From NCBI GenBank assembly GCA_017519975.1, contig JAFWRM010000001.1, positions 1-64,000 of the forward strand: a stretch of DNA of 64,000 nt. Reading direction: 5' to 3'. The DNA comes from Oscillospiraceae bacterium. Its GTDB lineage: Bacteria > Bacillota > Clostridia > Oscillospirales > Oscillospiraceae. Shown here piece by piece: positions 1 to 64,000 of this stretch; the first letter of the stretch is position 1; every line of letters begins with the position of its first letter. A program made the position numbers and the translations under genes. Below the pieces are notes generated by a model that was not told the DNA's origin, made no database searches, and was given only the letters and a program-made list of their open reading frames with translations.

Positions 1-32
1 ACATGCCCCGCCCCTTTTTCCGGCGGGCTTCC

Positions 33-61
33 AGTCTACCACGACTGGCCGCTCGAGTCAA
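33..61 (-). promoter_or_regulatory. Sigma-A promoter P2, reading off the left edge
   Basis: On the minus strand a TTGACT -35 (56-61) and a TAGACT -10 (33-38) are separated by exactly 17 bases. It lies about 97 bases downstream of a second strong promoter in the same direction, so the pair is tandem. The transcript leaves the window within about 30 bases, so the gene cannot be seen. A possible start codon at 4-2 preceded by a G-rich stretch is an alternative to an rRNA leader. Confidence 0.6.
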
Positions 62-129
62 GAACTTTTTTCGTCCTTTTTCCGGTCCCGAAGGGCTTCG
101 GCCGCGCCCCTCGGGGCGACAGCTTGCTT

Positions 130-158
130 AATATACCACCCACTTTTTCCTTTGTCAA
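130..158 (-). promoter_or_regulatory. Sigma-A promoter P1, reading off the left edge
   Basis: On the minus strand a perfect TTGACA -35 (153-158) is followed after 17 bases by a TATATT -10 (130-135). The predicted start region reads AAGCAAGCTG. It is the upstream member of a tandem pair and has a long A-tract region directly behind its -35. Two strong tandem promoters with an upstream A-rich element are typical of Firmicutes rRNA operons; that assignment is inference. Confidence 0.65.
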
Positions 159-159
159 C

Positions 160-205
160 ACCTTTTTTCCCTATTTTTTTCCCTTTTTTTCTTCCCCCTT
201 TTTCC
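160..205 (-). promoter_or_regulatory. Candidate UP element / phased A-tracts behind P1
   Basis: Read on the minus strand, this is a purine-only stretch with A-tracts at 199-203, 184-190, 174-180 and 163-168. Their centres are about 10-14 bases apart, close to helical phase. It directly abuts the -35 of P1. A-tracts here can bind the RNA polymerase alpha C-terminal domain or bend DNA, both usual at very strong promoters. Confidence 0.45.
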
Positions 206-265
206 CCTAAATCTTGTGCCTGACAGCCGCTTTTCAGACACTATATATATTATGAAGGAGGGGGA

Positions 266-293
266 TTGACATTTTCGGAATTGATGATAAACT
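266..293 (+). promoter_or_regulatory. Promoter of the pheST T-box leader
   Basis: A perfect TTGACA -35 (266-271), a 16-base spacer and a TAAACT -10 (288-293). Transcription would start near 300, giving a leader of about 300 nt before pheS, the size expected for a T-box leader. Confidence 0.65.
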
Positions 294-299
294 CATTTT

Positions 300-531
300 C
301 CGTAATCATCGCTACTGCTGTGAACGGGAAAATAACGGGTCCGGCCGATCGCCAGAGAGGGGCGCGCTGCTGAAAGCGCCCTGTTCCGCCGCCGTTTGGT
401 TCGCCCGGGAGCTCCGGCCAGTCACCGGCGGCGCCGTCCGTTACCCGGCTCGAGCGCAGTGCTTTGCACTGAACCAGGGTGGTACCGCGGAAGTGAGCTT
501 TCGTCCCGATCAGGGGCGGGGGCTTTTTCTT
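300..531 (+). promoter_or_regulatory. T-box riboswitch (phenylalanyl) upstream of pheST
   Basis: The canonical T-box AGGGTGGTACCGCG is present at 476-489, followed by an intrinsic terminator. Upstream, an AGAGAG element near 352-357 and a hairpin-forming stretch around 360-382 fit stem I. Phenylalanine codons stand where a specifier is expected (TTT 395-397 or TTC 400-402); I cannot decide between them without folding. T-boxes sense uncharged tRNA by specifier-anticodon pairing and by binding the free CCA end at the T-box bulge, which melts the terminator. Here that would raise phenylalanyl-tRNA synthetase when tRNA-Phe is uncharged. Confidence 0.93.
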
Positions 532-533
532 TT
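502..533 (+). terminator. T-box regulated terminator
   Basis: CGTCCC (502-507) pairs with GGGGCG (513-518), and a T-rich run follows from 524. It sits directly after the T-box sequence, so the antiterminator and this hairpin are alternative folds. Confidence 0.75.
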
Positions 534-602
534 GCCGCCGGTCCGCCGCGCTCACCCACACGCCATACCTTCATCTATTAATCTGAACAGGGAGAGAACG
601 CT

Positions 603-1628
603 ATGAAATCGATGCTTGAGAACATCCGGCGCGAAGCGCTGGACGCGCTGGGGCAGGCCGCGCTTCCCGAAAACGTGGAAGCGCTGCGCGTAAAGTATCT
701 CGGGAAGAAGGGCGAGCTGACCGCCATCCTGAAGCAGATGGGCAAGCTCAGCGCCGAGGAGAGGCCCGTCATGGGGCAGCTGGCCAACAAGGTGCGCGGC
801 GAGATCGAGCAGGCCATCGCCTCCGCCGCCGCCGCGGCCGAGGAGCGCCGGCTGGACCTTCAGCTGAAGCAGGAGGCGCTGGACGTCACCGTTCCGGGCC
901 GCAGCATGACCATCGGCCACAAGCACCCCATGTACACCGTACTGGATGAAATCAAGGACATTTTCATCGGCATGGGCTTCCGCATCCTGGACGGCCCCGA
1001 GATCGAGCTGGCGGAATACAACTTCACGAAGCTGAACACCGACGAGGGCCATCCCGCCCGGGAGTGGTCGGATACCTTCTACTTCACCGAAGACAGCAGC
1101 ATCCTGCTGCGCACCCAGACCAGCCCCATGCAGATCCGCGCCATGGAGACCTATCCCCTGCCGCTGCGCGTGATCGCCCCGGGCCGCGTGTACCGCAAGG
1201 ACGAGGTGGACGCCACCCACTCCCCCATGTTCCACCAGATCGAGGGTCTGGTCGTGGACAAGGGGATCACCATGGGGGACCTGAAGGGCACCCTGAACAC
1301 CGTGGTGGAAAAGCTGTACGGCGCCGGCACGAAAACGCGCTTCCGCCCGCACCACTTCCCCTTCACCGAGCCCAGCTGCGAGATGGACGTGCAGTGCCAC
1401 GAGTGCGGCGGCGTGGGCTGCCGGGTGTGCAAGGGCGAGGGCTGGATCGAGATGCTAGGCGCCGGCATGGTGCACCCGAAGGTGCTGGAGGGCTGCGGGA
1501 TCGACTCCTCCGTCTATTCCGGCTGGGCCTTCGGTATCGGTCTGGAACGCACGGCGCTGCGGCGCTTCAACATCAGCGACCTGCGTCTGATCTTTGAGAA
1601 CGACGTACGGTTCCTCACCCAGTTCTGA
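603..1628 (+). CDS. pheS: Phenylalanine-tRNA ligase alpha subunit
   Basis: A 341-residue protein, the normal PheS length, forming the catalytic half of the alpha2-beta2 enzyme that charges tRNA-Phe. It starts with the N-terminal coiled-coil tRNA-binding arm (about residues 1-85) and continues with the class II synthetase core. Motif 2 reads FRPHHFPFTEPS, followed by the usual cysteine-rich loop (CHECGGVGCRVCKG) and GAGMVHP. The start is preceded by a GGGAGAG ribosome binding site. It is first in the pheS-pheT operon and is controlled by the T-box directly upstream. pheT follows after 18 bases. Confidence 0.98.
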   Translation: MKSMLENIRREALDALGQAALPENVEALRVKYLGKKGELTAILKQMGKLSAEERPVMGQLANKVRGEIEQAIASAAAAAEERRLDLQLKQEALDVTVPGRSMTIGHKHPMYTVLDEIKDIFIGMGFRILDGPEIELAEYNFTKLNTDEGHPAREWSDTFYFTEDSSILLRTQTSPMQIRAMETYPLPLRVIAPGRVYRKDEVDATHSPMFHQIEGLVVDKGITMGDLKGTLNTVVEKLYGAGTKTRFRPHHFPFTEPSCEMDVQCHECGGVGCRVCKGEGWIEMLGAGMVHPKVLEGCGIDSSVYSGWAFGIGLERTALRRFNISDLRLIFENDVRFLTQF

Positions 1629-1646
1629 GAAAGGAGAGACGAGAAA

Positions 1647-4019
1647 ATGCTGTTATCCAGAAAATGGCTCGACGAATACGTGCACATCGACGCCGGCAAC
1701 CGTGACTTTTCCGAAGACATGACGCTGTCCGGCAGCAAGGTCGAGGGCTACACCGTCCTCTCCGACGAGATAAAGAACGTGGTGGTCGGAAAAGTGACCG
1801 CCATTGAAAGGCACCCGGATTCCGACCACATGTGGGTCTGCCAGGTGGACGTGGGCGGCGCGACGGTCCAGATCGTCACCGGCGCCCAGAACGTTCACGC
1901 CGGGGACCTGGTGCCCGTGGCAAAGGACGGCAGCACGCTGCCCGGCGGCGTGCACATCAGCGCCGGCGTGCTGAGGGGCGTGGCCTCCAACGGCATGCTG
2001 TGCTCCCTGAAGGAGCTTGGCCTGACCGTCAACGATTTCCCCTACGCCGTCGAGGACGGGATCTTCATCCTGCAGGAGGACTGCCGCCCCGGGGACGACA
2101 TCTGCCCCGTGATCGGCTGCGACGATACCGTCGTGGAATTCGAGATCACCCCCAACCGCCCGGACTGCCTGTCCGTGCGCGGCCTTGCCCGCGAGGCGGC
2201 CGTGACCTACGGCAAGCAGCCGAGCTTCCACACCCCCGTGGTGAAGGGCTGCGGCGGAAACATTGCCGACCACCTTTCCGTCGAGGTGCGGGATCCCGCT
2301 CTGTGCCCCCGCTATACGGCCCGCATGATCCGGAACATCCGCATCGCTCCCTCTCCGCTGTGGATGCGCCAGCGGCTGCGCGCCAGCGGCATCCGCCCCA
2401 TCAACAACATCGTGGACATTACGAACTACGTGATGCTGGAGTACGGCCAGCCCATGCACGCCTTCGATTACGCCTGCCTGGAGGGAGGAAAGATCATCGT
2501 CCGCCGCGCCGCGGAGGGCGAGGTGATGAACACGCTGGATTCCTCCGCCCGCGTTCTCACCCCCGACATGCTGGTGATCGCCGACGCGCACAAGCCGGTG
2601 GGCCTTGCCGGCGTCATGGGCGGCGAGTACAGCGAGATCACGGAGGGCACCACCTACGCCGTGTTCGAGTGCGCCAATTTCAACGGCACGTCCATCCGCC
2701 GCACCGCCGCCCGTCTTGGCATGCGCACGGACGCCTCCGCCCGCTACGAAAAGGGTCTGGACGTCCAGGCCACCGGCGAGGCTCTGGCCCGCGCCTGCGA
2801 GCTGGTGGAGCTGCTGGGCGCCGGTGAGGTGATCGACGGCGTGATCGACGTGGCGGCCGCCCCCTGGCAGCCCGCCGTCGTGAAGCTGGAGCCGGACAAG
2901 GTCAACGCCCTTCTCGGAACGGACATCCCGGAGGCGGAGATGCGCCGCATCCTGACGGAGCTGGGCTTTGAGCTGCGGGGGGACGACATCATCGTTCCCA
3001 GCTGGCGCGGCGACATCGAGCATTATTCGGACATTGCCGAAGAGGTCGCCCGCTTCTACGGCTACAACAACATCCCCGTGACGCTGATGCGGGGCGACAC
3101 CACCCTCGGCGGCTACAGCGAAGAGCAGCTGGCCGAGCGGGAGATCGGCCGCCTGTGCCGCGACGCCGGCTACAGCGAGATCATCACCTACAGCTTCATC
3201 AGCCCCTCCTATTACGACAAGATCCGTCTGCCAGCGGACAGCCCCCTGCGGGACAGCATGAAGATCCTGAACCCGCTGGGCGAGGATACCTCCATCATGC
3301 GCACCACCATCCTGCCGAGCATGCTGGAGATCCTCACGCGGAACTACAATTACCGGAACAAAGCCGCCCGCCTGTACGAGATCGGCAAGGTATACCACAA
3401 GCGGCCGGACGGTCTGGCCGACGAGCCGAAGATGATCTCCCTCGGCGCCTACGGGGAAGACATGGATTTTTACGTTCTGAAGGGCGCGGTGGAGACCATC
3501 CTGAAGAACATGCGCGTCCCCGGGGCCGTTTATGAGGCCTGCGCGGACGATCCCTCGTACCATCCCGGCCGCTGCGCCAGGGTGTACGCCCAGGGCCGGC
3601 TGCTGGGCACGCTGGGCCAGATCCACCCGAAAGCCGCGGCCAACTACGGCGTGGACTGCGAGCTTTACGCCGCCGTGATCCGTCTGGATGCGCTGATGGC
3701 TGTCCAGGCTCCTGAGCCGAAGTTCACCCCGCTGCCGAAGTACCCCTCCGTCACGCGGGACATTGCCGTCGTCTGCGATGAGGCGCTGACCGTGGGCCAG
3801 CTGGAGGAGTGCATCCGCAGCGCCGGCGGCGCCATCCTGCGGGACGTGACGCTGTTCGACGTGTACCGCGGGCTGCCCATCGCCCCGGGCAAGAAGAGCT
3901 GCGCCTTCTCCCTGAGCCTGCGCAGCGACGAGAAGACCCTGACGGACGCGGAATCCGACGCGGAGGTGGCCGCCGTGCTGAAGGCCCTGGCCGACCGGCT
4001 GGGCGCCGTGATCCGCTGA
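1647..4019 (+). CDS. pheT: Phenylalanine-tRNA ligase beta subunit
   Basis: A 790-residue protein of normal PheT length. The order is an N-terminal tRNA-binding (EMAP-like) domain at about 40-150, the B3/B4 editing domain in the middle, B5, a catalytic-like core and the C-terminal anticodon-binding FDX-ACB domain at about 695-790 (starts near FTPLPKYPSVTRDIAVV). The beta chain binds tRNA and hydrolyses mischarged Tyr-tRNA-Phe. It has an AAAGGAG ribosome binding site and shares the T-box-controlled transcript with pheS. No truncation is seen. Confidence 0.98.
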   Translation: MLLSRKWLDEYVHIDAGNRDFSEDMTLSGSKVEGYTVLSDEIKNVVVGKVTAIERHPDSDHMWVCQVDVGGATVQIVTGAQNVHAGDLVPVAKDGSTLPGGVHISAGVLRGVASNGMLCSLKELGLTVNDFPYAVEDGIFILQEDCRPGDDICPVIGCDDTVVEFEITPNRPDCLSVRGLAREAAVTYGKQPSFHTPVVKGCGGNIADHLSVEVRDPALCPRYTARMIRNIRIAPSPLWMRQRLRASGIRPINNIVDITNYVMLEYGQPMHAFDYACLEGGKIIVRRAAEGEVMNTLDSSARVLTPDMLVIADAHKPVGLAGVMGGEYSEITEGTTYAVFECANFNGTSIRRTAARLGMRTDASARYEKGLDVQATGEALARACELVELLGAGEVIDGVIDVAAAPWQPAVVKLEPDKVNALLGTDIPEAEMRRILTELGFELRGDDIIVPSWRGDIEHYSDIAEEVARFYGYNNIPVTLMRGDTTLGGYSEEQLAEREIGRLCRDAGYSEIITYSFISPSYYDKIRLPADSPLRDSMKILNPLGEDTSIMRTTILPSMLEILTRNYNYRNKAARLYEIGKVYHKRPDGLADEPKMISLGAYGEDMDFYVLKGAVETILKNMRVPGAVYEACADDPSYHPGRCARVYAQGRLLGTLGQIHPKAAANYGVDCELYAAVIRLDALMAVQAPEPKFTPLPKYPSVTRDIAVVCDEALTVGQLEECIRSAGGAILRDVTLFDVYRGLPIAPGKKSCAFSLSLRSDEKTLTDAESDAEVAAVLKALADRLGAVIR

Positions 4020-4023
4020 CGGC

Positions 4024-4254
4024 ATGGCGCAGTATCTGCCCGCCTACGGCGAGGCGCTGGAGCTGAAGGCATGGCTGCGCGAGCGGAGCCTGCCCTACGT
4101 CCACTTCCACGACGCCTGCGGGTACTCGTGGTTTGAGTTTGACGAGGCCGACGAGGCCGCCGCGGAGGGCGCCCGCGCCTTCTGGCGGGCCCGGGGGAAG
4201 GACGTTTCCTTCCGGGACGACGGCCGCGGATTCATTGTAACTGACGAAGGCTGA
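4024..4254 (+). CDS. Small acidic protein of unknown function after pheT
   Basis: A 76-residue reading frame beginning four bases after the pheT stop, with no separate Shine-Dalgarno sequence, so it is probably translated by coupling. The protein is rich in Asp, Glu and aromatic residues and has no membrane segment or Cys pair. Third-position GC matches pheT, and a terminator follows at once, which supports it as the last gene of the pheST transcript. I do not recognise a family. Confidence 0.6.
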   Translation: MAQYLPAYGEALELKAWLRERSLPYVHFHDACGYSWFEFDEADEAAAEGARAFWRARGKDVSFRDDGRGFIVTDEG

Positions 4255-4268
4255 TAACGGCCGAAAAA

Positions 4269-4300
4269 CGGCTGCCCGAACAAACGGGCAGCCGCTTTTT
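4269..4300 (+). terminator. Terminator of the pheST operon
   Basis: A perfect 10-bp stem CGGCTGCCCG/CGGGCAGCCG (4269-4278 with 4285-4294), a six-base loop and a T5 run at 4296-4300. Confidence 0.9.
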
Positions 4301-4388
4301 CATATGCGGGACGGGGATCCTCGCAGAGTTCGCGCCCGCAGGCTGCAGCCCCCTCAAAAAACGGTGCGGCCGTTTTTGACTTGCTGTG

Positions 4389-4423
4389 AAAACGGCTGCC
4401 TGTGAGCTTCAGGCAGCCGTTTT
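4389..4423 (-). terminator. Terminator of the metal ATPase operon (bidirectional shape)
   Basis: A perfect 14-bp inverted repeat (4389-4402 with 4410-4423), seven-base loop, beginning with A4 and ending with T4, so it can work in both directions. It lies about 60 bases beyond the stop of the leftward ATPase gene. Its stem core (ACGGCTGCC) nearly repeats that of the pheST terminator 120 bases away. Apart from these two hairpins I see nothing coding in 4255-4483. Confidence 0.85.
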
Positions 4424-4483
4424 CGTTGAGCGAATGATTCCGATATATTTTTAACCTTTGATCTCTGAATTTGCGTATCCGGC

Positions 4484-6367
4484 TTACAGGTTCTTTACGA
4501 ACAGCGCCCGGATGGCGTTGAGGATGGCCAGCACCATGACGCCCACGTCCGCCAGGATGGCCAGCCACATCGAAGCGATGCCCACGGCTCCCAGCAGCAG
4601 GCAGATGATCTTGATGCCGATGGCGAACCAGATGTTCTCGTAGACGATGGAGATGCACTTCCGGGAGATGCGGATGGCCTTGGCGATCTTGGCCGGATCG
4701 TCGTCCATCAGCACCACGTCCGCGGCCTCGATGGCGGCGTCGGAACCCAGGGCCCCCATGGCGATGCCCATGTCCGCCCGGGAGAGCACCGGCGCGTCGT
4801 TGATGCCGTCGCCGACGAAGGCCAGCTTCTCCTTCTCTCCCTTTATACTGAGCAGGCGCTCCACTTCCTGCACCTTGTCCGCGGGGAGAAGCTCGCTGTA
4901 CACCTCGTCGATGCCCAGCTCCTCCGCCACGGCCCGGGCCACGAGCCCGGCGTCGCCCGTCAGCATGACGGTCTTCTTCACGCCGGCCCTGCGGATGCCG
5001 GCGATGGCCTCCTTTGCGGTCTCCTTGACCGTATCGGAGATGACGATGTGGCCCGCGTATTCACCGTTGACCGCCATGTGCACGATGGTGCCCACGTGGT
5101 GGCAGTCGATGTGCTGAACACCCAGCTGGGCCATCAGCTTGTCGTTGCCGGCCGCCACCGGCACGCCGTCCACCACGGCGGTGATGCCGTGGCCGCCGAT
5201 CTCTTCGATGTCCGTCACGCGGCTGCGGTCCAGCGGCCTTCCGTAGGCGGCGATGATGCTTTTGGCGATGGGGTGGGAGCTGGCGCTTTCCACATAGGCG
5301 GCGTACTCCAGCAGCTTCACCTGATCCATCTCGCTGTGGTGCACGGCGTTCACTTCGAACACGCCGCGGGTCAGGGTGCCCGTCTTGTCAAACACCACGG
5401 TGGTGACCTGGCTCAGCGTTTCCAGATAGTTGCTGCCCTTGACGAGCACGCCCGCGTTGCTGGCGCCGCCGATGCCCGCGAAGAAGCTGAGCGGGATGCT
5501 GATGACCAGCGCGCAGGGGCAGCTGATGACCAGGAAGGTCAGGGCACGGTAGATCCAGTCGGCCCAGGCGGGCGGCTGGCCCGTGATCAGCAGGAACAGC
5601 GGCGGGATCACCGCCAGCGCCAGCGCGCAGTACACCACGATGGGCGTATACACCCTGGCGAACTTGCTGATGAAATCTTCGGACTTCGACTTGCGGGAGC
5701 TGGCGTTCTCCACCAGGTCCAGGATCCGGGAAACGGTGGATTCGCCGAATTCACGGCTCGTCTGCACCTTCAGCACGCCCGTCATGTTGATGCAGCCGCT
5801 GGTGATCTCGTCCCCGGGTTTGGCCTCGCGCGGGAGGCTCTCGCCCGTCAGCGCGCTGGTGTTCAGGGAGGACGTGCCCTCCAGGATCACGCCGTCGATG
5901 GGCACCTTTTCTCCGGGCTGGACGACGATCACGGAGCCGACCTCCACCTCGTCGGGATCTACCTGCTCCAGCACTCCGTCCACCTCTACGTTGGCGTAGT
6001 CGGGGCGGATGTCCATCAGCTCGCTGATGTTCCGGCGGCTTTTGCCTACGGCGTAGCTCTGGAACAGCTCACCGATCTGGTAGAACAGCATCACGGCCAC
6101 GGCCTCGTCAAAATCCCAGGTCTTCTTGTAGATGGCGATGGCGAAGGCGCCGATGGTGGCGATGCTCATGAGAAAGCTCTCGTCGAACACCTGCCGGTTC
6201 TTGATGCCCTTGCCCGCCTTGATCAGGATATCGTATCCGATGACCAGATACGGGATCAGGTACAGCGCGAACCGCACCAGGCCCGTCACGGGCAGGAAGT
6301 GCAGCACGATCAGCAGCACCGCCGCGATCAGGATGCGGGCGAGCATCTTTTTCTGTTTTCTGTTCAT
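4484..6367 (-). CDS. cadA: Heavy-metal exporting P1B-type ATPase (Cd/Zn/Pb type)
   Basis: A 627-residue membrane pump that uses ATP to expel soft divalent metals. Visible motifs: TGES (174-177) in the actuator domain, CPC (283-285) in the metal-binding helix, the phosphorylation site DKTGT (327-331), the P1B HP dipeptide (365-366) and GDGINDAP (519-526). An Asp in the last helices (ILAD, 604-607) matches the residue that marks Zn/Cd/Pb pumps of the ZntA type. The usual N-terminal HMA domain is missing; it is a separate gene 14 bases upstream. I chose the start at 6367, with a GGAGGACCC binding site, because the longer frame reads antisense to that HMA gene. It belongs to the operon driven by the metal-responsive promoter near 6620-6690. 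Confidence 0.93.
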   Translation of the reverse strand: MNRKQKKMLARILIAAVLLIVLHFLPVTGLVRFALYLIPYLVIGYDILIKAGKGIKNRQVFDESFLMSIATIGAFAIAIYKKTWDFDEAVAVMLFYQIGELFQSYAVGKSRRNISELMDIRPDYANVEVDGVLEQVDPDEVEVGSVIVVQPGEKVPIDGVILEGTSSLNTSALTGESLPREAKPGDEITSGCINMTGVLKVQTSREFGESTVSRILDLVENASSRKSKSEDFISKFARVYTPIVVYCALALAVIPPLFLLITGQPPAWADWIYRALTFLVISCPCALVISIPLSFFAGIGGASNAGVLVKGSNYLETLSQVTTVVFDKTGTLTRGVFEVNAVHHSEMDQVKLLEYAAYVESASSHPIAKSIIAAYGRPLDRSRVTDIEEIGGHGITAVVDGVPVAAGNDKLMAQLGVQHIDCHHVGTIVHMAVNGEYAGHIVISDTVKETAKEAIAGIRRAGVKKTVMLTGDAGLVARAVAEELGIDEVYSELLPADKVQEVERLLSIKGEKEKLAFVGDGINDAPVLSRADMGIAMGALGSDAAIEAADVVLMDDDPAKIAKAIRISRKCISIVYENIWFAIGIKIICLLLGAVGIASMWLAILADVGVMVLAILNAIRALFVKNL

Positions 6368-6381
6368 GGGTCCTCCGGGTC

Positions 6382-6603
6382 TTATTTTACGAATACTTCG
6401 CAGTCCGGCTCCACTTTCTTGCAGGCCTTCACGACGTCCGCCATCACGGCTTTCACGTCGGCGCCCTCTTCGAACTCCACGTTCATCTTCAGGGTCATGA
6501 AGTTCACGACGCAGTCCTTCACGCCGGCCACCTTTTTGCTGGCGTCCTCCATCATGTTGGCGCAGTTGGCGCAGTCCACGTCGATCTTGTAGGTCTTTTT
6601 CAT
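6382..6603 (-). CDS. Stand-alone HMA-domain metal-binding protein
   Basis: A 73-residue heavy-metal-associated domain. The metal site is DCANCANMM (Cys at residues 11 and 14), the CxxC of the ferredoxin-like HMA fold. It lies directly upstream of, and on one transcript with, an ATPase that lacks its own N-terminal HMA domain. It therefore looks like the detached regulatory or delivery domain of that pump. An AAAGGAT binding site precedes the start. A free cytosolic chaperone role is inferred from context only. Confidence 0.88.
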   Translation of the reverse strand: MKKTYKIDVDCANCANMMEDASKKVAGVKDCVVNFMTLKMNVEFEEGADVKAVMADVVKACKKVEPDCEVFVK

Positions 6604-6625
6604 AGCTCAGGATCCTTTCGATTAA

Positions 6626-6656
6626 AAATATATCGCCGGGATCTCTCCCGTGTCGA
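6626..6656 (-). promoter_or_regulatory. Promoter of the HMA-ATPase operon
   Basis: On the minus strand TCGACA (6651-6656) and TATATT are separated by about 18 bases, ending near 6627. A perfect palindromic operator lies 15 bases upstream of the -35. The spacer itself contains an inverted repeat (CGGGA...TCCCG), so a repressor-induced change of spacer geometry is conceivable. Confidence 0.5.
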
Positions 6657-6670
6657 TTCTGATTTAACAT

Positions 6671-6686
6671 TTGAGCAAATGCTCAA
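6671..6686 (-). promoter_or_regulatory. Palindromic SmtB/CadC-type operator, copy 1
   Basis: TTGAGCA-AA-TGCTCAA is a perfect 7-2-7 inverted repeat upstream of the HMA-ATPase promoter. The same half-site TGCTCAA recurs at the regulator's own promoter (7104-7119). ArsR-family metal sensors typically bind such short AT-flanked palindromes and release them when metal binds. Confidence 0.8.
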
Positions 6687-6704
6687 CCATTGGCCGAAAG
6701 GAAA

Positions 6705-6728
6705 GCGCCCGAAGGCGCCGGGCGTCCG
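6705..6728 (-). terminator. Weak terminator-like hairpin after the ArsR-family gene
   Basis: Minus strand GCGCC-TTCG-GGCGC (6718-6705) with a stable TTCG tetraloop, followed by TTTCCTTT. It would separate the regulator transcript from the HMA-ATPase promoter. Confidence 0.45.
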
Positions 6729-7085
6729 TCACCCTTCTTCCCGCACGTGGGCGAACCCCAGTTCCAGGATGGAACGCACGTGCTCGTCGGCAATATCGTA
6801 ATACACGATCTGCCCCTCCCGCCGGAAGCGGACGAGATGCGCCAGGCGCAGCGCCTTGAGCTGATGCGAAACAGCGGACTTGGTCACGCCCAGCAGCGCC
6901 GCCAGATCGCACACGCACATCTCCTGCTGTGCCAGCACGTGCAGGATCTGCACCCGGGTGCCGTCCCCGAACATTTTCATCAGGGAGGCCAGAAGCAGAT
7001 ATTCGTCTTTGGACGCCATGGACTGCCTCGCGTTCCGCACGGCGTCCTCGTGGATCACTTCGCAGTCGCAGGTAAGCTTTTCCAT
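6729..7085 (-). CDS. ArsR/SmtB-family metal-sensing repressor (CadC-like)
   Basis: A 118-residue winged-helix repressor. The recognition helix region reads VTKSAVSHQLKALR. Two kinds of metal ligand are visible. One is an N-terminal Cys pair (TCDCE) plus the CVC motif (MCVCDL) at the start of the DNA-binding region, as in CadC/ArsR. The other is a C-terminal D-E-H, ten residues, H-V-R-E pattern, exactly the D-x-H-x10-H-x2-E alpha-5 zinc site of SmtB. It probably senses Cd/Pb and/or Zn and represses itself and the HMA-ATPase operon through the two TGCTCAA palindromes. Ribosome binding site AAAGGAGAAG. Confidence 0.92.
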   Translation of the reverse strand: MEKLTCDCEVIHEDAVRNARQSMASKDEYLLLASLMKMFGDGTRVQILHVLAQQEMCVCDLAALLGVTKSAVSHQLKALRLAHLVRFRREGQIVYYDIADEHVRSILELGFAHVREEG

Positions 7086-7103
7086 GTTCGACTTCTCCTT
7101 TAG

Positions 7104-7119
7104 TTGAATGATTGCTCAA
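7104..7119 (-). promoter_or_regulatory. SmtB/CadC-type operator, copy 2
   Basis: TTGAATGATTGCTCAA shares its outer bases and the complete TGCTCAA half-site with copy 1. It sits just downstream of the -10 of the repressor's promoter, overlapping the predicted transcription start, the standard place for autorepression. Confidence 0.72.
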
Positions 7120-7130
7120 CTGTTGCTTTG

Positions 7131-7158
7131 ATTATACCATATCCCGCGCCCGTGTCAA
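7131..7158 (-). promoter_or_regulatory. Promoter of the ArsR-family regulator
   Basis: Perfect TTGACA (7153-7158), 16-base spacer and perfect TATAAT (7131-7136) on the minus strand. A fully consensus promoter held down by an operator is typical of inducible metal resistance. Confidence 0.85.
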
Positions 7159-7204
7159 GAGCTTTTTCTTCGCGTTCCGCCGCGTGTTTTCCTGGCGCAC
7201 GCTA

Positions 7205-7234
7205 TTGAATCCGCGTCCGGGTGGGTGCTATAAT
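7205..7234 (+). promoter_or_regulatory. Promoter of the hydrolase/AAA+ pair
   Basis: TTGAAT (7205-7210), 18-base spacer, TATAAT (7229-7234), then an AAAGGAG site and the ATG at 7265. Confidence 0.7.
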
Positions 7235-7264
7235 ATTCAATACTGTTTACAAAGGAGCAAGCCT

Positions 7265-8224
7265 ATGGTGTGGTTGACCGCAGCCGCCGCCGTGATCATC
7301 GTCGCCGGCCTCATCGCCCTGATGACCCATACGCTGCTGCGCATCTGCTGCGGAAGGCAGATCACGGGGCTTGCCGGCCTTGTGATCGGGCGGGGGCAGG
7401 ACAACGGCTCCCCCACGCCGCCGGAGGCCGCGGAGGGCCGCGCCTTCTGGCGAGCCGCCGCGCCGGAGCCCGTCAGCATCCGCAGCTTTGACGGACTGGT
7501 CCTGCGGGGCGAGTATCTGACGCGCACCGGTTCGGTGCGCACCGTGGTGTGCGTGCACGGATACCGGGCGACCGGGATCGACAATTTTGCCCCCGTGCTC
7601 CCCGTTCTGGCGGGCATGGGCTGTGATATCCTGCTGATCGACCAGCGCGCCTGCGGGGCCAGCGAGGGAAACGCCATCACCTTCGGCATGAAGGAGCGGC
7701 TGGACGTGCTGGACTGGTGCCGCTGGCTGACGGGCGAGCGCGGATGCACCCACCCGATCTTTCTCGACGGCATTTCGCTGGGGTGCAGCACCGTGCTGAT
7801 GGCCTCGGATCTGGAGCTTCCGGCCAACGTGCGCGGCATCATCGCCGACTGCGGCTTTACCTCCGCCCGGGAGATCATCGCCTCCGTGATGAAACGCATG
7901 CTGAAGATCCCTCCCGGCCCCGTGATGCCGCTGCTGCAGCTGGCCGCCCGGATCGAGCTCGGCATGCCGCTGGACGCCGTGAACACGGAGGAATGCGTGC
8001 GGCGCACCCGGATCCCCATCCTGTTTGCCCACGGGGAGCAGGATCATTTCGTCCCGCCGGAGATGGGAAAGCGGAACTACGCCGCCTGCGCCTCGCCCAA
8101 GCGGCTGCTGCTGAGCCCCGACGCGGCCCACGGAGAAACCTGGCTGAAAAGCCGGAAGGAATATACGCGGCTGATCGAAGAGCTGTTCGCCTGCGCCTTC
8201 GAAACCCCTGCTCAGGAGGTCTGA
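7265..8224 (+). CDS. Membrane-anchored alpha/beta hydrolase
   Basis: A 319-residue protein with a hydrophobic N-terminal anchor (about residues 3-22). The alpha/beta hydrolase domain follows, with the oxyanion segment CVHGYRATG, a nucleophile elbow GISLG (Ser171), a catalytic Asp in HGEQDHF (Asp260) and a His in DAAHGE (His289). The layout resembles the BEM46/FrsA-like peptidase-esterase group, with the catalytic domain probably outside or at the membrane. The substrate is unknown. The start at 7265 has an AAAGGAG site; the frame remains open upstream but has no binding site there. The AAA+ gene starts two bases after its stop, so they are translationally linked. Confidence 0.85.
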   Translation: MVWLTAAAAVIIVAGLIALMTHTLLRICCGRQITGLAGLVIGRGQDNGSPTPPEAAEGRAFWRAAAPEPVSIRSFDGLVLRGEYLTRTGSVRTVVCVHGYRATGIDNFAPVLPVLAGMGCDILLIDQRACGASEGNAITFGMKERLDVLDWCRWLTGERGCTHPIFLDGISLGCSTVLMASDLELPANVRGIIADCGFTSAREIIASVMKRMLKIPPGPVMPLLQLAARIELGMPLDAVNTEECVRRTRIPILFAHGEQDHFVPPEMGKRNYAACASPKRLLLSPDAAHGETWLKSRKEYTRLIEELFACAFETPAQEV

Positions 8225-8225
8225 C

Positions 8226-9251
8226 ATGAAATTCATCAAAAACGGAAAAGAATTCAATCTGCTGTCCCCCGCCAGCTACATCGACAGCCTTTCGGACTTT
8301 GCCACGCTGCTGGGCAGCATGGACGCGGCCGACAAGGCGGCCAAGGAGCTGCTGGATGAAACGGCGCGCACCGACGCGACCGCGCCCGACGCCCCCAAGA
8401 CGGAGGCGGAAAAAAAGCCGGAAACGCCGAATCTGGACGAGCTGCTGGCCCAGCTGGACGAACTGGTCGGCCTCGAAAAGATCAAGGCCAACGTGAAGAG
8501 CCTGATCAACCTGATGAAGGTTCGCAAGCTGCGGGAGGAGAACGGCCTGGCCGTTCCGCCCGTTTCCCTGCACATGGTGTTCATGGGCAACCCCGGCACC
8601 GGAAAGACCACGGTGGCCCGGCTTCTGGCCGGCCTCTACTGCGCCATCGGCGTGCTCAGCAAGGGGCACCTGGTGGAGGTGGACCGCTCCGGTCTGGTGG
8701 CCGGCTACGTGGGGCAGACGGCCCAGAAGACGCAGGCCGTGATCCAGAAGGCCATGGGCGGCGTGCTGTTCATCGACGAGGCGTACGCCCTGACCAGCAA
8801 GGAGGGCAACGATTTCGGGCAGGAGGCCGTAGAGACTCTGCTGAAGGCCATGGAGGATCACCGGGACGATCTTGTGGTGATCGTGGCGGGGTACGACGAC
8901 CTGATGGAGGATTTCATCCACTCCAACCCCGGTCTGGAATCCCGCTTCAACCGCTATTTCGTCTTTGAGGACTATACCGGAGAGGAGCTCAACGCCATTT
9001 TCGAGAGCCTGTGCCGCAAATCCATGTACACGCCGAATGAGGAAGCCGCCGCTTTCGCGAAGGAGCATTTTTCCAAAATGTACGAATACCGGGATGAGAA
9101 TTTCGGCAACGGACGCGACGTGCGCAATTTCTTCGAAAACGCCATCGCCGCCCACTCCGACCGCGTATCCCAGATGGAAGCACCCACCAGGGAGGATCTG
9201 ATGACCCTTCTGAAGGAGGATCTGGAAAAAGCCGCCGAAGCCGAATCGTAA
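8226..9251 (+). CDS. CbbX/SpoVK-like AAA+ ATPase
   Basis: A 341-residue AAA+ protein. An N-terminal unique region (1-70) with a charged Asp/Glu/Lys linker precedes the ATPase core. Walker A is GNPGTGKTT (121-129), a pore-type segment YVGQTA follows near 161-166, Walker B is LFIDEAY (181-187), and sensor and arginine-finger elements lie in GLESRFNR. This architecture is shared by the rubisco activase CbbX and the sporulation protein SpoVK, hexameric remodelling motors. No rubisco is nearby. The tight coupling to the membrane hydrolase suggests it remodels that protein or a shared partner, which is inference. A strong terminator follows. Confidence 0.88.
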   Translation: MKFIKNGKEFNLLSPASYIDSLSDFATLLGSMDAADKAAKELLDETARTDATAPDAPKTEAEKKPETPNLDELLAQLDELVGLEKIKANVKSLINLMKVRKLREENGLAVPPVSLHMVFMGNPGTGKTTVARLLAGLYCAIGVLSKGHLVEVDRSGLVAGYVGQTAQKTQAVIQKAMGGVLFIDEAYALTSKEGNDFGQEAVETLLKAMEDHRDDLVVIVAGYDDLMEDFIHSNPGLESRFNRYFVFEDYTGEELNAIFESLCRKSMYTPNEEAAAFAKEHFSKMYEYRDENFGNGRDVRNFFENAIAAHSDRVSQMEAPTREDLMTLLKEDLEKAAEAES

Positions 9252-9271
9252 CGTTCTGAAAAATATGAAAA

Positions 9272-9307
9272 CCCCGCCGCCCGTATGCCGGGCGGCGGGG
9301 TCCTTTT
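9272..9307 (+). terminator. Terminator between the AAA+ and anti-sigma genes
   Basis: A perfect 12-bp stem (9272-9283 with 9289-9300), TATGC loop, followed by TCCTTTTTT. It lies between convergent genes. Confidence 0.9.
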
Positions 9308-9325
9308 TTGTCATCCGGGCGGCAG

Positions 9326-10186
9326 TCAGCCTTCGCCGTCGAGCACCAGCAGCCAGCCGGAGCCCTGCCCCGCGCCGGTCCGCCACTCATACGCCCCCGC
9401 GGCGCTCAGCGCCTGCTCCAGCTCTTCCGTCCTTGCCTCAGGGATCCGCCACGCGGCCGTCCCGTCCGGCAGCGTTTCCTGCCCCTCGGCCAGTTCCAGA
9501 ACGCCGTCGGGCATCCCGCCCCATACGGTGATCACCGCGGCGTATTCCTCAGCCAGAGCTCCCGCGGCGTCCGGCAGGGGTGCGGGACCGTCCATGTCTT
9601 CTTCGGGAACGGCCTCGCTGCGGGCCGCTTCATCGGCGGCGGAATCCCACATGTCCGACGACGCTGCGTCGGGGGCGGTTCCGTCATCGACGGTGCTCTT
9701 TTCTTCCTCGCCGCTCCATCCGTTCGCCTCCGCGCTCTCCGCGGCCGTTTCCTCCGGCGCTTCCTCCGCCTCGGCCATCGCGGGAGCGGCACTGTCGGCG
9801 GCGTACATGTCCGCCTTGGGCCCCGCGCTTCCGGCGCGCCAGTTCCACGGCCCGGCAAAAACGACCAGAGCCAGCACGGCCGCCGCGCACGCCCACGCCG
9901 CTATGCGGCGGTACTTTCCGCGGTCTGCCTTCCGACCCGCTCCGGCTTCCGGCAGAGCCGTCTGCCGCTCCCCGGACAGGCGGGCCATCACGCCGGGGAT
10001 CAGCGTATCCGGCACCGGAGGCGCCTGGTTCCGCAGATCCTCGCTCACGAGGCGGCATGTTTCCAGGAAGGACCGGCATTCTTCGCACGTTTCCGCGTGC
10101 GCCAGCGTTTCGGCTTTCCGTTCCGGTTCCAGTTCTCCGTCCAGCCAGGCGCTGAGATCCTCCCGCACAGCCTCACACGTTTTCAT
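9326..10186 (-). CDS. Zinc-finger anti-sigma factor, membrane bound
   Basis: A 286-residue protein. The N-terminal ZAS-type anti-sigma domain carries H-x3-C-x2-C (HAETCEEC, about residues 30-37). A single membrane helix lies near 95-115. An Ala/Glu-rich low-complexity stretch (about 125-200) leads to an extracytoplasmic C-terminal domain I do not recognise. ZAS domains hold ECF sigma factors inactive until an envelope signal releases them. The ATG at 10186 overlaps the sigma gene's stop (TGATG), so the pair is co-translated, typical for a sigma/anti-sigma pair. GGGAGGTG is the binding site. Confidence 0.88.
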   Translation of the reverse strand: MKTCEAVREDLSAWLDGELEPERKAETLAHAETCEECRSFLETCRLVSEDLRNQAPPVPDTLIPGVMARLSGERQTALPEAGAGRKADRGKYRRIAAWACAAAVLALVVFAGPWNWRAGSAGPKADMYAADSAAPAMAEAEEAPEETAAESAEANGWSGEEEKSTVDDGTAPDAASSDMWDSAADEAARSEAVPEEDMDGPAPLPDAAGALAEEYAAVITVWGGMPDGVLELAEGQETLPDGTAAWRIPEARTEELEQALSAAGAYEWRTGAGQGSGWLLVLDGEG

Positions 10187-10803
10187 CACCGGTCACCTCC
10201 CTTCCGTCTGCTTTGACGTCCCCGGGCCGAAAAAGTTCCCTCGCGCACGAGGGCTTCGGTCAGATTCTCCCGCGCCCGGGCGATGCGGCTTTTCACCGTG
10301 CCCACGGAGAGGCCAAGGGCCGCCGCGATCTCCTCATAGCTGCAGCCGCCCAGCTCCCGCATCACGAGCGGCGCCCGCAGCTTATCCGACAGCTTTTCCG
10401 TCTCCCGCCGCAGGATCTCCGCGCGCTCCTTTGCCAGCAGCGCCTCCTCGGGTCCGGGGGACGGATCCGGCACTTCGGCCTGTCTCTCGCCGTCGTCCTC
10501 ATCCTCCCGGGTCAGGGACAGCACCTGTCCCCTCTGGCGCCGCCGCAGCGCGTCGAGGCATGTGTTGTAGGTCAGGCGGAAGACCCAGGTGGCGAACCGG
10601 CATTCCCCCTTGAACCCCGGCAGCGCCCGCCAGGCCTTGATCATGGCGTCCTGAACGGCGTCCTCCGCGTCCTGCGGATCTTTCATCATCCTCAGCGCCA
10701 GCGCCCAGGTCCGGTCGGCGCAGTCGGTGATCAGAAGTTCGAAGCTGGCTCCGTCGCCCTGCGACGCTTTCTTCACCAGCTGTTTTTCCCTCTCAGGTTC
10801 CAT
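10186..10803 (-). CDS. ECF-type RNA polymerase sigma factor
   Basis: A 205-residue group IV sigma factor. Region 2 (about residues 22-90) contains DAEDAVQDAMIKAWRAL and the -10 recognition helix after FATWVFRLTYN. A charged linker near 95-130 leads to region 4 (about 145-190), with the helix-turn-helix SYEEIAAALGLSVGTVKSRI. It should direct polymerase to a small stress regulon, probably envelope-related because its partner is a membrane anti-sigma factor. It begins six bases after the dus stop, so it is expressed from the dus promoter and is held in check by the downstream anti-sigma protein. I did not find an obvious ECF-type self promoter. Confidence 0.93.
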   Translation of the reverse strand: MEPEREKQLVKKASQGDGASFELLITDCADRTWALALRMMKDPQDAEDAVQDAMIKAWRALPGFKGECRFATWVFRLTYNTCLDALRRRQRGQVLSLTREDEDDGERQAEVPDPSPGPEEALLAKERAEILRRETEKLSDKLRAPLVMRELGGCSYEEIAAALGLSVGTVKSRIARARENLTEALVREGTFSARGRQSRRKGGDR

Positions 10804-10809
10804 CGGCGT

Positions 10810-11784
10810 TCACCTCAGCTCCCGTTTGATCTGTTCCGTGATCCTTCGAACGTCGTCCAGCGTTTCCAGCCGGACCAGCTTTTCCCGGAAGAAGCCCGCA
10901 TGGGGGACCCCCTTCAGGTACCAGGGATAGTGCCGGCGCGCCTCCAGGCAGGCCGTCCGCTCCCCCTTCACCGCCGCCGCAGTCTCGATCTGCCGTACGG
11001 CGGCGTCGCACCTCTCGGCCACCGTGGGCGGCGGAGGGACCTCGCGCCCCTCCATCAGCGCCAGCGCGTCGCGGAAGATCCAGGGATTTCCGAACGCCCC
11101 GCGGCCGATCATCACGGCGTCCGCCCCGGTCACCTTCCGGATCCGGAGGGCGTCCTCCGGCCGGAACACGTCCCCGTTCGCGATCACCGGGATGCTCACC
11201 GCCTTCCGGACCTCGCGGATGACGTCCCAGTCGGCCGTGCCGCCGTACATCTGCACGCGGGTGCGCCCATGCACCGTGACGGCGGAGGCCCCCGCCTGCT
11301 GCATGGCCGCCGCGAACTCCACCGCGTTTACGCTGCCGCCGTCCCAGCCCTTGCGGAACTTGACGGTCACGGGGCGGTCGATCGCCTCCCGGACGGCTTC
11401 CACGATGGCGAAAGCGAGCTCCGGCTTCCTCATCAGGGCGCTGCCGTCGCCGTTGTTCACGATCTTCCCCACGGGGCAGCCCATGTTGATGTCCACGACG
11501 TCCGCTCCGGTGAGACGCACCGCCTTTTCCGCCGCCCGCGCCATGCTGTCCGGTTCGTGCCCGAAGATCTGAACGGCGAAGGGCTTTTCCCCGGGCGCCG
11601 GGCGCATCAGCTCCTCCGTCTTTTCACTGTTGAATTCCAGCGCTCTGGCACTCACCATCTCCGTTACGGCGTATCCGGCTCCCATCTCCCGGCATACGGC
11701 GCGGAACGCCGCGTCGCTCACCCCGGCCATGGGCGCCAGGACAAGCCGGTTGGGGATCCGGACCGTCCCTATCTGAAACTCCAT
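10810..11784 (-). CDS. dus: tRNA-dihydrouridine synthase
   Basis: A 324-residue flavoenzyme that reduces uridines in tRNA loops to dihydrouridine. The N-terminal FMN-binding TIM barrel begins RLVLAPMAGVSD. The DusB-like signatures NMGCPVGKI (catalytic Cys) and TVKFRKGWD, and a phosphate-binding stretch ADAVMIGRGAFGNPW, are present. The C-terminal helical tRNA-binding domain closes the protein. The start at 11784 gives the normal length, with a GAGGAAAG site. It leads the dus-sigma-anti-sigma operon. Confidence 0.94.
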   Translation of the reverse strand: MEFQIGTVRIPNRLVLAPMAGVSDAAFRAVCREMGAGYAVTEMVSARALEFNSEKTEELMRPAPGEKPFAVQIFGHEPDSMARAAEKAVRLTGADVVDINMGCPVGKIVNNGDGSALMRKPELAFAIVEAVREAIDRPVTVKFRKGWDGGSVNAVEFAAAMQQAGASAVTVHGRTRVQMYGGTADWDVIREVRKAVSIPVIANGDVFRPEDALRIRKVTGADAVMIGRGAFGNPWIFRDALALMEGREVPPPPTVAERCDAAVRQIETAAAVKGERTACLEARRHYPWYLKGVPHAGFFREKLVRLETLDDVRRITEQIKRELR

Positions 11785-11833
11785 ATCTGCTTTCCTCACG
11801 CGTTCTGTCCGGCGTTTCCGGACGTTTTCTCCC

Positions 11834-11861
11834 ATTGTATCCGCCGGGCCGGCAATGTCAA
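11834..11861 (-). promoter_or_regulatory. Promoter of the dus-sigma-anti-sigma operon
   Basis: Perfect TTGACA (11856-11861), 16-base spacer and TACAAT (11834-11839) on the minus strand. It lies between the selB end and dus. Confidence 0.75.
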
Positions 11862-11880
11862 GCCGGCCGCGGCGCCCGAA

Positions 11881-11908
11881 CGGCCCGGCGCGCCATGGCG
11901 CCGGGCCG
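11881..11908 (-). terminator. GC-rich hairpin after selB
   Basis: An 11-bp perfect inverted repeat (11881-11891 with 11898-11908) right after the selB stop. It has no U-run on the minus strand, so it may be a pause or a Rho-assisted end rather than a strong intrinsic terminator. Confidence 0.4.
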
Positions 11909-11912
11909 TCCG

Positions 11913-13823
11913 TCATTCCGTATCCCGTCCGCGCAGCACGTGGACGTCCCCCTCCCGGCGGGACACGCCCGTCCGATCCCAGTATTCCAGAAACAGCTGG
12001 GAATACTTGCGGGAGATATCCGCCGCCGTGCGGAACTGCCCCAGCGTCACGCCTCCGTTTTCCCGGCACAGCCGCCGGAACAGGGCGAGAGCCTGTTCGT
12101 AGGCCTCAAAGTGCACGGCGTAGTGCGGCGTCAGGGCGATCAGGCTGCCCGAAGCCAGCAGATGACGCATCATCTGCGGATACAGCGGGCCCCGGGGCGT
12201 GAACTTTTCGTCCACGTCCTTTCGGTCCGGCGCCTTCAGCCACGCCTCCCGGTAATAGTGCATCAGCCGCCGCTGCATGATCTTATGCTCCTGCGTGAAC
12301 ACGGGCTCGAAGCCGGGCAGGGCCACCAGGCCCTGCTCCCAGCGAAGGCGCCCGCCGTCCGCCCACAGGCGCGCCAGTTCCTCCGGCACCGTCTGTCCTG
12401 CCGGGGCCGCCTGCGCCCGCCATTCCGCCTGGGGCATGCCCTTCATCAGCGGATAGTCCGCGTGCCACGCCTCCAGGACCGTAAGGCCCCGCGCCAGCGC
12501 GCTTTCCGCCGCGCTTGCCGCCACCAGACGTCCGTCCGGAAGCTCCAGCAGCTGTCCGGAGGCCGTCAGCCGTTCCTTCTCTCTCCGGAATTCCTCCGGC
12601 GCGGTGCCCGTCAGCAGCCGCAGCCGCTCCGCCGGCATTCCCTCCAGCCCGGCGTCCTCCGTGAGCTGCCGGAGCCGGTCCGCCGGCTCCGGGGAGGCCA
12701 GACGTTCCAGCCGTTCCAGCACCTCGCGCCGGTTCCGTTTCAGCCTTCCGTCCCCCCAGGCGAGCACGGAGCCGCCTCCCACGGTGAGCACCGGGGAGAA
12801 AAACCGCAGCAGGAACCGGTCGCCCTGCCGGACGGCCAGCGGCCGCTCCGTCTGCAGCTGGGCGTAGCCGCTGCCCCCCGCCCGCAGGCTGTCGGCGTCC
12901 AGCAGCCGAAGGCGGCATACCGTTTCCTCCGTTCCGTGGAACAGATGCAGGCGCGAAGAATTCCTTATGACCCACGGGCAGCCCTCCGTGATGCTCAGCA
13001 CGACGGTCAGGCAGTCCGTCACCGCCAGGGATCCCGGTTCCGCCAGCGTCTGCCCTCTCTGCGGATATCCCCTGGGAAGGCGGGAAAAGCTGACGGCCGT
13101 ACGCGTGCCGGCCAGCGCCGCGTCCACGTTTCTGTTGTGCTGCTGCAGGCCTCGCACAACGCCGGTGACCCCGTTCGGGAACAGTTCGATCTCCTGCCCC
13201 GGGACCAGCGTCCCTTCCGTCAGCGTTCCGGTGGCCACGTTTCCGAAGCCCTCCACGGGGAACACGCGGTCCACCTCCAGCCGGGCCGGACGTTCCCCGC
13301 TGCGTTCCCGGATCCCCGCCACCATGGCGCAGATCCGCTCCTTCAGTGCGTCGATCCCCTGCCCCGTGAGAGCGGAGACGCGGCAGACGGGCTGTCCCTC
13401 CAGAAACGTTCCCCGGACCAGCTCCCGGATCTGCTCCTCGACCGCGCTCAGGCGCGCCTCATCGGCCAGGTCGCATTTGGTGATCACCGTCAGCCCCGTC
13501 TGGACCCGCAGCAGGCGAAGGATATCCAGATGCTCCCGCGTCTGGGGCATCACGCCGTCGTCGGCCGCCACCGTCAGAAGCACGCCGTCGATCCCGGAGG
13601 CCCCCGCCATCATGGTCCGCACGAACCGCTCGTGCCCCGGCACGTCCACGACGCTGACCGTGGTGCCGTCCGGCAGCTTCAGCGGCGCAAACCCGAGTTC
13701 AATGGTGATTCCGCGGGCCTTCTCCTCCGCCAGCCGGTCCGTATCCACGCCGGTGAGGGCTTTGGTCAGCAGGGTCTTGCCGTGGTCGATGTGCCCGGCC
13801 GTACCCAGTACCGCCCGCTTCAT
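11913..13823 (-). CDS. selB: Selenocysteine-specific elongation factor SelB
   Basis: A 636-residue translational GTPase that carries Sec-tRNA to UGA codons next to a SECIS hairpin. The GTP-binding G1 reads GTAGHIDHGKT at the N-terminus, DVPGHE is G3 and TKCDL is G4, followed by EF-Tu-like domains 2 and 3. The C-terminal 250 residues form the winged-helix array that binds the SECIS RNA; its last module ends GVSRREGDVHVLRG. It overlaps the selA stop by four bases (ATGA), so expression is coupled. A client is present nearby: fdhA. Confidence 0.97.
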   Translation of the reverse strand: MKRAVLGTAGHIDHGKTLLTKALTGVDTDRLAEEKARGITIELGFAPLKLPDGTTVSVVDVPGHERFVRTMMAGASGIDGVLLTVAADDGVMPQTREHLDILRLLRVQTGLTVITKCDLADEARLSAVEEQIRELVRGTFLEGQPVCRVSALTGQGIDALKERICAMVAGIRERSGERPARLEVDRVFPVEGFGNVATGTLTEGTLVPGQEIELFPNGVTGVVRGLQQHNRNVDAALAGTRTAVSFSRLPRGYPQRGQTLAEPGSLAVTDCLTVVLSITEGCPWVIRNSSRLHLFHGTEETVCRLRLLDADSLRAGGSGYAQLQTERPLAVRQGDRFLLRFFSPVLTVGGGSVLAWGDGRLKRNRREVLERLERLASPEPADRLRQLTEDAGLEGMPAERLRLLTGTAPEEFRREKERLTASGQLLELPDGRLVAASAAESALARGLTVLEAWHADYPLMKGMPQAEWRAQAAPAGQTVPEELARLWADGGRLRWEQGLVALPGFEPVFTQEHKIMQRRLMHYYREAWLKAPDRKDVDEKFTPRGPLYPQMMRHLLASGSLIALTPHYAVHFEAYEQALALFRRLCRENGGVTLGQFRTAADISRKYSQLFLEYWDRTGVSRREGDVHVLRGRDTE

Positions 13824-15205
13824 GCTTCCTTCTCCAGCTCCGCGAAGGCCCGCTCCACGGCGGGCTCATCCTCCCGCAGAACGGTGCGCACGCTCAGCAG
13901 CAGGCGCCCGTCGCGGATCCTGGCTATGACCGGCGCGTCCCGCCCGCGCAGAAATCCTTCGAGCTCATCGGCGCCCTTCGCCCCGTGGCGGACGGCCACG
14001 GCCCAGCCCGGCAGCTCCACGCCCGGCAGCGCGCCGCCGCCGGGGGCGTCGGCACAGGGAACGGCGGCAAACTCACAGCATGGGCAGAGCTCCGTCAGGC
14101 GACGCGCCAGATCCTGGGCGCGTTGCTTCAGTTCATCCCCGTCCGCCCGGATCATCCGCAGCGCCGGAACGGCGGCCACGGCACGCTCCGGGTCCAGATA
14201 CCAGCGGGCCGTGTGTTCCACCGCCGCCAGCGTCATCTTGTCCACCCGCAGCATGCGGGCCAGCTGGTTTTTCTTCATGGCCGCCACGGCTTCGGTCCGG
14301 CCGAGCACGATGCCCGCCTGCCCGGCGCCGAACAGCTTGTCGCCGGAAAAGCAGCATACGTCGCACAGCGGCGCGGCGTCCCCAGCGAAGATCCCCTCCG
14401 GCAGCCCGAGCAACTCCTTCCGCACGGGCAGCGCGGATCCCAGATCGTAGAACAGGGGCACACCGTACTCCTGGGCCAGCTCCGCCAGTTCCTCCACCTC
14501 CACGGACGCCGTGAAGCCGGTCACCCGGAAGTTGCTGGTGTGGACCTTCAGGATGGCCTGCGCCCCGCTTTCCAGCGCCTGGCGGTAATCCTCCGGGTGG
14601 GTCTTGTTGGTGGTTCCGATCTCCATCAGTTCGGCCCCGCTGGCGCGCATGATCTCCGGCACCCGGAAGGCGCCGCCGATCTCCACCAGTTCTCCGCGGG
14701 ACACGGCGACCTTCTTTCCGCGGGCGTGGGTGTGCAGCGCCAGAAAAACGGCGGCGGCGTTGTTGTTCACCACCATGGCGGCCTCTGCGCCCGTAACGCG
14801 GCACAGCAACTGCTCGGCCAGGTCGTTCCTGGAGCCGCGCTTTCCCGTCTCCAGGTCATACTCGAGGTTGGAATACCCCGCGGCGATCCGCGCCGTGTGC
14901 TCCGCAGCCTCCGGGCTGAGCGGGGCCCTTCCGAGGTTGGTATGCAGGACGATGCCCGTGGCGTTCACCACGCGGCGCAGCCGGGGCTGCCCGGCCTCAC
15001 GCACCGCCCGGGCCAGCCTCCGGTCCAGGTCCTCCTCCGCAGGCATGGCGGCCCCGGCCGCCAGTTCCTCCCTCAGCCGGTCCAGCTCCCTCCGGACGGC
15101 CAGCCGCACCTCGGCACGGGGCAGTCCCTCCGCCTCGGCACGTACGGCGGCGCCTTCCAGCAGCCGGTCCATTTTCGGTATCTGTCTGAAGATCCCGCTC
15201 TCCAT
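13820..15205 (-). CDS. selA: L-seryl-tRNA(Sec) selenium transferase
   Basis: A 461-residue PLP enzyme that converts Ser-tRNA(Sec) to Sec-tRNA(Sec) using selenophosphate. The N-terminal domain that recognises tRNA-Sec spans roughly residues 1-65. The fold-type I core follows, with the PLP lysine in FSGDKLFGAGQAG and a glycine-rich phosphate-binding stretch. The start at 15205 has a GAGAGGTGC site. It lies between selC and selB in the same direction, and its selenium donor SelD is encoded 7 kb away. Confidence 0.97.
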   Translation of the reverse strand: MESGIFRQIPKMDRLLEGAAVRAEAEGLPRAEVRLAVRRELDRLREELAAGAAMPAEEDLDRRLARAVREAGQPRLRRVVNATGIVLHTNLGRAPLSPEAAEHTARIAAGYSNLEYDLETGKRGSRNDLAEQLLCRVTGAEAAMVVNNNAAAVFLALHTHARGKKVAVSRGELVEIGGAFRVPEIMRASGAELMEIGTTNKTHPEDYRQALESGAQAILKVHTSNFRVTGFTASVEVEELAELAQEYGVPLFYDLGSALPVRKELLGLPEGIFAGDAAPLCDVCCFSGDKLFGAGQAGIVLGRTEAVAAMKKNQLARMLRVDKMTLAAVEHTARWYLDPERAVAAVPALRMIRADGDELKQRAQDLARRLTELCPCCEFAAVPCADAPGGGALPGVELPGWAVAVRHGAKGADELEGFLRGRDAPVIARIRDGRLLLSVRTVLREDEPAVERAFAELEKEA

Positions 15206-15261
15206 GGCGCACCTCTCTCATTCCGTCGGGGCCGCCCCTTGCGGAGCGGCCCCTTGCGTTC

Positions 15262-15356
15262 TGGCGGGCGGAGGTGCGAATCGAACGCACCCGAGCCTGT
15301 GAAGGCTCATCACGGTTTTGAAGACCGGAGGGCACACCAGTCACCCTTCTCCACCC
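15262..15356 (-). tRNA. selC: tRNA-Sec (anticodon TCA)
   Basis: A 95-nt gene on the minus strand. The acceptor stem is 8 bp (GGGTGGAG at 15356-15349 with CTCCGCCC at 15273-15266). The discriminator is G and the CCA end is encoded (15264-15262). The anticodon TCA lies at 15321-15319 in a CTTCAAA loop, and there is a long variable arm (GAGCCT...AGGCTC). The T-loop carries GTTCGAT. The long acceptor and variable arms and the UCA anticodon identify the UGA-decoding selenocysteine tRNA. Confidence 0.97.
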
Positions 15357-15377
15357 ATGTATCGATCCAATTGGAAA

Positions 15378-15412
15378 AGAAACGGGCTGAATCCAGGATC
15401 CAGCCCGTTTTC
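15378..15412 (-). terminator. Terminator of fdhA ahead of selC
   Basis: A 10-bp stem (15380-15389 with 15401-15410), extended by ATCC/GGAT pairing inside. On the minus strand it is followed by TTTCTTTTCC. It separates fdhA from the tRNA-Sec gene 20 bases on, though read-through may still feed selC. Confidence 0.7.
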
Positions 15413-15429
15413 TGTGAAATTGCAGACGG

Positions 15430-18336
15430 TCAGCCGCCGCAGTCGGCGCACCCGGAACCGGTCACCAGATGGGACCAGTCGTCGGCGCTGTCGCTTACGC
15501 TGAAGCTCTCACCCTCCGCGCAGCGGGCGGCCGCCGCCAGCTGGGAGGCGTAGATCTCGTTGCGCTTTTCCGCGATCATCGCCTGGGTGATGTATCTTCC
15601 GTCTTCGGTATAGGCCTCTTCCTCCGGGATGCGTTCGATGCGCACGGCGCACACCTTGTACTCCGGCGCCCGCGCGATGCTGTCCAGCGCGTTGTTGGTC
15701 AGCCAGTTGCAGTTGCCGTCCAGGAAATGGAAGGGCATCCAGACTTCGCCCCGGCTCGTCTTATCGGAGACTCTGGCTTCCGACGAGATCGTGCCCCGGC
15801 GGGAGGATACGCGGATGCGCTCTCCGTCGCGGATGCCGGCTTCCGCCGCGTCCTCGGTGTTGATCTCTATGTAGGAGTGGCCGCTGATCTCCATCAGACC
15901 GGGGGTCTTGTCCGTCATTGCCATGGCGTTGTAGTGGTACAGATTGCGTCCCGTCATCATCAGCAGGGGGTATTCCTCATCCGGCAGTTCCTGCGAAGGC
16001 TTGTACTCCGCCAGATAATAGTCGCCCTTGCCTCTGCTGAACAGGCCCACGTGCATGATCCGGGTACCGGGATGATCCTTCGAGGTGCACGGCCACTGCA
16101 GGCCCTGCCCCGCGATCTCCGGGCTGTCCAGCCGTTCGTGGGATATGCCGGCAAAGGACGGCGTCACAGACGCGATCTCGTCCATGATCTGCGCGGCGGT
16201 CAGATACGGCTGAGGATAGCCCATCCGGTTCATGATATCCGTGAAGATATCCGTATCCAGACGCTGGTTCCCGGGCACCGTCACCGCCCGGCGCACACGC
16301 TGCACGCGGCGCTCGGAAGCGGAGAACGTACCCTCCTTCTCGGCAAAGGAGCGGCCGGGCAGGACCACGTCGGCCAGCTTGGCCGTTTCGGTCATGAACA
16401 GCTCGTCCACCACCAGGAAATCCAGACTCTTCAACGCGCGAAGCACGTGATGGGTGTCCGGATCGGTGCGCATCGGGTCCTCACCGAAGATGAACAGGCC
16501 CTTGATCTTTCCTTCGATCATGGCGGGGAAGCAGTCCGTGGCCTTGATACCGGGATTCGGATCCAGCGGAACGCCCCAGGCCTTCTCGAACTTCTCCCGG
16601 ATCTCGGGAACATGCACCTTCTGGTAGCCGGGATAATCGGTGGGCATGGCGCCCATGTCGCACGCACCCTGTACGTTGTTCTGTCCGCGGATGGGGTTCA
16701 CGCCGCATCCGGGGCGGCCCAGTTTCCCCGTCACCATTGCGAGGTTGGACAGGGACATGACGCCTTCCGTACCGGTGGAATGCTCGGTAACGCCGAGGCA
16801 ATACAGAATGGGAGCTCTGTCGGCTGTCGCGTACAGACGGGCTGCCGCACGCAGATCATCGGGATCCACATGGCAGATCCCGCCGACATACTCGGGGGTA
16901 TACTTCTTTACAAGTTCCTTCAGCTGAGCGCATCTTTCGGCGTCCGTACGCGTTTCGATGAACTCCCTGTTCTCCAGACCTTCCTCGAAGATCACGTGGA
17001 GCAGGCCGTTGACGAAAGCCACGTTGGTGCCGGGCTTCAGCTTCAGGTGGATATCCGCCTGCTTGGCCAGGTCGATATCGCGGGGATCGGCGACGATCAG
17101 TCGGGCGCCTCTGCGCACCGCCGCGCGCAGCTGCATGCCGAGGACCGGATGCGCCTCTTCAGAGTTGGAGCCGACGATCATGATCACGTCGGATTCCTGT
17201 GTGATATCCTGCACGGTGTTGGTCATCGCGCCGGAGCCCAGAGTTGTCGCCAGACCGGAGACTGTCGGGGCGTGTCAGACGCGCGCACAGTTGTCGGTGT
17301 TGTTGGAACCGAAGGCTGTGCGGACCATTTTCTGCAGCATGTAGATATCTTCGTTGGTGCTCCGGGAACAGGCAAAGCCTGCCAGAGCATTGCCGCCGTA
17401 CTCTGCCTTTATCACGGAGAAGCGGCTCGCGACCAGATCCAGCGCCTCGTCCCAGGAGGCCTTGCGGAACTCGCCGGTCGCGCGGTCCCGGATCAGAGGA
17501 TCGGTAAGCCGGTCTCCGGAGGAGACGAACTTATACGATCCGAACCGGCCCTTGACGCACAGCCTGCCGCGGTTGGTCGGGCCGTCGGCCCCCTCCACGT
17601 CCAGGATGCGGTTGTCTCTGACCAGCAGATCCATCTGGCAGCCGATGGCGCAGTGGGGGCAGGTCGTCCGGACCCGCTGCACGTCCCAGCTCCGGTAATC
17701 CCGGGAGGGCTTCTTGAACAGCGCGCCGGTGGGGCACGCCTCGGCACAGTTGCCGCAGGATTCGCACAGCGTCTGCTTCCAGTCCTCCCCGAAGGGAGCG
17801 CCGATCACGGTAAAGGTGCCGGCTTTCTTCAGTTCGATGGCCTTGCGCCCGCTGACCTTTCCGCACGCGGAAACGCAGCGCTGGCAGTGGATGCAAAGAT
17901 CCGGCCGGTAGCCCAGGAAGGGATTCTCCGTCTTTTCCTCGGCGGGAACGTCCGCCCGGGTGCCGACGTAGGTGGTGTTGCATACGCCGTATTCGTTGCA
18001 TACGGCCTGCAGTTCGCACACGCCGTTGGACGGGCACGAAAAACAGTCCTGATGGTGGTTGGAAAGCAACAGGTCCAGGACCGTTTTCCTGGCCTCCACC
18101 ACCCGCGGGCTCATGGTCTGAACGACCATGCCGTCCCTGACCGGGGTGTTGCACGCCGTGGGAAGCTTGTCCATGCCGTCCACTTCCACTACGCAGAGGC
18201 GGCAGGAGCCGACGTTGCTGACGTTCTCCAGCCAGCACAGGGTCGGTATGCGTATGCCGTTTTCCCGCGCCGCCTGCAGAATGGTCCTGCCTTCCTCGAC
18301 CGATACCGTTCTGCCGTCTATGGTTATGGAGATCAT
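15430..18336 (-). CDS. fdhA: Selenocysteine-containing formate dehydrogenase, molybdopterin subunit with NuoG-like N-terminus
   Basis: A 968-residue Mo/W-bis-MGD oxidoreductase interconverting formate and CO2. The frame crosses one TGA (17277-17275) at residue 354, in NCARV-U-HAPTV, the position of the catalytic selenocysteine in E. coli FdhF. Domains in order: a [2Fe-2S] ferredoxin (Cys34, 45, 48, 62), a His-Cys3 [4Fe-4S] site (His95, Cys98, 101, 107), a two-cluster ferredoxin (Cys148-158 and 191-201), the active-site [4Fe-4S] (Cys226, 229, 233, 260), and the catalytic and cofactor-binding domains. The extended N-terminus belongs to NAD(H)- or hydrogenase-linked forms, but no NuoE/F-like partners lie next to it. 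The start at 18336 was chosen by domain length; an ATG at 18348 directly abuts AGGAGG. Confidence 0.95.
17240..17277 (-). promoter_or_regulatory. SECIS element of fdhA
   Basis: Immediately 3' of the TGA, GTCTCC (17262-17257) and GGCGAC (17251-17246) form a stem with one mismatch closing a GGTCT apical loop (17256-17252). Exactly 18 nt separate the TGA from the loop, the same as in E. coli fdhF, whose loop also contains GGUCU. This is the RNA that SelB binds to recode UGA. Confidence 0.9.
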
Positions 18337-18428
18337 CTTCCGCTGCATCCTCCTTTCTACTGACGCGGGCCGCGCGGAACGCGTCCGCCGGGCCGCCGGG
18401 AATGCGCCCGCCGTCCGGCGGGCAGGGG

Positions 18429-18457
18429 AATATGGATACAACCACGTTAATTGTAAA
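18429..18457 (-). promoter_or_regulatory. Possible promoter of fdhA
   Basis: TTTACA (18452-18457), 17-base spacer and CATATT (18429-18434) on the minus strand. The -10 matches the consensus at four of six positions. The leader to the start would be about 85 nt. Confidence 0.45.
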
Positions 18458-18503
18458 CGAATCGGCGGAAAACAGCAAGAGCGAATCTCATTTTCTTCCC
18501 GGG

Positions 18504-18537
18504 AAAAATCCCCGGACCTTTTCCGCGGCCCGGGGAT
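18504..18537 (-). terminator. Terminator of the LysR-family gene
   Basis: ATCCCCGG (18508-18515) pairs with CCGGGGAT (18530-18537); the minus strand continues TTTTTCCC. Confidence 0.85.
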
Positions 18538-18549
18538 CCTGGCGCGTTT

Positions 18550-19443
18550 TCACGGCGACGCGTGCGCCTTTACGTAATCGATGAACCGTGCGGCTCCCGT
18601 TTTCAGTACGCCGTCGCTTCTCTGCACGAGGTACAGCTCCCTCTCCGCGCCCTCCGCCGGCAGTTCGAAGGTCAGAAGGCGCCCCTCTTCCGTCTCTCTG
18701 GCCACGCTTCGGTCGGACATCACGGCCACGCCGATCCCGGCGGCCACCAGATTCTTCAGTGCCTCCGGATCCGATACCTGCCCGGCGCTCCGGCGGCGGC
18801 CGGGTCCCAGACCCAGCTGCTCCAGCAGCCGCTCCGCTGCCCCCTGACTGCCGCTTCCGGCCTCCCGGGTCAGAAACGGCGTGCGCGCCAGTTCCTCCCG
18901 CGGGAGCAGCCCGCGGCTTTTCCATCCGAGGAAAGGTTCCGCGGCCGCGGTGACCAGCACCAGTCGATCCCGCGCCAGCGGCGTGAACAGCAGGTCGCGG
19001 TCGTCGCTGCGGGCCCCGGTGAAGCCGACGTCCATCGTCCCCCGGGTCACGCCCTCCAGCACGGCGCCGCTGTCCGTCTGCACCAGCACCGTGCGCACCT
19101 GCGGGCACTCCTCCCGGAACCCCGTCAGGATATCCGGCAGCAGACTGGTGGCCGGGACGGTGGACGTGCCCACGCACACCTCGCCGTCGTCCTTTCTCAG
19201 CCTCCGCAGGGCGGCTTCGCGCAGGGAGAGGATCTGCAAGGCGTACTCGTACAGCAGCCGCCCGCTGTCCGTCAGATCGACGGCGTGGGTGGAGCGGACC
19301 ACCAGCTTCGTTCTCAGTTCCTGCTCCAGATCCCGTATGTGCAGGCTGACGGTGGGCTGGGAGACGAAAAGCCGCTCCGCCGCCCGGGTGAAGCTGCGGC
19401 ATTCCGCCACGGCGGCAAAGGACTGCAGCTGCTTAAATTCCAT
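18550..19443 (-). CDS. LysR-family transcriptional regulator
   Basis: A 297-residue protein with an N-terminal winged helix-turn-helix (SFTRAAERLFVSQPTVSLHI, about residues 17-36). The periplasmic-binding-like effector domain follows (about 90-295). Such regulators are tetramers that bind T-N11-A sites and respond to a small ligand. Its start lies 11 bases inside the end of the cysteine desulfurase gene, so the two are one operon. It sits between that enzyme and fdhA, with the YedE-SelD operon diverging upstream. Control of selenium or sulfur supply is therefore the likely role, by context only. Confidence 0.88.
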   Translation of the reverse strand: MEFKQLQSFAAVAECRSFTRAAERLFVSQPTVSLHIRDLEQELRTKLVVRSTHAVDLTDSGRLLYEYALQILSLREAALRRLRKDDGEVCVGTSTVPATSLLPDILTGFREECPQVRTVLVQTDSGAVLEGVTRGTMDVGFTGARSDDRDLLFTPLARDRLVLVTAAAEPFLGWKSRGLLPREELARTPFLTREAGSGSQGAAERLLEQLGLGPGRRRSAGQVSDPEALKNLVAAGIGVAVMSDRSVARETEEGRLLTFELPAEGAERELYLVQRSDGVLKTGAARFIDYVKAHASP

Positions 19444-20596
19444 GCCCGATCTCCTCCAGTGCTCCTACGGCCGCCGCGACCTGCTCCGGCGTGTTCCACC
19501 ATCCGAAGGAAAAGCGCACCGTCCCCTCGGGGAACGTGCCCAGCGTCCGGTGAGCCGCCGGCGCGCAGTGCAGGCCGACCCGGGTCATGATCCCATATTT
19601 CTCATCCAGGCGGCAGGCCCACTCCGCCGGATCCCCCCGCAGCATCCGCAGGGAAACGACGCCCGTCCTCCCCTGCACGCCGGGCAGGCCGACGGGGACC
19701 AGCACACCTTCCGCAGTCAGCCCCTCCAGGCCCTCCAGAAACGCCTGCGTCAATTCCTGTTCATGGGCGTACACGCGGGCGAGCCCGGTGCGCCTGAGCC
19801 ACAGAAGGCCGGCGCGCAGACCCATGATGCCCGGCAGGTTCAGCGTTCCGGCCTCCAGCCGGTCCGGCATGAAGTCCGGGACCTGCTCCGTGTGGCTCAC
19901 GCTGCCCGTGCCTCCGGAGATCAGCGGCTCCATCCGGGCGGCGAGCCCCTCCCGCAGGACCAGACCTCCGATCCCCTGGGGCCCCAGCAGTCCCTTGTGC
20001 CCGGTGAAGCACAGAACGTCGACATTCATCGCCTGCACATCGATCGGCAGTACCCCCGCCGTCTGAGCGCAGTCGACGATGAAAAGCAGGCCGTGGGCCC
20101 GGCAGAAGGCGCCGACCTTTTCCAACGGCGTCACCGTCCCGCACACGTTGCTGGCGTGGGTCATCACCACCGCCCGCGTCTCCGGCCGCAGGCACTCCTC
20201 CAGGCGATCCGTCCGCAGTTCTCCCCGCTCCGTACAGGGGCACCGGGTGAACGAAACGCCGTGCCTTTCCAGCTGGCGCAGCGGGCGCATCACGGCGTTG
20301 TGCTCCATGGAGGAGGTGATCACATGGTCCCCTTCCCGCAGCAGCCCCTTGAGCGCCGCGTTCAGGCTCTGCGTCACGTTCGCCGTGAACGCCACGTTCC
20401 GGCATTCGGGAGCCCCGAACAGCTCCGCCAGAAGAACGCGCGTCTCATATACCGCCTCCTCCGCCGCGTAGGCGCTGCGGTAACTCCCGCGCCCTACGTT
20501 CGCTCCCACGCCCGTCATGTAATCCTGCACCGCCCGGGCCACCTCTTCCGGCTTCGGAAAGGTGGTGGCGGCGTTATCCATGTAGATCGGCTCCAT
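19433..20596 (-). CDS. Class V aminotransferase, cysteine desulfurase/selenocysteine lyase type
   Basis: A 387-residue PLP enzyme. The N-terminus IYMDNAATTFPKP is typical of the short cysteine desulfurase clade often found beside selenium genes. The PLP lysine is in CFTGHKGLLGPQG. The mobile-loop Cys may be in GLHCAPAAH near the C-terminus, where this clade carries it. It should remove sulfur (or selenium) from cysteine (or selenocysteine) as a persulfide or perselenide for transfer to a carrier. A start at 20596 with AGGAGG eight bases ahead is clear. It diverges from the YedE-TusA-DUF3343-SelD operon. Confidence 0.87.
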   Translation of the reverse strand: MEPIYMDNAATTFPKPEEVARAVQDYMTGVGANVGRGSYRSAYAAEEAVYETRVLLAELFGAPECRNVAFTANVTQSLNAALKGLLREGDHVITSSMEHNAVMRPLRQLERHGVSFTRCPCTERGELRTDRLEECLRPETRAVVMTHASNVCGTVTPLEKVGAFCRAHGLLFIVDCAQTAGVLPIDVQAMNVDVLCFTGHKGLLGPQGIGGLVLREGLAARMEPLISGGTGSVSHTEQVPDFMPDRLEAGTLNLPGIMGLRAGLLWLRRTGLARVYAHEQELTQAFLEGLEGLTAEGVLVPVGLPGVQGRTGVVSLRMLRGDPAEWACRLDEKYGIMTRVGLHCAPAAHRTLGTFPEGTVRFSFGWWNTPEQVAAAVGALEEIGHGI

Positions 20597-20627
20597 GCGA
20601 CGTTCCTCCTCAGGTCCTGTTATCAGA

Positions 20628-20656
20628 ATCATAAATGAACGTCATCGATAAATCAA
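20628..20656 (-). promoter_or_regulatory. Promoter of the desulfurase-LysR operon
   Basis: TTGATT (20651-20656), 17-base spacer and TATGAT (20628-20633) on the minus strand. Confidence 0.68.
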
Positions 20657-20668
20657 TAACCATAATTG
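20654..20668. promoter_or_regulatory. Near-palindrome between divergent selenium-gene promoters
   Basis: CAATAACCATAATTG is an imperfect 15-base palindrome that overlaps the -35 boxes of both divergent promoters (20651-20656 and 20666-20671). Its length and place suit a LysR-type site; the regulator is encoded in one of the two operons. Confidence 0.4.
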
Positions 20669-20695
20669 GATTTTCCCCCCTTCCATCGGTATAAT
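20666..20695 (+). promoter_or_regulatory. Promoter of the YedE-SelD operon
   Basis: TTGGAT (20666-20671), 18-base spacer and perfect TATAAT (20690-20695). Confidence 0.72.
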
Positions 20696-20743
20696 GACAG
20701 CAGAACCTCCCCGCTGACGGGAGAAAAAAGGAGAGATATCTGC

Positions 20744-21829
20744 ATGAAACTGAAGGACAGAAAGCTCGGCATCATCCTCGCCGGGGCTGTCATGGGGGGC
20801 ATCGCCGCGCTTCTGGCGTTTTTCGGCAACCCCTCCAACATGGGCTTCTGCATCGCGTGCTTCATCCGCGATACCGCCGGAGGCCTCGGGCTGCACAGGG
20901 CGGCCGCGGTGCAGTACATCCGGCCGGAGATCATCGGCATCGTACTGGGCAGCACCGTGTGCGCGCTGGCCTCGAAGGAGTTCCGTCCCAAGGGCGGCAG
21001 CGCCCCCTTCACCCGGCTGATCCTGGGCTTTTTCGTCATGATCGGCTGTCTCATGTTCCTGGGCTGCCCTTTCCGGATGGTCATCCGTCTGGCGGGCGGG
21101 GACGTGAACGCCGTCTTCGGCCTGGTCGGATTCGTGCTGGGCATTCTGGCCAGCGTATTCTTTCTGAACAAGGGCTATTCGCTGAAGCGTTCCTATAAGC
21201 AGCCCGTACTGGAGGGCGCGGCCATGCCCGTCGTTCAGATCGTTTTCCTGATCCTTCTGATCGCGGCCCCTGCCTTCATCCTGTTCACCGAAGCCGGCGG
21301 CGGCCCCGGCGCGAAGCACGCCGCCATCGCCATCAGCCTGGCCGCCGGCCTGATCGTCGGCGCTCTGGCCCAGCGCACCCGCATGTGCATGGTGGGAGGC
21401 TTCCGCGACGTTTTCCTGTTCCGTGATTTCCGCCTGCTGTGCGGCGGCGTCGCGCTGTTCGTCACCTGCCTGATCGTGAACCTGATCCTCAACGGCGCGA
21501 CGGACGGCACCTTCTTCAAGCTCGGCATGGCGGAGCAGCCCGTCGCCCACACCGACTGGCTGTGGAACGGCCTCGGCATGCTGCTGTGCGGCTTCGGCTG
21601 CGTGCTGCTCGGCGGGTGCCCGATGCGCCAGCTGGTACTGACCGGCGAGGGCAACAGCGACAGCGCCATCACCGTGGTCGGTCTCAGCCTCGGCGCGGCC
21701 TTTGCCCACAACTTCGGCCTGGCTTCCAGCGCCGCCGGCCCCACCGCCGCCGGTAAGATCGCCGTCGTGATCGGCATCGTCGTCGCGGCCGTGATCGCCT
21801 GCTGCAACACCTTTGGAAAGAAAAACTGA
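20744..21829 (+). CDS. yedE: YedE/FdhT-like selenium-metabolism membrane protein
   Basis: A 361-residue integral membrane protein with about nine to ten helices. It carries the Cys-bearing conserved segments of the YeeE/YedE family: FCIACFIRD, LGCPFRMV, RMCMVGGFRD and GGCPMRQLVLTGEGN. The last two match the selenium-linked YedE branch. Relatives import thiosulfate or are thought to pass selenium across the membrane; the Cys residues in the two pseudo-repeats would relay the chalcogen. It leads a four-gene operon ending in selD, which supports selenium uptake. The start at 20744 follows AAAGGAGAGAT. Confidence 0.88.
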   Translation: MKLKDRKLGIILAGAVMGGIAALLAFFGNPSNMGFCIACFIRDTAGGLGLHRAAAVQYIRPEIIGIVLGSTVCALASKEFRPKGGSAPFTRLILGFFVMIGCLMFLGCPFRMVIRLAGGDVNAVFGLVGFVLGILASVFFLNKGYSLKRSYKQPVLEGAAMPVVQIVFLILLIAAPAFILFTEAGGGPGAKHAAIAISLAAGLIVGALAQRTRMCMVGGFRDVFLFRDFRLLCGGVALFVTCLIVNLILNGATDGTFFKLGMAEQPVAHTDWLWNGLGMLLCGFGCVLLGGCPMRQLVLTGEGNSDSAITVVGLSLGAAFAHNFGLASSAAGPTAAGKIAVVIGIVVAAVIACCNTFGKKN

Positions 21830-21843
21830 ACGGAGGAAAGAAA

Positions 21844-22050
21844 ATGACCAGAGTAGACGCCAGAGGGCTCTCCTGCCCGGAACCCGTCGTGATGCTCCGC
21901 AACGCCATGGCTTCCGGTGAGGACGCCTATGAGATCGTCGTGGACAATACCGTATCCCGCGAGAACGTGACCCGCTTTGCCGAACACCAGGGCTACGCCG
22001 TGAGCGTGGCCGAAGCCGACGGCGAATACACGCTGACGCTGAAGCGCTGA
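21844..22050 (+). CDS. TusA/SirA-like sulfur (selenium) carrier, YedF N-domain type
   Basis: A 68-residue TusA-fold protein with the carrier motif RGLSCPEPVV; the single Cys is residue 12. Many clostridial YedF proteins are about 200 residues with a DsrE-like C-terminal half. Here only the TusA half is present and a DUF3343 gene follows. Placed between YedE and SelD, it is the best candidate to accept selenium as a perselenide on the Cys. GGAGGAAAG binding site. Confidence 0.88.
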   Translation: MTRVDARGLSCPEPVVMLRNAMASGEDAYEIVVDNTVSRENVTRFAEHQGYAVSVAEADGEYTLTLKR

Positions 22051-22054
22051 CCCC

Positions 22055-22300
22055 GTGGAAGCCATCGCCACCTTCTATTCCCACTTCGGGGCCGTCCGCT
22101 TCCGGAAGCTGTGCGCCGAGGCCGGGTGGCCGGCCGCCATGGCGCCCGTTCCCCGGTCGCTGAGCAGCAGCTGCGGCACCTGCGTCCGTTTCACGGGCGA
22201 GGCCATGAGCCCCATCCTTCCGGTGCCGGAAGAGGTGGAACAGATCGTACAGGACACCGGCGGCGGCTATGTGCCGCTGTACCGGGCGGAGAACAGCTGA
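22055..22300 (+). CDS. DUF3343 protein, putative Se/S carrier-like
   Basis: An 81-residue protein starting at GTG four bases after the carrier gene, with the family motif PVPRSLSSSCGTCVRF. The Cys pair in SSCGTC could hold a chalcogen. DUF3343 genes recur beside SelD/YedF/YedE in anaerobic Firmicutes, but the function is not established. Tight spacing on both sides makes it part of the YedE-SelD transcript. Confidence 0.82.
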   Translation: MEAIATFYSHFGAVRFRKLCAEAGWPAAMAPVPRSLSSSCGTCVRFTGEAMSPILPVPEEVEQIVQDTGGGYVPLYRAENS

Positions 22301-22307
22301 GGTACCC

Positions 22308-23348
22308 ATGGAAACGGAAGTAAAACTGACAAAACTGGCCAGCTGCGCCGGCTGCGGCGCCAAGGTCGGCGCAGGAACGCTGGCCCGCCTGCTGGAGGGA
22401 TTCGAGACCCGATACGACCCGAACCTGATCGTAGGCTACGACAAGAGCGACGACGCCAGCGTATACGTGCTGGATGAGAACACGGCTCTGGTACAGACCA
22501 CGGACTTTTTCCCGCCCATCGTGGACGATCCGTATCTGTACGGCCGCATCGCCGCCGTGAACGCCCTGAGCGACGTGTACGCCATGGGCGGCGAACCGAA
22601 GCTGGCCCTGAACATCATGTGCGTGACGGACGCCATGGAAAAGTCCACCGTGCAGGAGATCCTGCGGGGCGGCTACGGTGCGGCCTACGAGGCCGGCGCC
22701 ATCATCACCGGCGGCCACACCATCTCCGGCGCCGAGCCGATCTACGGGCTGGCCGTATCCGGCTTCGTACATCCGCAGAAGGTGCTGACCAACAGCGGCG
22801 CGAGGCCCGGAGACGTGCTGATCCTGACGAAGCCGCTGGGCATCGGCGTTCTGACGACCTCCGCGAAGGCCGGCATGGTGGACGGGCCCGTGCTGACGCG
22901 CATCTACGATCAGATGGCGCAGCTGAACAAGGCCGCCCGCGACGTCATGGTGCGCTTTCCCGTGCACAGCTGTACGGACGTGACCGGCTTTGCCCTGCTG
23001 GGCCACAGCTTCGAAATGGCCCAGGGAAGCGGCGTGACCGTCCATCTGCAGGCGGGCCGCGTGCCCTTCCATCCGGAGGCCTACGATCTGGCGGACATGG
23101 GCTTCATCCCCGCCGGCGCCTACCGGAACCGCGACTACGCGGAACCGGGGGTAACGGTGAAGGCGGACGTCAGCCGGGCGATGCTGGATCTGATGTACGA
23201 CCCTCAGACCAGCGGCGGCCTGCTGATGGCTGTCGGCGAAGAACGTTCCGAAGAGCTGCTGCGGCAGCTGCGGGACGCCGTTCCCTGCGCCGCCGTGATC
23301 GGCTACGTTACGGATTACACGGAAAACAGCATCCTCATCGAAGCGTGA
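22308..23348 (+). CDS. selD: Selenide, water dikinase (selenophosphate synthetase)
   Basis: A 346-residue enzyme making selenophosphate, the donor for SelA, from selenide and ATP. The glycine-rich N-terminal catalytic loop reads CAGCGAK: Cys16 stands where E. coli has Cys17 or many anaerobes have Sec, Lys19 is kept, and the neighbouring second Cys is Ala18. The PurM-like ATP site includes YDKSDDASV and TTDFFPP, and the C-terminal domain contains YDPQTSGG. The start at 22308 follows a weak GAGGTACCC site. It ends the YedE operon and has a very strong terminator. Confidence 0.97.
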   Translation: METEVKLTKLASCAGCGAKVGAGTLARLLEGFETRYDPNLIVGYDKSDDASVYVLDENTALVQTTDFFPPIVDDPYLYGRIAAVNALSDVYAMGGEPKLALNIMCVTDAMEKSTVQEILRGGYGAAYEAGAIITGGHTISGAEPIYGLAVSGFVHPQKVLTNSGARPGDVLILTKPLGIGVLTTSAKAGMVDGPVLTRIYDQMAQLNKAARDVMVRFPVHSCTDVTGFALLGHSFEMAQGSGVTVHLQAGRVPFHPEAYDLADMGFIPAGAYRNRDYAEPGVTVKADVSRAMLDLMYDPQTSGGLLMAVGEERSEELLRQLRDAVPCAAVIGYVTDYTENSILIEA

Positions 23349-23365
23349 ACCAGACACCCGAACAG

Positions 23366-23403
23366 AAAACGCTCTCCCCGGCGGCCGCCGGGGAGAGCGT
23401 TTT
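23366..23403. terminator. Bidirectional terminator between selD and the SDR gene
   Basis: A perfect 38-base palindrome (two 19-base arms, 23366-23384 and 23385-23403) beginning with A4 and ending with T4, followed by CCTTTTTCC. It serves both convergent operons. Confidence 0.93.
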
Positions 23404-23426
23404 TCCTTTTTCCGTGCTTTTCCGAT

Positions 23427-24188
23427 TCAGTTGCTGATGGTCACGCCGCCGTCGATCACCAGATTCTGGCCCGTAACGAAGGAGGATTCGTCGGAGCCCA
23501 GATACACGGCGCCGTAGGCGATGTCTTCCGGCTCGCCGAGACGGCCCACCATGCACACGGTGTCGATCATGCCCTGCTGGGCCTCCTTGCTGTTCTTCAC
23601 CCAGTCCGGCGTCATGTTCGTGTTGATGGGGCCGGGCAGGATGCAGTTCACGCGGATGCCCTTGCGGGCGAACTCCTTGGCCACGTTCCGAGAGAGGTTG
23701 GTCACGGCCGCCTTCATGGCGCCGTAGAAATAGGCGTTCACCTCTGGCCAGACGGAGGAGATGGAGGCCACGTTGATGATGTTGCCGCGGCCGGCCTTTA
23801 CCATCTCCGGGATGAAGGCCTGCATCGTCCAGATGTAGGCGCGGCAGTTGGTCTGGGTGATGAGCTCGAAATCCTCGTCGTTCTGTTCCAGGAACGGCTT
23901 GTGCACCAGCACGCCGGCGCAGTTGAACAGGATATCCACCCGGCCGTACTTTTCATAGGCGGCGTTCTTCAGGTTCTCGATATCCTCCTTCTTCGTCACG
24001 TCACAGCGGACGAACACGGCCTCACCGCCGTTTTCACGGATCTTCGCGGCGGTCGCTTCTCCCTTTTCGGCGTTGCGGCCCACCAGCACGACGCTGGCGC
24101 CCTCGGCGGCGTACATGACGGCAACGGCTTCCCCGATGCCGGAGGTGGCGCCGGTCACTACGGCGACCTTGTCCTTCAGTCTGTTCAT
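23427..24188 (-). CDS. Short-chain dehydrogenase/reductase of the AOR operon
   Basis: A 253-residue classical SDR. The cofactor loop is TGATSGIGEAV, NCAG replaces the usual NNAG, and the catalytic Ser lies in NVASISSVW with YxxxK as YFYGAMK. The C-terminus ends GQNLVIDGGVTISN, like FabG and hydroxysteroid dehydrogenases. It follows the AOR-family gene by 20 bases. The trio suggests linked aldehyde or acid and alcohol or ketone redox on one substrate; the substrate is not readable. Confidence 0.9.
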   Translation of the reverse strand: MNRLKDKVAVVTGATSGIGEAVAVMYAAEGASVVLVGRNAEKGEATAAKIRENGGEAVFVRCDVTKKEDIENLKNAAYEKYGRVDILFNCAGVLVHKPFLEQNDEDFELITQTNCRAYIWTMQAFIPEMVKAGRGNIINVASISSVWPEVNAYFYGAMKAAVTNLSRNVAKEFARKGIRVNCILPGPINTNMTPDWVKNSKEAQQGMIDTVCMVGRLGEPEDIAYGAVYLGSDESSFVTGQNLVIDGGVTISN

Positions 24189-24208
24189 GGCATTTTACCC
24201 CCTGTGTA

Positions 24209-26392
24209 TCATTCATTTGAAAGGCCGGCCCGCGCCTGTCTTTCTTTTCTGCAGTTTTCGACGAAGAGCACCCGGGGAGGCTCTCCGTAGTCCCGCGGTC
24301 CAGGCTTCGGCCGTTCGGGCAGAAGCCCCAGGCTTTCCATGCGGTCGGCCACGTCGGCCAGGCCGTGCGCCTCGTACGTTTCCCGGTACGGCCAGCCCGT
24401 CGCCGGATCCCAGCCTCTGGCTTCATACACCAGATCCACCATCTCGTTGAACTGCTGCCAGTCCGCGGTCTCGTTCCAGGAATCCGGGATCGACACGACC
24501 CGCCATATCTCCTCGATCTCCCGGCGGCGGGTCCGCCCGTGGTTGCGGATGAGGATGGCGCGGAACAGCAGTTTCGACCGTTCGGCCGCCCGCGTCAGTT
24601 CCTCCGGCGTCATGGCGTATCCCGTAGCGGCGGTGAACATCTCCGCTTCCATCTCCGGCCACCAGGGATGCGGGCTCTGCCACTCACAGCTCATGACGGA
24701 GTCCTTGATCTCGGCGTTGTTCTGCACGTTGATGATGGCCTCGATCAGGTGCGGGCTGTGGTAGGGATCGGCCATGGCCTCCTCGTGGTACTCAAATTTG
24801 CTGTGGAAATGCTCCACCGTATTGGCGTCCCGGGTGGACAGCATGCGGTTGATGTTGGCGGCCAGCCACGTGGGCTTTTCCACGCTGCCCTCGTAGCCGC
24901 GGCCCTGCCAGTGCACGCTCTGCCCCCAGCCGCCGTGAAGGCTGACCGGGATGTCCAGCCGCTGCCCGTCCAGCTCGGCGGAGTATCTGCCGTGGTAGAT
25001 CGATTCGCTGAATTTCTCATACCCCAGCTTCCGGATGGCCCGCGCCATGCCCTCGGCAAACAGGTCGCCGTAGTATCCGCGCCGTTCCACCAGGTTCAGC
25101 AGGAAGGTCTTCAGGAATTCCAGATCCTCCACATCGGGCGTACGCCCCGTACCGAGGTCGCTGCCCTCCAGCAGGCCTTCCTTCGCGCACATGGCCAGCC
25201 ACGTCAGCAGCCACACGTCGATCTCCCATTTATCGATGCCGTAGTCGTTGCAGATGTCGTTGATGACGGTCCCGCGCTCGTAATCCGGCTTCCAGAGGTT
25301 GTAGACGTCCGGCCGGATGGGCTTGGCCTGGGCCTCGAAATCCGGATCGGAGAAGTCCGGCTCCGGAAAATCCCGCCCCAGCAGCTTGCAGGGCGCGCAG
25401 TAATTTTTCTCCGTCGGCCAGAACTGCCCCACGGTGGCCGGCAGATCCGTCTGCCAGTTGTAGGTGCTCGTGCTGACGCACTTTTCAATGTGATTGGCGC
25501 TCCCTCCGTCCGCCGTCGGTCCGTTCATCATCAGGGCGTTGCAGCGCTGATTGCAGCCGGGGGAGCAGGCCACGTTGCCGCGGTCGTACTTCACGTCGAA
25601 TTCCGCGCCGGGAACGCCGAACTTTTCCAGATGCAGCACCGGCGAAGGCCGCATGCTGGGATTGTTCATGTGCAGGCGCAGATACAGCAGCTTGTCGATG
25701 TCCGCCGGCACCACCACTCCGGTACCGTGCACCGTGATGGCCTTGAGCTTCTTGCTGCCCCACACGGCGCCGAAGCCGCCCTTGCCGAACACGCAGTCGT
25801 TGGCGGAGGTCACGGTGGCCAGGCGCACCAGCTTCTCCCCCGCCGGTCCGATCACCATGGACTTGAACTCCCGTCCGTATTTTTCCTCCAGAGCCCGCTG
25901 CGCATCATGCACGCGCAGGCCCCACAGGTCGTCCGCCGGAAGGATCTGAATGTCGTCGTCTTCGATCCGGATGTGCACCGGCCGTTCGGCCCTGCCCTGG
26001 ATGATGAAGCCGTCGTACCCGGCGTACTTCAGTTCGGTGGCGAACCATCCCCCGATGTTGCCCCAGGTGAACTGCTCCGGATCTACGGCGGCGCCGACCG
26101 CACCGGCGGCGCTGCGTCCGCCCGCGGGGATGCCCGTTCCGGTCGTGGGCCCGTTCATGTAGATGAACTTGTTGGCCTCGTCGAACGCCCCCACGCCGGG
26201 GCCGACCTCATCCCAGAAGATGCGGTTGACGATCATGCGGCCGCCCACGTATTCCGGCACGTAGCGGTAGGTATCCAGCGTGGAGATCTCGCCGGTGGTC
26301 AGATCGATGCGCGCGATGCGCCCGCTGTAGCCGTACAGGCCCCTGGTGTTGGCGGGGTTTTCGAGAATGTCTTTTTTCGTATAATTCGGCAT
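24209..26392 (-). CDS. Aldehyde:ferredoxin oxidoreductase family protein (long, YdhV-like)
   Basis: A 727-residue tungsto/molybdo-pterin enzyme family member, longer than the roughly 610-residue classical AOR and close to YdhV (about 700). The N-terminal domain begins YSGRIARIDLTTGEI and holds GPTTGTGIPAGGRSA. The cluster ligands read ACSPGCNQRC, a C-x3-C-x3-C spacing instead of the classical C-x2-C-x3-C, with a later Cys in SVMSCEW. A ferredoxin gene lies 12 bases upstream, as YdhY lies beside YdhV. It should oxidise aldehydes or reduce acids at low potential with ferredoxin; the actual substrate is unknown. Confidence 0.9.
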   Translation of the reverse strand: MPNYTKKDILENPANTRGLYGYSGRIARIDLTTGEISTLDTYRYVPEYVGGRMIVNRIFWDEVGPGVGAFDEANKFIYMNGPTTGTGIPAGGRSAAGAVGAAVDPEQFTWGNIGGWFATELKYAGYDGFIIQGRAERPVHIRIEDDDIQILPADDLWGLRVHDAQRALEEKYGREFKSMVIGPAGEKLVRLATVTSANDCVFGKGGFGAVWGSKKLKAITVHGTGVVVPADIDKLLYLRLHMNNPSMRPSPVLHLEKFGVPGAEFDVKYDRGNVACSPGCNQRCNALMMNGPTADGGSANHIEKCVSTSTYNWQTDLPATVGQFWPTEKNYCAPCKLLGRDFPEPDFSDPDFEAQAKPIRPDVYNLWKPDYERGTVINDICNDYGIDKWEIDVWLLTWLAMCAKEGLLEGSDLGTGRTPDVEDLEFLKTFLLNLVERRGYYGDLFAEGMARAIRKLGYEKFSESIYHGRYSAELDGQRLDIPVSLHGGWGQSVHWQGRGYEGSVEKPTWLAANINRMLSTRDANTVEHFHSKFEYHEEAMADPYHSPHLIEAIINVQNNAEIKDSVMSCEWQSPHPWWPEMEAEMFTAATGYAMTPEELTRAAERSKLLFRAILIRNHGRTRRREIEEIWRVVSIPDSWNETADWQQFNEMVDLVYEARGWDPATGWPYRETYEAHGLADVADRMESLGLLPERPKPGPRDYGEPPRVLFVENCRKERQARAGLSNE

Positions 26393-26404
26393 GCCTTCGC
26401 CCCC

Positions 26405-26941
26405 TTACCTTCCCTCCGGACGCACTCCGTCCGGAAGCAGCACGGAACCGCTGCTCAGGCCCAGGCACTGCACGGGGCACCATCGGATACACTGTGGGCC
26501 GTCCGGGTTGCCCCGGCACAGGTCGCATTTGACCGCTTTCCACTTCTTCCGGTCGCGATCCCTTTTCATGGAGATGCGGGAGGGCGTAAAGCGGCACGCG
26601 CGCATGCATTTTCCGCAGCCGATGCAGTTTTCCTCATCCACGTAGACCACGCCCGTTTCCGGATCGACGCACATGGCGCTGTCCTTCTTCGGGCAGGCCT
26701 CGTAACACGGCCGGTCGGCGCACTGCTGGCACGCCAGCACCGTGTGGACCATCGACCGGGCGTCCAGGTCCACCTGAATGCGGCTGTTGCTGCGCCCCGT
26801 GACTCCTTCATGGCTCAGTCCGCACACGATCGTGCAGGACACGCAGCCGGTGCAGAAGGAATACTCCGGAGAATACTGTACGATATGGTCGCCGCAGGAA
26901 AACTCCTGTCCCGCCGCGCTGCCTCTGCTTTCTTCGGGCAC
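26405..26941 (-). CDS. 4Fe-4S ferredoxin-type electron-transfer protein for the AOR
   Basis: A 178-residue iron-sulfur protein with an array of Cys motifs: CTGCVSCTIVC, CQQCADRPCYEACP, CIGCGKCMRACR and CDLC...CIRWCP. This is the four-cluster layout of the HycB/DmsB/YdhY family, adapted to an AOR partner. I chose the GTG at 26941 because AAAGGGGTGGGG precedes it and the family begins shortly before the first cluster; the frame is open further up but overlaps the promoter. It is the first gene of the Fd-AOR-SDR operon. Confidence 0.87.
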   Translation of the reverse strand: MPEESRGSAAGQEFSCGDHIVQYSPEYSFCTGCVSCTIVCGLSHEGVTGRSNSRIQVDLDARSMVHTVLACQQCADRPCYEACPKKDSAMCVDPETGVVYVDEENCIGCGKCMRACRFTPSRISMKRDRDRKKWKAVKCDLCRGNPDGPQCIRWCPVQCLGLSSGSVLLPDGVRPEGR

Positions 26942-26971
26942 GGTCCCCACCCCTTTCTGTTTTCCGTAAAA

Positions 26972-27001
26972 AGTATACCCGTCCCGCGCGACTTTTGTCA
27001 A
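26972..27001 (-). promoter_or_regulatory. Promoter of the Fd-AOR-SDR operon
   Basis: Perfect TTGACA (26996-27001), 18-base spacer and TATACT (26972-26977) on the minus strand, about 30 bases before the GTG start. Confidence 0.8.
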
Positions 27002-27045
27002 TGCGCCGCAGTCCTCGCGCCGCGCCGGAAAAGCCCCCTTCGCCC

Positions 27046-27072
27046 TTGCGCTTTTCCGCGATCTGGTATAAT
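27046..27072 (+). promoter_or_regulatory. Promoter of the MFS transporter
   Basis: Perfect TATAAT (27067-27072) with a weak TTGCGC at 27046-27051 and a 15-base spacer. It diverges from the AOR operon promoter. Confidence 0.5.
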
Positions 27073-27103
27073 CTTTACAGAAAAACGAGGAAGGACCGTC
27101 CCC

Positions 27104-28306
27104 ATGAAACAAACGTATTCCCGCTACCGCTGGGTCATTCTCCTGCTGGCGTTCATCCCGCCCACGCTGCTGACCCTGTGCCAGTATCAGTCCACCGCGT
27201 ACGCGCCGGAGCTGATGCGTCAGTTCTCTCTGACCGACCAGCAGTACACCACCGTGGCCACGGCCCCCATGCTGCTGGGCGTATTCATCAGCTTCCTTGC
27301 CGGGACCATGGGCGACCGCTTCGGCGTGAAGAAGACGGTCACCGTGGCCGTGATCATCTCCGCGCTGTGCGCCCTCGCCCGGGCTTTCGTCAGCGGTTAT
27401 CCCGGCCTGCTGGCCGTCACCGTGCTGATGGGGTGCGTCGGCGTTGTGATCAATTCCAACAACGCCAAGATCATGACGGGCTGGTTCCCTCCGGCTCAGC
27501 TGGGCCTGGCCATCGGCCTTGTAGCCTCCACCGGCAACTCCGGAACCATCATCGCCATGGCTCTGGGCAAGAGCCTGAGCCCCTCCGTCTCAACGGCGTT
27601 TCTCTGCAGCGGCATCGCCTTTGCCGTCGCCGCCATTCTGTGGATCCTGCTGTTCCGGGACCGTCCGAAAGGGAGCTCCCCGGACGAAAAGATCCCCGAC
27701 AGCCGTCCAAAAACGCGGCTTGGCGCCGTTCTGAAGAACCGCACCGTATGGACCGCCGCGCTGGCCGCCGCCTTTTTCATGTGCGTGAACATTTCCGTTT
27801 CCGCCCTTGTCAGCCCCGGTCTGGTGAAGCGCGGAGTGTCTGACGCCTCCGCCAATCTGACCATCGTGATCTTCTCCGTCGCCGCGCTGGCCGCTTCCGT
27901 GCTCATGCCCGGCCTCATCGCCAGGACGAAGAACACGAAGATCACGTGCGCGGTGCTTTCCGTTCTGGCGGGAGCGGCCCTGTACGCCGGCTGGCGGACG
28001 GATTCCATCCTCCTGTGCGATCTTCTCATTCCTCTGTGCGGGCTGTGCCTGGGCGGCCTGCTGCCCACGCTGCTTTCCATTCCCGCCGTTCTTCCGGAGA
28101 TCGGGCCGGATTCGATCGGCGCCGCGGGAGGCCTGATCACCACGGTGATGATGGCCGGCGCTTTCCTCCTGCCCTCCTACGTCGTCACCCCCATTGCCGG
28201 CGGCATCAACGATACGGCCTTCCTTCTGCTGCTGATCGCGTCCGTGATCCTGGGGGCCGTCTTCCTCCTCCTGCCCAACGTCAGCATCCGCAGGGCCGCC
28301 GACTGA
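27104..28306 (+). CDS. Major facilitator superfamily transporter
   Basis: A 400-residue protein with twelve predicted helices in two halves joined by a charged loop near residues 188-208. The MFS signature between helices 2 and 3 reads GTMGDRFGVKK. The N-terminal segment and the Asn-rich helix (GVVINSNNAKIMTGWFPP) recall nitrate/formate-oxalate type anion antiporters, but the substrate cannot be read with confidence. It diverges from the AOR operon, so it may import or export that pathway's acid. An ACGAGGAAGGA site precedes the start. Confidence 0.86.
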   Translation: MKQTYSRYRWVILLLAFIPPTLLTLCQYQSTAYAPELMRQFSLTDQQYTTVATAPMLLGVFISFLAGTMGDRFGVKKTVTVAVIISALCALARAFVSGYPGLLAVTVLMGCVGVVINSNNAKIMTGWFPPAQLGLAIGLVASTGNSGTIIAMALGKSLSPSVSTAFLCSGIAFAVAAILWILLFRDRPKGSSPDEKIPDSRPKTRLGAVLKNRTVWTAALAAAFFMCVNISVSALVSPGLVKRGVSDASANLTIVIFSVAALAASVLMPGLIARTKNTKITCAVLSVLAGAALYAGWRTDSILLCDLLIPLCGLCLGGLLPTLLSIPAVLPEIGPDSIGAAGGLITTVMMAGAFLLPSYVVTPIAGGINDTAFLLLLIASVILGAVFLLLPNVSIRRAAD

Positions 28307-28328
28307 GCGGCAGCCCATGATACGGACA

Positions 28329-28366
28329 GCGGCACGGCGCAACAGCGCCGTGCCGCTTTGCATTTT
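28329..28366 (+). terminator. Terminator of the MFS gene
   Basis: A 12-bp perfect stem (28329-28340 with 28345-28356), AACA loop, followed by TTTGCATTTT. It lies between convergent genes. Confidence 0.82.
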
Positions 28367-28416
28367 CCGCAGCCGTTTTCCTGCCGGCTTTGCCAGGAGC
28401 CTCCGGGAAGGCCGCG

Positions 28417-29067
28417 TCATTTTCCGGACAGGAACGTGATCACGTCGTTCAGATCTCTTTCCACCGTTACGGTCATGGCCCGGATCGCGTCGTCCGGCTG
28501 CTTCAGGTCCGGCACCATGATCGGCATCATGCCGGCCCGGTGCGCCGCGGTGATCCCGTTGAAGGAGTCTTCGATCACGTAGGTATCGGCGGGGCTGACC
28601 CCCATCCGTTCCGCGCAGAGCAGAAAGATCTCCGGTTCCGGCTTGCTGCTGCGGACCATGTCGCCCGTCACGACGGCGCTGAAATAACCGATCAGCCCGG
28701 CGTCCGTCAGCTGGGACACGACCCTCTCCCTGCGGGTGGACGAGGCAAGCCCCATGAGGATCTTCCGGGAGGCGAGGTAGGGAAAAATATCGTATACGCC
28801 CTTTTTCACGGGGATCCCGCTCTTGCCGGCCTGACGGTCGAACGCTTCTCTCACCTGTTCCCGCAGCAGATCGTAGTTCCGGTCCGGACCCAGATGCCGC
28901 GTCACCAGCTCCCGCGTTTTCCGTTCATTCAGACCGATGCAGCGGCCGATCAGCGCGTCCATATCCCCAAGGCCGTTCTCCTCCGCCACCTGACGCCAGG
29001 CGTTCAGATACATGCGTTCCGTATCGAGGATCACGCCATCCATATCGAAAATCACGTGAAAAGCCAA
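28417..29067 (-). CDS. HAD-superfamily phosphatase (beta-phosphoglucomutase-like)
   Basis: A protein of about 216 residues. HAD motif I is FDMDGVILDTE with the nucleophile Asp, motif II is LASSTRRERV, the Lys motif is SSKPEPEIFL, and motif III is YVIEDSFNGI. A helical cap domain lies between motifs I and II (about residues 15-80). This is the subfamily of phosphoglycolate phosphatase and beta-phosphoglucomutase; small phosphorylated metabolites are the usual substrates. The start is uncertain: TTG at 29067 lies close behind GGAACGGAAGG, and a GTG further upstream is possible. Confidence 0.85.
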   Translation of the reverse strand: MAFHVIFDMDGVILDTERMYLNAWRQVAEENGLGDMDALIGRCIGLNERKTRELVTRHLGPDRNYDLLREQVREAFDRQAGKSGIPVKKGVYDIFPYLASRKILMGLASSTRRERVVSQLTDAGLIGYFSAVVTGDMVRSSKPEPEIFLLCAERMGVSPADTYVIEDSFNGITAAHRAGMMPIMVPDLKQPDDAIRAMTVTVERDLNDVITFLSGK

Positions 29068-29135
29068 GCCTTCCGTTCCCCTTTCCTTCGGATCATTCGA
29101 ACGGCGCACCCGTCCCCGGCGCCGTCACGCAGAAA

Positions 29136-29168
29136 ACGTCCGCCGCGGTCTGCATCCGCGGCGGACGT
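29136..29168 (-). terminator. Terminator of the sphingoid-like gene pair
   Basis: A 13-bp perfect stem (29136-29148 with 29156-29168); the minus strand continues TTTTCTG. It follows the SDR stop by about a dozen bases. Confidence 0.82.
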
Positions 29169-29179
29169 CACGCCCATGT

Positions 29180-29986
29180 TCATCTTGCGTACAGCAGCCC
29201 CACCAGCCAGTTCACCAGCCGCACCGGCAGCAGCTTGATCAGCACGCACAGGACCTTATAGGAAAAGCCCAGCGCCATGACGGGCTTGCTGTTTTTTCTC
29301 ATGGCGACGGAGGCGATCATCCGCCCCGCCTTCTCCGGCGCCATCCCGCCGCGCTCGTCCTTTTCCATGCCGGCCACGCTGCGGGCGATGCGCCCGCCGT
29401 AGGCATCATCCCCCTCGGGGTTCTTGCGCCGCGCGTCGGTGAAGCCGGTTCGGATGTCCCCGGGCTGCACCGCGCAGACGGTCACGCCGTAGGGGCGCAC
29501 CTCATTGGCCAGAGCCAGCGAATAGTCGTTGATGGCGGCCTTGCTGCAGGAATAAAAGGTCTGAAACGGGATGGCGGCGGGCGCCGCCACGGAGCTCACG
29601 TTCACGATGCGGCCGCAGGCGCGTCGGCGCATGGAGCCCAGCACCGCGCGTGTCACCGTGGCCATGCCGAAGAAATTCACGTCCATCTGACGGCGTGCTT
29701 CCTCCATGGGGGTGAACTCCACCGCGCCGGAAATGCCGAATCCGGCGTTGTTGACGAGCACGTCGATGTGCCCGACCTCGTCCAGGATCCTGTTCACCGC
29801 TGCGGTCACGGCGTTCTCATCCGTCACGTCCACGCTGAAATGCCGGACACCGTCGGGGCCGCCGGCCTCCCGACGGCTGAATTCATATACCGTGCAGCCC
29901 CTGTCCAGCAGGCACTGACATACGGCTCTGCCGATGCCGGAGGAGCCCCCCGTCACCAAGCAGATCTTCGCCGTTCCGGCGTTCAC
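29180..29986 (-). CDS. SDR oxidoreductase, ketosphinganine-reductase-like by context
   Basis: A 268-residue classical SDR with TGGSSGIGRAV, VNNAGFG, Ser in NVSSVAAP and the catalytic Tyr/Lys in YSCSK. The last 30 residues are hydrophobic (SYKVLCVLIKLLPVRLVNWLVGLLYAR region), which suggests membrane association, as in 3-ketodihydrosphingosine reductases and some lipid-modifying SDRs. Its ATG overlaps the stop of the serine-palmitoyltransferase-like gene (ATGA), so the two act together. That enzyme would make a 3-keto sphingoid base and this SDR would reduce it. The assignment rests on context. Confidence 0.82.
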   Translation of the reverse strand: MNAGTAKICLVTGGSSGIGRAVCQCLLDRGCTVYEFSRREAGGPDGVRHFSVDVTDENAVTAAVNRILDEVGHIDVLVNNAGFGISGAVEFTPMEEARRQMDVNFFGMATVTRAVLGSMRRRACGRIVNVSSVAAPAAIPFQTFYSCSKAAINDYSLALANEVRPYGVTVCAVQPGDIRTGFTDARRKNPEGDDAYGGRIARSVAGMEKDERGGMAPEKAGRMIASVAMRKNSKPVMALGFSYKVLCVLIKLLPVRLVNWLVGLLYAR

Positions 29987-31173
29987 AGTTCGTACCGGCT
30001 CAGGACTTCGGCGATGATGTCCACCGCCTCGTCGATCAGCTCATGGGTGTGGCTGGCCATCAGGCTGGTGCGCAGCAGACACTCGTGCGGAGCGGTCGCC
30101 GGGGGCAGCGAGCTGTTGACGTACACGCCGTGTTCGTAAAGATCCTTCGCGATGGTCAGCGTCGGGATCTCTTCATAGGTGTAGATCGGGATAATGGGGA
30201 CGACCTTCCCGTTGGACGGGCGCATCTTGATCTGCTTTTCGTCCAGCCTCTGGCGCATGTACAGCGCGTTGCCCTGGAGCTTCTCCACCAGTTCCGGATG
30301 AGCTTCCAGGATGCGCAGGGCCGTCAGCGCCGCCGCCGCATTGGCGGGCGGGATGCTGGCTGAGAAAATGAAGGGCCGGGAGCTGTGCTTCACATAGTGC
30401 ACGACGCGCTCAGACGCCGCCATGTAACCGCCCAGGGACGCCAGAGATTTGGAGAAGGTGCCCATGTAAATGTCCACCTGGTCTTCCAGTCCGTAGTAGC
30501 TGGCGGTACCGCGGCCGCCCTCGCCGATCACGCCGAGGCCGTGGGCGTCGTCGACCATGACCCGGGCGCCGTACTGTCTGGCCAGACGGCAGATCTCCGG
30601 CAGGTTGGCAATGTCGCCCCCCATGGAGAACACGCCGTCCGTCACGATCAGGCAGCCCTTGTCCGCGGGCACACGCTGCAGCTTGGCCTCGAGATCGGCC
30701 ATGTCGTTATGCTCATACCGCAGCATCTTGCCGTGGCTCAGCCGGCAGGCGTCGTACAGACTGGCATGGTTCTCCTTGTCCATGATGACGAAATCGTTCA
30801 GCCCCACGACGGCGCTGATGATGCCCAGGTTGGTCTGGAACCCCGTGGACAGCGTGACGACCGCTTCCTTGCGCAGGAACTTTGCCAGTTCCGCCTCCAG
30901 CTCGAGATGGAGCTTCAGCGTTCCGTTGAGGAACCGGGAGCCGGAACACCCGGAGCCCAGGGTCCGGTACGCCTCCATGCCCGCTTCGATGACTTCGGGA
31001 TGCGTGGTGAGCCCCAGATAGTTGTTGGATCCGAGCATGATGCGGCGTTTGCCCTCCATGATGACCTCGGTATCCTGCTTGCTTTCCAGTGCGTGGAAAT
31101 AGGGGTATATGCCCTTCTCCATGATCTGATCGGCCAGATCGGGCTTATAGCACTTTTCAAAGATATCGATCAT
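29983..31173 (-). CDS. Alpha-oxoamine synthase, serine palmitoyltransferase-like
   Basis: A 396-residue PLP enzyme joining an amino acid to an acyl thioester with loss of CO2. Visible features: GSGCSGSRFLNGTLKLHLE near 73-91, the ring-stacking His136 in ENHASLYD, DDAHGLG (208-214) and the PLP Lys242 in GTFSKSLAS, followed by SSRPFIFSASIPP. Serine palmitoyltransferases of Bacteroidetes carry GSRFLNGTL and RPFIFSASIPPA, whereas glycine C-acetyltransferase has GSGVRFICGT. Serine with a fatty acyl thioester is therefore the favoured reaction; KBL or BioF remain alternatives. The start at 31173 has GGAGG eight bases ahead. Confidence 0.82.
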   Translation of the reverse strand: MIDIFEKCYKPDLADQIMEKGIYPYFHALESKQDTEVIMEGKRRIMLGSNNYLGLTTHPEVIEAGMEAYRTLGSGCSGSRFLNGTLKLHLELEAELAKFLRKEAVVTLSTGFQTNLGIISAVVGLNDFVIMDKENHASLYDACRLSHGKMLRYEHNDMADLEAKLQRVPADKGCLIVTDGVFSMGGDIANLPEICRLARQYGARVMVDDAHGLGVIGEGGRGTASYYGLEDQVDIYMGTFSKSLASLGGYMAASERVVHYVKHSSRPFIFSASIPPANAAAALTALRILEAHPELVEKLQGNALYMRQRLDEKQIKMRPSNGKVVPIIPIYTYEEIPTLTIAKDLYEHGVYVNSSLPPATAPHECLLRTSLMASHTHELIDEAVDIIAEVLSRYEL

Positions 31174-31265
31174 ACAATGAACCTCCGTTACCTGCAATGC
31201 GAAACCCTTCGCGCTCAGACCGGCTCTCTCTTCTCTCTCTTTTCTTTTGTCCGATCTGAGTGTTT

Positions 31266-31294
31266 AGTATAACCTCCGCGGCTCTCTTTGTCAA
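31266..31294 (-). promoter_or_regulatory. Promoter of the serine-palmitoyltransferase-like operon
   Basis: Perfect TTGACA (31289-31294), 17-base spacer and TATACT (31266-31271) on the minus strand. The region 31174-31459 otherwise holds only the divergent trmB promoter and AT-rich DNA. Confidence 0.82.
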
Positions 31295-31378
31295 AACTGT
31301 TACAACTAATTACATTGACTCCCTCTTTCTTTGTCATTTTTTTCACGAAAAACACGTTCGCGATCCTGTTTTTTTGTG

Positions 31379-31407
31379 TTGCGGCAGGACGTGGCCTGTG
31401 ATAAACT
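31379..31407 (+). promoter_or_regulatory. Promoter of trmB
   Basis: TTGCGG (31379-31384), 17-base spacer and TAAACT (31402-31407), the same -10 as the pheST promoter. Confidence 0.5.
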
Positions 31408-31459
31408 GATTTTTAATACAGTTATGGCCTCAACGGCCGCAGAAAGGGGCGTTTTCCCT

Positions 31460-32146
31460 TTGCGGATGCGTAAAAAACCGAATCTGATCCCACGCATGGA
31501 ACGCTGCGCCGCCGTACTGGAAAAGCAGCCCGAGGCCCTGCGCGGCCGCTGGAGGGACGGAACGCCCTTCACCGGCCTGTACCTGGAGATCGGGTGCGGC
31601 AAGGGCCGCTTTACCGCGGAAACGGCCGCGGGTCTTCCCGAGATCCTTTACATAGCCGTAGAACGGGTCCCGGACGCCATGGTCGTGGCTATGGAGCGGG
31701 TCTGCGCCGCCGGCCTTTCCAACGTCCGCTTCATCGACGCGGACGCACGCACCCTCGGAGAGCTGTTTGCCATGGGGGAAGCCGACCGCATCTACATCAA
31801 TTTCTGCGATCCTTGGCCCAGCCGGCGTCACGCAAAGCGCCGTCTCACCTCTCCGGATTTTCTCCGTCTGTATGAGCAGGTGCTCCGTCCGGGTGGGGAG
31901 ATCCATTTCAAAACGGACAACGCGCCGCTGTTCGAGTACTCCCTGGAGTGCTTCCGGAAGCGCGGCTGGTCCCTCAGCGAGGTGACCCGGGATCTTCACG
32001 CCGCCGGTCCCTGCGGCGTGATGACGGATTATGAGGAAAAGTTCTTCCGCCAGGGCGTTCCCATCAACCGGTGCGTCGCCCGCCGGCCGGACGTCCCGCT
32101 TCCGGAGCCCGTCACCGCATGCGAAGAAAACAAGGAAGAAGAATGA
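31460..32146 (+). CDS. trmB: tRNA (guanine-N7-)-methyltransferase
   Basis: A 228-residue SAM-dependent enzyme that methylates G46 in the variable loop of tRNAs. The SAM site is LEIGCGKGRFTAE, and the catalytic/tRNA signature is DPWPSRRHAKRRL. The C-terminal part has the family's FKTDN and TDYEEKF segments. I chose the TTG at 31460: it gives the standard N-terminus MRMRKKP and lies ten bases after AAAGGGG. The next ATG would remove two residues of it. Confidence 0.92.
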   Translation: MRMRKKPNLIPRMERCAAVLEKQPEALRGRWRDGTPFTGLYLEIGCGKGRFTAETAAGLPEILYIAVERVPDAMVVAMERVCAAGLSNVRFIDADARTLGELFAMGEADRIYINFCDPWPSRRHAKRRLTSPDFLRLYEQVLRPGGEIHFKTDNAPLFEYSLECFRKRGWSLSEVTRDLHAAGPCGVMTDYEEKFFRQGVPINRCVARRPDVPLPEPVTACEENKEEE

Positions 32147-32196
32147 AATACACAGAGAGCAACCGCCGCCCGCACACAGAAAAGGAGTGACTGACA

Positions 32197-33702
32197 ATGG
32201 CCTACATTTTTCCGGAACCGTCCCGCACCTTCAGCGAGTATCTGCTGATCCCCGGCTACACCAGCGCGGAATGCACCCCCGACCGGGTCAGCCTGCGTAC
32301 GCCGCTGGTACGTTACAGAAAGGGCGAAGAGCCCGCCATCAGCATGAACATTCCCCTCACGTCGGCCATCATGCAGGCCGTATCCGACGACAAGATGGCC
32401 GTCGCTCTGGCCAAGGAAGGCGGCGTGAGTTTCATCTACGGCTCCCAGAGCATCGAAGATCAGGCCGCCATGGTCGCCCGCGTCAAATCCTACAAGGCGG
32501 GCTTCGTGGTCAGTGACTCCAATCTCCGCCCTGACGACACGCTGGCGGACATTCTCGCCCTGAAGGAGCAGACCGGCCATTCCACCATGCCCGTCACCGA
32601 GGACGGCACGGCCGCCGGACGGCTGGTGGGCATCGTCACGAGCCGCGATTACCGCATCAGCCGCATGACCGGGGACGAAAAGGTCCACACCTTCATGACC
32701 CCGATCGAAAAGCTGATCACGGCTCCCGCCGGCACCACCCTGCGGGAGGCCAACGACATCATCTGGGATCACAAGCTCAACGCACTGCCCATCGTGGACG
32801 AAGCCGGACGGCTCGTGAACATGGTTTTCCGCAAGGACTACGACATGCACAAGGAAAACCCGCTGGAGCTGCTGGACGCCAACAAGAAATACGTGGTAGG
32901 CGCCGGCATCAATTCCCGGGATTACGCCGAGCGCGTGCCCGCTCTGCTGGAGGCCGGCGCGGACGTGCTGTGCATCGACTCGTCCGAGGGCTACACCGAG
33001 TGGCAGAAGCGCACCATCGCCTGGATCCGTGAGCATTACGGCGAGAGCGTCAAGGTCGGCGCCGGCAACGTTGTGGACGGCGAGGGGTTCCGTTTCCTGG
33101 CGGATTGCGGCGCGGACTTCGTAAAGGTCGGCATCGGCGGAGGCTCCATCTGCATCACGCGTGAACAGAAGGGCATCGGCCGCGGTCAGGCCAGCGCTCT
33201 GATCGACGTATGCGCCGAGCGCGACCGCTACTATGAGGAGACCGGCATCTATGTGCCCGTATGCTCCGACGGCGGCATCGTGCACGATTATCACTTCACG
33301 CTCGCCCTGGCCATGGGCGCGGACTTCCTGATGCTGGGCCGGTATTTTGCCCGGTTCGACGAGGCGCCCGGCGCGCGCGTGTCCGTGGGCGGCACTTACA
33401 TGAAGGAATACTGGGGCGAGGGCTCCGCCCGCGCCAGGAACTGGCAGCGGTACGACCTGGGCGGCGCCAAGAAGATGAGTTTCGTCGAAGGCGTGGACAG
33501 CTACGTCCCCTACGCCGGCAGTCTGAAGGACAACGTGACCATCACTCTGAGCAAGGTGCGCTCCACCATGTGCAACTGCGGTGCCGTGACCATTCCGGAA
33601 CTGCAGAAGAACGCCAAGCTCACGCTGGTATCCGCCACCTCCATCGTGGAAGGCGGCGCCCACGACGTGGTGCTGAAGGAGACCAACACGGGCAACAAAT
33701 AA
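32197..33702 (+). CDS. guaB: Inosine-5'-monophosphate dehydrogenase
   Basis: A 501-residue enzyme for IMP + NAD to XMP, the committed step of GMP synthesis. The TIM barrel is interrupted by two CBS domains (about residues 104-220) that sense adenine and guanine nucleotides. The catalytic Cys319 is in [12 protein letters not shown], and the mobile flap region lies after residue 400. The family normally has GPGS at the loop; here Gly replaces the Pro. AAAGGAG site. A terminator follows. Confidence 0.95.
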
Positions 33703-33710
33703 TTATCAGT

Positions 33711-33747
33711 CAGACGGCCGCCGTCACGCGGCCGTCTGTTTTCCTTT
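33711..33747 (+). terminator. Terminator of guaB
   Basis: A 10-bp stem CAGACGGCCG/CGGCCGTCTG (33711-33720 with 33729-33738) followed by TTTTCCTTTC. Confidence 0.85.
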
Positions 33748-33761
33748 CAGGAGGTCATCAT

Positions 33762-34490
33762 ATGGACGCCAGTACGGAAAAAAACATTCGGATCCTGAAA
33801 CAGTGGATCGAAGAAAGCAGCAGCATCGTTTTCTTCGGCGGAGCCGGCGTCTCCACGGAGAGCGGCATTCCCGACTTCCGCAGCGTGGACGGCCTGTACC
33901 ACCAGAAATACCGATTTCCCCCGGAGCAGATCATCAGCCACAGCTTTTTTGAAGCGCAGCCGGAGGAGTTCTACCGCTTCTATCGCGACAAGCTGATCGT
34001 GCGCGGGGCCCGGCCCAACGTGACGCATCTCCGTCTGGCGGAGCTGGAGCGCGAGGGAAAGCTGAAGGCTGTGATCACCCAGAACATCGACGGCCTGCAT
34101 CAGCTGGCCGGGAGCCGGAACGTTCTGGAGCTGCACGGCTCCACGCTGCGCAACTACTGCCTGCGCTGCGGGAAAACGTACGGGACGGAGATCTTCGAAG
34201 GCACCAAGGGCGTGCCTCACTGCACCTGCGGCGGCGTCATCCGCCCCGACGTGGTACTGTATGAGGAGGGACTGGATCCGGACGTGCTCGAAAAATCCGT
34301 CCAGGCCATCCGGCAGGCGGATCTGCTCATCGTCGGCGGTACGTCTCTGGTGGTGTATCCTGCCGCCGGACTTCTTCGCTATTATCGGGGAAACCGGCTG
34401 GTCCTGATCAACATGTCAAAAACGGGAATGGACAGCGCCGCCGATCTTCTGATCACGGCAAAGCTCGGCGACGTCTTCTCAAGAGTCTGA
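33762..34490 (+). CDS. cobB: Sirtuin-type NAD-dependent protein deacylase
   Basis: A 242-residue Sir2 enzyme that removes acyl groups from lysines using NAD. GGAGVS (26-31) plus GIPDFRS bind NAD, TQNID (106-110) is the family signature, and His125 in ELHGS is the catalytic base. The zinc site is CLRC (133, 136) with CTC (154, 156), so the second pair is C-x-C. The start has an AGGAGGT site and the gene follows the guaB terminator closely. It may adjust acetyl-CoA-linked enzymes; no substrate is visible. Confidence 0.94.
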   Translation: MDASTEKNIRILKQWIEESSSIVFFGGAGVSTESGIPDFRSVDGLYHQKYRFPPEQIISHSFFEAQPEEFYRFYRDKLIVRGARPNVTHLRLAELEREGKLKAVITQNIDGLHQLAGSRNVLELHGSTLRNYCLRCGKTYGTEIFEGTKGVPHCTCGGVIRPDVVLYEEGLDPDVLEKSVQAIRQADLLIVGGTSLVVYPAAGLLRYYRGNRLVLINMSKTGMDSAADLLITAKLGDVFSRV

Positions 34491-34500
34491 GGCCACACAG

Positions 34501-34548
34501 AAAAACCGGGCAGGATCGAACGGCGTTCGATCCTGCCCGGTTTTTGCT
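34501..34548. terminator. Bidirectional terminator, sirtuin / zinc-ribbon gene
   Basis: A perfect 20-bp inverted repeat (34501-34520 with 34526-34545), five-base loop, A5 and T5 ends. Confidence 0.94.
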
Positions 34549-34555
34549 TCATCCT

Positions 34556-34906
34556 TCACTTTTTCGGCCACTCGACCTCTACCGTGGCATGGCAATCGGG
34601 ACACTCACACTTCTTCGGCACTTTGGTCCCCATGGCCCGCCCCAGCTTTTTCTCACCGCAGGCGGGACACTTCACCGTATAGATCATCAGAAACACGCCG
34701 GCAAGGGCGAGCAGTCCGCCGGGGATACCCAGAATGCTGGTGGGCTTTCCGAACACGGTGATGCCCGTCGGGATCCAGCTGAAGAGCCCCAACGCGAAGC
34801 CCCCCCACATCAGGATGCACAGGATCAGCGGATAGATTCCGCTGCGCTTATGGGTCTCGCCCTTATGCGAGGGTATCGTTTTCACAGCCGTATTCTTTTT
34901 TGCCAT
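34556..34906 (-). CDS. Two-helix membrane protein with C-terminal zinc ribbon
   Basis: A 116-residue protein. A basic N-terminus precedes two hydrophobic helices (about 24-44 and 56-76). The C-terminal cytosolic ribbon has CPACG and CPDC (about residues 80-105) that could bind zinc. The layout resembles small Firmicutes membrane proteins of unknown function. It sits alone between the sirtuin and lepA. The ribosome binding site is GGGAGAGATG. Confidence 0.75.
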   Translation of the reverse strand: MAKKNTAVKTIPSHKGETHKRSGIYPLILCILMWGGFALGLFSWIPTGITVFGKPTSILGIPGGLLALAGVFLMIYTVKCPACGEKKLGRAMGTKVPKKCECPDCHATVEVEWPKK

Positions 34907-34936
34907 CTTTCATCTCTCCCGTCTCATTCTGCTTCG

Positions 34937-36742
34937 TCACTCATCCAGGCGGAGCACCGCCATGAACGCCTCCTGGGGCACGGAGACCGAACCCAGGCTC
35001 CGCATCCTCTTCTTGCCTTCCTTCTGCTTTTCCAGCAGTTTTTTCTTTCTTGTGATATCTCCGCCATAGCACTTGGCCAGAACGTCCTTCCGCAGGGCCT
35101 TAATGGTCTCGCGGGCGATGATCTTGCCCCCGATGGCCGCCTGCACCGGTATCTCGAACAGCTGGCGCGGAATGTTCTCCTTCAGTTTCTCCGCGATGCG
35201 GCGCCCTCTGGGATAGGCCTTATCCTTATGCACGATGAAGGAAAGGGCGTCCACCACCTCGCCGTTGAGCAGGATATCCAGCTTGACAAGGTCGCTCTTC
35301 CGGTACCCCAGAAACTCATAATCCAGCGACGCGTAGCCCCGGCTGCGGGATTTCAGCGCATCGAAGAAATCGTAAATGATCTCATTGAGCGGCATCTCGT
35401 AGTGCAGCTCCACCCGGGTATCGTCCAGATACTTCATGTCCCGGTACTCCCCGCGGCGCTCCTGACACAGGTCCATGATGTTTCCGACGAATTCCGTCGG
35501 GCACATGATGGAGGCCTTCACGAACGGCTCTTCCGCCTCCAGAATGACGGCGGGATCGGGATAGTTGAGCGGATTGTCCACCATTATCACGGTCCCGTCC
35601 GTTTTCGTCACCCGATAGATGACGCTGGGCGCCGTCGTGATCAGATCCAGGTTGTACTCCCGCTCCAGCCGCTCCTGAATGATCTCCATGTGCAGCAGTC
35701 CGAGAAAGCCGCACCGGAACCCGAAGCCCAGAGCTACGGAGGATTCCGGCTCAAAGGACAGGGAAGCGTCGTTCAGCTTCAGCTTTTCCAGCGCGTCGCG
35801 CAGATCGGGGTATTTGGCCCCGTCGCTGGTATAGATGCCGGAAAAGACCATCGGCTGCACCGGGCGGTAGCCCGGCAGCGGCTCCGCCGCCGGTCTGGCA
35901 TCATCCGTGACCGTATCGCCCACCCGGGTATCCGCCACGTTCTTGATGCTGGCGGTAAGGTATCCCACGTCTCCGGCAGACAGAACGGCGCAGGGCTCCA
36001 GCCCGATGGGCCGCATGTGACCCACCTCGACCACCCGGTATACCGCTCCGGTGGCCATCATGCGGATGTCCATGTCCGCCCGTACCACACCGTCTACGAC
36101 GCGCATGTAAACGATCACGCCGCGGTAGCTGTCGTACTGGCTGTCGAAGATCAGTGCCTTCAGCGGCGCGTCCGCGTCGCCCCTGGGAGGCGGGATCACG
36201 GACACGATCTGTTCCGGCACCTGCTCCACGTTGATGCCTCTCTTGGCGGAAATCTCCGGCGCTTCCATGGCCGGTATGCCGATGATGTCTTCGATCTCCG
36301 TCTTTACCCGTTTGGGGTCCGCTGCCGGGAGATCGATCTTGTTGATCACCGGCAGGATCTCCAGATCGTTCTCCAGCGCCAGATAGGTGTTGGCCAGCGT
36401 CTGGGCCTCGATGCCCTGGGCCGCGTCCACCACCAGCACCGCCCCTTCGCAGGCGGCCAGTGACCGCGACACCTCATAGTTAAAGTCCACGTGCCCCGGC
36501 GTATCGATCAGATTCAGTTCATACAGCTGCCCGTCCGACGCCCGGTAATCCAGGCTGACGGCCCGCGCCTTGATGGTGATGCCCCTCTCCTTTTCCAGAT
36601 CCATGTTGTCCAGGATCTGGTTTTCCATCTCGCGGGCGTCCACCGCACCGCACATCTCGATGAGCCGGTCGGATAGCGTGGATTTTCCATGGTCGATGTG
36701 AGCGATGATGCTGAAATTCCGTATGTTCGCGCTGTCCGCCAT
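34937..36742 (-). CDS. lepA: Elongation factor 4 (LepA)
   Basis: A 601-residue ribosomal GTPase, standard length. G1 is [11 protein letters not shown]3 is DTPGHVDF and G4 is NKIDLP. EF-G-like domains and the LepA C-terminal domain follow (ends [15 protein letters not shown]). LepA influences initiation and back-translocation under stress. The start at 36742 gives [19 protein letters not shown]. It begins four bases after an XRE-family regulator gene, an unusual partner. Confidence 0.97.
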
Positions 36743-36746
36743 GCGT

Positions 36747-37181
36747 TCACGCTCCCTCGGATACTGCCCGGACCAGTTCGGCAAAGCCCTGCTGCTCTCG
36801 AGCCAGGTTCTCAGGCGGCAGCGCCTGCCCGGGATGGTCCAGCATGTAATTCAGCATGTCCGTCGAATTGCGGATGCATGTGACGACGGCGGCCGCGGTT
36901 CCGGCATCCATCTCCTTCAGGCGCTTGAGAAGTTCTTCCACCGTTTCCGCCAGCAGTTCGATGCTGCCGTCCTGCTCGTCGACAAGGCCGAGGATGCGGT
37001 CGGCCGTAACGCCGTAATACCGGCAGACCTTCACAACGAATTCCAGTCTGGGCTCCCGGACGCCGTTTTCATAATGGGAGAGAAGGGCCTGCGAGATGCC
37101 GAGATCCGCCGCCACCAGTTTCTGGCTCATGCCGCGCTGATGACGCAGTTCCGTCAGCACCTGTGAAAACGCTGTCTGCAT
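36747..37181 (-). CDS. XRE-family helix-turn-helix regulator upstream of lepA
   Basis: A 144-residue protein. The N-terminal Cro/CI-type helix-turn-helix (about residues 6-62) includes [20 protein letters not shown] and [11 protein letters not shown] helical C-terminal half, rich in Leu and Glu, probably makes a dimer. The stop lies four bases before lepA, so both are on one transcript from the promoter at 37228-37256. The target is unknown. Confidence 0.88.
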
Positions 37182-37227
37182 TTCTGTTCTCCTCTTTCCT
37201 TCTTAGTTCGATATATACGTTCTGTAA

Positions 37228-37256
37228 AGTATACCCCGTCCGGTCCGTTTTGTAAA
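37228..37256 (-). promoter_or_regulatory. Promoter of the XRE-lepA operon
   Basis: TTTACA (37251-37256), 17-base spacer, TATACT (37228-37233) on the minus strand. An AT-rich block (ATATATAC, 37211-37218) lies in the leader. Confidence 0.75.
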
Positions 37257-37340
37257 CGGCCGTCCGTCAAAAACCTCCGTTTTTCCGCATTGCACTTTCC
37301 TCCGAGCGGTGGTAAAGTAGGCAAAGCGCCGTTTCCGGAC

Positions 37341-37368
37341 AAAAAAGCGGCCGTCCTGAGACGGCCGC
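37341..37368 (-). terminator. Terminator of secG
   Basis: GCGGCCGTC/GACGGCCGC (37347-37355 with 37360-37368) and a T6 run on the minus strand (37346-37341). Confidence 0.9.
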
Positions 37369-37384
37369 CGCTTGAAAGCAATGC

Positions 37385-37624
37385 TTACTGGATGATGCCG
37401 ATGACCAGCGTGAGCACCATGAAGGCAACGCCGAACCACTTGGTGGCCCGTGCCAGCTTTGCATCCCGGCTCTTGTTCTTGTTGCGGGACAGGAAGGTAT
37501 CACTGCCGCCGGCAATGGCGCCGGACAGGCCCGCGCTCTTCCCGCTCTGGACGAGAACGACGATAATGATGGCAGCAGCGCTGAGAAGCTGCAGAATGAT
37601 AAGAACAGTAGTCAGTGCGGACAT
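37385..37624 (-). CDS. secG: Protein-export membrane protein SecG
   Basis: A 79-residue subunit of the SecYEG translocon. There are two membrane helices (about 3-23 and 58-76) with the family loop VLVQSGKSAGLSGAI between them. The start at 37624 has GGAAAGG eleven bases upstream and gives the standard length. It has its own promoter and terminator, so it is monocistronic. Confidence 0.93.
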   Translation of the reverse strand: MSALTTVLIILQLLSAAAIIIVVLVQSGKSAGLSGAIAGGSDTFLSRNKNKSRDAKLARATKWFGVAFMVLTLVIGIIQ

Positions 37625-37704
37625 GTTGAAATCAACCTTTCCAATCAGATTCATCAGACTATTCCGAAAGCGGCAAAACTGCCGCGCCGTTTACAGTACG
37701 GATG

Positions 37705-37733
37705 ATATTAACACACTTTGACATCCGTTGCAA
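37705..37733 (-). promoter_or_regulatory. Promoter of secG
   Basis: TTGCAA (37728-37733), 17-base spacer and TAATAT (37705-37710) on the minus strand. Confidence 0.6.
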
Positions 37734-37759
37734 GGATTTTTTTACAGGAAGTGACCGCC

Positions 37760-38521
37760 ATGTTTTTCGATACTCACGCGCATTACGACGATGAGCAGTT
37801 TGACGCCGACCGGGATCTGGTCCTGGCCTCGATGGATGCGGCCGGCGTGGAACTGATCGTCAATCCGGGAGCGGACATGCCCTCCTCCCGCGCGGCCAGG
37901 GACATCGCCTCCCGCTGGCCGTTCGTCTGGTTCGGCGTCGGCGTCCATCCGCACGACGCCCGGAACATGAAAGATGAGGATTTTGACGAACTGCGGATCC
38001 TGGCCGGCGACCCGAAATGCGTTGCCATCGGCGAGATCGGGCTGGACTATCATTACGACCTTTCCCCGCGGGACGTGCAGAAGCTGCGCTTTGTCCAGCA
38101 GATGGAGCTGGCGGCCGAACTGAACATGCCGGTGATCATCCATGAGCGCGAAGCCTGCGCCGACGTGCTGGACGTGGTGACCCGTTTCCGTCATGTGCGG
38201 GGCGTATATCACTGCTTTTCCGGCAGCTGGGAGACAGCCAGGATCATTCTGGATCAGGGGTGGTACCTCTCCTTCACGGGAGTGATCACCTTCAAAAACG
38301 CCAGGAAGGCGCTGGAGGTCGTGGAAAAGATGCCCTCCGACCGTCTGATGATCGAGACGGACAGCCCCTATCTGGCTCCCGTTCCGGTGCGAGGCCGGAG
38401 GAACGATTCCCGGAATCTTCCGTACATTGCCGCCCGCGCGGCGGAGCTCCGCGGCATGAGTACGGAAGAGCTGGCCGCTCTGACTCTCGCCAACGGAAAG
38501 CGGTTCTTCGGCATCCCGTAA
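37760..38521 (+). CDS. tatD: TatD-family metal-dependent hydrolase
   Basis: A 253-residue TIM-barrel protein with FDTHAHYDD (metal-binding H-x-H at the N-terminus), GEIGLDYHYD, VIIHEREA, YHCFSG and IETDSPYLAP. TatD proteins act as Mg-dependent 3'-5' nucleases or D-aminoacyl-related hydrolases. I chose the ATG at 37760, which follows CAGGAAGTG and gives the standard start; frames further up overlap the secG promoter. Confidence 0.93.
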   Translation: MFFDTHAHYDDEQFDADRDLVLASMDAAGVELIVNPGADMPSSRAARDIASRWPFVWFGVGVHPHDARNMKDEDFDELRILAGDPKCVAIGEIGLDYHYDLSPRDVQKLRFVQQMELAAELNMPVIIHEREACADVLDVVTRFRHVRGVYHCFSGSWETARIILDQGWYLSFTGVITFKNARKALEVVEKMPSDRLMIETDSPYLAPVPVRGRRNDSRNLPYIAARAAELRGMSTEELAALTLANGKRFFGIP

Positions 38522-38526
38522 CGGGA

Positions 38527-38556
38527 TTCACAGATCGTTCACATCCCGTTTTCACA
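38527..38556 (+). promoter_or_regulatory. Three TTCACA direct repeats (PHO-box-like)
   Basis: TTCACA occurs at 38527-38532, 38538-38543 and 38551-38556, separated by 5 and 7 bases; a partial GTCACA follows. Direct hexamers at roughly 11-13 base steps are how PhoP/OmpR-class response regulators bind (B. subtilis PhoP: TT(A/C/T)ACA with 5 plus or minus 2 bases). They take the place of a good -35 ahead of the TATAAT at 38576. Confidence 0.5.
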
Positions 38557-38575
38557 TCCGTCACACACGCGGGAT

Positions 38576-38581
38576 TATAAT
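38576..38581 (+). promoter_or_regulatory. -10 box of the Gld-like ABC operon
   Basis: A perfect TATAAT with no recognisable -35 at the right distance, so an activator bound to the upstream TTCACA repeats may be needed. Confidence 0.55.
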
Positions 38582-38612
38582 GGCCCGGCATATGATATGA
38601 GGAGGGACAGGT

Positions 38613-39695
38613 TTGATAGAAGTCACAGACCTTGTGAAGCGGTACGGCAGCCATACGGTGCTGGACCACCTCAGCTTCACCGTTAACGACGGACAGATCT
38701 ACGGCTTTCTCGGCCCGAACGGCGCCGGAAAAAGCACCACGATGAACATTCTTACCGGTTATATCGGCATGACCGAGGGCAGCGTGACCATCAACGGCCA
38801 TGATCTGCTGGAGGAGCCGGACGCCGTCCGGCGGAGCATCGGGTATCTGCCCGAGCAGCCGCCTCTGTATACGGACATGACGCCTCAGGAATACCTCTCC
38901 TTCGCCGCCGAACTGAAACGGCTGCCCCGCGCCGAGCGGGCGGACGCGGTGGACCAGGTGATGGAGCTCACACAGCTGACCTCCATGAGGAACCGGCTGA
39001 TCCGGAACCTTTCCAAAGGATACCGGCAGCGGGTGGGCCTTGCCCAGGCCATCCTCGGCTTTCCAGAGGTCATCATACTGGATGAGCCCACGGTCGGACT
39101 CGATCCCAGGCAGATCATCGAGATCCGGTCTCTCATCCGCAGTCTGGCGGAGAAGCACACCGTCATCCTCAGCAGTCACATTCTGTCCGAGGTGCAGGAG
39201 GTATGCGACCACATCCTGATCCTGCATCACGGACGTCTGGTGGCCGACGGCACGCCCGAGGAACTGGAGAGTTCCCTGCGGGACAACACGCTGGACATCA
39301 CCCTCAGGACGTCCGATGAGTGCGCCGTGCGCGGCCTGCTTGCCGGCATCGGCGGGATCTCGTATTCGGAACTGGCGCCGTCCCGGGACGGCTACCGCGT
39401 CACCGTATATCCGGAAGGGGACGCAGATCTGCGGGAGCCGGTGTTCCGCGCCTGCGCCGCGGCCGGACTTCCGCTTCTCGGAATGCAGTTCCGCGCGGCC
39501 GGACTGGAGCAGGTGTTCCTGAAGCTGGTCACCGACGAGGATCTGCCCCGTCAGGATCCGTCGGCGGAATCTCCGGCGGATATCTCCCCCGACTCCGGCG
39601 GCACGACGGACGCGGAGCCGGCGGCGGAAGCTTCCGAACAAACAGCCACTGAGACGGAAACGGACGCTGCGGAAAAGGAGGGAAGCGAAGCATGA
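38613..39695 (+). CDS. ABC transporter ATP-binding protein, GldA-like, with acidic tail
   Basis: A 360-residue nucleotide-binding subunit. Walker A is GPNGAGKST (about residues 34-42), the signature is LSKGYRQRVGLA and Walker B is VIILDEPTVGLDP. A DrrA/GldA-type accessory domain lies at about 220-310. The last 45 residues are a low-complexity Ser/Ala/Glu/Thr tail, unusual for the family. It starts at TTG with AGGAGGG ahead. It overlaps the permease start (ATGA) and is followed by a GldG-like protein. The set matches gliding-type ABC systems also found in non-gliding bacteria. Confidence 0.9.
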   Translation: MIEVTDLVKRYGSHTVLDHLSFTVNDGQIYGFLGPNGAGKSTTMNILTGYIGMTEGSVTINGHDLLEEPDAVRRSIGYLPEQPPLYTDMTPQEYLSFAAELKRLPRAERADAVDQVMELTQLTSMRNRLIRNLSKGYRQRVGLAQAILGFPEVIILDEPTVGLDPRQIIEIRSLIRSLAEKHTVILSSHILSEVQEVCDHILILHHGRLVADGTPEELESSLRDNTLDITLRTSDECAVRGLLAGIGGISYSELAPSRDGYRVTVYPEGDADLREPVFRACAAAGLPLLGMQFRAAGLEQVFLKLVTDEDLPRQDPSAESPADISPDSGGTTDAEPAAEASEQTATETETDAAEKEGSEA

Positions 39696-40558
39696 CCGCC
39701 ATTTACAAAAGGGAGCTGCGCTCCTATTTCAATTCCATGCTCGGCTACGTGTTCGCGGCCGCCGTCACCCTGGTGCTCGGGTTGTTCTTCACCATCTACA
39801 ATCTCCGGGGCGGACACCCCTACTTTGCTTTTTCCCTCTCGGGAACGATCATGATCTTTGCCTTTGCCGTCCCTCTGCTCACCATGAAGAGCATGGCGGA
39901 AGAGCGGCGCAGCCGGACCGATCAGATGCTGCTGACCTATCCCGTTTCCGTTGCCGGCGTCATTCTGGGCAAGTTCTTTGCCATGCTCACGGTTTTTGTC
40001 ATCCCGATGCTGATCTCCTGCCTGTGTCCTCTCGTCATCGCGAAGGGCGGCGGCGGCAGCTATCTCATTGACTATTCCACCATTTTTCTGTTCCTGTTCC
40101 TCGGAGCCATGTTCATCTCCGTGGGCATGTACGTCTCCAGTCTGACGGAAAGTCAGCTCATCGCCGCCGTCGCGGGCATGGTGGTCCTTCTTCTCATGCT
40201 GCTGTGGGATACGCTGGTATCGTTCATCCCTCCCACCGTCGCCGCTTCCGCCGTGGGCTTTCTGATCCTTTTCGCTCTGGCAGCGCTGATATTCGCCCGC
40301 TCCGCCGGTCATCCGGCCGTGGGCATTGCCATATTCGGAGCGGGGGCGATCTTTACGATCCTGTGCGGAGCCATGGCCAGCCGCTGGTTTGCCACCGCCC
40401 TTACCAGCTTTCTCGGCATGTTCAGCGTCTATGGGCCGGTGTCCAATTTCGTTTCCAATTATGTGTTCGACGTCAAGGGCCTGCTGTACTACTGCGTGAT
40501 GACCGCCGTATTTCTGTTTCTGACGGTGCAGAGCGTACAGCGGTGCCAGTACCGCTGA
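39692..40558 (+). CDS. ABC-2 permease, GldF-like
   Basis: A 288-residue ABC-2 type membrane subunit with about six to seven helices. It begins AIYKRELRSYFNSMLGYVF, the N-terminal motif of GldF-type permeases. It overlaps the ATPase stop by four bases and precedes the GldG-like gene by 13 bases. It would form the channel with the preceding ATPase. The cargo is unknown. Confidence 0.88.
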   Translation: MTAIYKRELRSYFNSMLGYVFAAAVTLVLGLFFTIYNLRGGHPYFAFSLSGTIMIFAFAVPLLTMKSMAEERRSRTDQMLLTYPVSVAGVILGKFFAMLTVFVIPMLISCLCPLVIAKGGGGSYLIDYSTIFLFLFLGAMFISVGMYVSSLTESQLIAAVAGMVVLLLMLLWDTLVSFIPPTVAASAVGFLILFALAALIFARSAGHPAVGIAIFGAGAIFTILCGAMASRWFATALTSFLGMFSVYGPVSNFVSNYVFDVKGLLYYCVMTAVFLFLTVQSVQRCQYR

Positions 40559-40571
40559 GGGGGTGACGGAC

Positions 40572-41993
40572 ATGAAGTTTTTCAGCAATTCTCCCGTTTC
40601 CCGTCCGGTCCGTCTGCTGACCGCCCTGACCGCCGTCGTTCTGGCGGCCGCCATCATTCTGGTGACGGTCCTGCACGTGCTTCCGTCCAGCGTGATGGAA
40701 TACGATATGACGGCCAACGATCTCTACCGGGTTTCCGGCGTTACCACGCGCATGCTTCAGGAGCTGGAAGACCCCATCGAGATCCGGGTTTTCAGCGATG
40801 AAGCCAGCCTTGATCAGCGGTTCGTGAAGTACATGGAAAAATACACGGCGCTCTCCCCTCTGCTGACACTGGAGTTCATCGATCCGCAGAAGGAACCCTC
40901 CGCCGTCAAGGATCTTGACGGGGAGGCCAACACGGTTCAGGTGCGCAATGCCGTCACCGGAGATACGGCGTCCTTCAAGGTCTCCGGCTTTGAAGGTCAG
41001 GATGCGGCGGCTGTGCTGTACGATTCCGCTTCGTACTACGCATACGGCACCCAGACTCCCGTTTCCTTTGACGCCGAGGGACGTCTGGCGGGCGCCATCG
41101 GGACCGTCACCGGAAGCCAGCGATATACCATCTTCCACCTCACCGGTCACGGGGAAAGCCCCATGGCCACCTCCATCGCCGCCCTGCTGGAAAAGGCCAA
41201 TTACGAACAGTACTCTTTGGAACTTCTGAGCGTCGGTTCGATCCCGGAGACGTGCGATCTTCTCATCTGCAACGCCCCGACCTCCGATCTTTCCGAAGAC
41301 GAGCTGACGCTGCTGAAGCGCTGGCTGGCCGACGGCGGGAAGCTGCTGCTTGTGCTGGATGAAAACACTCTGCCCAACTTCTCCGCCCTGCTTAAGGTCT
41401 ACGGCATGCAGACGGAACAGGGATATCTGGCCGATCACGACAACGTTTACCAGCAGTACATGGACCGGTTCGGCATGTACTGCTTCCACCCCGTCTACAA
41501 TGAGGACAGCCCCCTGTGCGAGGGGATCGCCTCCGACGGCATGGTGATCGGTGCCGTTCCCCTGACACTGGTCTCGCCGGAGCGGCGGGGCTCGGAGACG
41601 GAATGGTTCATGAGCTCCAGCACCGGCGGCGTTAATTATTACGGTCAGCCGGAGGATGAGATCGAGGAAAAGATCTACTACGTCGGCGCGGTCGCGACGG
41701 AAGAGGTCGGCGACGAGAAGGAATCCCGTCTCACCGTCATTTCCTCCGGCTACTACGTCAGCGACACGGTCCTGAGCAGCTTCCCGAGCCTCTCCAACAG
41801 TACGGTGATCATGAACGCGATCAACGCCAATTTCGATGGCAAGGCCGCCGTGACCATCGGGGCAAAGGATCTGGGCCTCATACGGAACTCCCTGACCCGC
41901 ATCACCCCCTACGCCCTGTTCTTCACGGTGGTCGTTCCCGTGGCCTTTCTGGCGGCCGGTCTGTTCTTCTGGCTGCGCCGGCGGAAGCAGTGA
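40572..41993 (+). CDS. GldG-like ABC-associated auxiliary protein
   Basis: A 473-residue protein with an N-terminal helix (about 12-34), a large extracytoplasmic region and a C-terminal helix (about 448-468) followed by RRRKQ. The body contains FHLTGHGESPM and LLICNAPTSDLSEDE, which place it in the GldG/intraflagellar-transport-like (DUF4350-related) family, a Rossmann-like scaffold. With the ATPase and permease it completes a GldAFG triad. The ATG at 40572 is preferred over a GTG nine bases earlier because GAGGGGGTG precedes it. Confidence 0.87.
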   Translation: MKFFSNSPVSRPVRLLTALTAVVLAAAIILVTVLHVLPSSVMEYDMTANDLYRVSGVTTRMLQELEDPIEIRVFSDEASLDQRFVKYMEKYTALSPLLTLEFIDPQKEPSAVKDLDGEANTVQVRNAVTGDTASFKVSGFEGQDAAAVLYDSASYYAYGTQTPVSFDAEGRLAGAIGTVTGSQRYTIFHLTGHGESPMATSIAALLEKANYEQYSLELLSVGSIPETCDLLICNAPTSDLSEDELTLLKRWLADGGKLLLVLDENTLPNFSALLKVYGMQTEQGYLADHDNVYQQYMDRFGMYCFHPVYNEDSPLCEGIASDGMVIGAVPLTLVSPERRGSETEWFMSSSTGGVNYYGQPEDEIEEKIYYVGAVATEEVGDEKESRLTVISSGYYVSDTVLSSFPSLSNSTVIMNAINANFDGKAAVTIGAKDLGLIRNSLTRITPYALFFTVVVPVAFLAAGLFFWLRRRKQ

Positions 41994-42080
41994 ACCGCGC
42001 TCCCGCTTTCTCTCCGCTCCGCCGGTTTCAAGGACTTTCATGATCAGCTCCTGCCGGTTTTAATTAAATGTAAAATTGTT

Positions 42081-42109
42081 TTGACAAATCGCCCGCCGTG
42101 TGATATATT
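42081..42109 (+). promoter_or_regulatory. Promoter of rpsO
   Basis: Perfect TTGACA (42081-42086), 17-base spacer and TATATT (42104-42109). Confidence 0.85.
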
Positions 42110-42115
42110 TTTGTG

Positions 42116-42200
42116 GCTTGCCCGTGCACTTGGTTCCGGGGCACAGCCAGGAAGGCACCTTTCCGGCCCGGTACTCAGTCACAGGGGATAATCAAAAAGG
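42116..42200 (+). promoter_or_regulatory. Structured rpsO leader, candidate S15 autoregulatory RNA
   Basis: The leader of about 100 nt contains short complementary segments (GTGC/GCAC at 42124-42147; GGAAGG/CCTTTCC at 42150-42166). Ribosomal protein S15 represses its own mRNA through leader structures of several unrelated kinds. I see potential structure only and no recognised consensus. Confidence 0.35.
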
Positions 42201-42214
42201 AAGGATGAAATGCA

Positions 42215-42481
42215 ATGATCACCAAAGACCAGAAGACCGCCATCATCGAGAACAACAAGACCCACGACGCCGACACCGGCTCGCCGGAGGTCCAGATCGC
42301 TCTGCTCACCGAGCGCATCAGCCAGCTCACGGAGCACCTGAAGGTCCACAAGAAGGACAATCACAGCCGTCTGGGCATGTACAAGATGGTCGGTAAGCGC
42401 CGCCGTCTGCTCGACTATCTGGCCAAAACGGATATTGAGCGCTACAGAGCCTGCATCGCCAAGCTGGGCATCAGAAAGTAA
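42215..42481 (+). CDS. rpsO: 30S ribosomal protein S15
   Basis: An 88-residue protein of standard length, with the typical [15 protein letters not shown] and [19 protein letters not shown], the helical bundle that binds 16S rRNA helix 22. AAAGGAAGGATG is the binding site. It precedes pnp, the classic order. Confidence 0.98.
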
Positions 42482-42492
42482 GGTTGAAACGG

Positions 42493-42526
42493 ACAGGGCA
42501 GGTCTGAGCCTTCAGGCCTGCCCTGT
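42493..42526 (+). terminator. rpsO-pnp intercistronic hairpin
   Basis: ACAGGGCAGG (42493-42502) pairs with CCTGCCCTGT (42517-42526) and the loop pairs further (CTGA/TCAG). It is followed by TGGTAC and not a T-run, so it may be a processing site or partial attenuator, as in other rpsO-pnp operons. Confidence 0.55.
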
Positions 42527-42652
42527 TGGTACAAAAACACATGGGAGTATTCCAGCTCATAGCAGTTGAAAGCATGCCCGAGCATCGCTGGGGCACGGTT
42601 TCAAGTGCTAAGGGCCGGGTCTCCCGACAGACAAAACGAAAGGAGACTTTTC

Positions 42653-44781
42653 ATGATCATCAAGCACAGAGAATTCCCCGGTTACAAAACCTACTCCATG
42701 GATCTTGCCGGCCGTCCTCTCACACTGGAAGTGGGCAAGCTGGCCGAGCTGGCCGGTGCCAGCGTTCTGGTCCGCTATGGCGAGACCGTAGTACTCTGCA
42801 CCTGCACCGCCTCCGCCCGTCCCAAGGACGGCATCGATTACTTCCCCCTGTCCGTGGACTTTGAGGAGAAGATGTACGCCGTAGGCCGCATTCCCGGCGG
42901 CTATCTGCGCCGCGAGGGCCGTCCCAGCGAGCGCGCCATACTGGCCAGCCGCATGATCGACCGTCCCATGCGTCCCCTGTTCCCCTCCGATCTGCGCAAC
43001 GACGTGGTCGTGACCTGCACCGTGCTGGCCGTAGACCACAACAACAACCCCGAGATCGCCGCCATGATCGGCGCCTCCGCCGCCGTCAGCATCTCCGAAG
43101 TACCCTTCAACGGCCCCATCGCCGGCGTCGGTCTGGGTTATCACGACGGGGAGTATTTCATCAACCCCACCTGTGAGCAGCGCGCCGTTTCCGACATGTA
43201 CTGCACCATCGCCGCTACGGCGAAGAAGGTCGTCATGATCGAGGCCGGCGGCGACCAGATCCCCGAGGACGTGATGTTCGAGGGCATCATGAAGGCCCAC
43301 GAGGCCATCAAGCCCATCGTCGCTCTGATCGACCGAATGGTCGAAGAGGTCGGCAAGCCCAAGTTTACCTATGAAAAGGCCAGCTTCAACGAGGAACTGT
43401 TTGCGAAGATCGTGGACAATTACTATGAGAAGGTCCAGTACTGCATGGATACGGACGACAAGAACGTCCGTGAAGAGCGCTACAACGCCGTGGTCGAAGA
43501 GATGATCGCCCAGTTCGGCGAGGAGTATCCCGAGATCACCTCCCAGCTGGAAGAGATCACCTACAAGATTCAGAAGAAGGTCGTCAAGAACTGGCTCATG
43601 CAGGGCAAGCGCGTGGACGGCCGCGCCATGAACGAGATCCGTCCTCTGGCCGCAGAAGTCGGCGTGCTGCCCCGCGTACACGGTTCCGCGCTTTTCACGC
43701 GCGGCCAGACCCAGGTGCTGTCCGTCGCAACGCTGGCCACCATCTCCTCCGCCCAGAAGCTGGACACCATTTTCGAGGAAGAATCCAAGCGCTACATGCA
43801 CCATTACAACTTCCCCTCCTACTCCGTGGGTGAAGCGCGGCCCAGCCGCAGCACCTCCCGCCGCGAGTATGGGCACGGCGCTCTGGCCGAGAAGGCCCTG
43901 GAGCCCGTCATCCCCAGTCTGGAGGAGTTCCCTACGCGATCCGCGTGGTATCTGAGGTCCTGTCCTCCAACGGCAGCACTTCTCAGGGCTCCATCTGCGG
44001 CAGCACGCTGGCGCTGATGGATGCCGGCGTGCCCATCAAGGCCCCCGTAGCCGGCATCAGCTGCGGTCTGATCTCCGACGGCGACGACTGGACCACCTTC
44101 ATCGACATCCAGGGCGTGGAAGACTTCCACGGGGAGATGGACTTCAAGGTGGCCGGCACCAAGAAGGGCATCACGGCCATCCAGATGGATCTGAAGAACG
44201 ACGGCCTGACCCCCGAGATCATCAAGAGCGCTTTCGAGATCACCCGTGAGGCCCGCATCCAGATCCTGGATGAGATCATGCTGCCCGTGATCTCCGAGCC
44301 CAGATCCGAGCTGGCTCCCACGGCCCCGAAGATGATCTCCATGAAGATCAATCCGGACAAGATCCGAGAGGTGATCGGATCCGGCGGCAAGGTGATCCAG
44401 AAGATCTGTGCCGACACCGGCGCCAAGATCGACATTGAGGACGACGGCAGCGTGTTCATCTCCGCCATCGACATCGAGGCCTGCCGCGCCGCCAAGCAGA
44501 CGATCGACAACATCGTGTTTGAACCCGAAGTCGGGGCTCTGTACTACGGCCAGGTGGTGCGCATCCTGCCCATCGGAGCCTTTGTTGAGCTGGCCCCCGG
44601 CAAGGACGGTATGATCCACATCAGCAAGCTGGAGAACCGGCGTGTTGCCAAGGTGGAAGACGTACTGAACGTCGGCGACTGGACCTGGGTAAAGGTCACC
44701 GAGATCGACGACCGCGGCCGCGTCAATCTGTCCCGCAAGGACGCTCTGAAAGAGCGCCGCGAGATGGGTCTGACGGACTGA
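42653..44781 (+). pseudogene. pnp: Polyribonucleotide nucleotidyltransferase, frameshifted
   Basis: The gene should encode a PNPase of about 709 residues. The first frame is PNPase up to SLEEFP (Pro427, near 43932) and then leaves it, stopping at 44017. PNPase resumes in the next frame with [18 protein letters not shown] and continues to 44781 through the KH (about 555-615) and S1 (about 620-690) domains. One C is missing from the run at 43930-43932: restoring it (TTC CCC TAC GCG) repairs everything. Both sides stay conserved, so a sequencing or assembly indel is likelier than decay. A second oddity is [14 protein letters not shown] where relatives have RGPGRREIGHG or RSPGRREIGHG. PNPase degrades RNA 3'-5' phosphorolytically. 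Confidence 0.9.
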
Positions 44782-44802
44782 TCGAACCAAATCCCGCATA
44801 CG

Positions 44803-44824
44803 AGGGGCTGCCGCAGGGCAGCCC
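44803..44824 (+). repeat. Hairpin between pnp and the M16 peptidase gene
   Basis: GGGGCTGCC-GCAG-GGCAGCCCC is a perfect 9-bp stem with tetraloop but no T-run. It may stabilise the pnp mRNA 3' side or slow transcription. Confidence 0.5.
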
Positions 44825-44857
44825 CTGTGCATATTCACCGAAAGGGAGGCGACCTCC

Positions 44858-46108
44858 ATGTACGAAGAACTGACTCTGCCGAACGGCGTGCGCCTGCTGC
44901 ACGAGGCCGTCCCCTCCGTTCGTTCCGCCGCTCTGGGCATCTGGGTCAACGCCGGGTCGAGGAACGAGATCGCTGCGGAAAACGGCAGCTGCCATTTCAT
45001 CGAGCACATGCTGTTCAAGGGAACGAAAACCCGCACGACCGAACAACTGGCCCGGGAAAGCGACGCCATCGGAGGCCGTCTTAACGCCTATACGACCAAG
45101 GAGTGCACCTGCTTTTACGGGCACGTACTGGATACGCATCTTCCGGCTCTCACGGATATTCTGAGCGACATGCTGCTGAACAGTCTCTTCCGGGAACGGG
45201 ATGTGAAAAGTGAACGCGGCGTGATCTGTGATGAGATCGACATGTACGCCGACGATCCGGAGGATCTGGTACACGAGCAGCTGTATCTCAGCGTCTTTGC
45301 CGGCAGTTCCCTTGCCCGGCCTGTGCTGGGAACCAGAAAGAGCCTGAGCGCACTCAGCGCCCGCGATCTGAAGCGCACCTACGCCCGCTGCTATACCGGC
45401 GGCAACGTTCTGATCTCCCTGTCCGGCAGTTACTCCGCGGTGGATCTGGACCGGATCGCCGGCGCTTTCTCCGCCCTGCCTGCGGGTCGGCCTCTCCCCG
45501 TGCGACGGGCGGTCTACCGGCCCTGCCGCGTGCTGACGGAAAAGGACTGTGAACAGAACCAGCTCGTGCTGGCGTGGCCCTGCATCAGTCTGACCGATCC
45601 CTCACGGTACGCCTTCAGCCTGCTCTCATCCATTCTCGGCGGAGGGGCTTCATCCCGCCTGTTCCAGACCGTGCGGGAAAAGCACGGGCTCTGTTACGGC
45701 ATCTCCGCCGGCGGTTCCTGCCATCGGAAGGAGGGCCTGTTCATCATTCACACCGGAGTGAGTCCGGAATCGGAACAGGGCGCCCTGCGTCTGATCCTGC
45801 GGGTGCTGGACCAGCTGAAGCAGGACGGCGTTACTGCAGAGGAACTGAACGCCGCCAAGGAGCAGACCCGCGCGAACCTGCTGATGGGTCTGGAGAGCAC
45901 CGTGAGCCGCATGAATCACCTGGCCCGCAGCGCTCTCACCACGGGGGACGTGCCTTCCCCGGAGGAGCTGTGCGCCAGATACGACGCCGTGACCGGGGAG
46001 GAGATCCGGGAGCTGGCCTGCCGCTGGCTGGATCTCAGTCAGGTCAGCGTTTCCGCCGTCGGGCATCCGGCGCCGGAGGACGTTTACAGGGAGGTGCTCG
46101 GGCTGTGA
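44858..46108 (+). CDS. M16-family zinc metallopeptidase
   Basis: A 416-residue inverzincin peptidase. The zinc motif H-x2-E-H is HFIEH (46-50), and the third ligand is Glu126 in CDEID, exactly 76 residues after the second His. The second half holds the inactive M16 domain with LGGGASSRLFQTVREKHGLCY. It resembles B. subtilis MlpA (YmxG), which also lies downstream of pnp. AAAGGGAGG site. The stop overlaps the tadA start. Confidence 0.93.
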   Translation: MYEELTLPNGVRLLHEAVPSVRSAALGIWVNAGSRNEIAAENGSCHFIEHMLFKGTKTRTTEQLARESDAIGGRLNAYTTKECTCFYGHVLDTHLPALTDILSDMLLNSLFRERDVKSERGVICDEIDMYADDPEDLVHEQLYLSVFAGSSLARPVLGTRKSLSALSARDLKRTYARCYTGGNVLISLSGSYSAVDLDRIAGAFSALPAGRPLPVRRAVYRPCRVLTEKDCEQNQLVLAWPCISLTDPSRYAFSLLSSILGGGASSRLFQTVREKHGLCYGISAGGSCHRKEGLFIIHTGVSPESEQGALRLILRVLDQLKQDGVTAEELNAAKEQTRANLLMGLESTVSRMNHLARSALTTGDVPSPEELCARYDAVTGEEIRELACRWLDLSQVSVSAVGHPAPEDVYREVLGL

Positions 46109-46572
46109 GATCTTCGGAGGATTACATGCAGCTCGCTCTGGCGCTGGCCAAGGAAGCCGCGGAGGACGGCGAAGTTCCGGTGGGCTGCGTGATCGCCGGT
46201 CCGGACGGGGCCGTGATCGGCACCGGGCGGAACCGCCGGGAAAGCGATTCCGACGCCACCGCCCACGCAGAAATGGAGGCCATCCGCGCCGCCTGTTCCG
46301 CGCTCGGCTCCTGGCGGCTGACAGGCTGCAGTCTGTACGTCACGCTGGAGCCCTGTCCCATGTGCGCCGGCGCCGTCATCAACGCCCGCGTTTCCCGCTT
46401 GTATTACGGAGCCAGAGAGCCCAACAGCGGATGCTGCGGCAGCGTTCTGAACCTGTTTATGGAACGGTTCGGTTTTGAGCCCAGGATCGAGGGCGGCGTC
46501 TGCGAACCCGCCTGTTCCGCACTGCTGAGGAGCTTCTTCGAGACACGGCGTTCCCGGGAGGTGCGGCTGTGA
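46105..46572 (+). CDS. tadA: tRNA-specific adenosine deaminase
   Basis: A 155-residue zinc deaminase that makes inosine 34 in tRNA-Arg(ACG). The zinc/catalytic motifs are HAE (54-56) and PCPMC (83-87). I prefer the GTG at 46105, which overlaps the previous stop (GTGA) and gives the family's usual N-terminal length; the ATG at 46126 with GGAGG close by is an alternative. The last residues overlap the next gene's GTG. Confidence 0.93.
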   Translation: MRSSEDYMQLALALAKEAAEDGEVPVGCVIAGPDGAVIGTGRNRRESDSDATAHAEMEAIRAACSALGSWRLTGCSLYVTLEPCPMCAGAVINARVSRLYYGAREPNSGCCGSVLNLFMERFGFEPRIEGGVCEPACSALLRSFFETRRSREVRL

Positions 46573-47243
46573 ATCTGCTTTTCATCGGACTGCCCGGCTG
46601 CGGAGTACGTGAAACGGCGCGCTTCGCCGCGGAACGGCTGGACCTTCGCTTTGTGGATACGGACGAGGTGCTGACACGTAATCTGAGCCTCTCCCTGCAG
46701 GATCTTTATTCCCTGTTCACGCCCGACGCTCTGCGGGACGTTCTGTGCCGCCTGGCCGGCCAGCTGGCGGAGGGCGACGGTTACTGCATCGCTGCAGGCG
46801 ACTGTTTTCTTGACGAGCCCGAGGCATTGGATACGCTGACTTCTTCGGCCTGCACCGTTTACCTTGACATGTCTCCTGAGGCGGCAGCCTCCGCGTGCCG
46901 GGAACCGGATCATCCGGTCCTGCGCCGAGGTCTGTTCCGGCTTCGGGAACTGTACGATACCCGACGGGAACGGCTGACAGAGACCGCCGATGCGATCCTG
47001 TCCGCGGATGGACGGACGCCTGAGGATCTGGCGGAGCAGGCGGCGTCCCGTTTCCCGCAGATGATCCGGAATCGGGACGACGCCGTGCTGCGGAAAAGGG
47101 CGCTGGAGGAAAACCGACACGCCCTCGTGCCCCTTCTGACTGCCCGCGCCGTTCTTCTCGGTCTGACTGAGGCACAGACCGAACGTTACATCGCATACGT
47201 ACTTGATCCGCCGGATCACGGCGGGACCACAGGAGGGGACTGA
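46569..47243 (+). CDS. Shikimate-kinase-like protein with degenerate P-loop
   Basis: A 224-residue protein. The N-terminal 165 residues follow the shikimate kinase fold: a P-loop-like GLPGCGVRE (7-15) and FVDTDEV at the substrate-binding Asp. The Walker lysine is Val13, with Arg14 and Glu15 following, so ATP hydrolysis is doubtful. A helical extension (about 165-224) is not part of the kinase family. It starts at a GTG overlapping the tadA stop and precedes an orphan gene. It may be a nucleotide-binding or purely structural relative. Confidence 0.75.
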   Translation: MNLLFIGLPGCGVRETARFAAERLDLRFVDTDEVLTRNLSLSLQDLYSLFTPDALRDVLCRLAGQLAEGDGYCIAAGDCFLDEPEALDTLTSSACTVYLDMSPEAAASACREPDHPVLRRGLFRLRELYDTRRERLTETADAILSADGRTPEDLAEQAASRFPQMIRNRDDAVLRKRALEENRHALVPLLTARAVLLGLTEAQTERYIAYVLDPPDHGGTTGGD

Positions 47244-47245
47244 AC

Positions 47246-47593
47246 ATGGAAATAAAGGTACGCCTTCGCGAACACGAATACCTTCTGCTCAAGGAGTGCT
47301 TCGACGAGATCGCTCCGGATCTGAACTTCCGGCTGGATCACGTGGAACCCGCTTTCCGGGCTCCGGGAGACGACGCGTGCGAATCCAACTCCACGCATAT
47401 CGTGCGATGCGAGACGGATAAGAAGCGCTGGAATGAGATCATGGATTACTGTACCGGTCTGGAGAAGACGGTATACGGCCCCAACGATGAACCGCTGTTC
47501 CCGGAAAGTGACCCACGCTTTCAGCGCTATCTGAAATTCGACCGCTGTTGGAGCGTCATGTTCTACATTGCGGACATGTACGGCTTCTGCTGA
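47246..47593 (+). CDS. Protein of unknown function, last gene of the M16-tadA operon
   Basis: A 115-residue soluble protein with Cys, Trp and Tyr scattered through an acidic sequence. It starts two bases after the previous stop, with a strong AGGAGGGG site, and ends at a strong terminator, so it is very likely real. I recognise no domain. The segment THIVRCETDKKRWNEIMDYC contains conserved-looking Cys residues, but metal binding is not evident. Confidence 0.65.
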   Translation: MEIKVRLREHEYLLLKECFDEIAPDLNFRLDHVEPAFRAPGDDACESNSTHIVRCETDKKRWNEIMDYCTGLEKTVYGPNDEPLFPESDPRFQRYLKFDRCWSVMFYIADMYGFC

Positions 47594-47603
47594 CAGACGA
47601 TAA

Positions 47604-47640
47604 AGGCCCCCTTCGGCGGTTGCCGAAGGGGGCCTGTGCG
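47604..47640. terminator. Bidirectional terminator, orphan gene / thioesterase
   Basis: A 14-bp perfect stem (47604-47617 with 47622-47635), GGTT loop. It is followed by GTGCGTTTTC on the plus strand and a TATC stretch on the minus. Confidence 0.82.
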
Positions 47641-47643
47641 TTT

Positions 47644-48369
47644 TCAGATCTCCCGGCCAAAGCAGACCGAGGCGCTGATTCCTTTCGGTCCGAGGATATC
47701 CACCCGGCCTCCCCCCTCGAAGGAAGAAAGCACGCAGCGAACGGTGTCTCCCGCCCGCACTTCGTTTCTGAAACGAAGTGTCACAACGTCGATCAGCCCG
47801 GGGTCTCCCGCTTCCGCCGGCAGCATGTCCTCCGCCATGGAGAGATACTCCAGATTGTGCAGGTGCCCCAGCATGTCCGTCCGACTGCGCCGGATCCCGG
47901 TGGTCGCCTGCGCCTCCGGTTCCGGCAGGTCGTCCAGTCTTCTGGCACGCCATCCGGCAAGTCCGCCGCCGGGTTCCTCCGGGAACCGGCGCAGGATATC
48001 CTCAGGCATGGGCACAACGGCGTGGTCCTTCGTCTGTACTACGATCCACCGGGACGTCGCCTCCGCAAGCAGATCTCCGCCCGGACCGGTAATGGTAAAA
48101 TCCCGCCAGCTGTGGACCCGGTTCGTCTGTCTTACCCGCGTTGTTACGGTCAGGTCCTTCCCATAGGCGGGGCGCCGGTATACCGCCAGATCCCAGGCAA
48201 GCATCACCCAGGCAAGACCTCGCTCGCCCATCCCCCGCAGACCCACGTTCTCGTTATCCGTATGGAACCCCGCCGTATCCTCGCAGAATCGCAGCAGGCT
48301 GCGGTTTTTCACCAGCATTCCCGCTCCCAGATCCTCCATGCCCGGTCGGAAAACTGCGGAAAAGCCCAT
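47644..48369 (-). CDS. Acyl-ACP thioesterase (FatA/FatB-like)
   Basis: A 241-residue double hot-dog protein. The first hot-dog covers about residues 5-130 (FCEDTAGFHTD...RVHSWRDFTI), and the second holds DMLGHLHNLEYLSMAED, the region of the catalytic Asn/His of plant-type thioesterases. It should release free fatty acids from acyl-ACP in the cytosol. The start at 48369 lies eight bases after AAAGGGG; earlier ATGs overlap the promoter. It stands alone, facing the glucosaminidase gene. Confidence 0.88.
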   Translation of the reverse strand: MGFSAVFRPGMEDLGAGMLVKNRSLLRFCEDTAGFHTDNENVGLRGMGERGLAWVMLAWDLAVYRRPAYGKDLTVTTRVRQTNRVHSWRDFTITGPGGDLLAEATSRWIVVQTKDHAVVPMPEDILRRFPEEPGGGLAGWRARRLDDLPEPEAQATTGIRRSRTDMLGHLHNLEYLSMAEDMLPAEAGDPGLIDVVTLRFRNEVRAGDTVRCVLSSFEGGGRVDILGPKGISASVCFGREI

Positions 48370-48403
48370 GCGCACATCCCCTTTTCTCTCGGTTTCTGTT
48401 GCC

Positions 48404-48411
48404 ATTATATC
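48404..48411 (-). promoter_or_regulatory. Extended -10 promoter of the thioesterase gene
   Basis: TGATATAAT on the minus strand: a perfect TATAAT (48409-48404) with the TGn extension and no good -35 at standard spacing. Confidence 0.55.
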
Positions 48412-48451
48412 ATGTTTTTGCTCATCCAAAGCGTATGAAAGCGAAAAACAG

Positions 48452-48480
48452 TTGACATAATCATAAAATTATTGTAGAGT
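48452..48480 (+). promoter_or_regulatory. Promoter of the glucosaminidase gene
   Basis: Perfect TTGACA (48452-48457), 17-base spacer and TAGAGT (48475-48480). Confidence 0.7.
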
Positions 48481-48533
48481 ATTATGCGGATTTTTATACC
48501 ATCCGTCTGACTTTATGGAAAGGAGGGTCCGTT

Positions 48534-50795
48534 ATGTCGTTCCGCAGTATCGGCAAGCGCCGTTTTCTCTGCCTTGCACTTGCCGTCGTTTCCCTGCTGG
48601 GCATGATGCTGTTCCCTCTGTCCGCTCCGGCGGATGCTGCCGGTCGTTCCGGCAGCGTCAACGTGGAGGGCGGCGTCAACGTGCGATCCGGGCCCAACAC
48701 CGCTTCTTCCATCGTGATTTCCCTTCCCCGCAATACAGCAGTGACCATCGTGGATTCCGTCATCGGTGAAACGATCACCTCTTCCGACGGGCGTGTTTCC
48801 GATAAATGGTATCAGATCAATTATGCGAGCAATGGCGCCACTCTCACCGGTTACCTGTGCAGTCTGTTCGTCACGGTATCGTCGGACTACGCCTCCTGGA
48901 CCGGCGTCATCTCCAACGTCAGCTCCACGCTCAATGTCCGCTCGGGGCCCGGCACCTCCTACGGGGTCGTCGCCTCTCTTGCCAAAGGGAAAGAGGTCAC
49001 CGTCACCGGAGAGTCCGACGGGACTTCCGTGAACGACGGCAGCACATCCTCCGTATGGTACCATATTTCCTTCGTTTCCGGGGGCAGCACCCTGACCGGC
49101 TACGTATCCAGCCTGTACGTGACGAAAAAAACATCCTCCGGCGATCTGGGCTCATCCCCTGCCGGTGAGAACACGGCCTTTGAAACGGAACTGGCCGCCT
49201 TCCCCTCATCGTACCACGCCGCACTGCGCGCTCTGCATCAGTCGTACCCCGCCTGGCATTTCAAGGCACAGAATCTGAGCTACGACTGGGAGTACGCGGT
49301 AGGACTGGAATACCGTGACAGCATCAGCGTCGTCTCCTCCATCAGCCCCTCCAGCTGGAAATGCTGCGAAAGCTACGGATTCGACTGGGATACCGGCAAA
49401 TGGTATCCTGTGGACAGCGGCGCCTGGGTCTGTGCCAGCCGCGAGATCATCGAATACTATATGGATCCCAGGAATTTCCTCGACTCCACCAACGTGTTCC
49501 AGTTCCTTTCCATGAGCTTCGACGGCAGCACCCAGACAGTGGCGGGCGTGCAGGCCATTCTGGACGGGACCTTCATGGCAGGCGAACTGCCGGATGAGCC
49601 CGGCACCACCTATGCGGAGTGCATCTATGAGGCCTCGAAGACCTATGGAGCCAACCCTTACGTGATCGCCGCCAAAGTTCGAGGCGAACAGGGAAAGAAC
49701 GGCTCCGTGATGGTCGACGGAACGTACGAGGGGTACGAGGGCTACTACAATTACTTCAACTACGGCGCCTACGGCAACGGCTCCACAGCCGTCATCGTCA
49801 ATGGGCTGACATATGCTAAGAACATGGGCTGGGATACGCACCGAAAGTCCATTGAGGGTGGTACGCAGCTGTACGTGTCCGGATATATCGCCGACGGACA
49901 GGATACCACGTACCTGACGCGGTTTGAGTTCTCCGACTCCACCCCCTGCACCCACCAGTACGCCTCTGCGATCCATTACGCACAGTATGAGGGCTCTTCC
50001 ATCAGCAGCATCTACAGCAGTTCCGACAAGGCGCAGGCCCTGTCCTTCAAGATCCCCGTATTCAGGAACATGCCCGCTTCGGCCTGCGCCTGCCCCAGCG
50101 GCAACGCAAGCCTGTACCTCAAGCTCAAGAGCCTGAAGGCGTCCGCGGGAACGCTCAGCACACGGTTCCAGCCGGACATTCTGTCCTATACTCTGACTCT
50201 GCCCGAAGGGGTCTCCTCCGCGGCACTCACGCCCGTAGCCATGGACACCGAAGCGAAGGTCACCGGCGCGGGGACCTATTCGACCGGTTCCACTGCCTCG
50301 ATCGTCGTCACCGCACGGGACGGCAGCACACGGACCTACAGCGTGGCCGTCACGGGCGGTACGCCAGAACCTGAACCCGTTACGCCCGTGGAACCGGATC
50401 CTCCCGTCACTCCCTTCGGTCTGACGGTCAGCCACAGCGGCGACGTCATCACGCTGACCTCTCCGATCCGTGTGGCGGACCTGGCTGAGACCATCGTGCA
50501 GGGCGGCTATGTGGGCGTATACTCCGAGGGAAAGATCCGAACCGGAGCGCAGAAGGTATGTACCGGGGACGTGGTCGTTCTGTATGACGATTACGATGAG
50601 AGCCACGGTGCCTTCCGCATCGTACTGAAGGGCGACGTGAACAGGGACGGTGCCGTCACTCAGGCGGATATCGACGCCATGTTCTCCCTGTGTACGGAGG
50701 GGACGGCCGATGAACTGCAGATCCTCGCCGGAGACATGGACGGCGACGGAGACATGGACCTGCAGGACATTTCCCTGATGAATCAGTCGCGGTAA
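48534..50795 (+). CDS. Secreted SH3b/glucosaminidase protein with dockerin-like C-terminus
   Basis: A 753-residue secreted cell-wall protein. Order: signal peptide (1-36), two bacterial SH3 domains (about 38-112 and 122-197; LNVRSGPGTSYGVV), a glucosaminidase domain (about 230-480) with the likely catalytic Glu385 in KVRGEQGKNG, a cadherin-like beta-sandwich (about 525-608; RFQPDILSYTLTLP), a Pro/Glu linker, and a C-terminal pair of calcium-loop repeats (GDVNRDGAVTQADI and GDMDGDGDMDLQDI) matching type I dockerin. It should cut peptidoglycan glycan strands. The dockerin half suggests docking to a cohesin or a folded calcium module. AGGAGGG site. Confidence 0.9.
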   Translation: MSFRSIGKRRFLCLALAVVSLLGMMLFPLSAPADAAGRSGSVNVEGGVNVRSGPNTASSIVISLPRNTAVTIVDSVIGETITSSDGRVSDKWYQINYASNGATLTGYLCSLFVTVSSDYASWTGVISNVSSTLNVRSGPGTSYGVVASLAKGKEVTVTGESDGTSVNDGSTSSVWYHISFVSGGSTLTGYVSSLYVTKKTSSGDLGSSPAGENTAFETELAAFPSSYHAALRALHQSYPAWHFKAQNLSYDWEYAVGLEYRDSISVVSSISPSSWKCCESYGFDWDTGKWYPVDSGAWVCASREIIEYYMDPRNFLDSTNVFQFLSMSFDGSTQTVAGVQAILDGTFMAGELPDEPGTTYAECIYEASKTYGANPYVIAAKVRGEQGKNGSVMVDGTYEGYEGYYNYFNYGAYGNGSTAVIVNGLTYAKNMGWDTHRKSIEGGTQLYVSGYIADGQDTTYLTRFEFSDSTPCTHQYASAIHYAQYEGSSISSIYSSSDKAQALSFKIPVFRNMPASACACPSGNASLYLKLKSLKASAGTLSTRFQPDILSYTLTLPEGVSSAALTPVAMDTEAKVTGAGTYSTGSTASIVVTARDGSTRTYSVAVTGGTPEPEPVTPVEPDPPVTPFGLTVSHSGDVITLTSPIRVADLAETIVQGGYVGVYSEGKIRTGAQKVCTGDVVVLYDDYDESHGAFRIVLKGDVNRDGAVTQADIDAMFSLCTEGTADELQILAGDMDGDGDMDLQDISLMNQSR

Positions 50796-50820
50796 GCATC
50801 CGCTCTTCCAGATGAATGTG

Positions 50821-50857
50821 AAACGGCTTCCGGTCTTTTGCCGGAAGCCGTTTTTCT
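50821..50857 (+). terminator. Terminator of the glucosaminidase gene
   Basis: A 13-bp perfect stem (50821-50833 with 50841-50853) followed by TTCTCC. The loop is TCTTTTG. Confidence 0.85.
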
Positions 50858-50886
50858 CCCCTCCGACGCAGGACGGATCCTCCGTA

Positions 50887-50915
50887 TTGTCAAATCTTCC
50901 TCTGTGCTGTACAAT
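50887..50915 (+). promoter_or_regulatory. Promoter of the phosphodiesterase-like gene
   Basis: TTGTCA (50887-50892), 17-base spacer and TACAAT (50910-50915). Confidence 0.68.
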
Positions 50916-50945
50916 GACATCAGCCTCGGGAAAGGAGGTCCGGAT

Positions 50946-52025
50946 ATGAAAGCAAAAACAATTGTCAGGATCGTTCTCATTCTTCTTCTTGCTCTGATCC
51001 TGGCGGTCATAAGCTATGTGGCATACGTACTGATCGACTATCACCGTCTGCCGGACTGGCAGCGGCTGGAGGTCGTAGACAATCCCTCCCGGGTGATGGA
51101 TACGGAAACGCCGTACAGCATTCTGTCCTGGAACATCGGGTTCGGCGCTTACAGCCAGGACTTCAGCTTCTTCATGGACGGCGGAAAACACTCCCGCGCC
51201 TATTCGGAAGAGGAAGTGCTGACAAACGTTTCCGCTGTGTCGGATCTTGTGGTCCGGGAGGATCCGGATTTGATCGTGTTTCAGGAAGTCGACGTCGACG
51301 CTACCCGTTCCTGGCACGTGAACGAGGCGGAACTGCTGACCTCGGCCTCCGCCGGCTGCGGATATGTGGAGGCGGTCAATTATGACTCTCCGTACCTGAT
51401 GTATCCGATCTTCCGCCCCCACGGAAAATCCCTGTCCGAGCTGCTCACCGTCACGTCGTTCAGCGCCGAATCCGCCGGACGCCGCAGTCTCCCGGTGGAG
51501 GACGGCTTCCGCAAACTCATCGATCTGGATCGATGCTACAGCGTCACGGACATCCCCGTGGCCAACGGCAGGACCCTTCGGCTGTACAATCTGCACCTTT
51601 CCGCTTATACTTCCGACGGTTCCATCGCTACGGATCAGCTCAGGCAGCTGATCAGTGACATGTCCCAGGCCTACGCGGCGGGCAATTACGCCATCGCCGG
51701 CGGAGACTTCAACAAGGATCTGCTCGGCAATTCCTCCGAAGTTTTCGGCGTCTCGGGAAAAGATTACAGCTGGTCCCAGGCTTTCCCGATTGAACTCCTG
51801 CCAAAGAATCTGACTCTCCAGGTTCCGTTTGACGCGTCCTCACCGGTACCCTCCTGCCGCAACTGTGACATCGGGTATGAGCCGGGCGTCACATTCGTGC
51901 TTACGGTGGACGGCTTTCTGACCACGCCGAACGTAAGGGTATCCGATTGCCGCGTCATAGACGACAGTTTCCTGCACTCCGATCACAACCCCGTTTCCAT
52001 GACTTTTACGCTGAAGGACGATTAA
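50946..52025 (+). CDS. Membrane-anchored endonuclease/exonuclease/phosphatase family protein
   Basis: A 359-residue protein with one N-terminal membrane helix (about 6-30) and an exterior DNase I-like domain. Signature segments: LSWNIGFG, VFQEVD (metal-binding Glu), AGGDFN, and SDHNP at the C-terminus. The family includes nucleases, sphingomyelinases and inositol phosphatases, so extracellular phosphodiester or phospholipid cleavage is plausible. AAAGGAGG site. Confidence 0.87.
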   Translation: MKAKTIVRIVLILLLALILAVISYVAYVLIDYHRLPDWQRLEVVDNPSRVMDTETPYSILSWNIGFGAYSQDFSFFMDGGKHSRAYSEEEVLTNVSAVSDLVVREDPDLIVFQEVDVDATRSWHVNEAELLTSASAGCGYVEAVNYDSPYLMYPIFRPHGKSLSELLTVTSFSAESAGRRSLPVEDGFRKLIDLDRCYSVTDIPVANGRTLRLYNLHLSAYTSDGSIATDQLRQLISDMSQAYAAGNYAIAGGDFNKDLLGNSSEVFGVSGKDYSWSQAFPIELLPKNLTLQVPFDASSPVPSCRNCDIGYEPGVTFVLTVDGFLTTPNVRVSDCRVIDDSFLHSDHNPVSMTFTLKDD

Positions 52026-52031
52026 CAAATA

Positions 52032-52066
52032 CCGCCCCCTGCCGTTGAAGCGGCAGGGGGCGGTCC
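52032..52066. terminator. Hairpin after the phosphodiesterase-like gene
   Basis: A 13-bp perfect stem (52032-52044 with 52051-52063), TTGAAG loop, directly after the stop at 52025. It lacks a strong T-run on either side. Confidence 0.55.
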
Positions 52067-52091
52067 TGCATGATTGACACACGCCTCACAC

Positions 52092-52125
52092 GACGCGCGG
52101 AGGTTCCTCGGAACCTCCGCGGCGT
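52092..52125 (-). terminator. Terminator-like hairpin of the reductase gene
   Basis: GCGGAGGTTCC/GGAACCTCCGC (about 52096-52106 with 52109-52119), extended by GACGC/GCGTC with one bulge. It follows the leftward reductase stop by a few bases. Confidence 0.6.
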
Positions 52126-52131
52126 CTGCTT

Positions 52132-54138
52132 TCACATGTAAACGGCGGCGTTGAATCCGGTGTGCACCGCGTTGGCGACGTTGGCAGGGCCGCTGGCGTC
52201 CCCGACGATCCATACCTCCGTAGCCGGGGCACACCGCCGAAGGGCGTCCACAACGTCTGTCCTCGGGCGCATGCCCGTGGCCAGCAGCACCGTATCGGCC
52301 GGTATTTCCACCGTTTCCGATCCGCGGCGGCAGAGCACGGCGTCTCTGCGGATCTCCGTGAGCGTCTGGCCCAGTCGGAACTGAACTCCTCCGTCTTTCA
52401 GGACCTTCATCACCTGCGTAAAGGAGGCTCCCAATCCTCCCCGCAGACCGCCTCTGGCGGAACTGAGATCCTCTTCCATGGCCACAACAGCAGGGACCAC
52501 TCCTTTTTTCACCAGCCCGTAGGCACACTCCATGGCCACGGAGCCCGCACCGACGATCACTACGCTGCCTTCGGCTTTTACCAACCCCAGGTCCGCTTCC
52601 GGCGCCCAGTGCACGTGCGGAAGATCCACCCCCGGCACGGGAGGCACGGCGGGAACCGCGCCGCACGCGATGATGAGCCCATCGTACGCTTCATGCTCCA
52701 GCTGCTCCGCCGTGGCGGGCGTATTCAGGCGGATCTCGATCCCGGAGGTCTCCGCCCTCCTTACGATGTAGTTCAGGTAGTTCCTCAGATCCTGTTTCAG
52801 CGGCTGCACCCCGACGGCGTTGTTCAGATTGCCTCCCAAACGGGAGGACGCTTCATACAGCGTTACCTCATGCCCGCGATGGCAGAGCACAGCTGCTGCC
52901 TCCAGGCCGGCCGGTCCTCCGCCGACCACCGCGATGCGCTTCCGCGTTTCCGCCTTCGGCACGATGCCCGCGGGGAACTCCACGCCTCGACCAAGAACGG
53001 GATTGACCGCGCATTCCGTCGTCCTCTTTGCCACAAGTCTGTCGCTGCAGTGCCCGCACCGAAGACAGGGCCGCACCGTATCCGGTCTGCCCAGCGCGTA
53101 CTTTCGGGGCATTTCCGGATCTGCCATGAACGGCCGCGTCATGCATACGATGTCCGCGCACCCCTCCGCCAGGATCCTTTCGGCGTTGTCTATGTTCATG
53201 ATGCCGGCAACGGCGCTCACAAGAACGGACTCCGGCAGCAGATCTCTGAACACTTTGGCATACTTCACATTTGCCATGTGCGGGGATGCGTAGGGATTCA
53301 CCCAGTAATGCATGCAGTCGAACTTGCCTCTCACGCCGGCGGATACGTTCAGAACGTCGATCCTGTCCTGCAGCATCTGCACGTAGGTCTTCGTCTCCTC
53401 CAGGTGCATGCCGCCCTCCAGCATCTCGTCGGCGGACACCCGGAACACAATCACAAAATCCTCTCCGCATCGTTCCCGCACGCCGTCCAGGATCTCCCGG
53501 GCAAAGCGGGCGCGGTTTTCCAGACTCCCGCCGTACTCGTCCGTCCGCCGGTTGAAATACGGAGAAGAGAACTGGCCGATCAGATTCGCGTGACCTCCGT
53601 GTACGATGACTCTCCGGACGCCTGCCTGCTTGCATCGGACGGCGGCGGCAATGTATTTCCGTACCGCATCCTTCACCTGTTCGTGGGTCATCGCCTCCGT
53701 CATCACCGGCTCCCGCCCCTGCGCACTGGCTCTGGCCAGTTCGAAATCCGAATACCCCGGAGACGGCGCGATGGGCGGCCTGCCGGTCTTTTCGCAGTTG
53801 GCGTCGTTGCCCGTATGATTCAGTTCCACGGCGGGCTCGCATCCGAACTGCCGGCACATGTCCGTGAACCTGCTCAGGGGCAGGATCGTCTCATCCGTAT
53901 CCAGTCGAAGCTGACGCTCCTCATCGTGGCCGACGTCATAATCCACCAACGCGTTGCCGATGGTGATCACGCCAACTCCTCCCCGGGCGATCGGGCGGAA
54001 GAAATCTACGCACTCCCGGGTCATGAATCCGTTGACGTCCGTAAGCGCCGGAGACGACGGCGTCATGACGAGGCGATTTTTGAATTCGATCCCCCGAATG
54101 GTGACAGGGGAAAAAGTGAGGGGGTATTTCTGTTTCAT
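52132..54138 (-). CDS. NADH:flavin oxidoreductase / 2,4-dienoyl-CoA reductase-type enoate reductase
   Basis: A 668-residue three-domain protein. The N-terminal FMN barrel (about 1-340) carries VHGGHANLIGQF and YFNRRTDEYGGSLENRARF. An iron-sulfur segment, CLRCGHC plus a later Cys (TECAVNP), is followed by FAD/NAD(P) domains with GGGPAGLEAA and VIVGAGSVAMECA. This is the FadH/BaiCD/enoate reductase layout, passing electrons from NADH over FAD and 4Fe-4S to FMN to reduce a conjugated double bond. The Cys spacing (C-x2-C-x2-C) is one residue shorter than usual. It is monocistronic. Candidate substrates are enoates or steroids. Confidence 0.92.
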   Translation of the reverse strand: MKQKYPLTFSPVTIRGIEFKNRLVMTPSSPALTDVNGFMTRECVDFFRPIARGGVGVITIGNALVDYDVGHDEERQLRLDTDETILPLSRFTDMCRQFGCEPAVELNHTGNDANCEKTGRPPIAPSPGYSDFELARASAQGREPVMTEAMTHEQVKDAVRKYIAAAVRCKQAGVRRVIVHGGHANLIGQFSSPYFNRRTDEYGGSLENRARFAREILDGVRERCGEDFVIVFRVSADEMLEGGMHLEETKTYVQMLQDRIDVLNVSAGVRGKFDCMHYWVNPYASPHMANVKYAKVFRDLLPESVLVSAVAGIMNIDNAERILAEGCADIVCMTRPFMADPEMPRKYALGRPDTVRPCLRCGHCSDRLVAKRTTECAVNPVLGRGVEFPAGIVPKAETRKRIAVVGGGPAGLEAAAVLCHRGHEVTLYEASSRLGGNLNNAVGVQPLKQDLRNYLNYIVRRAETSGIEIRLNTPATAEQLEHEAYDGLIIACGAVPAVPPVPGVDLPHVHWAPEADLGLVKAEGSVVIVGAGSVAMECAYGLVKKGVVPAVVAMEEDLSSARGGLRGGLGASFTQVMKVLKDGGVQFRLGQTLTEIRRDAVLCRRGSETVEIPADTVLLATGMRPRTDVVDALRRCAPATEVWIVGDASGPANVANAVHTGFNAAVYM

Positions 54139-54291
54139 GGTCCATCTCCTTTTCCGCAGGTCTGCGGCAGGCAGTCAACGCAGCTTCCGCTTCATCTGCC
54201 GTTGTCGTTCATTTTATCACAGGTTCCTGCTTCATGCCTGAATTATCTCCCATTCCATCTCAATGTTTTCACGCATTTTTCAAAAATGGTG

Positions 54292-54320
54292 TTGACAAAT
54301 GCAAATATCTGGTTTATCGT
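54292..54320 (+). promoter_or_regulatory. Promoter of the GntR/ABC operon
   Basis: Perfect TTGACA (54292-54297), 17-base spacer and TATCGT (54315-54320). An inverted repeat follows directly. Confidence 0.68.
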
Positions 54321-54324
54321 ACTA

Positions 54325-54346
54325 TTGTACTAATACACTCGTACAA
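54325..54346 (+). promoter_or_regulatory. Candidate YtrA-type operator
   Basis: TTGTAC (54325-54330) and GTACAA (54341-54346) form an inverted repeat ten bases apart, at the predicted start of transcription. GTAC steps are typical of GntR/YtrA sites, and the first gene encodes such a regulator. Confidence 0.6.
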
Positions 54347-54366
54347 TCCAAAAAGGAGCGTTGCCC

Positions 54367-54726
54367 ATGACCTGGAAACCGGATAAATCGCGTCCCATCT
54401 GCCCGCAGCTTGTGGAACAGCTCTGCGTACGTATCGGCAGCGGAAGCCTTCAGCCCGGGCAGCGGCTGAAAAGCGTCCGTGAAACTGCCCTGGAGGTCGG
54501 CGTCAATCCCAACACGGTGCAGAAGGCTTTCGAGCAGCTGGAGGCGAAGGGCCTTCTGATCTCTCTGCGGGGGTCCGGCTGGTACGTATCCGAAAACACG
54601 GAAGCCGCACGGGAAGAAATGGAGCATCTGCTGCACGAAAAGGCCCGCCTGTTCTTTGAGGACATGCGCAGTCTGGGCTTTACGGACACGCAGATCAAGG
54701 ACTTTGTAAAGGAGTGGAATGAATGA
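54367..54726 (+). CDS. GntR-family regulator, YtrA subfamily
   Basis: A 119-residue short GntR protein. The winged helix-turn-helix (about 10-75) includes LKSVRETALEVGVNPNTVQKAF. The helical tail (about 78-119) is the short YtrA-type dimer domain with no ligand pocket. It should repress its own operon through the GTAC repeat upstream. AAAAAGGAGCG site. Its stop overlaps the ABC ATPase start (ATGA). Confidence 0.92.
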   Translation: MTWKPDKSRPICPQLVEQLCVRIGSGSLQPGQRLKSVRETALEVGVNPNTVQKAFEQLEAKGLLISLRGSGWYVSENTEAAREEMEHLLHEKARLFFEDMRSLGFTDTQIKDFVKEWNE

Positions 54727-55421
54727 GCGTATTGCTTCAGTGCACCGGCCTTACCAAGCGGTACGGCGATCTGACGGCGCTGGACGGCGTTGACCTGACG
54801 CTGGAAAATGGAAAGATCATCGGCCTTCTGGGCCCCAACGGGTCCGGCAAGACCACTCTGATCAAGCTGATCAACGATCTGCTCAAGCCGGATGAGGGAT
54901 CCGTGCTGATCCGGGGAATGACGCCGGGAACGGAAACAAAGAAGCTGGTCGCCTATCTGCCGGATACCCCCTTTCTGAATTCCTGGATGACCGTGAAGCA
55001 GATCGTGACCATGTTCACGGAATTCTATGAAGACTTCCGCCCGGAACTCGCCTATGAGATGCTGCGCCAGCTGGGCATCGGTCCGGAGCGTAAGCTCAAG
55101 GCACTGTCGAAAGGCAACAAGGAGAAGGTATGTCTGATCCTGGTGATGAGCCGGAACGCTCTGCTCTACGTGCTGGACGAGCCCATCGCCGGCGTGGACC
55201 CCGCCACCCGGGACTACATCATCAACACCATCATCAACAATTACAATCCGGAGGCCTCCGTTCTGATCTCAACGCACCTGATCTCGGATATAGAGCAGGT
55301 CCTGGACGACGTGATCTTCATCCAGAACGGGCGGATCACACTGCACCAGTCCGTGGACGATATCCGGGAAGAACATGGAAAATCCGTGGACGAGCTGTTC
55401 CGGGAGGTGTTCAGATGGTAA
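54723..55421 (+). CDS. ABC transporter ATP-binding protein of the YtrA-like operon
   Basis: A 232-residue nucleotide-binding subunit with Walker A GPNGSGKTT, signature region LSKGNKEKV (variant of LSGGQ) and Walker B LYVLDEPIAGVDP. It resembles YtrB/BcrA-type ATPases for antibiotic or envelope-stress export. It overlaps both neighbours, so the four genes are one unit. Confidence 0.92.
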   Translation: MSVLLQCTGLTKRYGDLTALDGVDLTLENGKIIGLLGPNGSGKTTLIKLINDLLKPDEGSVLIRGMTPGTETKKLVAYLPDTPFLNSWMTVKQIVTMFTEFYEDFRPELAYEMLRQLGIGPERKLKALSKGNKEKVCLILVMSRNALLYVLDEPIAGVDPATRDYIINTIINNYNPEASVLISTHLISDIEQVLDDVIFIQNGRITLHQSVDDIREEHGKSVDELFREVFRW

Positions 55422-56221
55422 GAAAACTGATGAAATACGACTTTCTGTCGTATCTGCGCTCGCTGATTCCCATGGATATCGTCCTGCTGGCCATCGCTGT
55501 CATTACGCGGCTGATCCAGCTGACGGAGGATGATTCCACCAGTTACAGGATCCTTCTGTGGTCCTCCGTAACGGCCCTTGTAATCGCCTGCGTCGTTGCC
55601 TCCGTCATGACGGTGGTTCTCTGTGCGGCACGCTTTCATCGCAATCTGTTTGCCGCGGAGGGATATCTCAGCCTGACGCTGCCCGTGACGCACGGTCAGC
55701 ATGTTCTGGCAAAGACGCTCTCATCCGTACTCGTCTCAGCAGTGACTTCCATCTCCATCCTGGTCGCACTGGTGATCGCGTCGCTGGGTGACGTTCTGAC
55801 GGAAGTTGTCAGGGCCGGTGCATACCTCATCCGGTTCGGATCCCAGCGTTTCGGAGGCGGGCGCTTTGCTCTGTGGGGCGTTGAAGGTCTGCTACTGGCG
55901 ATCACCGCCGCGGCTGCCGTCTATCTGATGCTCTACTTCTGTCTCACCGTCGGGCAGACGGCGAAGAAGAACAGGATCCTCGCTGCCGTAGGCGTTCTGT
56001 TCGGTCTCTATCTGCTGACCCAGATCCTGGGAACCGTCGGCATTGTGATCTCCGTCACCAATCCGGAGATCCCCGAACGGATCCTGGAGTGGCTGGAGGA
56101 TATGAGGTATGATTCCGTGACCTTCGTGCTCTCATCGATGATTGTGATCGAGGTTATCCTCGGTACGGTCTATGGCCTGCTGATCCGCACGATCATGCGG
56201 AAAAAACTCAATGTAGAGTGA
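55415..56221 (+). CDS. ABC-2-type permease of the YtrA-like operon
   Basis: A 268-residue membrane protein with six predicted helices. It begins RKLMKYDFLSYLRSLIP. The start at 55415 overlaps the ATPase stop by seven bases. It would pair with the preceding ATPase; export of a peptide or lipid-targeting compound is the usual role. Confidence 0.85.
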   Translation: MVRKLMKYDFLSYLRSLIPMDIVLLAIAVITRLIQLTEDDSTSYRILLWSSVTALVIACVVASVMTVVLCAARFHRNLFAAEGYLSLTLPVTHGQHVLAKTLSSVLVSAVTSISILVALVIASLGDVLTEVVRAGAYLIRFGSQRFGGGRFALWGVEGLLLAITAAAAVYLMLYFCLTVGQTAKKNRILAAVGVLFGLYLLTQILGTVGIVISVTNPEIPERILEWLEDMRYDSVTFVLSSMIVIEVILGTVYGLLIRTIMRKKLNVE

Positions 56222-56234
56222 GGAGGGAACGCCA

Positions 56235-56990
56235 ATGAAACGTATTGGAAAGATCCTTGCATCCGCGGTGCTGGCCGTGGCTCTCTGTCTGAGCCTGTGC
56301 TCCTGTGCCGCGCTGGATGAGCTGAAAGCTTCCCGGGCCGAATGGCACGGAACAGAGAACGGTGAAAAGGTCATCGTATTTCAGAACAGCGTCTACCGTT
56401 CCACTTCCTCTCTGCTCATCGGCCGGGAACTGCATACCCTGTTCTCCAGCACGGCTTATCTGGCCGAGCCCGACGTTCCGGCTCTTCTTCTGCCGACCTT
56501 CGGAACCACGTGCGCCTGCAGTTCCGACGCCTCCGTCATGAATTACAGCGGAACCTATTATGTACGTGAAGACAGGTACGAAGACCTGCGGGCCCTGCTG
56601 AACGACAATGCTCCGCACCGTTACTGTGTGGAAGATCGGGACGAGGATTATACGTTGTTTTATTCTCTGATCCCAACCGGTCAGACGGACCTGCTGGACG
56701 CGCTGACCGCCCTTGCGGATGCCTCTGCGGATACGCTCCCCGATGATCCCTACGGGGAAGATCTGTCCTTTTCCCGCAGTCTTTCCCGTTGTGACGAAAA
56801 GCTCTCGTTTCTCGTTTCGTCCTACTGCTTCGTTCGTTTTTCAGCGCAGCGCGCAGCTTCTTCCCCGTCAGAGACCCTCTATTTCTACAATATGGATACC
56901 GACCGTGCCGCGGAAGTGCCGGCTGAACATCTGGCTGCCGTGGAGCGGATGATCGACAGTATGAATATGTTCGACGATCTGTGGTGGTGA
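56235..56990 (+). CDS. Lipoprotein, last gene of the YtrA-like operon
   Basis: A 251-residue protein with a signal peptide and lipobox LCSC, modified at Cys24 or thereabouts, so it is tethered outside the membrane. The rest is acidic with several Cys (CACSS) and no domain I know. An accessory lipoprotein in a GntR/ABC operon may act as sensor or substrate catcher. AGGAGGG site. Confidence 0.8.
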   Translation: MKRIGKILASAVLAVALCLSLCSCAALDELKASRAEWHGTENGEKVIVFQNSVYRSTSSLLIGRELHTLFSSTAYLAEPDVPALLLPTFGTTCACSSDASVMNYSGTYYVREDRYEDLRALLNDNAPHRYCVEDRDEDYTLFYSLIPTGQTDLLDALTALADASADTLPDDPYGEDLSFSRSLSRCDEKLSFLVSSYCFVRFSAQRAASSPSETLYFYNMDTDRAAEVPAEHLAAVERMIDSMNMFDDLWW

Positions 56991-57011
56991 CGCCCATTTC
57001 TTGCAGCCGAT

Positions 57012-57045
57012 GCGGCGGCGCAGAGCAAAAGCCCTGCGCCGCCGC
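57012..57045 (+). terminator. Hairpin after the lipoprotein gene
   Basis: A 12-bp perfect stem (57012-57023 with 57034-57045) without a T-run, so a weak or Rho-assisted end. Confidence 0.45.
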
Positions 57046-57065
57046 GTTGGCATCCAAACAGATGA

Positions 57066-57094
57066 TTTACAAGCGCGTACAGCGATGATATAAT
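57066..57094 (+). promoter_or_regulatory. Promoter of the 300-residue SDR gene
   Basis: TTTACA (57066-57071), 17-base spacer and perfect TATAAT (57089-57094) with TGA before it. Confidence 0.78.
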
Positions 57095-57108
57095 CGGTGC
57101 AGAAAAAA

Positions 57109-57133
57109 CGGCCCGCGACGGGCCGATATTTTT
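57109..57133 (+). promoter_or_regulatory. 5'-proximal hairpin in the SDR leader
   Basis: CGGCCCG-CGA-CGGGCCG (57109-57125), then ATATTTTT, immediately after the predicted start of transcription and before AAAGGAGG. It looks like a terminator but is too close to the start for normal attenuation, so a 5' stabilising hairpin is also possible. Confidence 0.45.
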
Positions 57134-57150
57134 AAAGGAGGACTTCCGAT

Positions 57151-58053
57151 ATGTTCGATATCTCCAATACCGGCCTGCAAAAGGGCTGTCTGGACGGCGA
57201 GGTCGCCGTCGTCACCGGCTCCACAAGCAACGTGGGCAAGGGCTTCGCCCAGGCGCTGGCGTGGGCCGGTGCAAAGGTCGTCGTCACCGGGCGCAATGAA
57301 AAGCGCGGTGCCGAAGTGGCCGACGCCATCAATGCCGACAATGGCCCGGATACCGCCATCTTCGTGAAAGCGGACGTTTCCTCCGCGGAGGATATCGCCA
57401 ATCTGAAGGAAAAGGCCATTGAGAAGTTCGGCAAGGTGGACATCCTGATCAACAACGCCATGGATCTTTCTCTCAACGGACCGATCCTGGGTTCTCCCGT
57501 GGAGGAACTGGACCGTGCGTACGCCATCTCCGCCCACGCCGTCATGCTGGCCATCAACGCCTTCGTTCCGGACATGGTCAGCCGCGGCCACGGTACCGTG
57601 ACCTTCTCCACCACCCAGTATCACTATATTCCCGGCATGCTGGGCGGCAGCATCTACTGCGCCAGCAAGGCTGCGGCGACCTCCGCGGTCATGAGCCTTT
57701 CCAACGAGATCCGGGATACGGGCGTGAACGTGTTCTGCTTTGCCCCCGCGGGCGTCGGTCAGATCAATCCCGATTCCCAGAAGGAGATCACCGATGACAT
57801 GCTGGCCATGCGGATGCCCGGCTTCCCCGGTCTGATCCCTGCGGACGTCTCCGGCGCCGCCATGGTGTGGATGATCCTCCACGGCGATGAGATGCGCGGT
57901 ACGGGCGTGAACGTGAGTGACGTGCTGATCGCCATGGATTACCCCTTCCCCTGCCCGGAAACGGTACGGAACTATCCCAAGCACTACGCCGGTGATATGG
58001 AACTGACCCTGTTCCAGCTGTACATGGGCCACGACTTCCCCGAAAAGCAATAA
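57151..58053 (+). CDS. Short-chain dehydrogenase/reductase, 300 residues
   Basis: A classical SDR with a longer C-terminus than usual. The cofactor loop is TGSTSNVGKGF (Asn in place of the usual Gly-Ile), INNAMDL stands for NNAG, and YCASK is the catalytic YxxxK. The C-terminal 50 residues (ETVRNYPKHYAG...) are not shared with ordinary SDRs. AAAGGAGG site. It has its own promoter and is monocistronic; the substrate is unknown. Confidence 0.88.
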   Translation: MFDISNTGLQKGCLDGEVAVVTGSTSNVGKGFAQALAWAGAKVVVTGRNEKRGAEVADAINADNGPDTAIFVKADVSSAEDIANLKEKAIEKFGKVDILINNAMDLSLNGPILGSPVEELDRAYAISAHAVMLAINAFVPDMVSRGHGTVTFSTTQYHYIPGMLGGSIYCASKAAATSAVMSLSNEIRDTGVNVFCFAPAGVGQINPDSQKEITDDMLAMRMPGFPGLIPADVSGAAMVWMILHGDEMRGTGVNVSDVLIAMDYPFPCPETVRNYPKHYAGDMELTLFQLYMGHDFPEKQ

Positions 58054-58084
58054 CGCAGGAGCGATCATGCCCCTCGGTCCGGTC

Positions 58085-58117
58085 GGAAACGTCCCGTTCC
58101 GCGGGGCGTTTCCTTTC
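58085..58117 (+). terminator. Terminator of the 300-residue SDR gene
   Basis: An 11-bp stem with one G-T pair (58085-58095 with 58103-58113) followed by TTTC. Confidence 0.6.
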
Positions 58118-58128
58118 GCCGGTTTTCA

Positions 58129-58157
58129 TTGAAAAGCAACAATGGATGTGGTATGGT
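58129..58157 (+). promoter_or_regulatory. Promoter of ktrBA
   Basis: TTGAAA (58129-58134), 17-base spacer and TATGGT (58152-58157). Confidence 0.6.
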
Positions 58158-58175
58158 GGTGGGCGGTGAGACGAT

Positions 58176-59510
58176 ATGCTTAGAAAACAGCGTCTGACCC
58201 ATGTGCAGATCATTGCGCTGGGTTTTTTTCTCATGATCATAGCGGGCACGATCCTGCTCATGCTTCCGTGGGCTTCCCGTTCGGGCACAAGCGCCGGATT
58301 GCTGACCAGCCTGTTCACCGCTACCTCCGCCTCCTGTGTGACCGGGCTGGTGGTACAGGACACGTTTCTCCACTGGTCCGTTTTTGGACAGGTCGTGATC
58401 CTGATCCTGATTCAGATCGGCGGCCTTGGCTTCATGACGATCGCCACGTTCTTCTTCCTTTTCATGCGGAGGAAAATGGGTCTGCGCAACCGGGAGGTCC
58501 TGAGCGAGAGCATCAATGTTTCCCGTGTCGGTGAGATCCAGGGGCTTGCCCGAAAGATCCTTGTCGGGACCGCGGCGTTTGAAATCATCGGAGCTGCCGT
58601 TCTGGCGATCCGCTTCATTCCCATGTACGGTCCTGCAAAGGGCCTGTGGTTTTCCGTTTTTCATTCCGTTTCCGCCTTCTGCAATGCCGGTTTTGACCTG
58701 ATGGGCGGCAGCGGCGCCTATGCCTCCATGACGTCTTTTTCCGGTGATGCGCTCGTGACCGTCACGCTGATCGTACTCATCCTGATGGGCGGGCTGGGCT
58801 TTGTCGTCTGGGCCGATCTCGCAGAAAAGCGCCTGCGCTTCCGCCGGTGGCGCCTGCAGACAAAAGTCGTTCTTTCCGCCAGCGCTCTTCTCGTACTGAT
58901 CCCGGCGGTTCTGTTTTATCTGATGGAGCAGAACGTGTCCGGAGCCGGACGGAGTGCCGGCGAACAGATCCTGTGCGCGCTGTTCAACTCCGTCACCCCC
59001 CGCACCGCCGGCATGAGTACCGTAGATCTGGGCACGCTGTCCGACGGCAGCAAGCTTCTGACGGCCATTCTCATGTTCATCGGCGGCTGCCCCGGTTCCA
59101 CCGCCGGCGGCGTCAAGACCGTGACGTTCGTCGTCGCTCTGGGCTTTCTGATCGCTCGTTTCCGCGGTGCCTCCTACGTCGGCATGTTCGGCCGCAGAGT
59201 CCCGGATGATGCGGTGGCCAAGGCGTTTACCGTGATCGGCTTCAACCTGATTCTCGGCCTCATCGGGACGCTGATCATCACCGCCTCCGGCTTCAGCCTG
59301 TCGGACGCCATGCTGGAGGCCTTTTCTGCCATCGGTACGGTCGGCCTTTCCACCGGCATCACCCGTCAGCTGGGTACGATATGCCGGATCGTTCTGATTT
59401 TCATGATGTACTGCGGCAGACTGGGGAGCGTTTCCTTTGCTACCGCGCTGCTGGAGCAGCGTTCCCGGCCGCCCGTGTCGTCTCCCGCGGAAGAATTACT
59501 CATCGGTTAA
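58176..59510 (+). CDS. ktrB: Potassium uptake channel subunit (KtrB/TrkH family)
   Basis: A 444-residue membrane protein with four M1-P-M2 repeats. The selectivity-filter segments are seen as TATSASCVTGL, SVSAFCNAGFDL, NSVTPRTAGMS and SAIGTVGLSTGI. The size and lack of extra helices fit KtrB better than TrkH. It works with the cytosolic RCK ring encoded next, after 15 bases. Confidence 0.94.
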   Translation: MLRKQRLTHVQIIALGFFLMIIAGTILLMLPWASRSGTSAGLLTSLFTATSASCVTGLVVQDTFLHWSVFGQVVILILIQIGGLGFMTIATFFFLFMRRKMGLRNREVLSESINVSRVGEIQGLARKILVGTAAFEIIGAAVLAIRFIPMYGPAKGLWFSVFHSVSAFCNAGFDLMGGSGAYASMTSFSGDALVTVTLIVLILMGGLGFVVWADLAEKRLRFRRWRLQTKVVLSASALLVLIPAVLFYLMEQNVSGAGRSAGEQILCALFNSVTPRTAGMSTVDLGTLSDGSKLLTAILMFIGGCPGSTAGGVKTVTFVVALGFLIARFRGASYVGMFGRRVPDDAVAKAFTVIGFNLILGLIGTLIITASGFSLSDAMLEAFSAIGTVGLSTGITRQLGTICRIVLIFMMYCGRLGSVSFATALLEQRSRPPVSSPAEELLIG

Positions 59511-59525
59511 AGGAGAGTGTGTTCA

Positions 59526-60167
59526 ATGAAATCCTTTCTGATCGTCGGTCTGGGATCCTTCGGGCATCATCTCTGCAGGGCCATGGCCCGATACAAGTGT
59601 GAACTCATGATCGCGGACAAGAGTTCTGAAAATCTGGAGGATCTGCTTCCCTACGCCGTCAGCGCCAAGGTGGGCGACTGCACGAACCCGGAGGTCCTGC
59701 GCTCCTTCGGCATTCCCGAATTCGACGCCTGCTTCGTGTGCGTGGGCAATAATTTTCAGGAGAGCCTCGAGATCACCAGTCTGCTGAAGGAACTTGGCGC
59801 GAAAAAGGTTTTCAGCAAAGCGGATGAGGATGTACAGGCGAAGTTCCTTCTGCGAAACGGCGCCGATCACGTCATTTATCCTGAGCTGTCCGCCGCCGAG
59901 CAGATCGCCGTCAGCGAGAGCTCCGACAACATTTTCAACTGCGTCGAACTGACCAGTGAGCACAAGATCTATGAGATCAATGTTCTTCCCTCGTGGATTG
60001 GCAGGAACATGATCGAACTGAAGATCCGCTCAAAATACAATCTTTCGGTCCTGGCCATCCGCCGGGGCAGCGATCTGATGGTTCTCCCCTCTCCCGACAC
60101 CTGTTTTGAGCAGGGCGACCATCTGATGGTGCTGGGTCACATCCGGGATATAGAAAAGGTGACCTGA
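59526..60167 (+). CDS. ktrA: Potassium uptake regulatory subunit (KtrA, RCK)
   Basis: A 213-residue RCK protein. The N-terminal Rossmann domain holds GLGSFGHH and the nucleotide-binding Asp in MIADKSS; the C-terminal RCK_C domain covers about 135-213. It senses ATP/ADP (and in relatives c-di-AMP) and gates KtrB. GGAGAGTG site. The next gene follows after 32 bases. Confidence 0.93.
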   Translation: MKSFLIVGLGSFGHHLCRAMARYKCELMIADKSSENLEDLLPYAVSAKVGDCTNPEVLRSFGIPEFDACFVCVGNNFQESLEITSLLKELGAKKVFSKADEDVQAKFLLRNGADHVIYPELSAAEQIAVSESSDNIFNCVELTSEHKIYEINVLPSWIGRNMIELKIRSKYNLSVLAIRRGSDLMVLPSPDTCFEQGDHLMVLGHIRDIEKVT

Positions 60168-60199
60168 GGTCCGCAATACAGAAGAAGAGAGGGCTCGCG

Positions 60200-60841
60200 A
60201 TGAAACAGACGATTGAACTGAGATCCGCCGGTCTCATCCTGCGTCAGTCGGAACATGGAGACGCCTCCGGTCTTCCCGAGGAATACGCCCCCTCCGGCGG
60301 TGGAGAATGGGCGTCCGTCTGGGAGATCACTGACGGGACGCGCACCGACCATGCACGCTTCTGCGGCGAACCGCAGGGCGGCGTAACGGAACTGGATATC
60401 ACGCTCTCCTCCCTCGGGGCGGAAAAGGCCGCTCTGGCCGCCTCCGCTCTGGCTGGCGAAGCGCTGAAGCATCGTGGGCTGAACACGGTACGCATCTATC
60501 CGGCTTCGGATACGGAGGCCTTTCTGAAGGCCGCCCATGAAGCCGGGCTGACCACCGCCTCCAACGGCATGGCCGTAAAGGACCGTGCCCCCTCACCCTG
60601 GACGTACGTGATGATGTGCGTCGGCATCGTGGCCGGCGCCGTCGTCGGCTTTGCCTGGAAGGGCAAGCTCTGGGCCATCGTCATCGGTTTTCTCCTGTTC
60701 GGCCTTCTCGGTTCCATGATGGACATGCGGGTACGTCTGAAGCGTTACCGGATGGCCAGAAGCTCCCGCCCCTTCCGGATCGCCAAAGTGCCTGACGCTC
60801 CCGCCCCCGTCCCGGACAAGAATGACACGGGCAAAACATGA
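60200..60841 (+). CDS. Small membrane protein with N-terminal acetyltransferase-like region
   Basis: A 213-residue protein. The first 120 residues (ELDITLSSLGAEKAALAASALAGEALKHRG style segments) resemble part of a GNAT fold without a clear acetyl-CoA loop. Two membrane helices (about 133-152 and 157-174) and a basic cytosolic tail follow. It is in the same direction as ktrBA, so it may belong to that operon. I cannot assign a function. Confidence 0.65.
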   Translation: MKQTIELRSAGLILRQSEHGDASGLPEEYAPSGGGEWASVWEITDGTRTDHARFCGEPQGGVTELDITLSSLGAEKAALAASALAGEALKHRGLNTVRIYPASDTEAFLKAAHEAGLTTASNGMAVKDRAPSPWTYVMMCVGIVAGAVVGFAWKGKLWAIVIGFLLFGLLGSMMDMRVRLKRYRMARSSRPFRIAKVPDAPAPVPDKNDTGKT

Positions 60842-60882
60842 CCGTCCCTCCCTTTTCTCGCTTTTCTGATGTCCGATGCAGA

Positions 60883-60918
60883 ACGGCCCCCGCCGGATGG
60901 CGGGGGCCGTTTTCTCTC
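60883..60918 (+). terminator. Terminator of the ktrBA region
   Basis: A 12-bp perfect stem (60883-60894 with 60899-60910), GGAT loop, followed by TTTCTCTC. It lies between convergent units. Confidence 0.8.
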
Positions 60919-60929
60919 ATCATGTATGG

Positions 60930-61955
60930 TCAGACGGGATCGCTCTTCTGTCCTTTCTCTTCTCTGTCCAGTTCCAGCCGGCTTCCGGAGCCCGCGACGG
61001 CGGGCAGGCCGTATTCCGCCCGCATCAACTCCGCAAGATGCAGCAGTTCCGCCTCCCATACTTCTCGCTCCGGGGTCGGATAATCCTCGAAGGGATACTG
61101 CCGTCGGAGGGACTCATACTTTTCAGTTCCCATCCGGCGGTAGGGCAGCAGCTGCCAGGCGACGATGTTTCCCTTCAGCTCATCCCGAAGGAACGCGCCG
61201 GTGCGGCGGATGTTCTCCTCATCGCTGTTGTAGCCGTGGACGACCGGCGTGCGGATCACCAGTTTCGTCCCCAGTTCGAAAGCTCTCCGGATATTGGCCA
61301 GGATCTGCCGGTTGCTCTGACCAGTCAGGGTCTCGTGCGTGGTCGGATCCATATGCTTGATGTCCGTGATCAGCAGGTCCACATAGGGCAGCACGGCCTC
61401 CATGTGCTCCATCGGTACGCACAGGGCGGATTCCACACAGGTGTTGATTCCTTCCTCACGGCAGGCCTGCAGCAGCATGCGCACAAATTCCCACTGCACC
61501 AGTGCTTCCCCTCCGTTCAGAGTCACTCCTCCGCCGGTACGGCGGTAAAAGCTTTCGTCAGCCCGTATCACGGCCATCAGCTCTTCGATGGTCTTATCCT
61601 CGCCCCAGCTCTTTATGGCGTGATTCGGGCACACGTCGGCACAGCGCATGCAGCCCACGCATTTTGTTCCGTCCGTGACGGCAATGAGCCCCTCGCTGTC
61701 AAATACGAGAGGCGCCCCGCCCTGAGAGCACGCCCGTATGCACCAGCCGCATTTGTCCTTCGTCATGCATTTGGAAGGGTAGAATCCCAGTTCCCGCCCC
61801 GGGCGGATGGTCTCCGGATTGGAGCACCACAGGCAGTGCATGGTGCATCCCTTGAAGAATATCTCCGTCCGAATGCCCGGTCCGTCATGAATGGTATAGC
61901 GCTGGATATTGGTTACGCGGCCGACCGGCCGCCCCTCCTTGTCGTGGTAAAGCAT
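60930..61955 (-). CDS. Glycyl radical enzyme activating enzyme (radical SAM)
   Basis: A 341-residue radical SAM activase that installs the glycyl radical on the enzyme encoded upstream. The SAM cluster motif is C-x3-C-x2-C in GCTMHCLWCSNP. An inserted two-cluster ferredoxin domain follows (CMTKDKCGWCIRAC and CVGCMRCADVCP, about 50-105), as in activases of decarboxylases and dehydratases but not of pyruvate formate-lyase. GGVTLNGGEALVQ is the SAM-binding stretch. AAGGAG lies eight bases before the start. Confidence 0.94.
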   Translation of the reverse strand: MLYHDKEGRPVGRVTNIQRYTIHDGPGIRTEIFFKGCTMHCLWCSNPETIRPGRELGFYPSKCMTKDKCGWCIRACSQGGAPLVFDSEGLIAVTDGTKCVGCMRCADVCPNHAIKSWGEDKTIEELMAVIRADESFYRRTGGGVTLNGGEALVQWEFVRMLLQACREEGINTCVESALCVPMEHMEAVLPYVDLLITDIKHMDPTTHETLTGQSNRQILANIRRAFELGTKLVIRTPVVHGYNSDEENIRRTGAFLRDELKGNIVAWQLLPYRRMGTEKYESLRRQYPFEDYPTPEREVWEAELLHLAELMRAEYGLPAVAGSGSRLELDREEKGQKSDPV

Positions 61956-61973
61956 GTGATGACTCCTTATCGA

Positions 61974-62006
61974 AAAGCCCTGCGGCGTCGAAGTCTGCAG
62001 GGCTTT
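61974..62006 (-). terminator. Hairpin between the glycyl radical enzyme and its activase
   Basis: A 10-bp perfect stem AAAGCCCTGC/GCAGGGCTTT (61974-61983 with 61997-62006) and TTTTC on the minus strand. As an intercistronic attenuator it would make the activase less abundant than its enzyme. Confidence 0.65.
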
Positions 62007-62019
62007 CCTTTCTGTTCAT

Positions 62020-64000
62020 TCAGTCGAAACTGAGAGACGTACGCCCGATGATGTCATCCTGCAGCGCGCGGTTCAGCTCAACGAAGTAGGCGCTGTAGCC
62101 GGCTACGCGCACCAGCAGATCCCTATAATCCTCCGGATGCTTCTGCGCGGCCAGGAGTGTCTCCTGATTGGCCACGGTAAACTGACTGTGCATGCCCTTG
62201 CGCCGGATGTACTCATCCATCAGCGCGATGAAATTATCGCGGCCTGTCTCTCCCACCAGCGTATTGGGGGAGAATTTCCAGTTCAGCAGCGTTCCGTTGG
62301 TAGCGCGGGCGTGATCCAGCTTGGTCACGGATTTGCAGATGGCTGACGGTCCGTTTACGTCGTGACTGCAGCACTTCGTATGCACCGCTCCCATGCAGTC
62401 GGACACCGGCTCGAAGGCCTTGCGGCCGTCGATGCTTGCCCACTGATTCTGCCCGTGCGCCACGTTCACGGTCACGGAATAGGCGCCCGGCTGGAAGAAT
62501 CCGCCGTGGGCGTTCTTTCTATGCTCGATGTGTCTGCACCAGGTATCCATCGCGAACCTGGTCAGGCGGTCGGCATAGTCATCGTCGTTTCCGTAGTGAT
62601 GCACCCGATCGGAGTTCACATAGGCGTACAGGGCCTCGTAGCCCTCCCAGTTCGCTTTTACGGCGTCCAGCAGTTCCTTCCCGGTGACCATCTTCTCATC
62701 GAACACCAGCTGCTTTATGGTGCTCAGTCCGTCTCCCGCGGTCCCGATCCCCACGCCCTGCGGGCCTGTGAAGTTATATTTGGTGCCTCCCATGGTCACG
62801 TCCGTGCCATTTTCGACGCAGCAGTCCATCAGGATGGACAGGAACGGCAGCGGACGTACGGCCTGATGAGCCAGATCCACCGCGTTGAGCAGTGCCACCT
62901 GACGGTCACACCAGTAGGCCATCTGACGATCGTAGGCCTCCAGCACCTCGTCGAAGGTCTTCATCGTTTCAAGGCTGCCGGTGGCCAGACCAAGCCTTTT
63001 CCCCGCGCCGGCACACTGTGCCCAGCGGGGGCATTCACGGGTGCAGTGATAACAATACCCGTCGTTGACGGCCAGTTCCAGCACCCGGGCGATGTTCATG
63101 TGCCCGCAGTCTTTCCATCCGTAGCTCTTGCCGGAAACGTCCGGCTCCACGCACCCTACCACCTGGTAATTTCTGGCGTCGGTCAGATCCACATGGCTTG
63201 TCAGCATGCTGGGAATGGCCACGTCGTCGTTGAATATCTTGGGCTCTCCCGTTCCCAGCCGGATCACATTGGCCGTTTTTACTTTCAGTTCCCACGGCGT
63301 GTCCGCGTGCATGCGGACAGCCAGCCATGGACAGGGCAGCCGTGTGTGCACGTGAGCGTCCAGCACCATGAAGGTCAGATCGTTGGTGGAATCGAAGCCC
63401 TGTTCGTCCACCCCTCCCACCGTCAGCGCCGGTCCGCCGATGCCGCCGTTGCCGAAGGTCTTGATCAGCACATGGTTGCGCAGCTTGTTCAGATCCCATA
63501 TCTTGATGAAAAAGTTTTCGATCAGTTCCTGCATCTGCTCACGGGTAGCTTCCCCGCTTTCCAGATCGCGCAGGTAATAAGGGTACATGTACCGGTCGAA
63601 CCGGCCGTAGGAGATTGAGTGTCCGTTGCACTCCATGTGGATCATGCAGTTGGCGAGATTCACCAGCTGGAGAGCCTGCCAGAAGGTCTGAGGCGGCTGT
63701 ACGGAGATGACCCGAAGGTTCTCCGCCATTTTCCTCAGCTCCGCCGTCCTTGTTTCGTCCTTCTCTCCGTCCGCCGTCCGCTCCGCCAGTTCGGCATAGC
63801 GCAGCACGTGCCGGATAGCCGCCTCACAGGTGATGTGGGCCGCCTTCAGGAAGGTCCTTTTCCTTAGGGCATCCGGATCTGCGGGATTCAGTCCCTCCTC
63901 CGTGCTCTCGATCAGGCGCAGGATGCCGCCGAAACCGAGGCGGAACAGCCGCTCATAGTCCAGGCCGAGATGGCCGGCCCCGCAGAAGATGTAGGCGTCG
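62020..64000 (-). CDS. Glycyl radical enzyme, N-terminus beyond the window
   Basis: About 660 C-terminal residues are present; the frame runs to the right edge. The glycyl radical loop is VRVAGYSAYF, with the radical Gly codon at 62100-62098. The thiyl Cys and its base Glu are in VVGCVEP (Cys codon 63153-63151), the pattern of dehydratases, choline lyase and isethionate lyase-type enzymes, whereas pyruvate formate-lyase has two adjacent Cys. The neighbourhood GCVEPDVSGKSYGWKD does not let me fix the substrate. It acts with the downstream activase. Confidence 0.93.
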   Translation of the reverse strand, partial: DAYIFCGAGHLGLDYERLFRLGFGGILRLIESTEEGLNPADPDALRKRTFLKAAHITCEAAIRHVLRYAELAERTADGEKDETRTAELRKMAENLRVISVQPPQTFWQALQLVNLANCMIHMECNGHSISYGRFDRYMYPYYLRDLESGEATREQMQELIENFFIKIWDLNKLRNHVLIKTFGNGGIGGPALTVGGVDEQGFDSTNDLTFMVLDAHVHTRLPCPWLAVRMHADTPWELKVKTANVIRLGTGEPKIFNDDVAIPSMLTSHVDLTDARNYQVVGCVEPDVSGKSYGWKDCGHMNIARVLELAVNDGYCYHCTRECPRWAQCAGAGKRLGLATGSLETMKTFDEVLEAYDRQMAYWCDRQVALLNAVDLAHQAVRPLPFLSILMDCCVENGTDVTMGGTKYNFTGPQGVGIGTAGDGLSTIKQLVFDEKMVTGKELLDAVKANWEGYEALYAYVNSDRVHHYGNDDDYADRLTRFAMDTWCRHIEHRKNAHGGFFQPGAYSVTVNVAHGQNQWASIDGRKAFEPVSDCMGAVHTKCCSHDVNGPSAICKSVTKLDHARATNGTLLNWKFSPNTLVGETGRDNFIALMDEYIRRKGMHSQFTVANQETLLAAQKHPEDYRDLLVRVAGYSAYFVELNRALQDDIIGRTSLSFD

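Follow-up and report, generated by a model that had tools for sequence, protein, structure and literature searches.

The window covers 64,000 nucleotides of a gut genome of Oscillospiraceae type (2.36 Mb, with 95.9% completeness). In it, genes for a ferredoxin, an AOR/WOR-family protein and an SDR form an operon, from which an MFS gene diverges on the other strand. We consider it probable, though far from certain, that the operon encodes a cytosolic, Cys-ligated, ferredoxin-coupled WorLS enzyme performing a non-aldehyde reaction on an imported organic acid. On our best reading, the predicted enzyme is distinct from classical AOR, from YdhV and from benzoyl-CoA reductase.

Organization of the operon

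The three genes lie on the reverse strand, in the same direction and with short gaps between them. The first encodes a YdhY/WorS-like polyferredoxin (26405–26941; 178 residues, several Fer4 (4Fe-4S) models), the second the Cys-type AOR/WOR-family large subunit (24209–26392; 727 residues, AFOR_N and AFOR_C) and the third a classical short-chain dehydrogenase, SDR (23427–24188; 253 residues, adh_short/adh_short_C2). On the opposite strand, the gene of a putative organic-anion-type MFS transporter (27104–28306; 400 residues, PF07690, MFS_1) starts 162 bp from the operon. All domain matches are above the Pfam cut-offs (AFOR_N with E 7.5e-58, AFOR_C with 2.2e-32, adh_short, the 4Fe-4S models and MFS_1), and the AFOR_N match is the only one in the whole genome.

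A near-consensus sigma-70-type promoter (TTGACA-18-TATACT, 11 of 12 consensus bases; 26972–27001, reverse strand) precedes the ferredoxin gene, whose start is likely the GTG at 26941, judging from the start in relatives and a Shine-Dalgarno-like AAAGGGG. A strong 18-pair hairpin (23365–23404) ends the operon; placed between the SDR gene and the convergent selD, it is shared with the selenium operon as a probable bidirectional terminator. The preliminary description of this DNA had proposed such an operon facing an MFS gene: the open reading frames, promoter, terminator hairpin and gene order conserved in relatives confirm it, and the coordinates, lengths and cluster motif it reported all proved correct.

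Other genes of the window deserve mention. The selenium locus is complete, with yedE, yedF, selD and probable selA and selB. Beside the latter two, a formate dehydrogenase gene (15430–18348, reverse strand) carries an in-frame TGA at about 17275–17277 within CARV*HAPTV, where selenocysteine is usually found. At 29180–31197 (reverse strand), a serine-palmitoyltransferase-like gene (508 bits on NF047600, cut-off 640) and a 3-ketodihydrosphingosine-reductase-like SDR (253 bits, cut-off 400) stand back to back, possibly forming a sphingolipid module in this Oscillospiraceae genome. By eye, we also noted an OYE/2-enoate-reductase-type gene (52132–54138, reverse strand) and, at 60930–63999 (reverse strand), a gene resembling those of glycyl-radical enzymes, accompanied by that of its activase.

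Conservation of the gene neighbourhood

A pattern-based scan of 84,980 species, with one genome per species, retrieved 79 related loci. They are spread over Oscillospiraceae, Lachnospiraceae, Eggerthellaceae, Peptococcaceae, Eubacteriaceae and syntrophs, with Sporobacter termitidis, Acetobacterium wieringae and Syntrophaceticus schinkii among the hosts. The nearest relative comes from a sheep-rumen MAG assigned to the same genus, its AOR being 91% identical. Of the 79 relatives, 73 have the ferredoxin gene directly upstream of the AOR gene (within 500 nt), and 34 have in their locus an SDR with 49% identity or more to that of the window; the arrangement is therefore not due to chance. The conserved core is the ferredoxin–AOR pair, with the SDR usually added. 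This bears out the earlier view of a YdhY-like ferredoxin, an SDR and a transporter forming a module with an AOR-family enzyme.

The transporter had also been called anion-type. The sequence appears to warrant this at a generic level only: the TIGR00893, OFA and NarK models all score far below cut-off, and orthologues occur only in near relatives (87% identity in the same genus and 59% at locus L050, against 26–33% elsewhere). For the SDR, there was neither a PDB relative at E 1e-50 nor a plasmid match. Two genomes from a different family within the class have SDRs 75–79% identical to it. Next to one of them lies an AOR just 52% identical to ours; in the other genome, no AOR is found within the 12 kb examined, and the SDR (79% identical) sits with an aldo/keto reductase (L191:1972-4343). 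The latter case suggests that the SDR step can pair with an enzyme other than AOR.

The remaining neighbours vary by subclade: OYE-type reductases (near AOR in 17 loci), genes for LeuCD, methylisocitrate lyase, PrpF and MmgE, DMSOR-family enzymes, or gluconolactonase/aminotransferase genes. The substrate probably differs among subclades as well. At L093, L099, L103-L105, L107 and L119, AOR relatives are accompanied by LeuCD-like hydratase, methylisocitrate-lyase-like, PrpF-like, MmgE/PrpD and OYE genes and by TRAP transporters; these neighbours resemble the late steps of nicotinate fermentation, with no mutase seen at those loci. In Eggerthellaceae/Coriobacteriales (L054-L056, L059, L061, L073, L077, L120), the AOR gene lies near DMSOR-family molybdoenzymes, a small ferredoxin, an MFS gene and sometimes LuxR-type regulators; the dietary-compound reductases of these bacteria have a similar layout. 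Small proteins of about 60–100 residues recur near AOR or its SDR (L093:6740-7033, L094:12226-12408, L097:4328-4621, L191:2788-3093), by eye with antibiotic-biosynthesis-monooxygenase-like (dimeric alpha-beta barrel) folds. Two AOR genes are seemingly frameshifted in the deposited assemblies: L095:8105-10143 (Syntrophaceticus schinkii Sp3) and L110:10001-11691 (Pseudoflavonifractor phocaeensis An507).

Cluster motif and putative metal site

With its AFOR_N and AFOR_C domains and its AOR fold, the large subunit is a member of the AOR/WOR superfamily; the AF2 model (pLDDT 92.3) is matched by Foldseek to 1aor, 1b25 and 4z3w. The length of 727 residues is genuine: an apparent insertion of roughly 50 residues follows the proposed metal site, and the subclade to which this protein belongs has extensions at both the N- and the C-terminus. 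Residues C276, C280, C284, K304, C305 and C569 are invariant in all 63 full-length relatives, and with them the C-x3-C-x3-C cluster motif (C276/C280/C284; 25541–25567, reverse strand). Outgroups have C-x2-C-x3-C instead: 19 of 19 Glu-type AORs, 6 of 6 YdhV, and BamB. Both peculiarities singled out in the preliminary description, the length and the altered cluster ligands, are thus real. Selenocysteine within the AOR-like protein was considered and rejected: intact relatives contain no internal in-frame TGA, and the sel genes belong to an operon of their own, convergent with this one.

In the MAFFT E-INS-i alignment, C276, C280, C284 and C569 correspond to the four AOR cluster ligands (288/291/295/494), which leaves C305 as the remaining invariant cysteine. 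The K304-C305 motif (25478–25483, reverse strand) ends a modelled beta-hairpin (285–292, 298–303) and is followed by a helix. The position after the cluster-motif hairpin is occupied by the catalytic Glu313 (P-E-Y-E) in Pyrococcus AOR, a Glu kept in 19 of 19 Glu-type outgroup AORs from related genomes, by K321-C322 in BamB, as read from the recovered BamB sequence, and by N-T-C336 in YdhV. The third cluster cysteine is separated from the metal-site residue by 21 positions here (to C305), 22 in YdhV, 16 in BamB and 18 in PfAOR (to Glu313). In BamB and YdhV, Cys322 and Cys336 are named as ligands of tungsten and molybdenum, respectively; both clades are without the aldehyde-oxidising second shell, and a 2025 review confines the Cys ligand to them (PMC12096430).

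A global hhalign run against the YdhV profile aligns C305 with C336. One other hhalign mode placed it differently, and MAFFT puts C305 on neither C322 nor C336, with Glu313 falling instead near 349–353 and D349-P350 on P-E-Y-E; hence the equivalence, which rests on the KC motif, the hairpin spacing and the profile alignment, is not settled by sequence alignment. From this evidence we infer, with good support, that C305 is a metal ligand in place of the aldehyde-oxidase Glu, and that K304-C305 would be the equivalent of BamB K321-C322. An aldehyde, one of the substrates suggested initially, is then unlikely, because a Cys seems to replace Glu313 as in BamB and YdhV.

The MAFFT alignments could also be invoked for an alternative in which the enzyme, linked to ferredoxin, is an aldehyde oxidoreductase (or acid reductase) whose active-site loop is unusual. 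There, an alcohol brought into the cell would be oxidised by the SDR to an aldehyde, which the AOR-like enzyme would oxidise further to an acid. The AOR fold and the SDR+AOR order suit such a scheme, and the histidine at the PfAOR His448 position may be kept: two MAFFT runs pair it with H494 and three with H528, each of which is invariant. However, the positions so aligned by MAFFT have no conserved Glu (352–353 vary across the clade), the KC motif is invariant, and the phylogeny and FdhD association given below favour the YdhV side. We therefore regard aldehyde chemistry as unlikely and retain a Cys-ligated, non-aldehyde enzyme as the preferred reading.

Phylogeny and association with FdhD

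A phylogeny with YdhV, BamB and AOR had been proposed as a check, and it yields a monophyletic clade. In the N-domain tree, the clade (100/99) is separate from YdhV+BamB (96/92), while an AU test on the same domain does not reject a single Cys-type group (p 0.35). In a three-segment tree of 445 columns, which leaves out BamB, its sequence having been recovered in part, clade and YdhV come together, apart from all Glu-type AORs (100/97); this join meets two long branches and is absent from the N-domain tree.

FdhD is the sulfurtransferase of formate dehydrogenase. With its HMM, we found it in 14 of 79 clade loci, in all four YdhV-type loci scanned and in none of 19 Glu-type loci, a ratio that is indicative, as clade loci are phylogenetically non-independent and many end at contig ends. 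The annotated E. coli ydh locus has no FdhD within 20 kb, bringing the YdhV-type total to 4/5. At locus L057, from the window's own subclade, FdhD directly follows AOR. A formate-dehydrogenase-type gene is nearby in only 1 of the 18 FdhD-bearing loci; the other 17 are without one. The operon of the window has no FdhD gene next to it, and the genome encodes a formate dehydrogenase that needs FdhD too. The association agrees with a predicted Cys-type, sulfur-rich metal site; a possible need for FdhD was suggested earlier for the Cetobacterium clade-41 enzyme (PMC13328260).

As for the metal, the genome contains ModABC with MoaA and MoeA, and TupA, for tungsten uptake, was not found in it by protein or by NF041772; Mo and W are thus both possible. 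Tungsten-specific uptake was dropped as a clue to the metal.

FdhD linkage, a Cys-type site, a length near 700 residues and a YdhY-like ferredoxin directly upstream would also be expected of a YdhV-like respiratory reductase with membrane partners supplied in trans. We find this highly improbable: the protein scores 250 bits on NF007354 against a cut-off of 868, the clade is separate and monophyletic, the operon has no membrane subunit, and the ferredoxin start shows on inspection no twin-Arg or signal-like (Tat-like) sequence. Given this start and its 16 cysteines in four cluster motifs, the ferredoxin and its partner fit instead the cytosolic layout of class II WORs (WorLS), as defined in PMC13328260.

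Proposed function

We now propose that the AOR-like protein (WorL) and the four-cluster ferredoxin (WorS) form a cytosolic two-subunit oxidoreductase of a distinct WOR-family clade. Its bis-pterin Mo or W would be bound by C305 of the protein, replacing the aldehyde-oxidase Glu, and would probably carry a sulfur ligand installed by FdhD. Electrons would be exchanged with ferredoxin, in low-potential chemistry that is most likely other than aldehyde oxidation, for instance reducing or dehydroxylating an organic acid that is unsaturated or aromatic; a rearrangement is also considered. The divergent MFS transporter would import the compound, and the SDR would interconvert an adjacent alcohol/ketone step. 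An acid was another of the substrates initially suggested; in other subclades, the genes nearby belong to organic-acid pathways or encode TRAP transporters and OYE-type reductases. The third, a steroid, was rejected, with no supporting neighbour gene.

A dearomatising reductase similar to class II benzoyl-CoA reductase, acting on a free aromatic or heteroaromatic acid, would share the KC motif of BamB, and the nicotinate-like neighbours of some subclades point the same way. These neighbours are, however, absent from the window, no CoA ligase or BamC-I complex is seen, and the BamB proton relay (Glu251, His255, Glu257, His260) has no conserved counterpart, there being no invariant or near-invariant Glu or His between 245 and 276; we give this alternative little credence.

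A bolder form of our proposal is possible but doubtful: a third Cys-ligated Mo/W lineage of the AOR family, in which maturation by FdhD would yield a formate-dehydrogenase-like Cys + sulfido site. In bacteria of guts, including those of termites, and of digesters, it would carry out a new ferredoxin-driven reduction of acids derived from plants or lignin. If the Cys-ligated reading is true, this widespread clade, FdhD-linked, with the same Cys signature as BamB and YdhV and a changed cluster motif, would extend the non-aldehyde branch to many gut and digester Clostridia and Coriobacteria. Sulfuration of AOR-family cofactors by FdhD would then become testable, with a bearing on the function of E. 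coli YdhV.

Comparison with known systems

E. coli YdhV/YdhY (class V WOR, clade 41; PMC13328260, PMC12096430) is similar in its large subunit of about 700 residues, upstream ferredoxin gene, metal-position Cys (C336, the proposed equivalent of C305), FdhD linkage and position in the three-segment tree. It differs by 28% identity, CX2CX3C and the Tat/membrane partners YdhWXUT, none of which is in the window's operon; bis-MPT Mo is shown for YdhV only. BamB of class II benzoyl-CoA reductase (PDB 4z3w) shares the AOR fold and a KC motif with the W-ligating Cys322, but has CX2CX3C, proton-relay residues and the BamC-I complex, and is separate in the N-domain tree.

Pyrococcus furiosus AOR and FOR (PDB 1aor, 1b25) have the same fold and pterin-binding N-domain (Foldseek TM 0.76–0.80 on target). 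Unlike the clade, they have no small subunit and are about 110–120 residues shorter. The clade also falls outside AOR sensu stricto: Glu313 of PEYE has no conserved Glu counterpart under either alignment, and C-x2-C-x3-C is replaced. Class II WORs (PfASOR, clade 40, and CbGOR, clade 20) share the cytosolic WorL + WorS with four [4Fe-4S], but these two characterised members oxidise aldehydes or sulfonates (PMC13328260).

A role is known for only 5 of the 92 WOR clades (PMC13328260), and our sequences probably sit among the uncharacterised class II clades of that scheme. In the open-licence literature, which is weak evidence in this respect, we found no paper on the clade itself. The superfamily and the two-subunit layout are already known; the new part, which we did not find described, is the combination of a separate clade, C-x3-C-x3-C, the KC metal motif and FdhD linkage.
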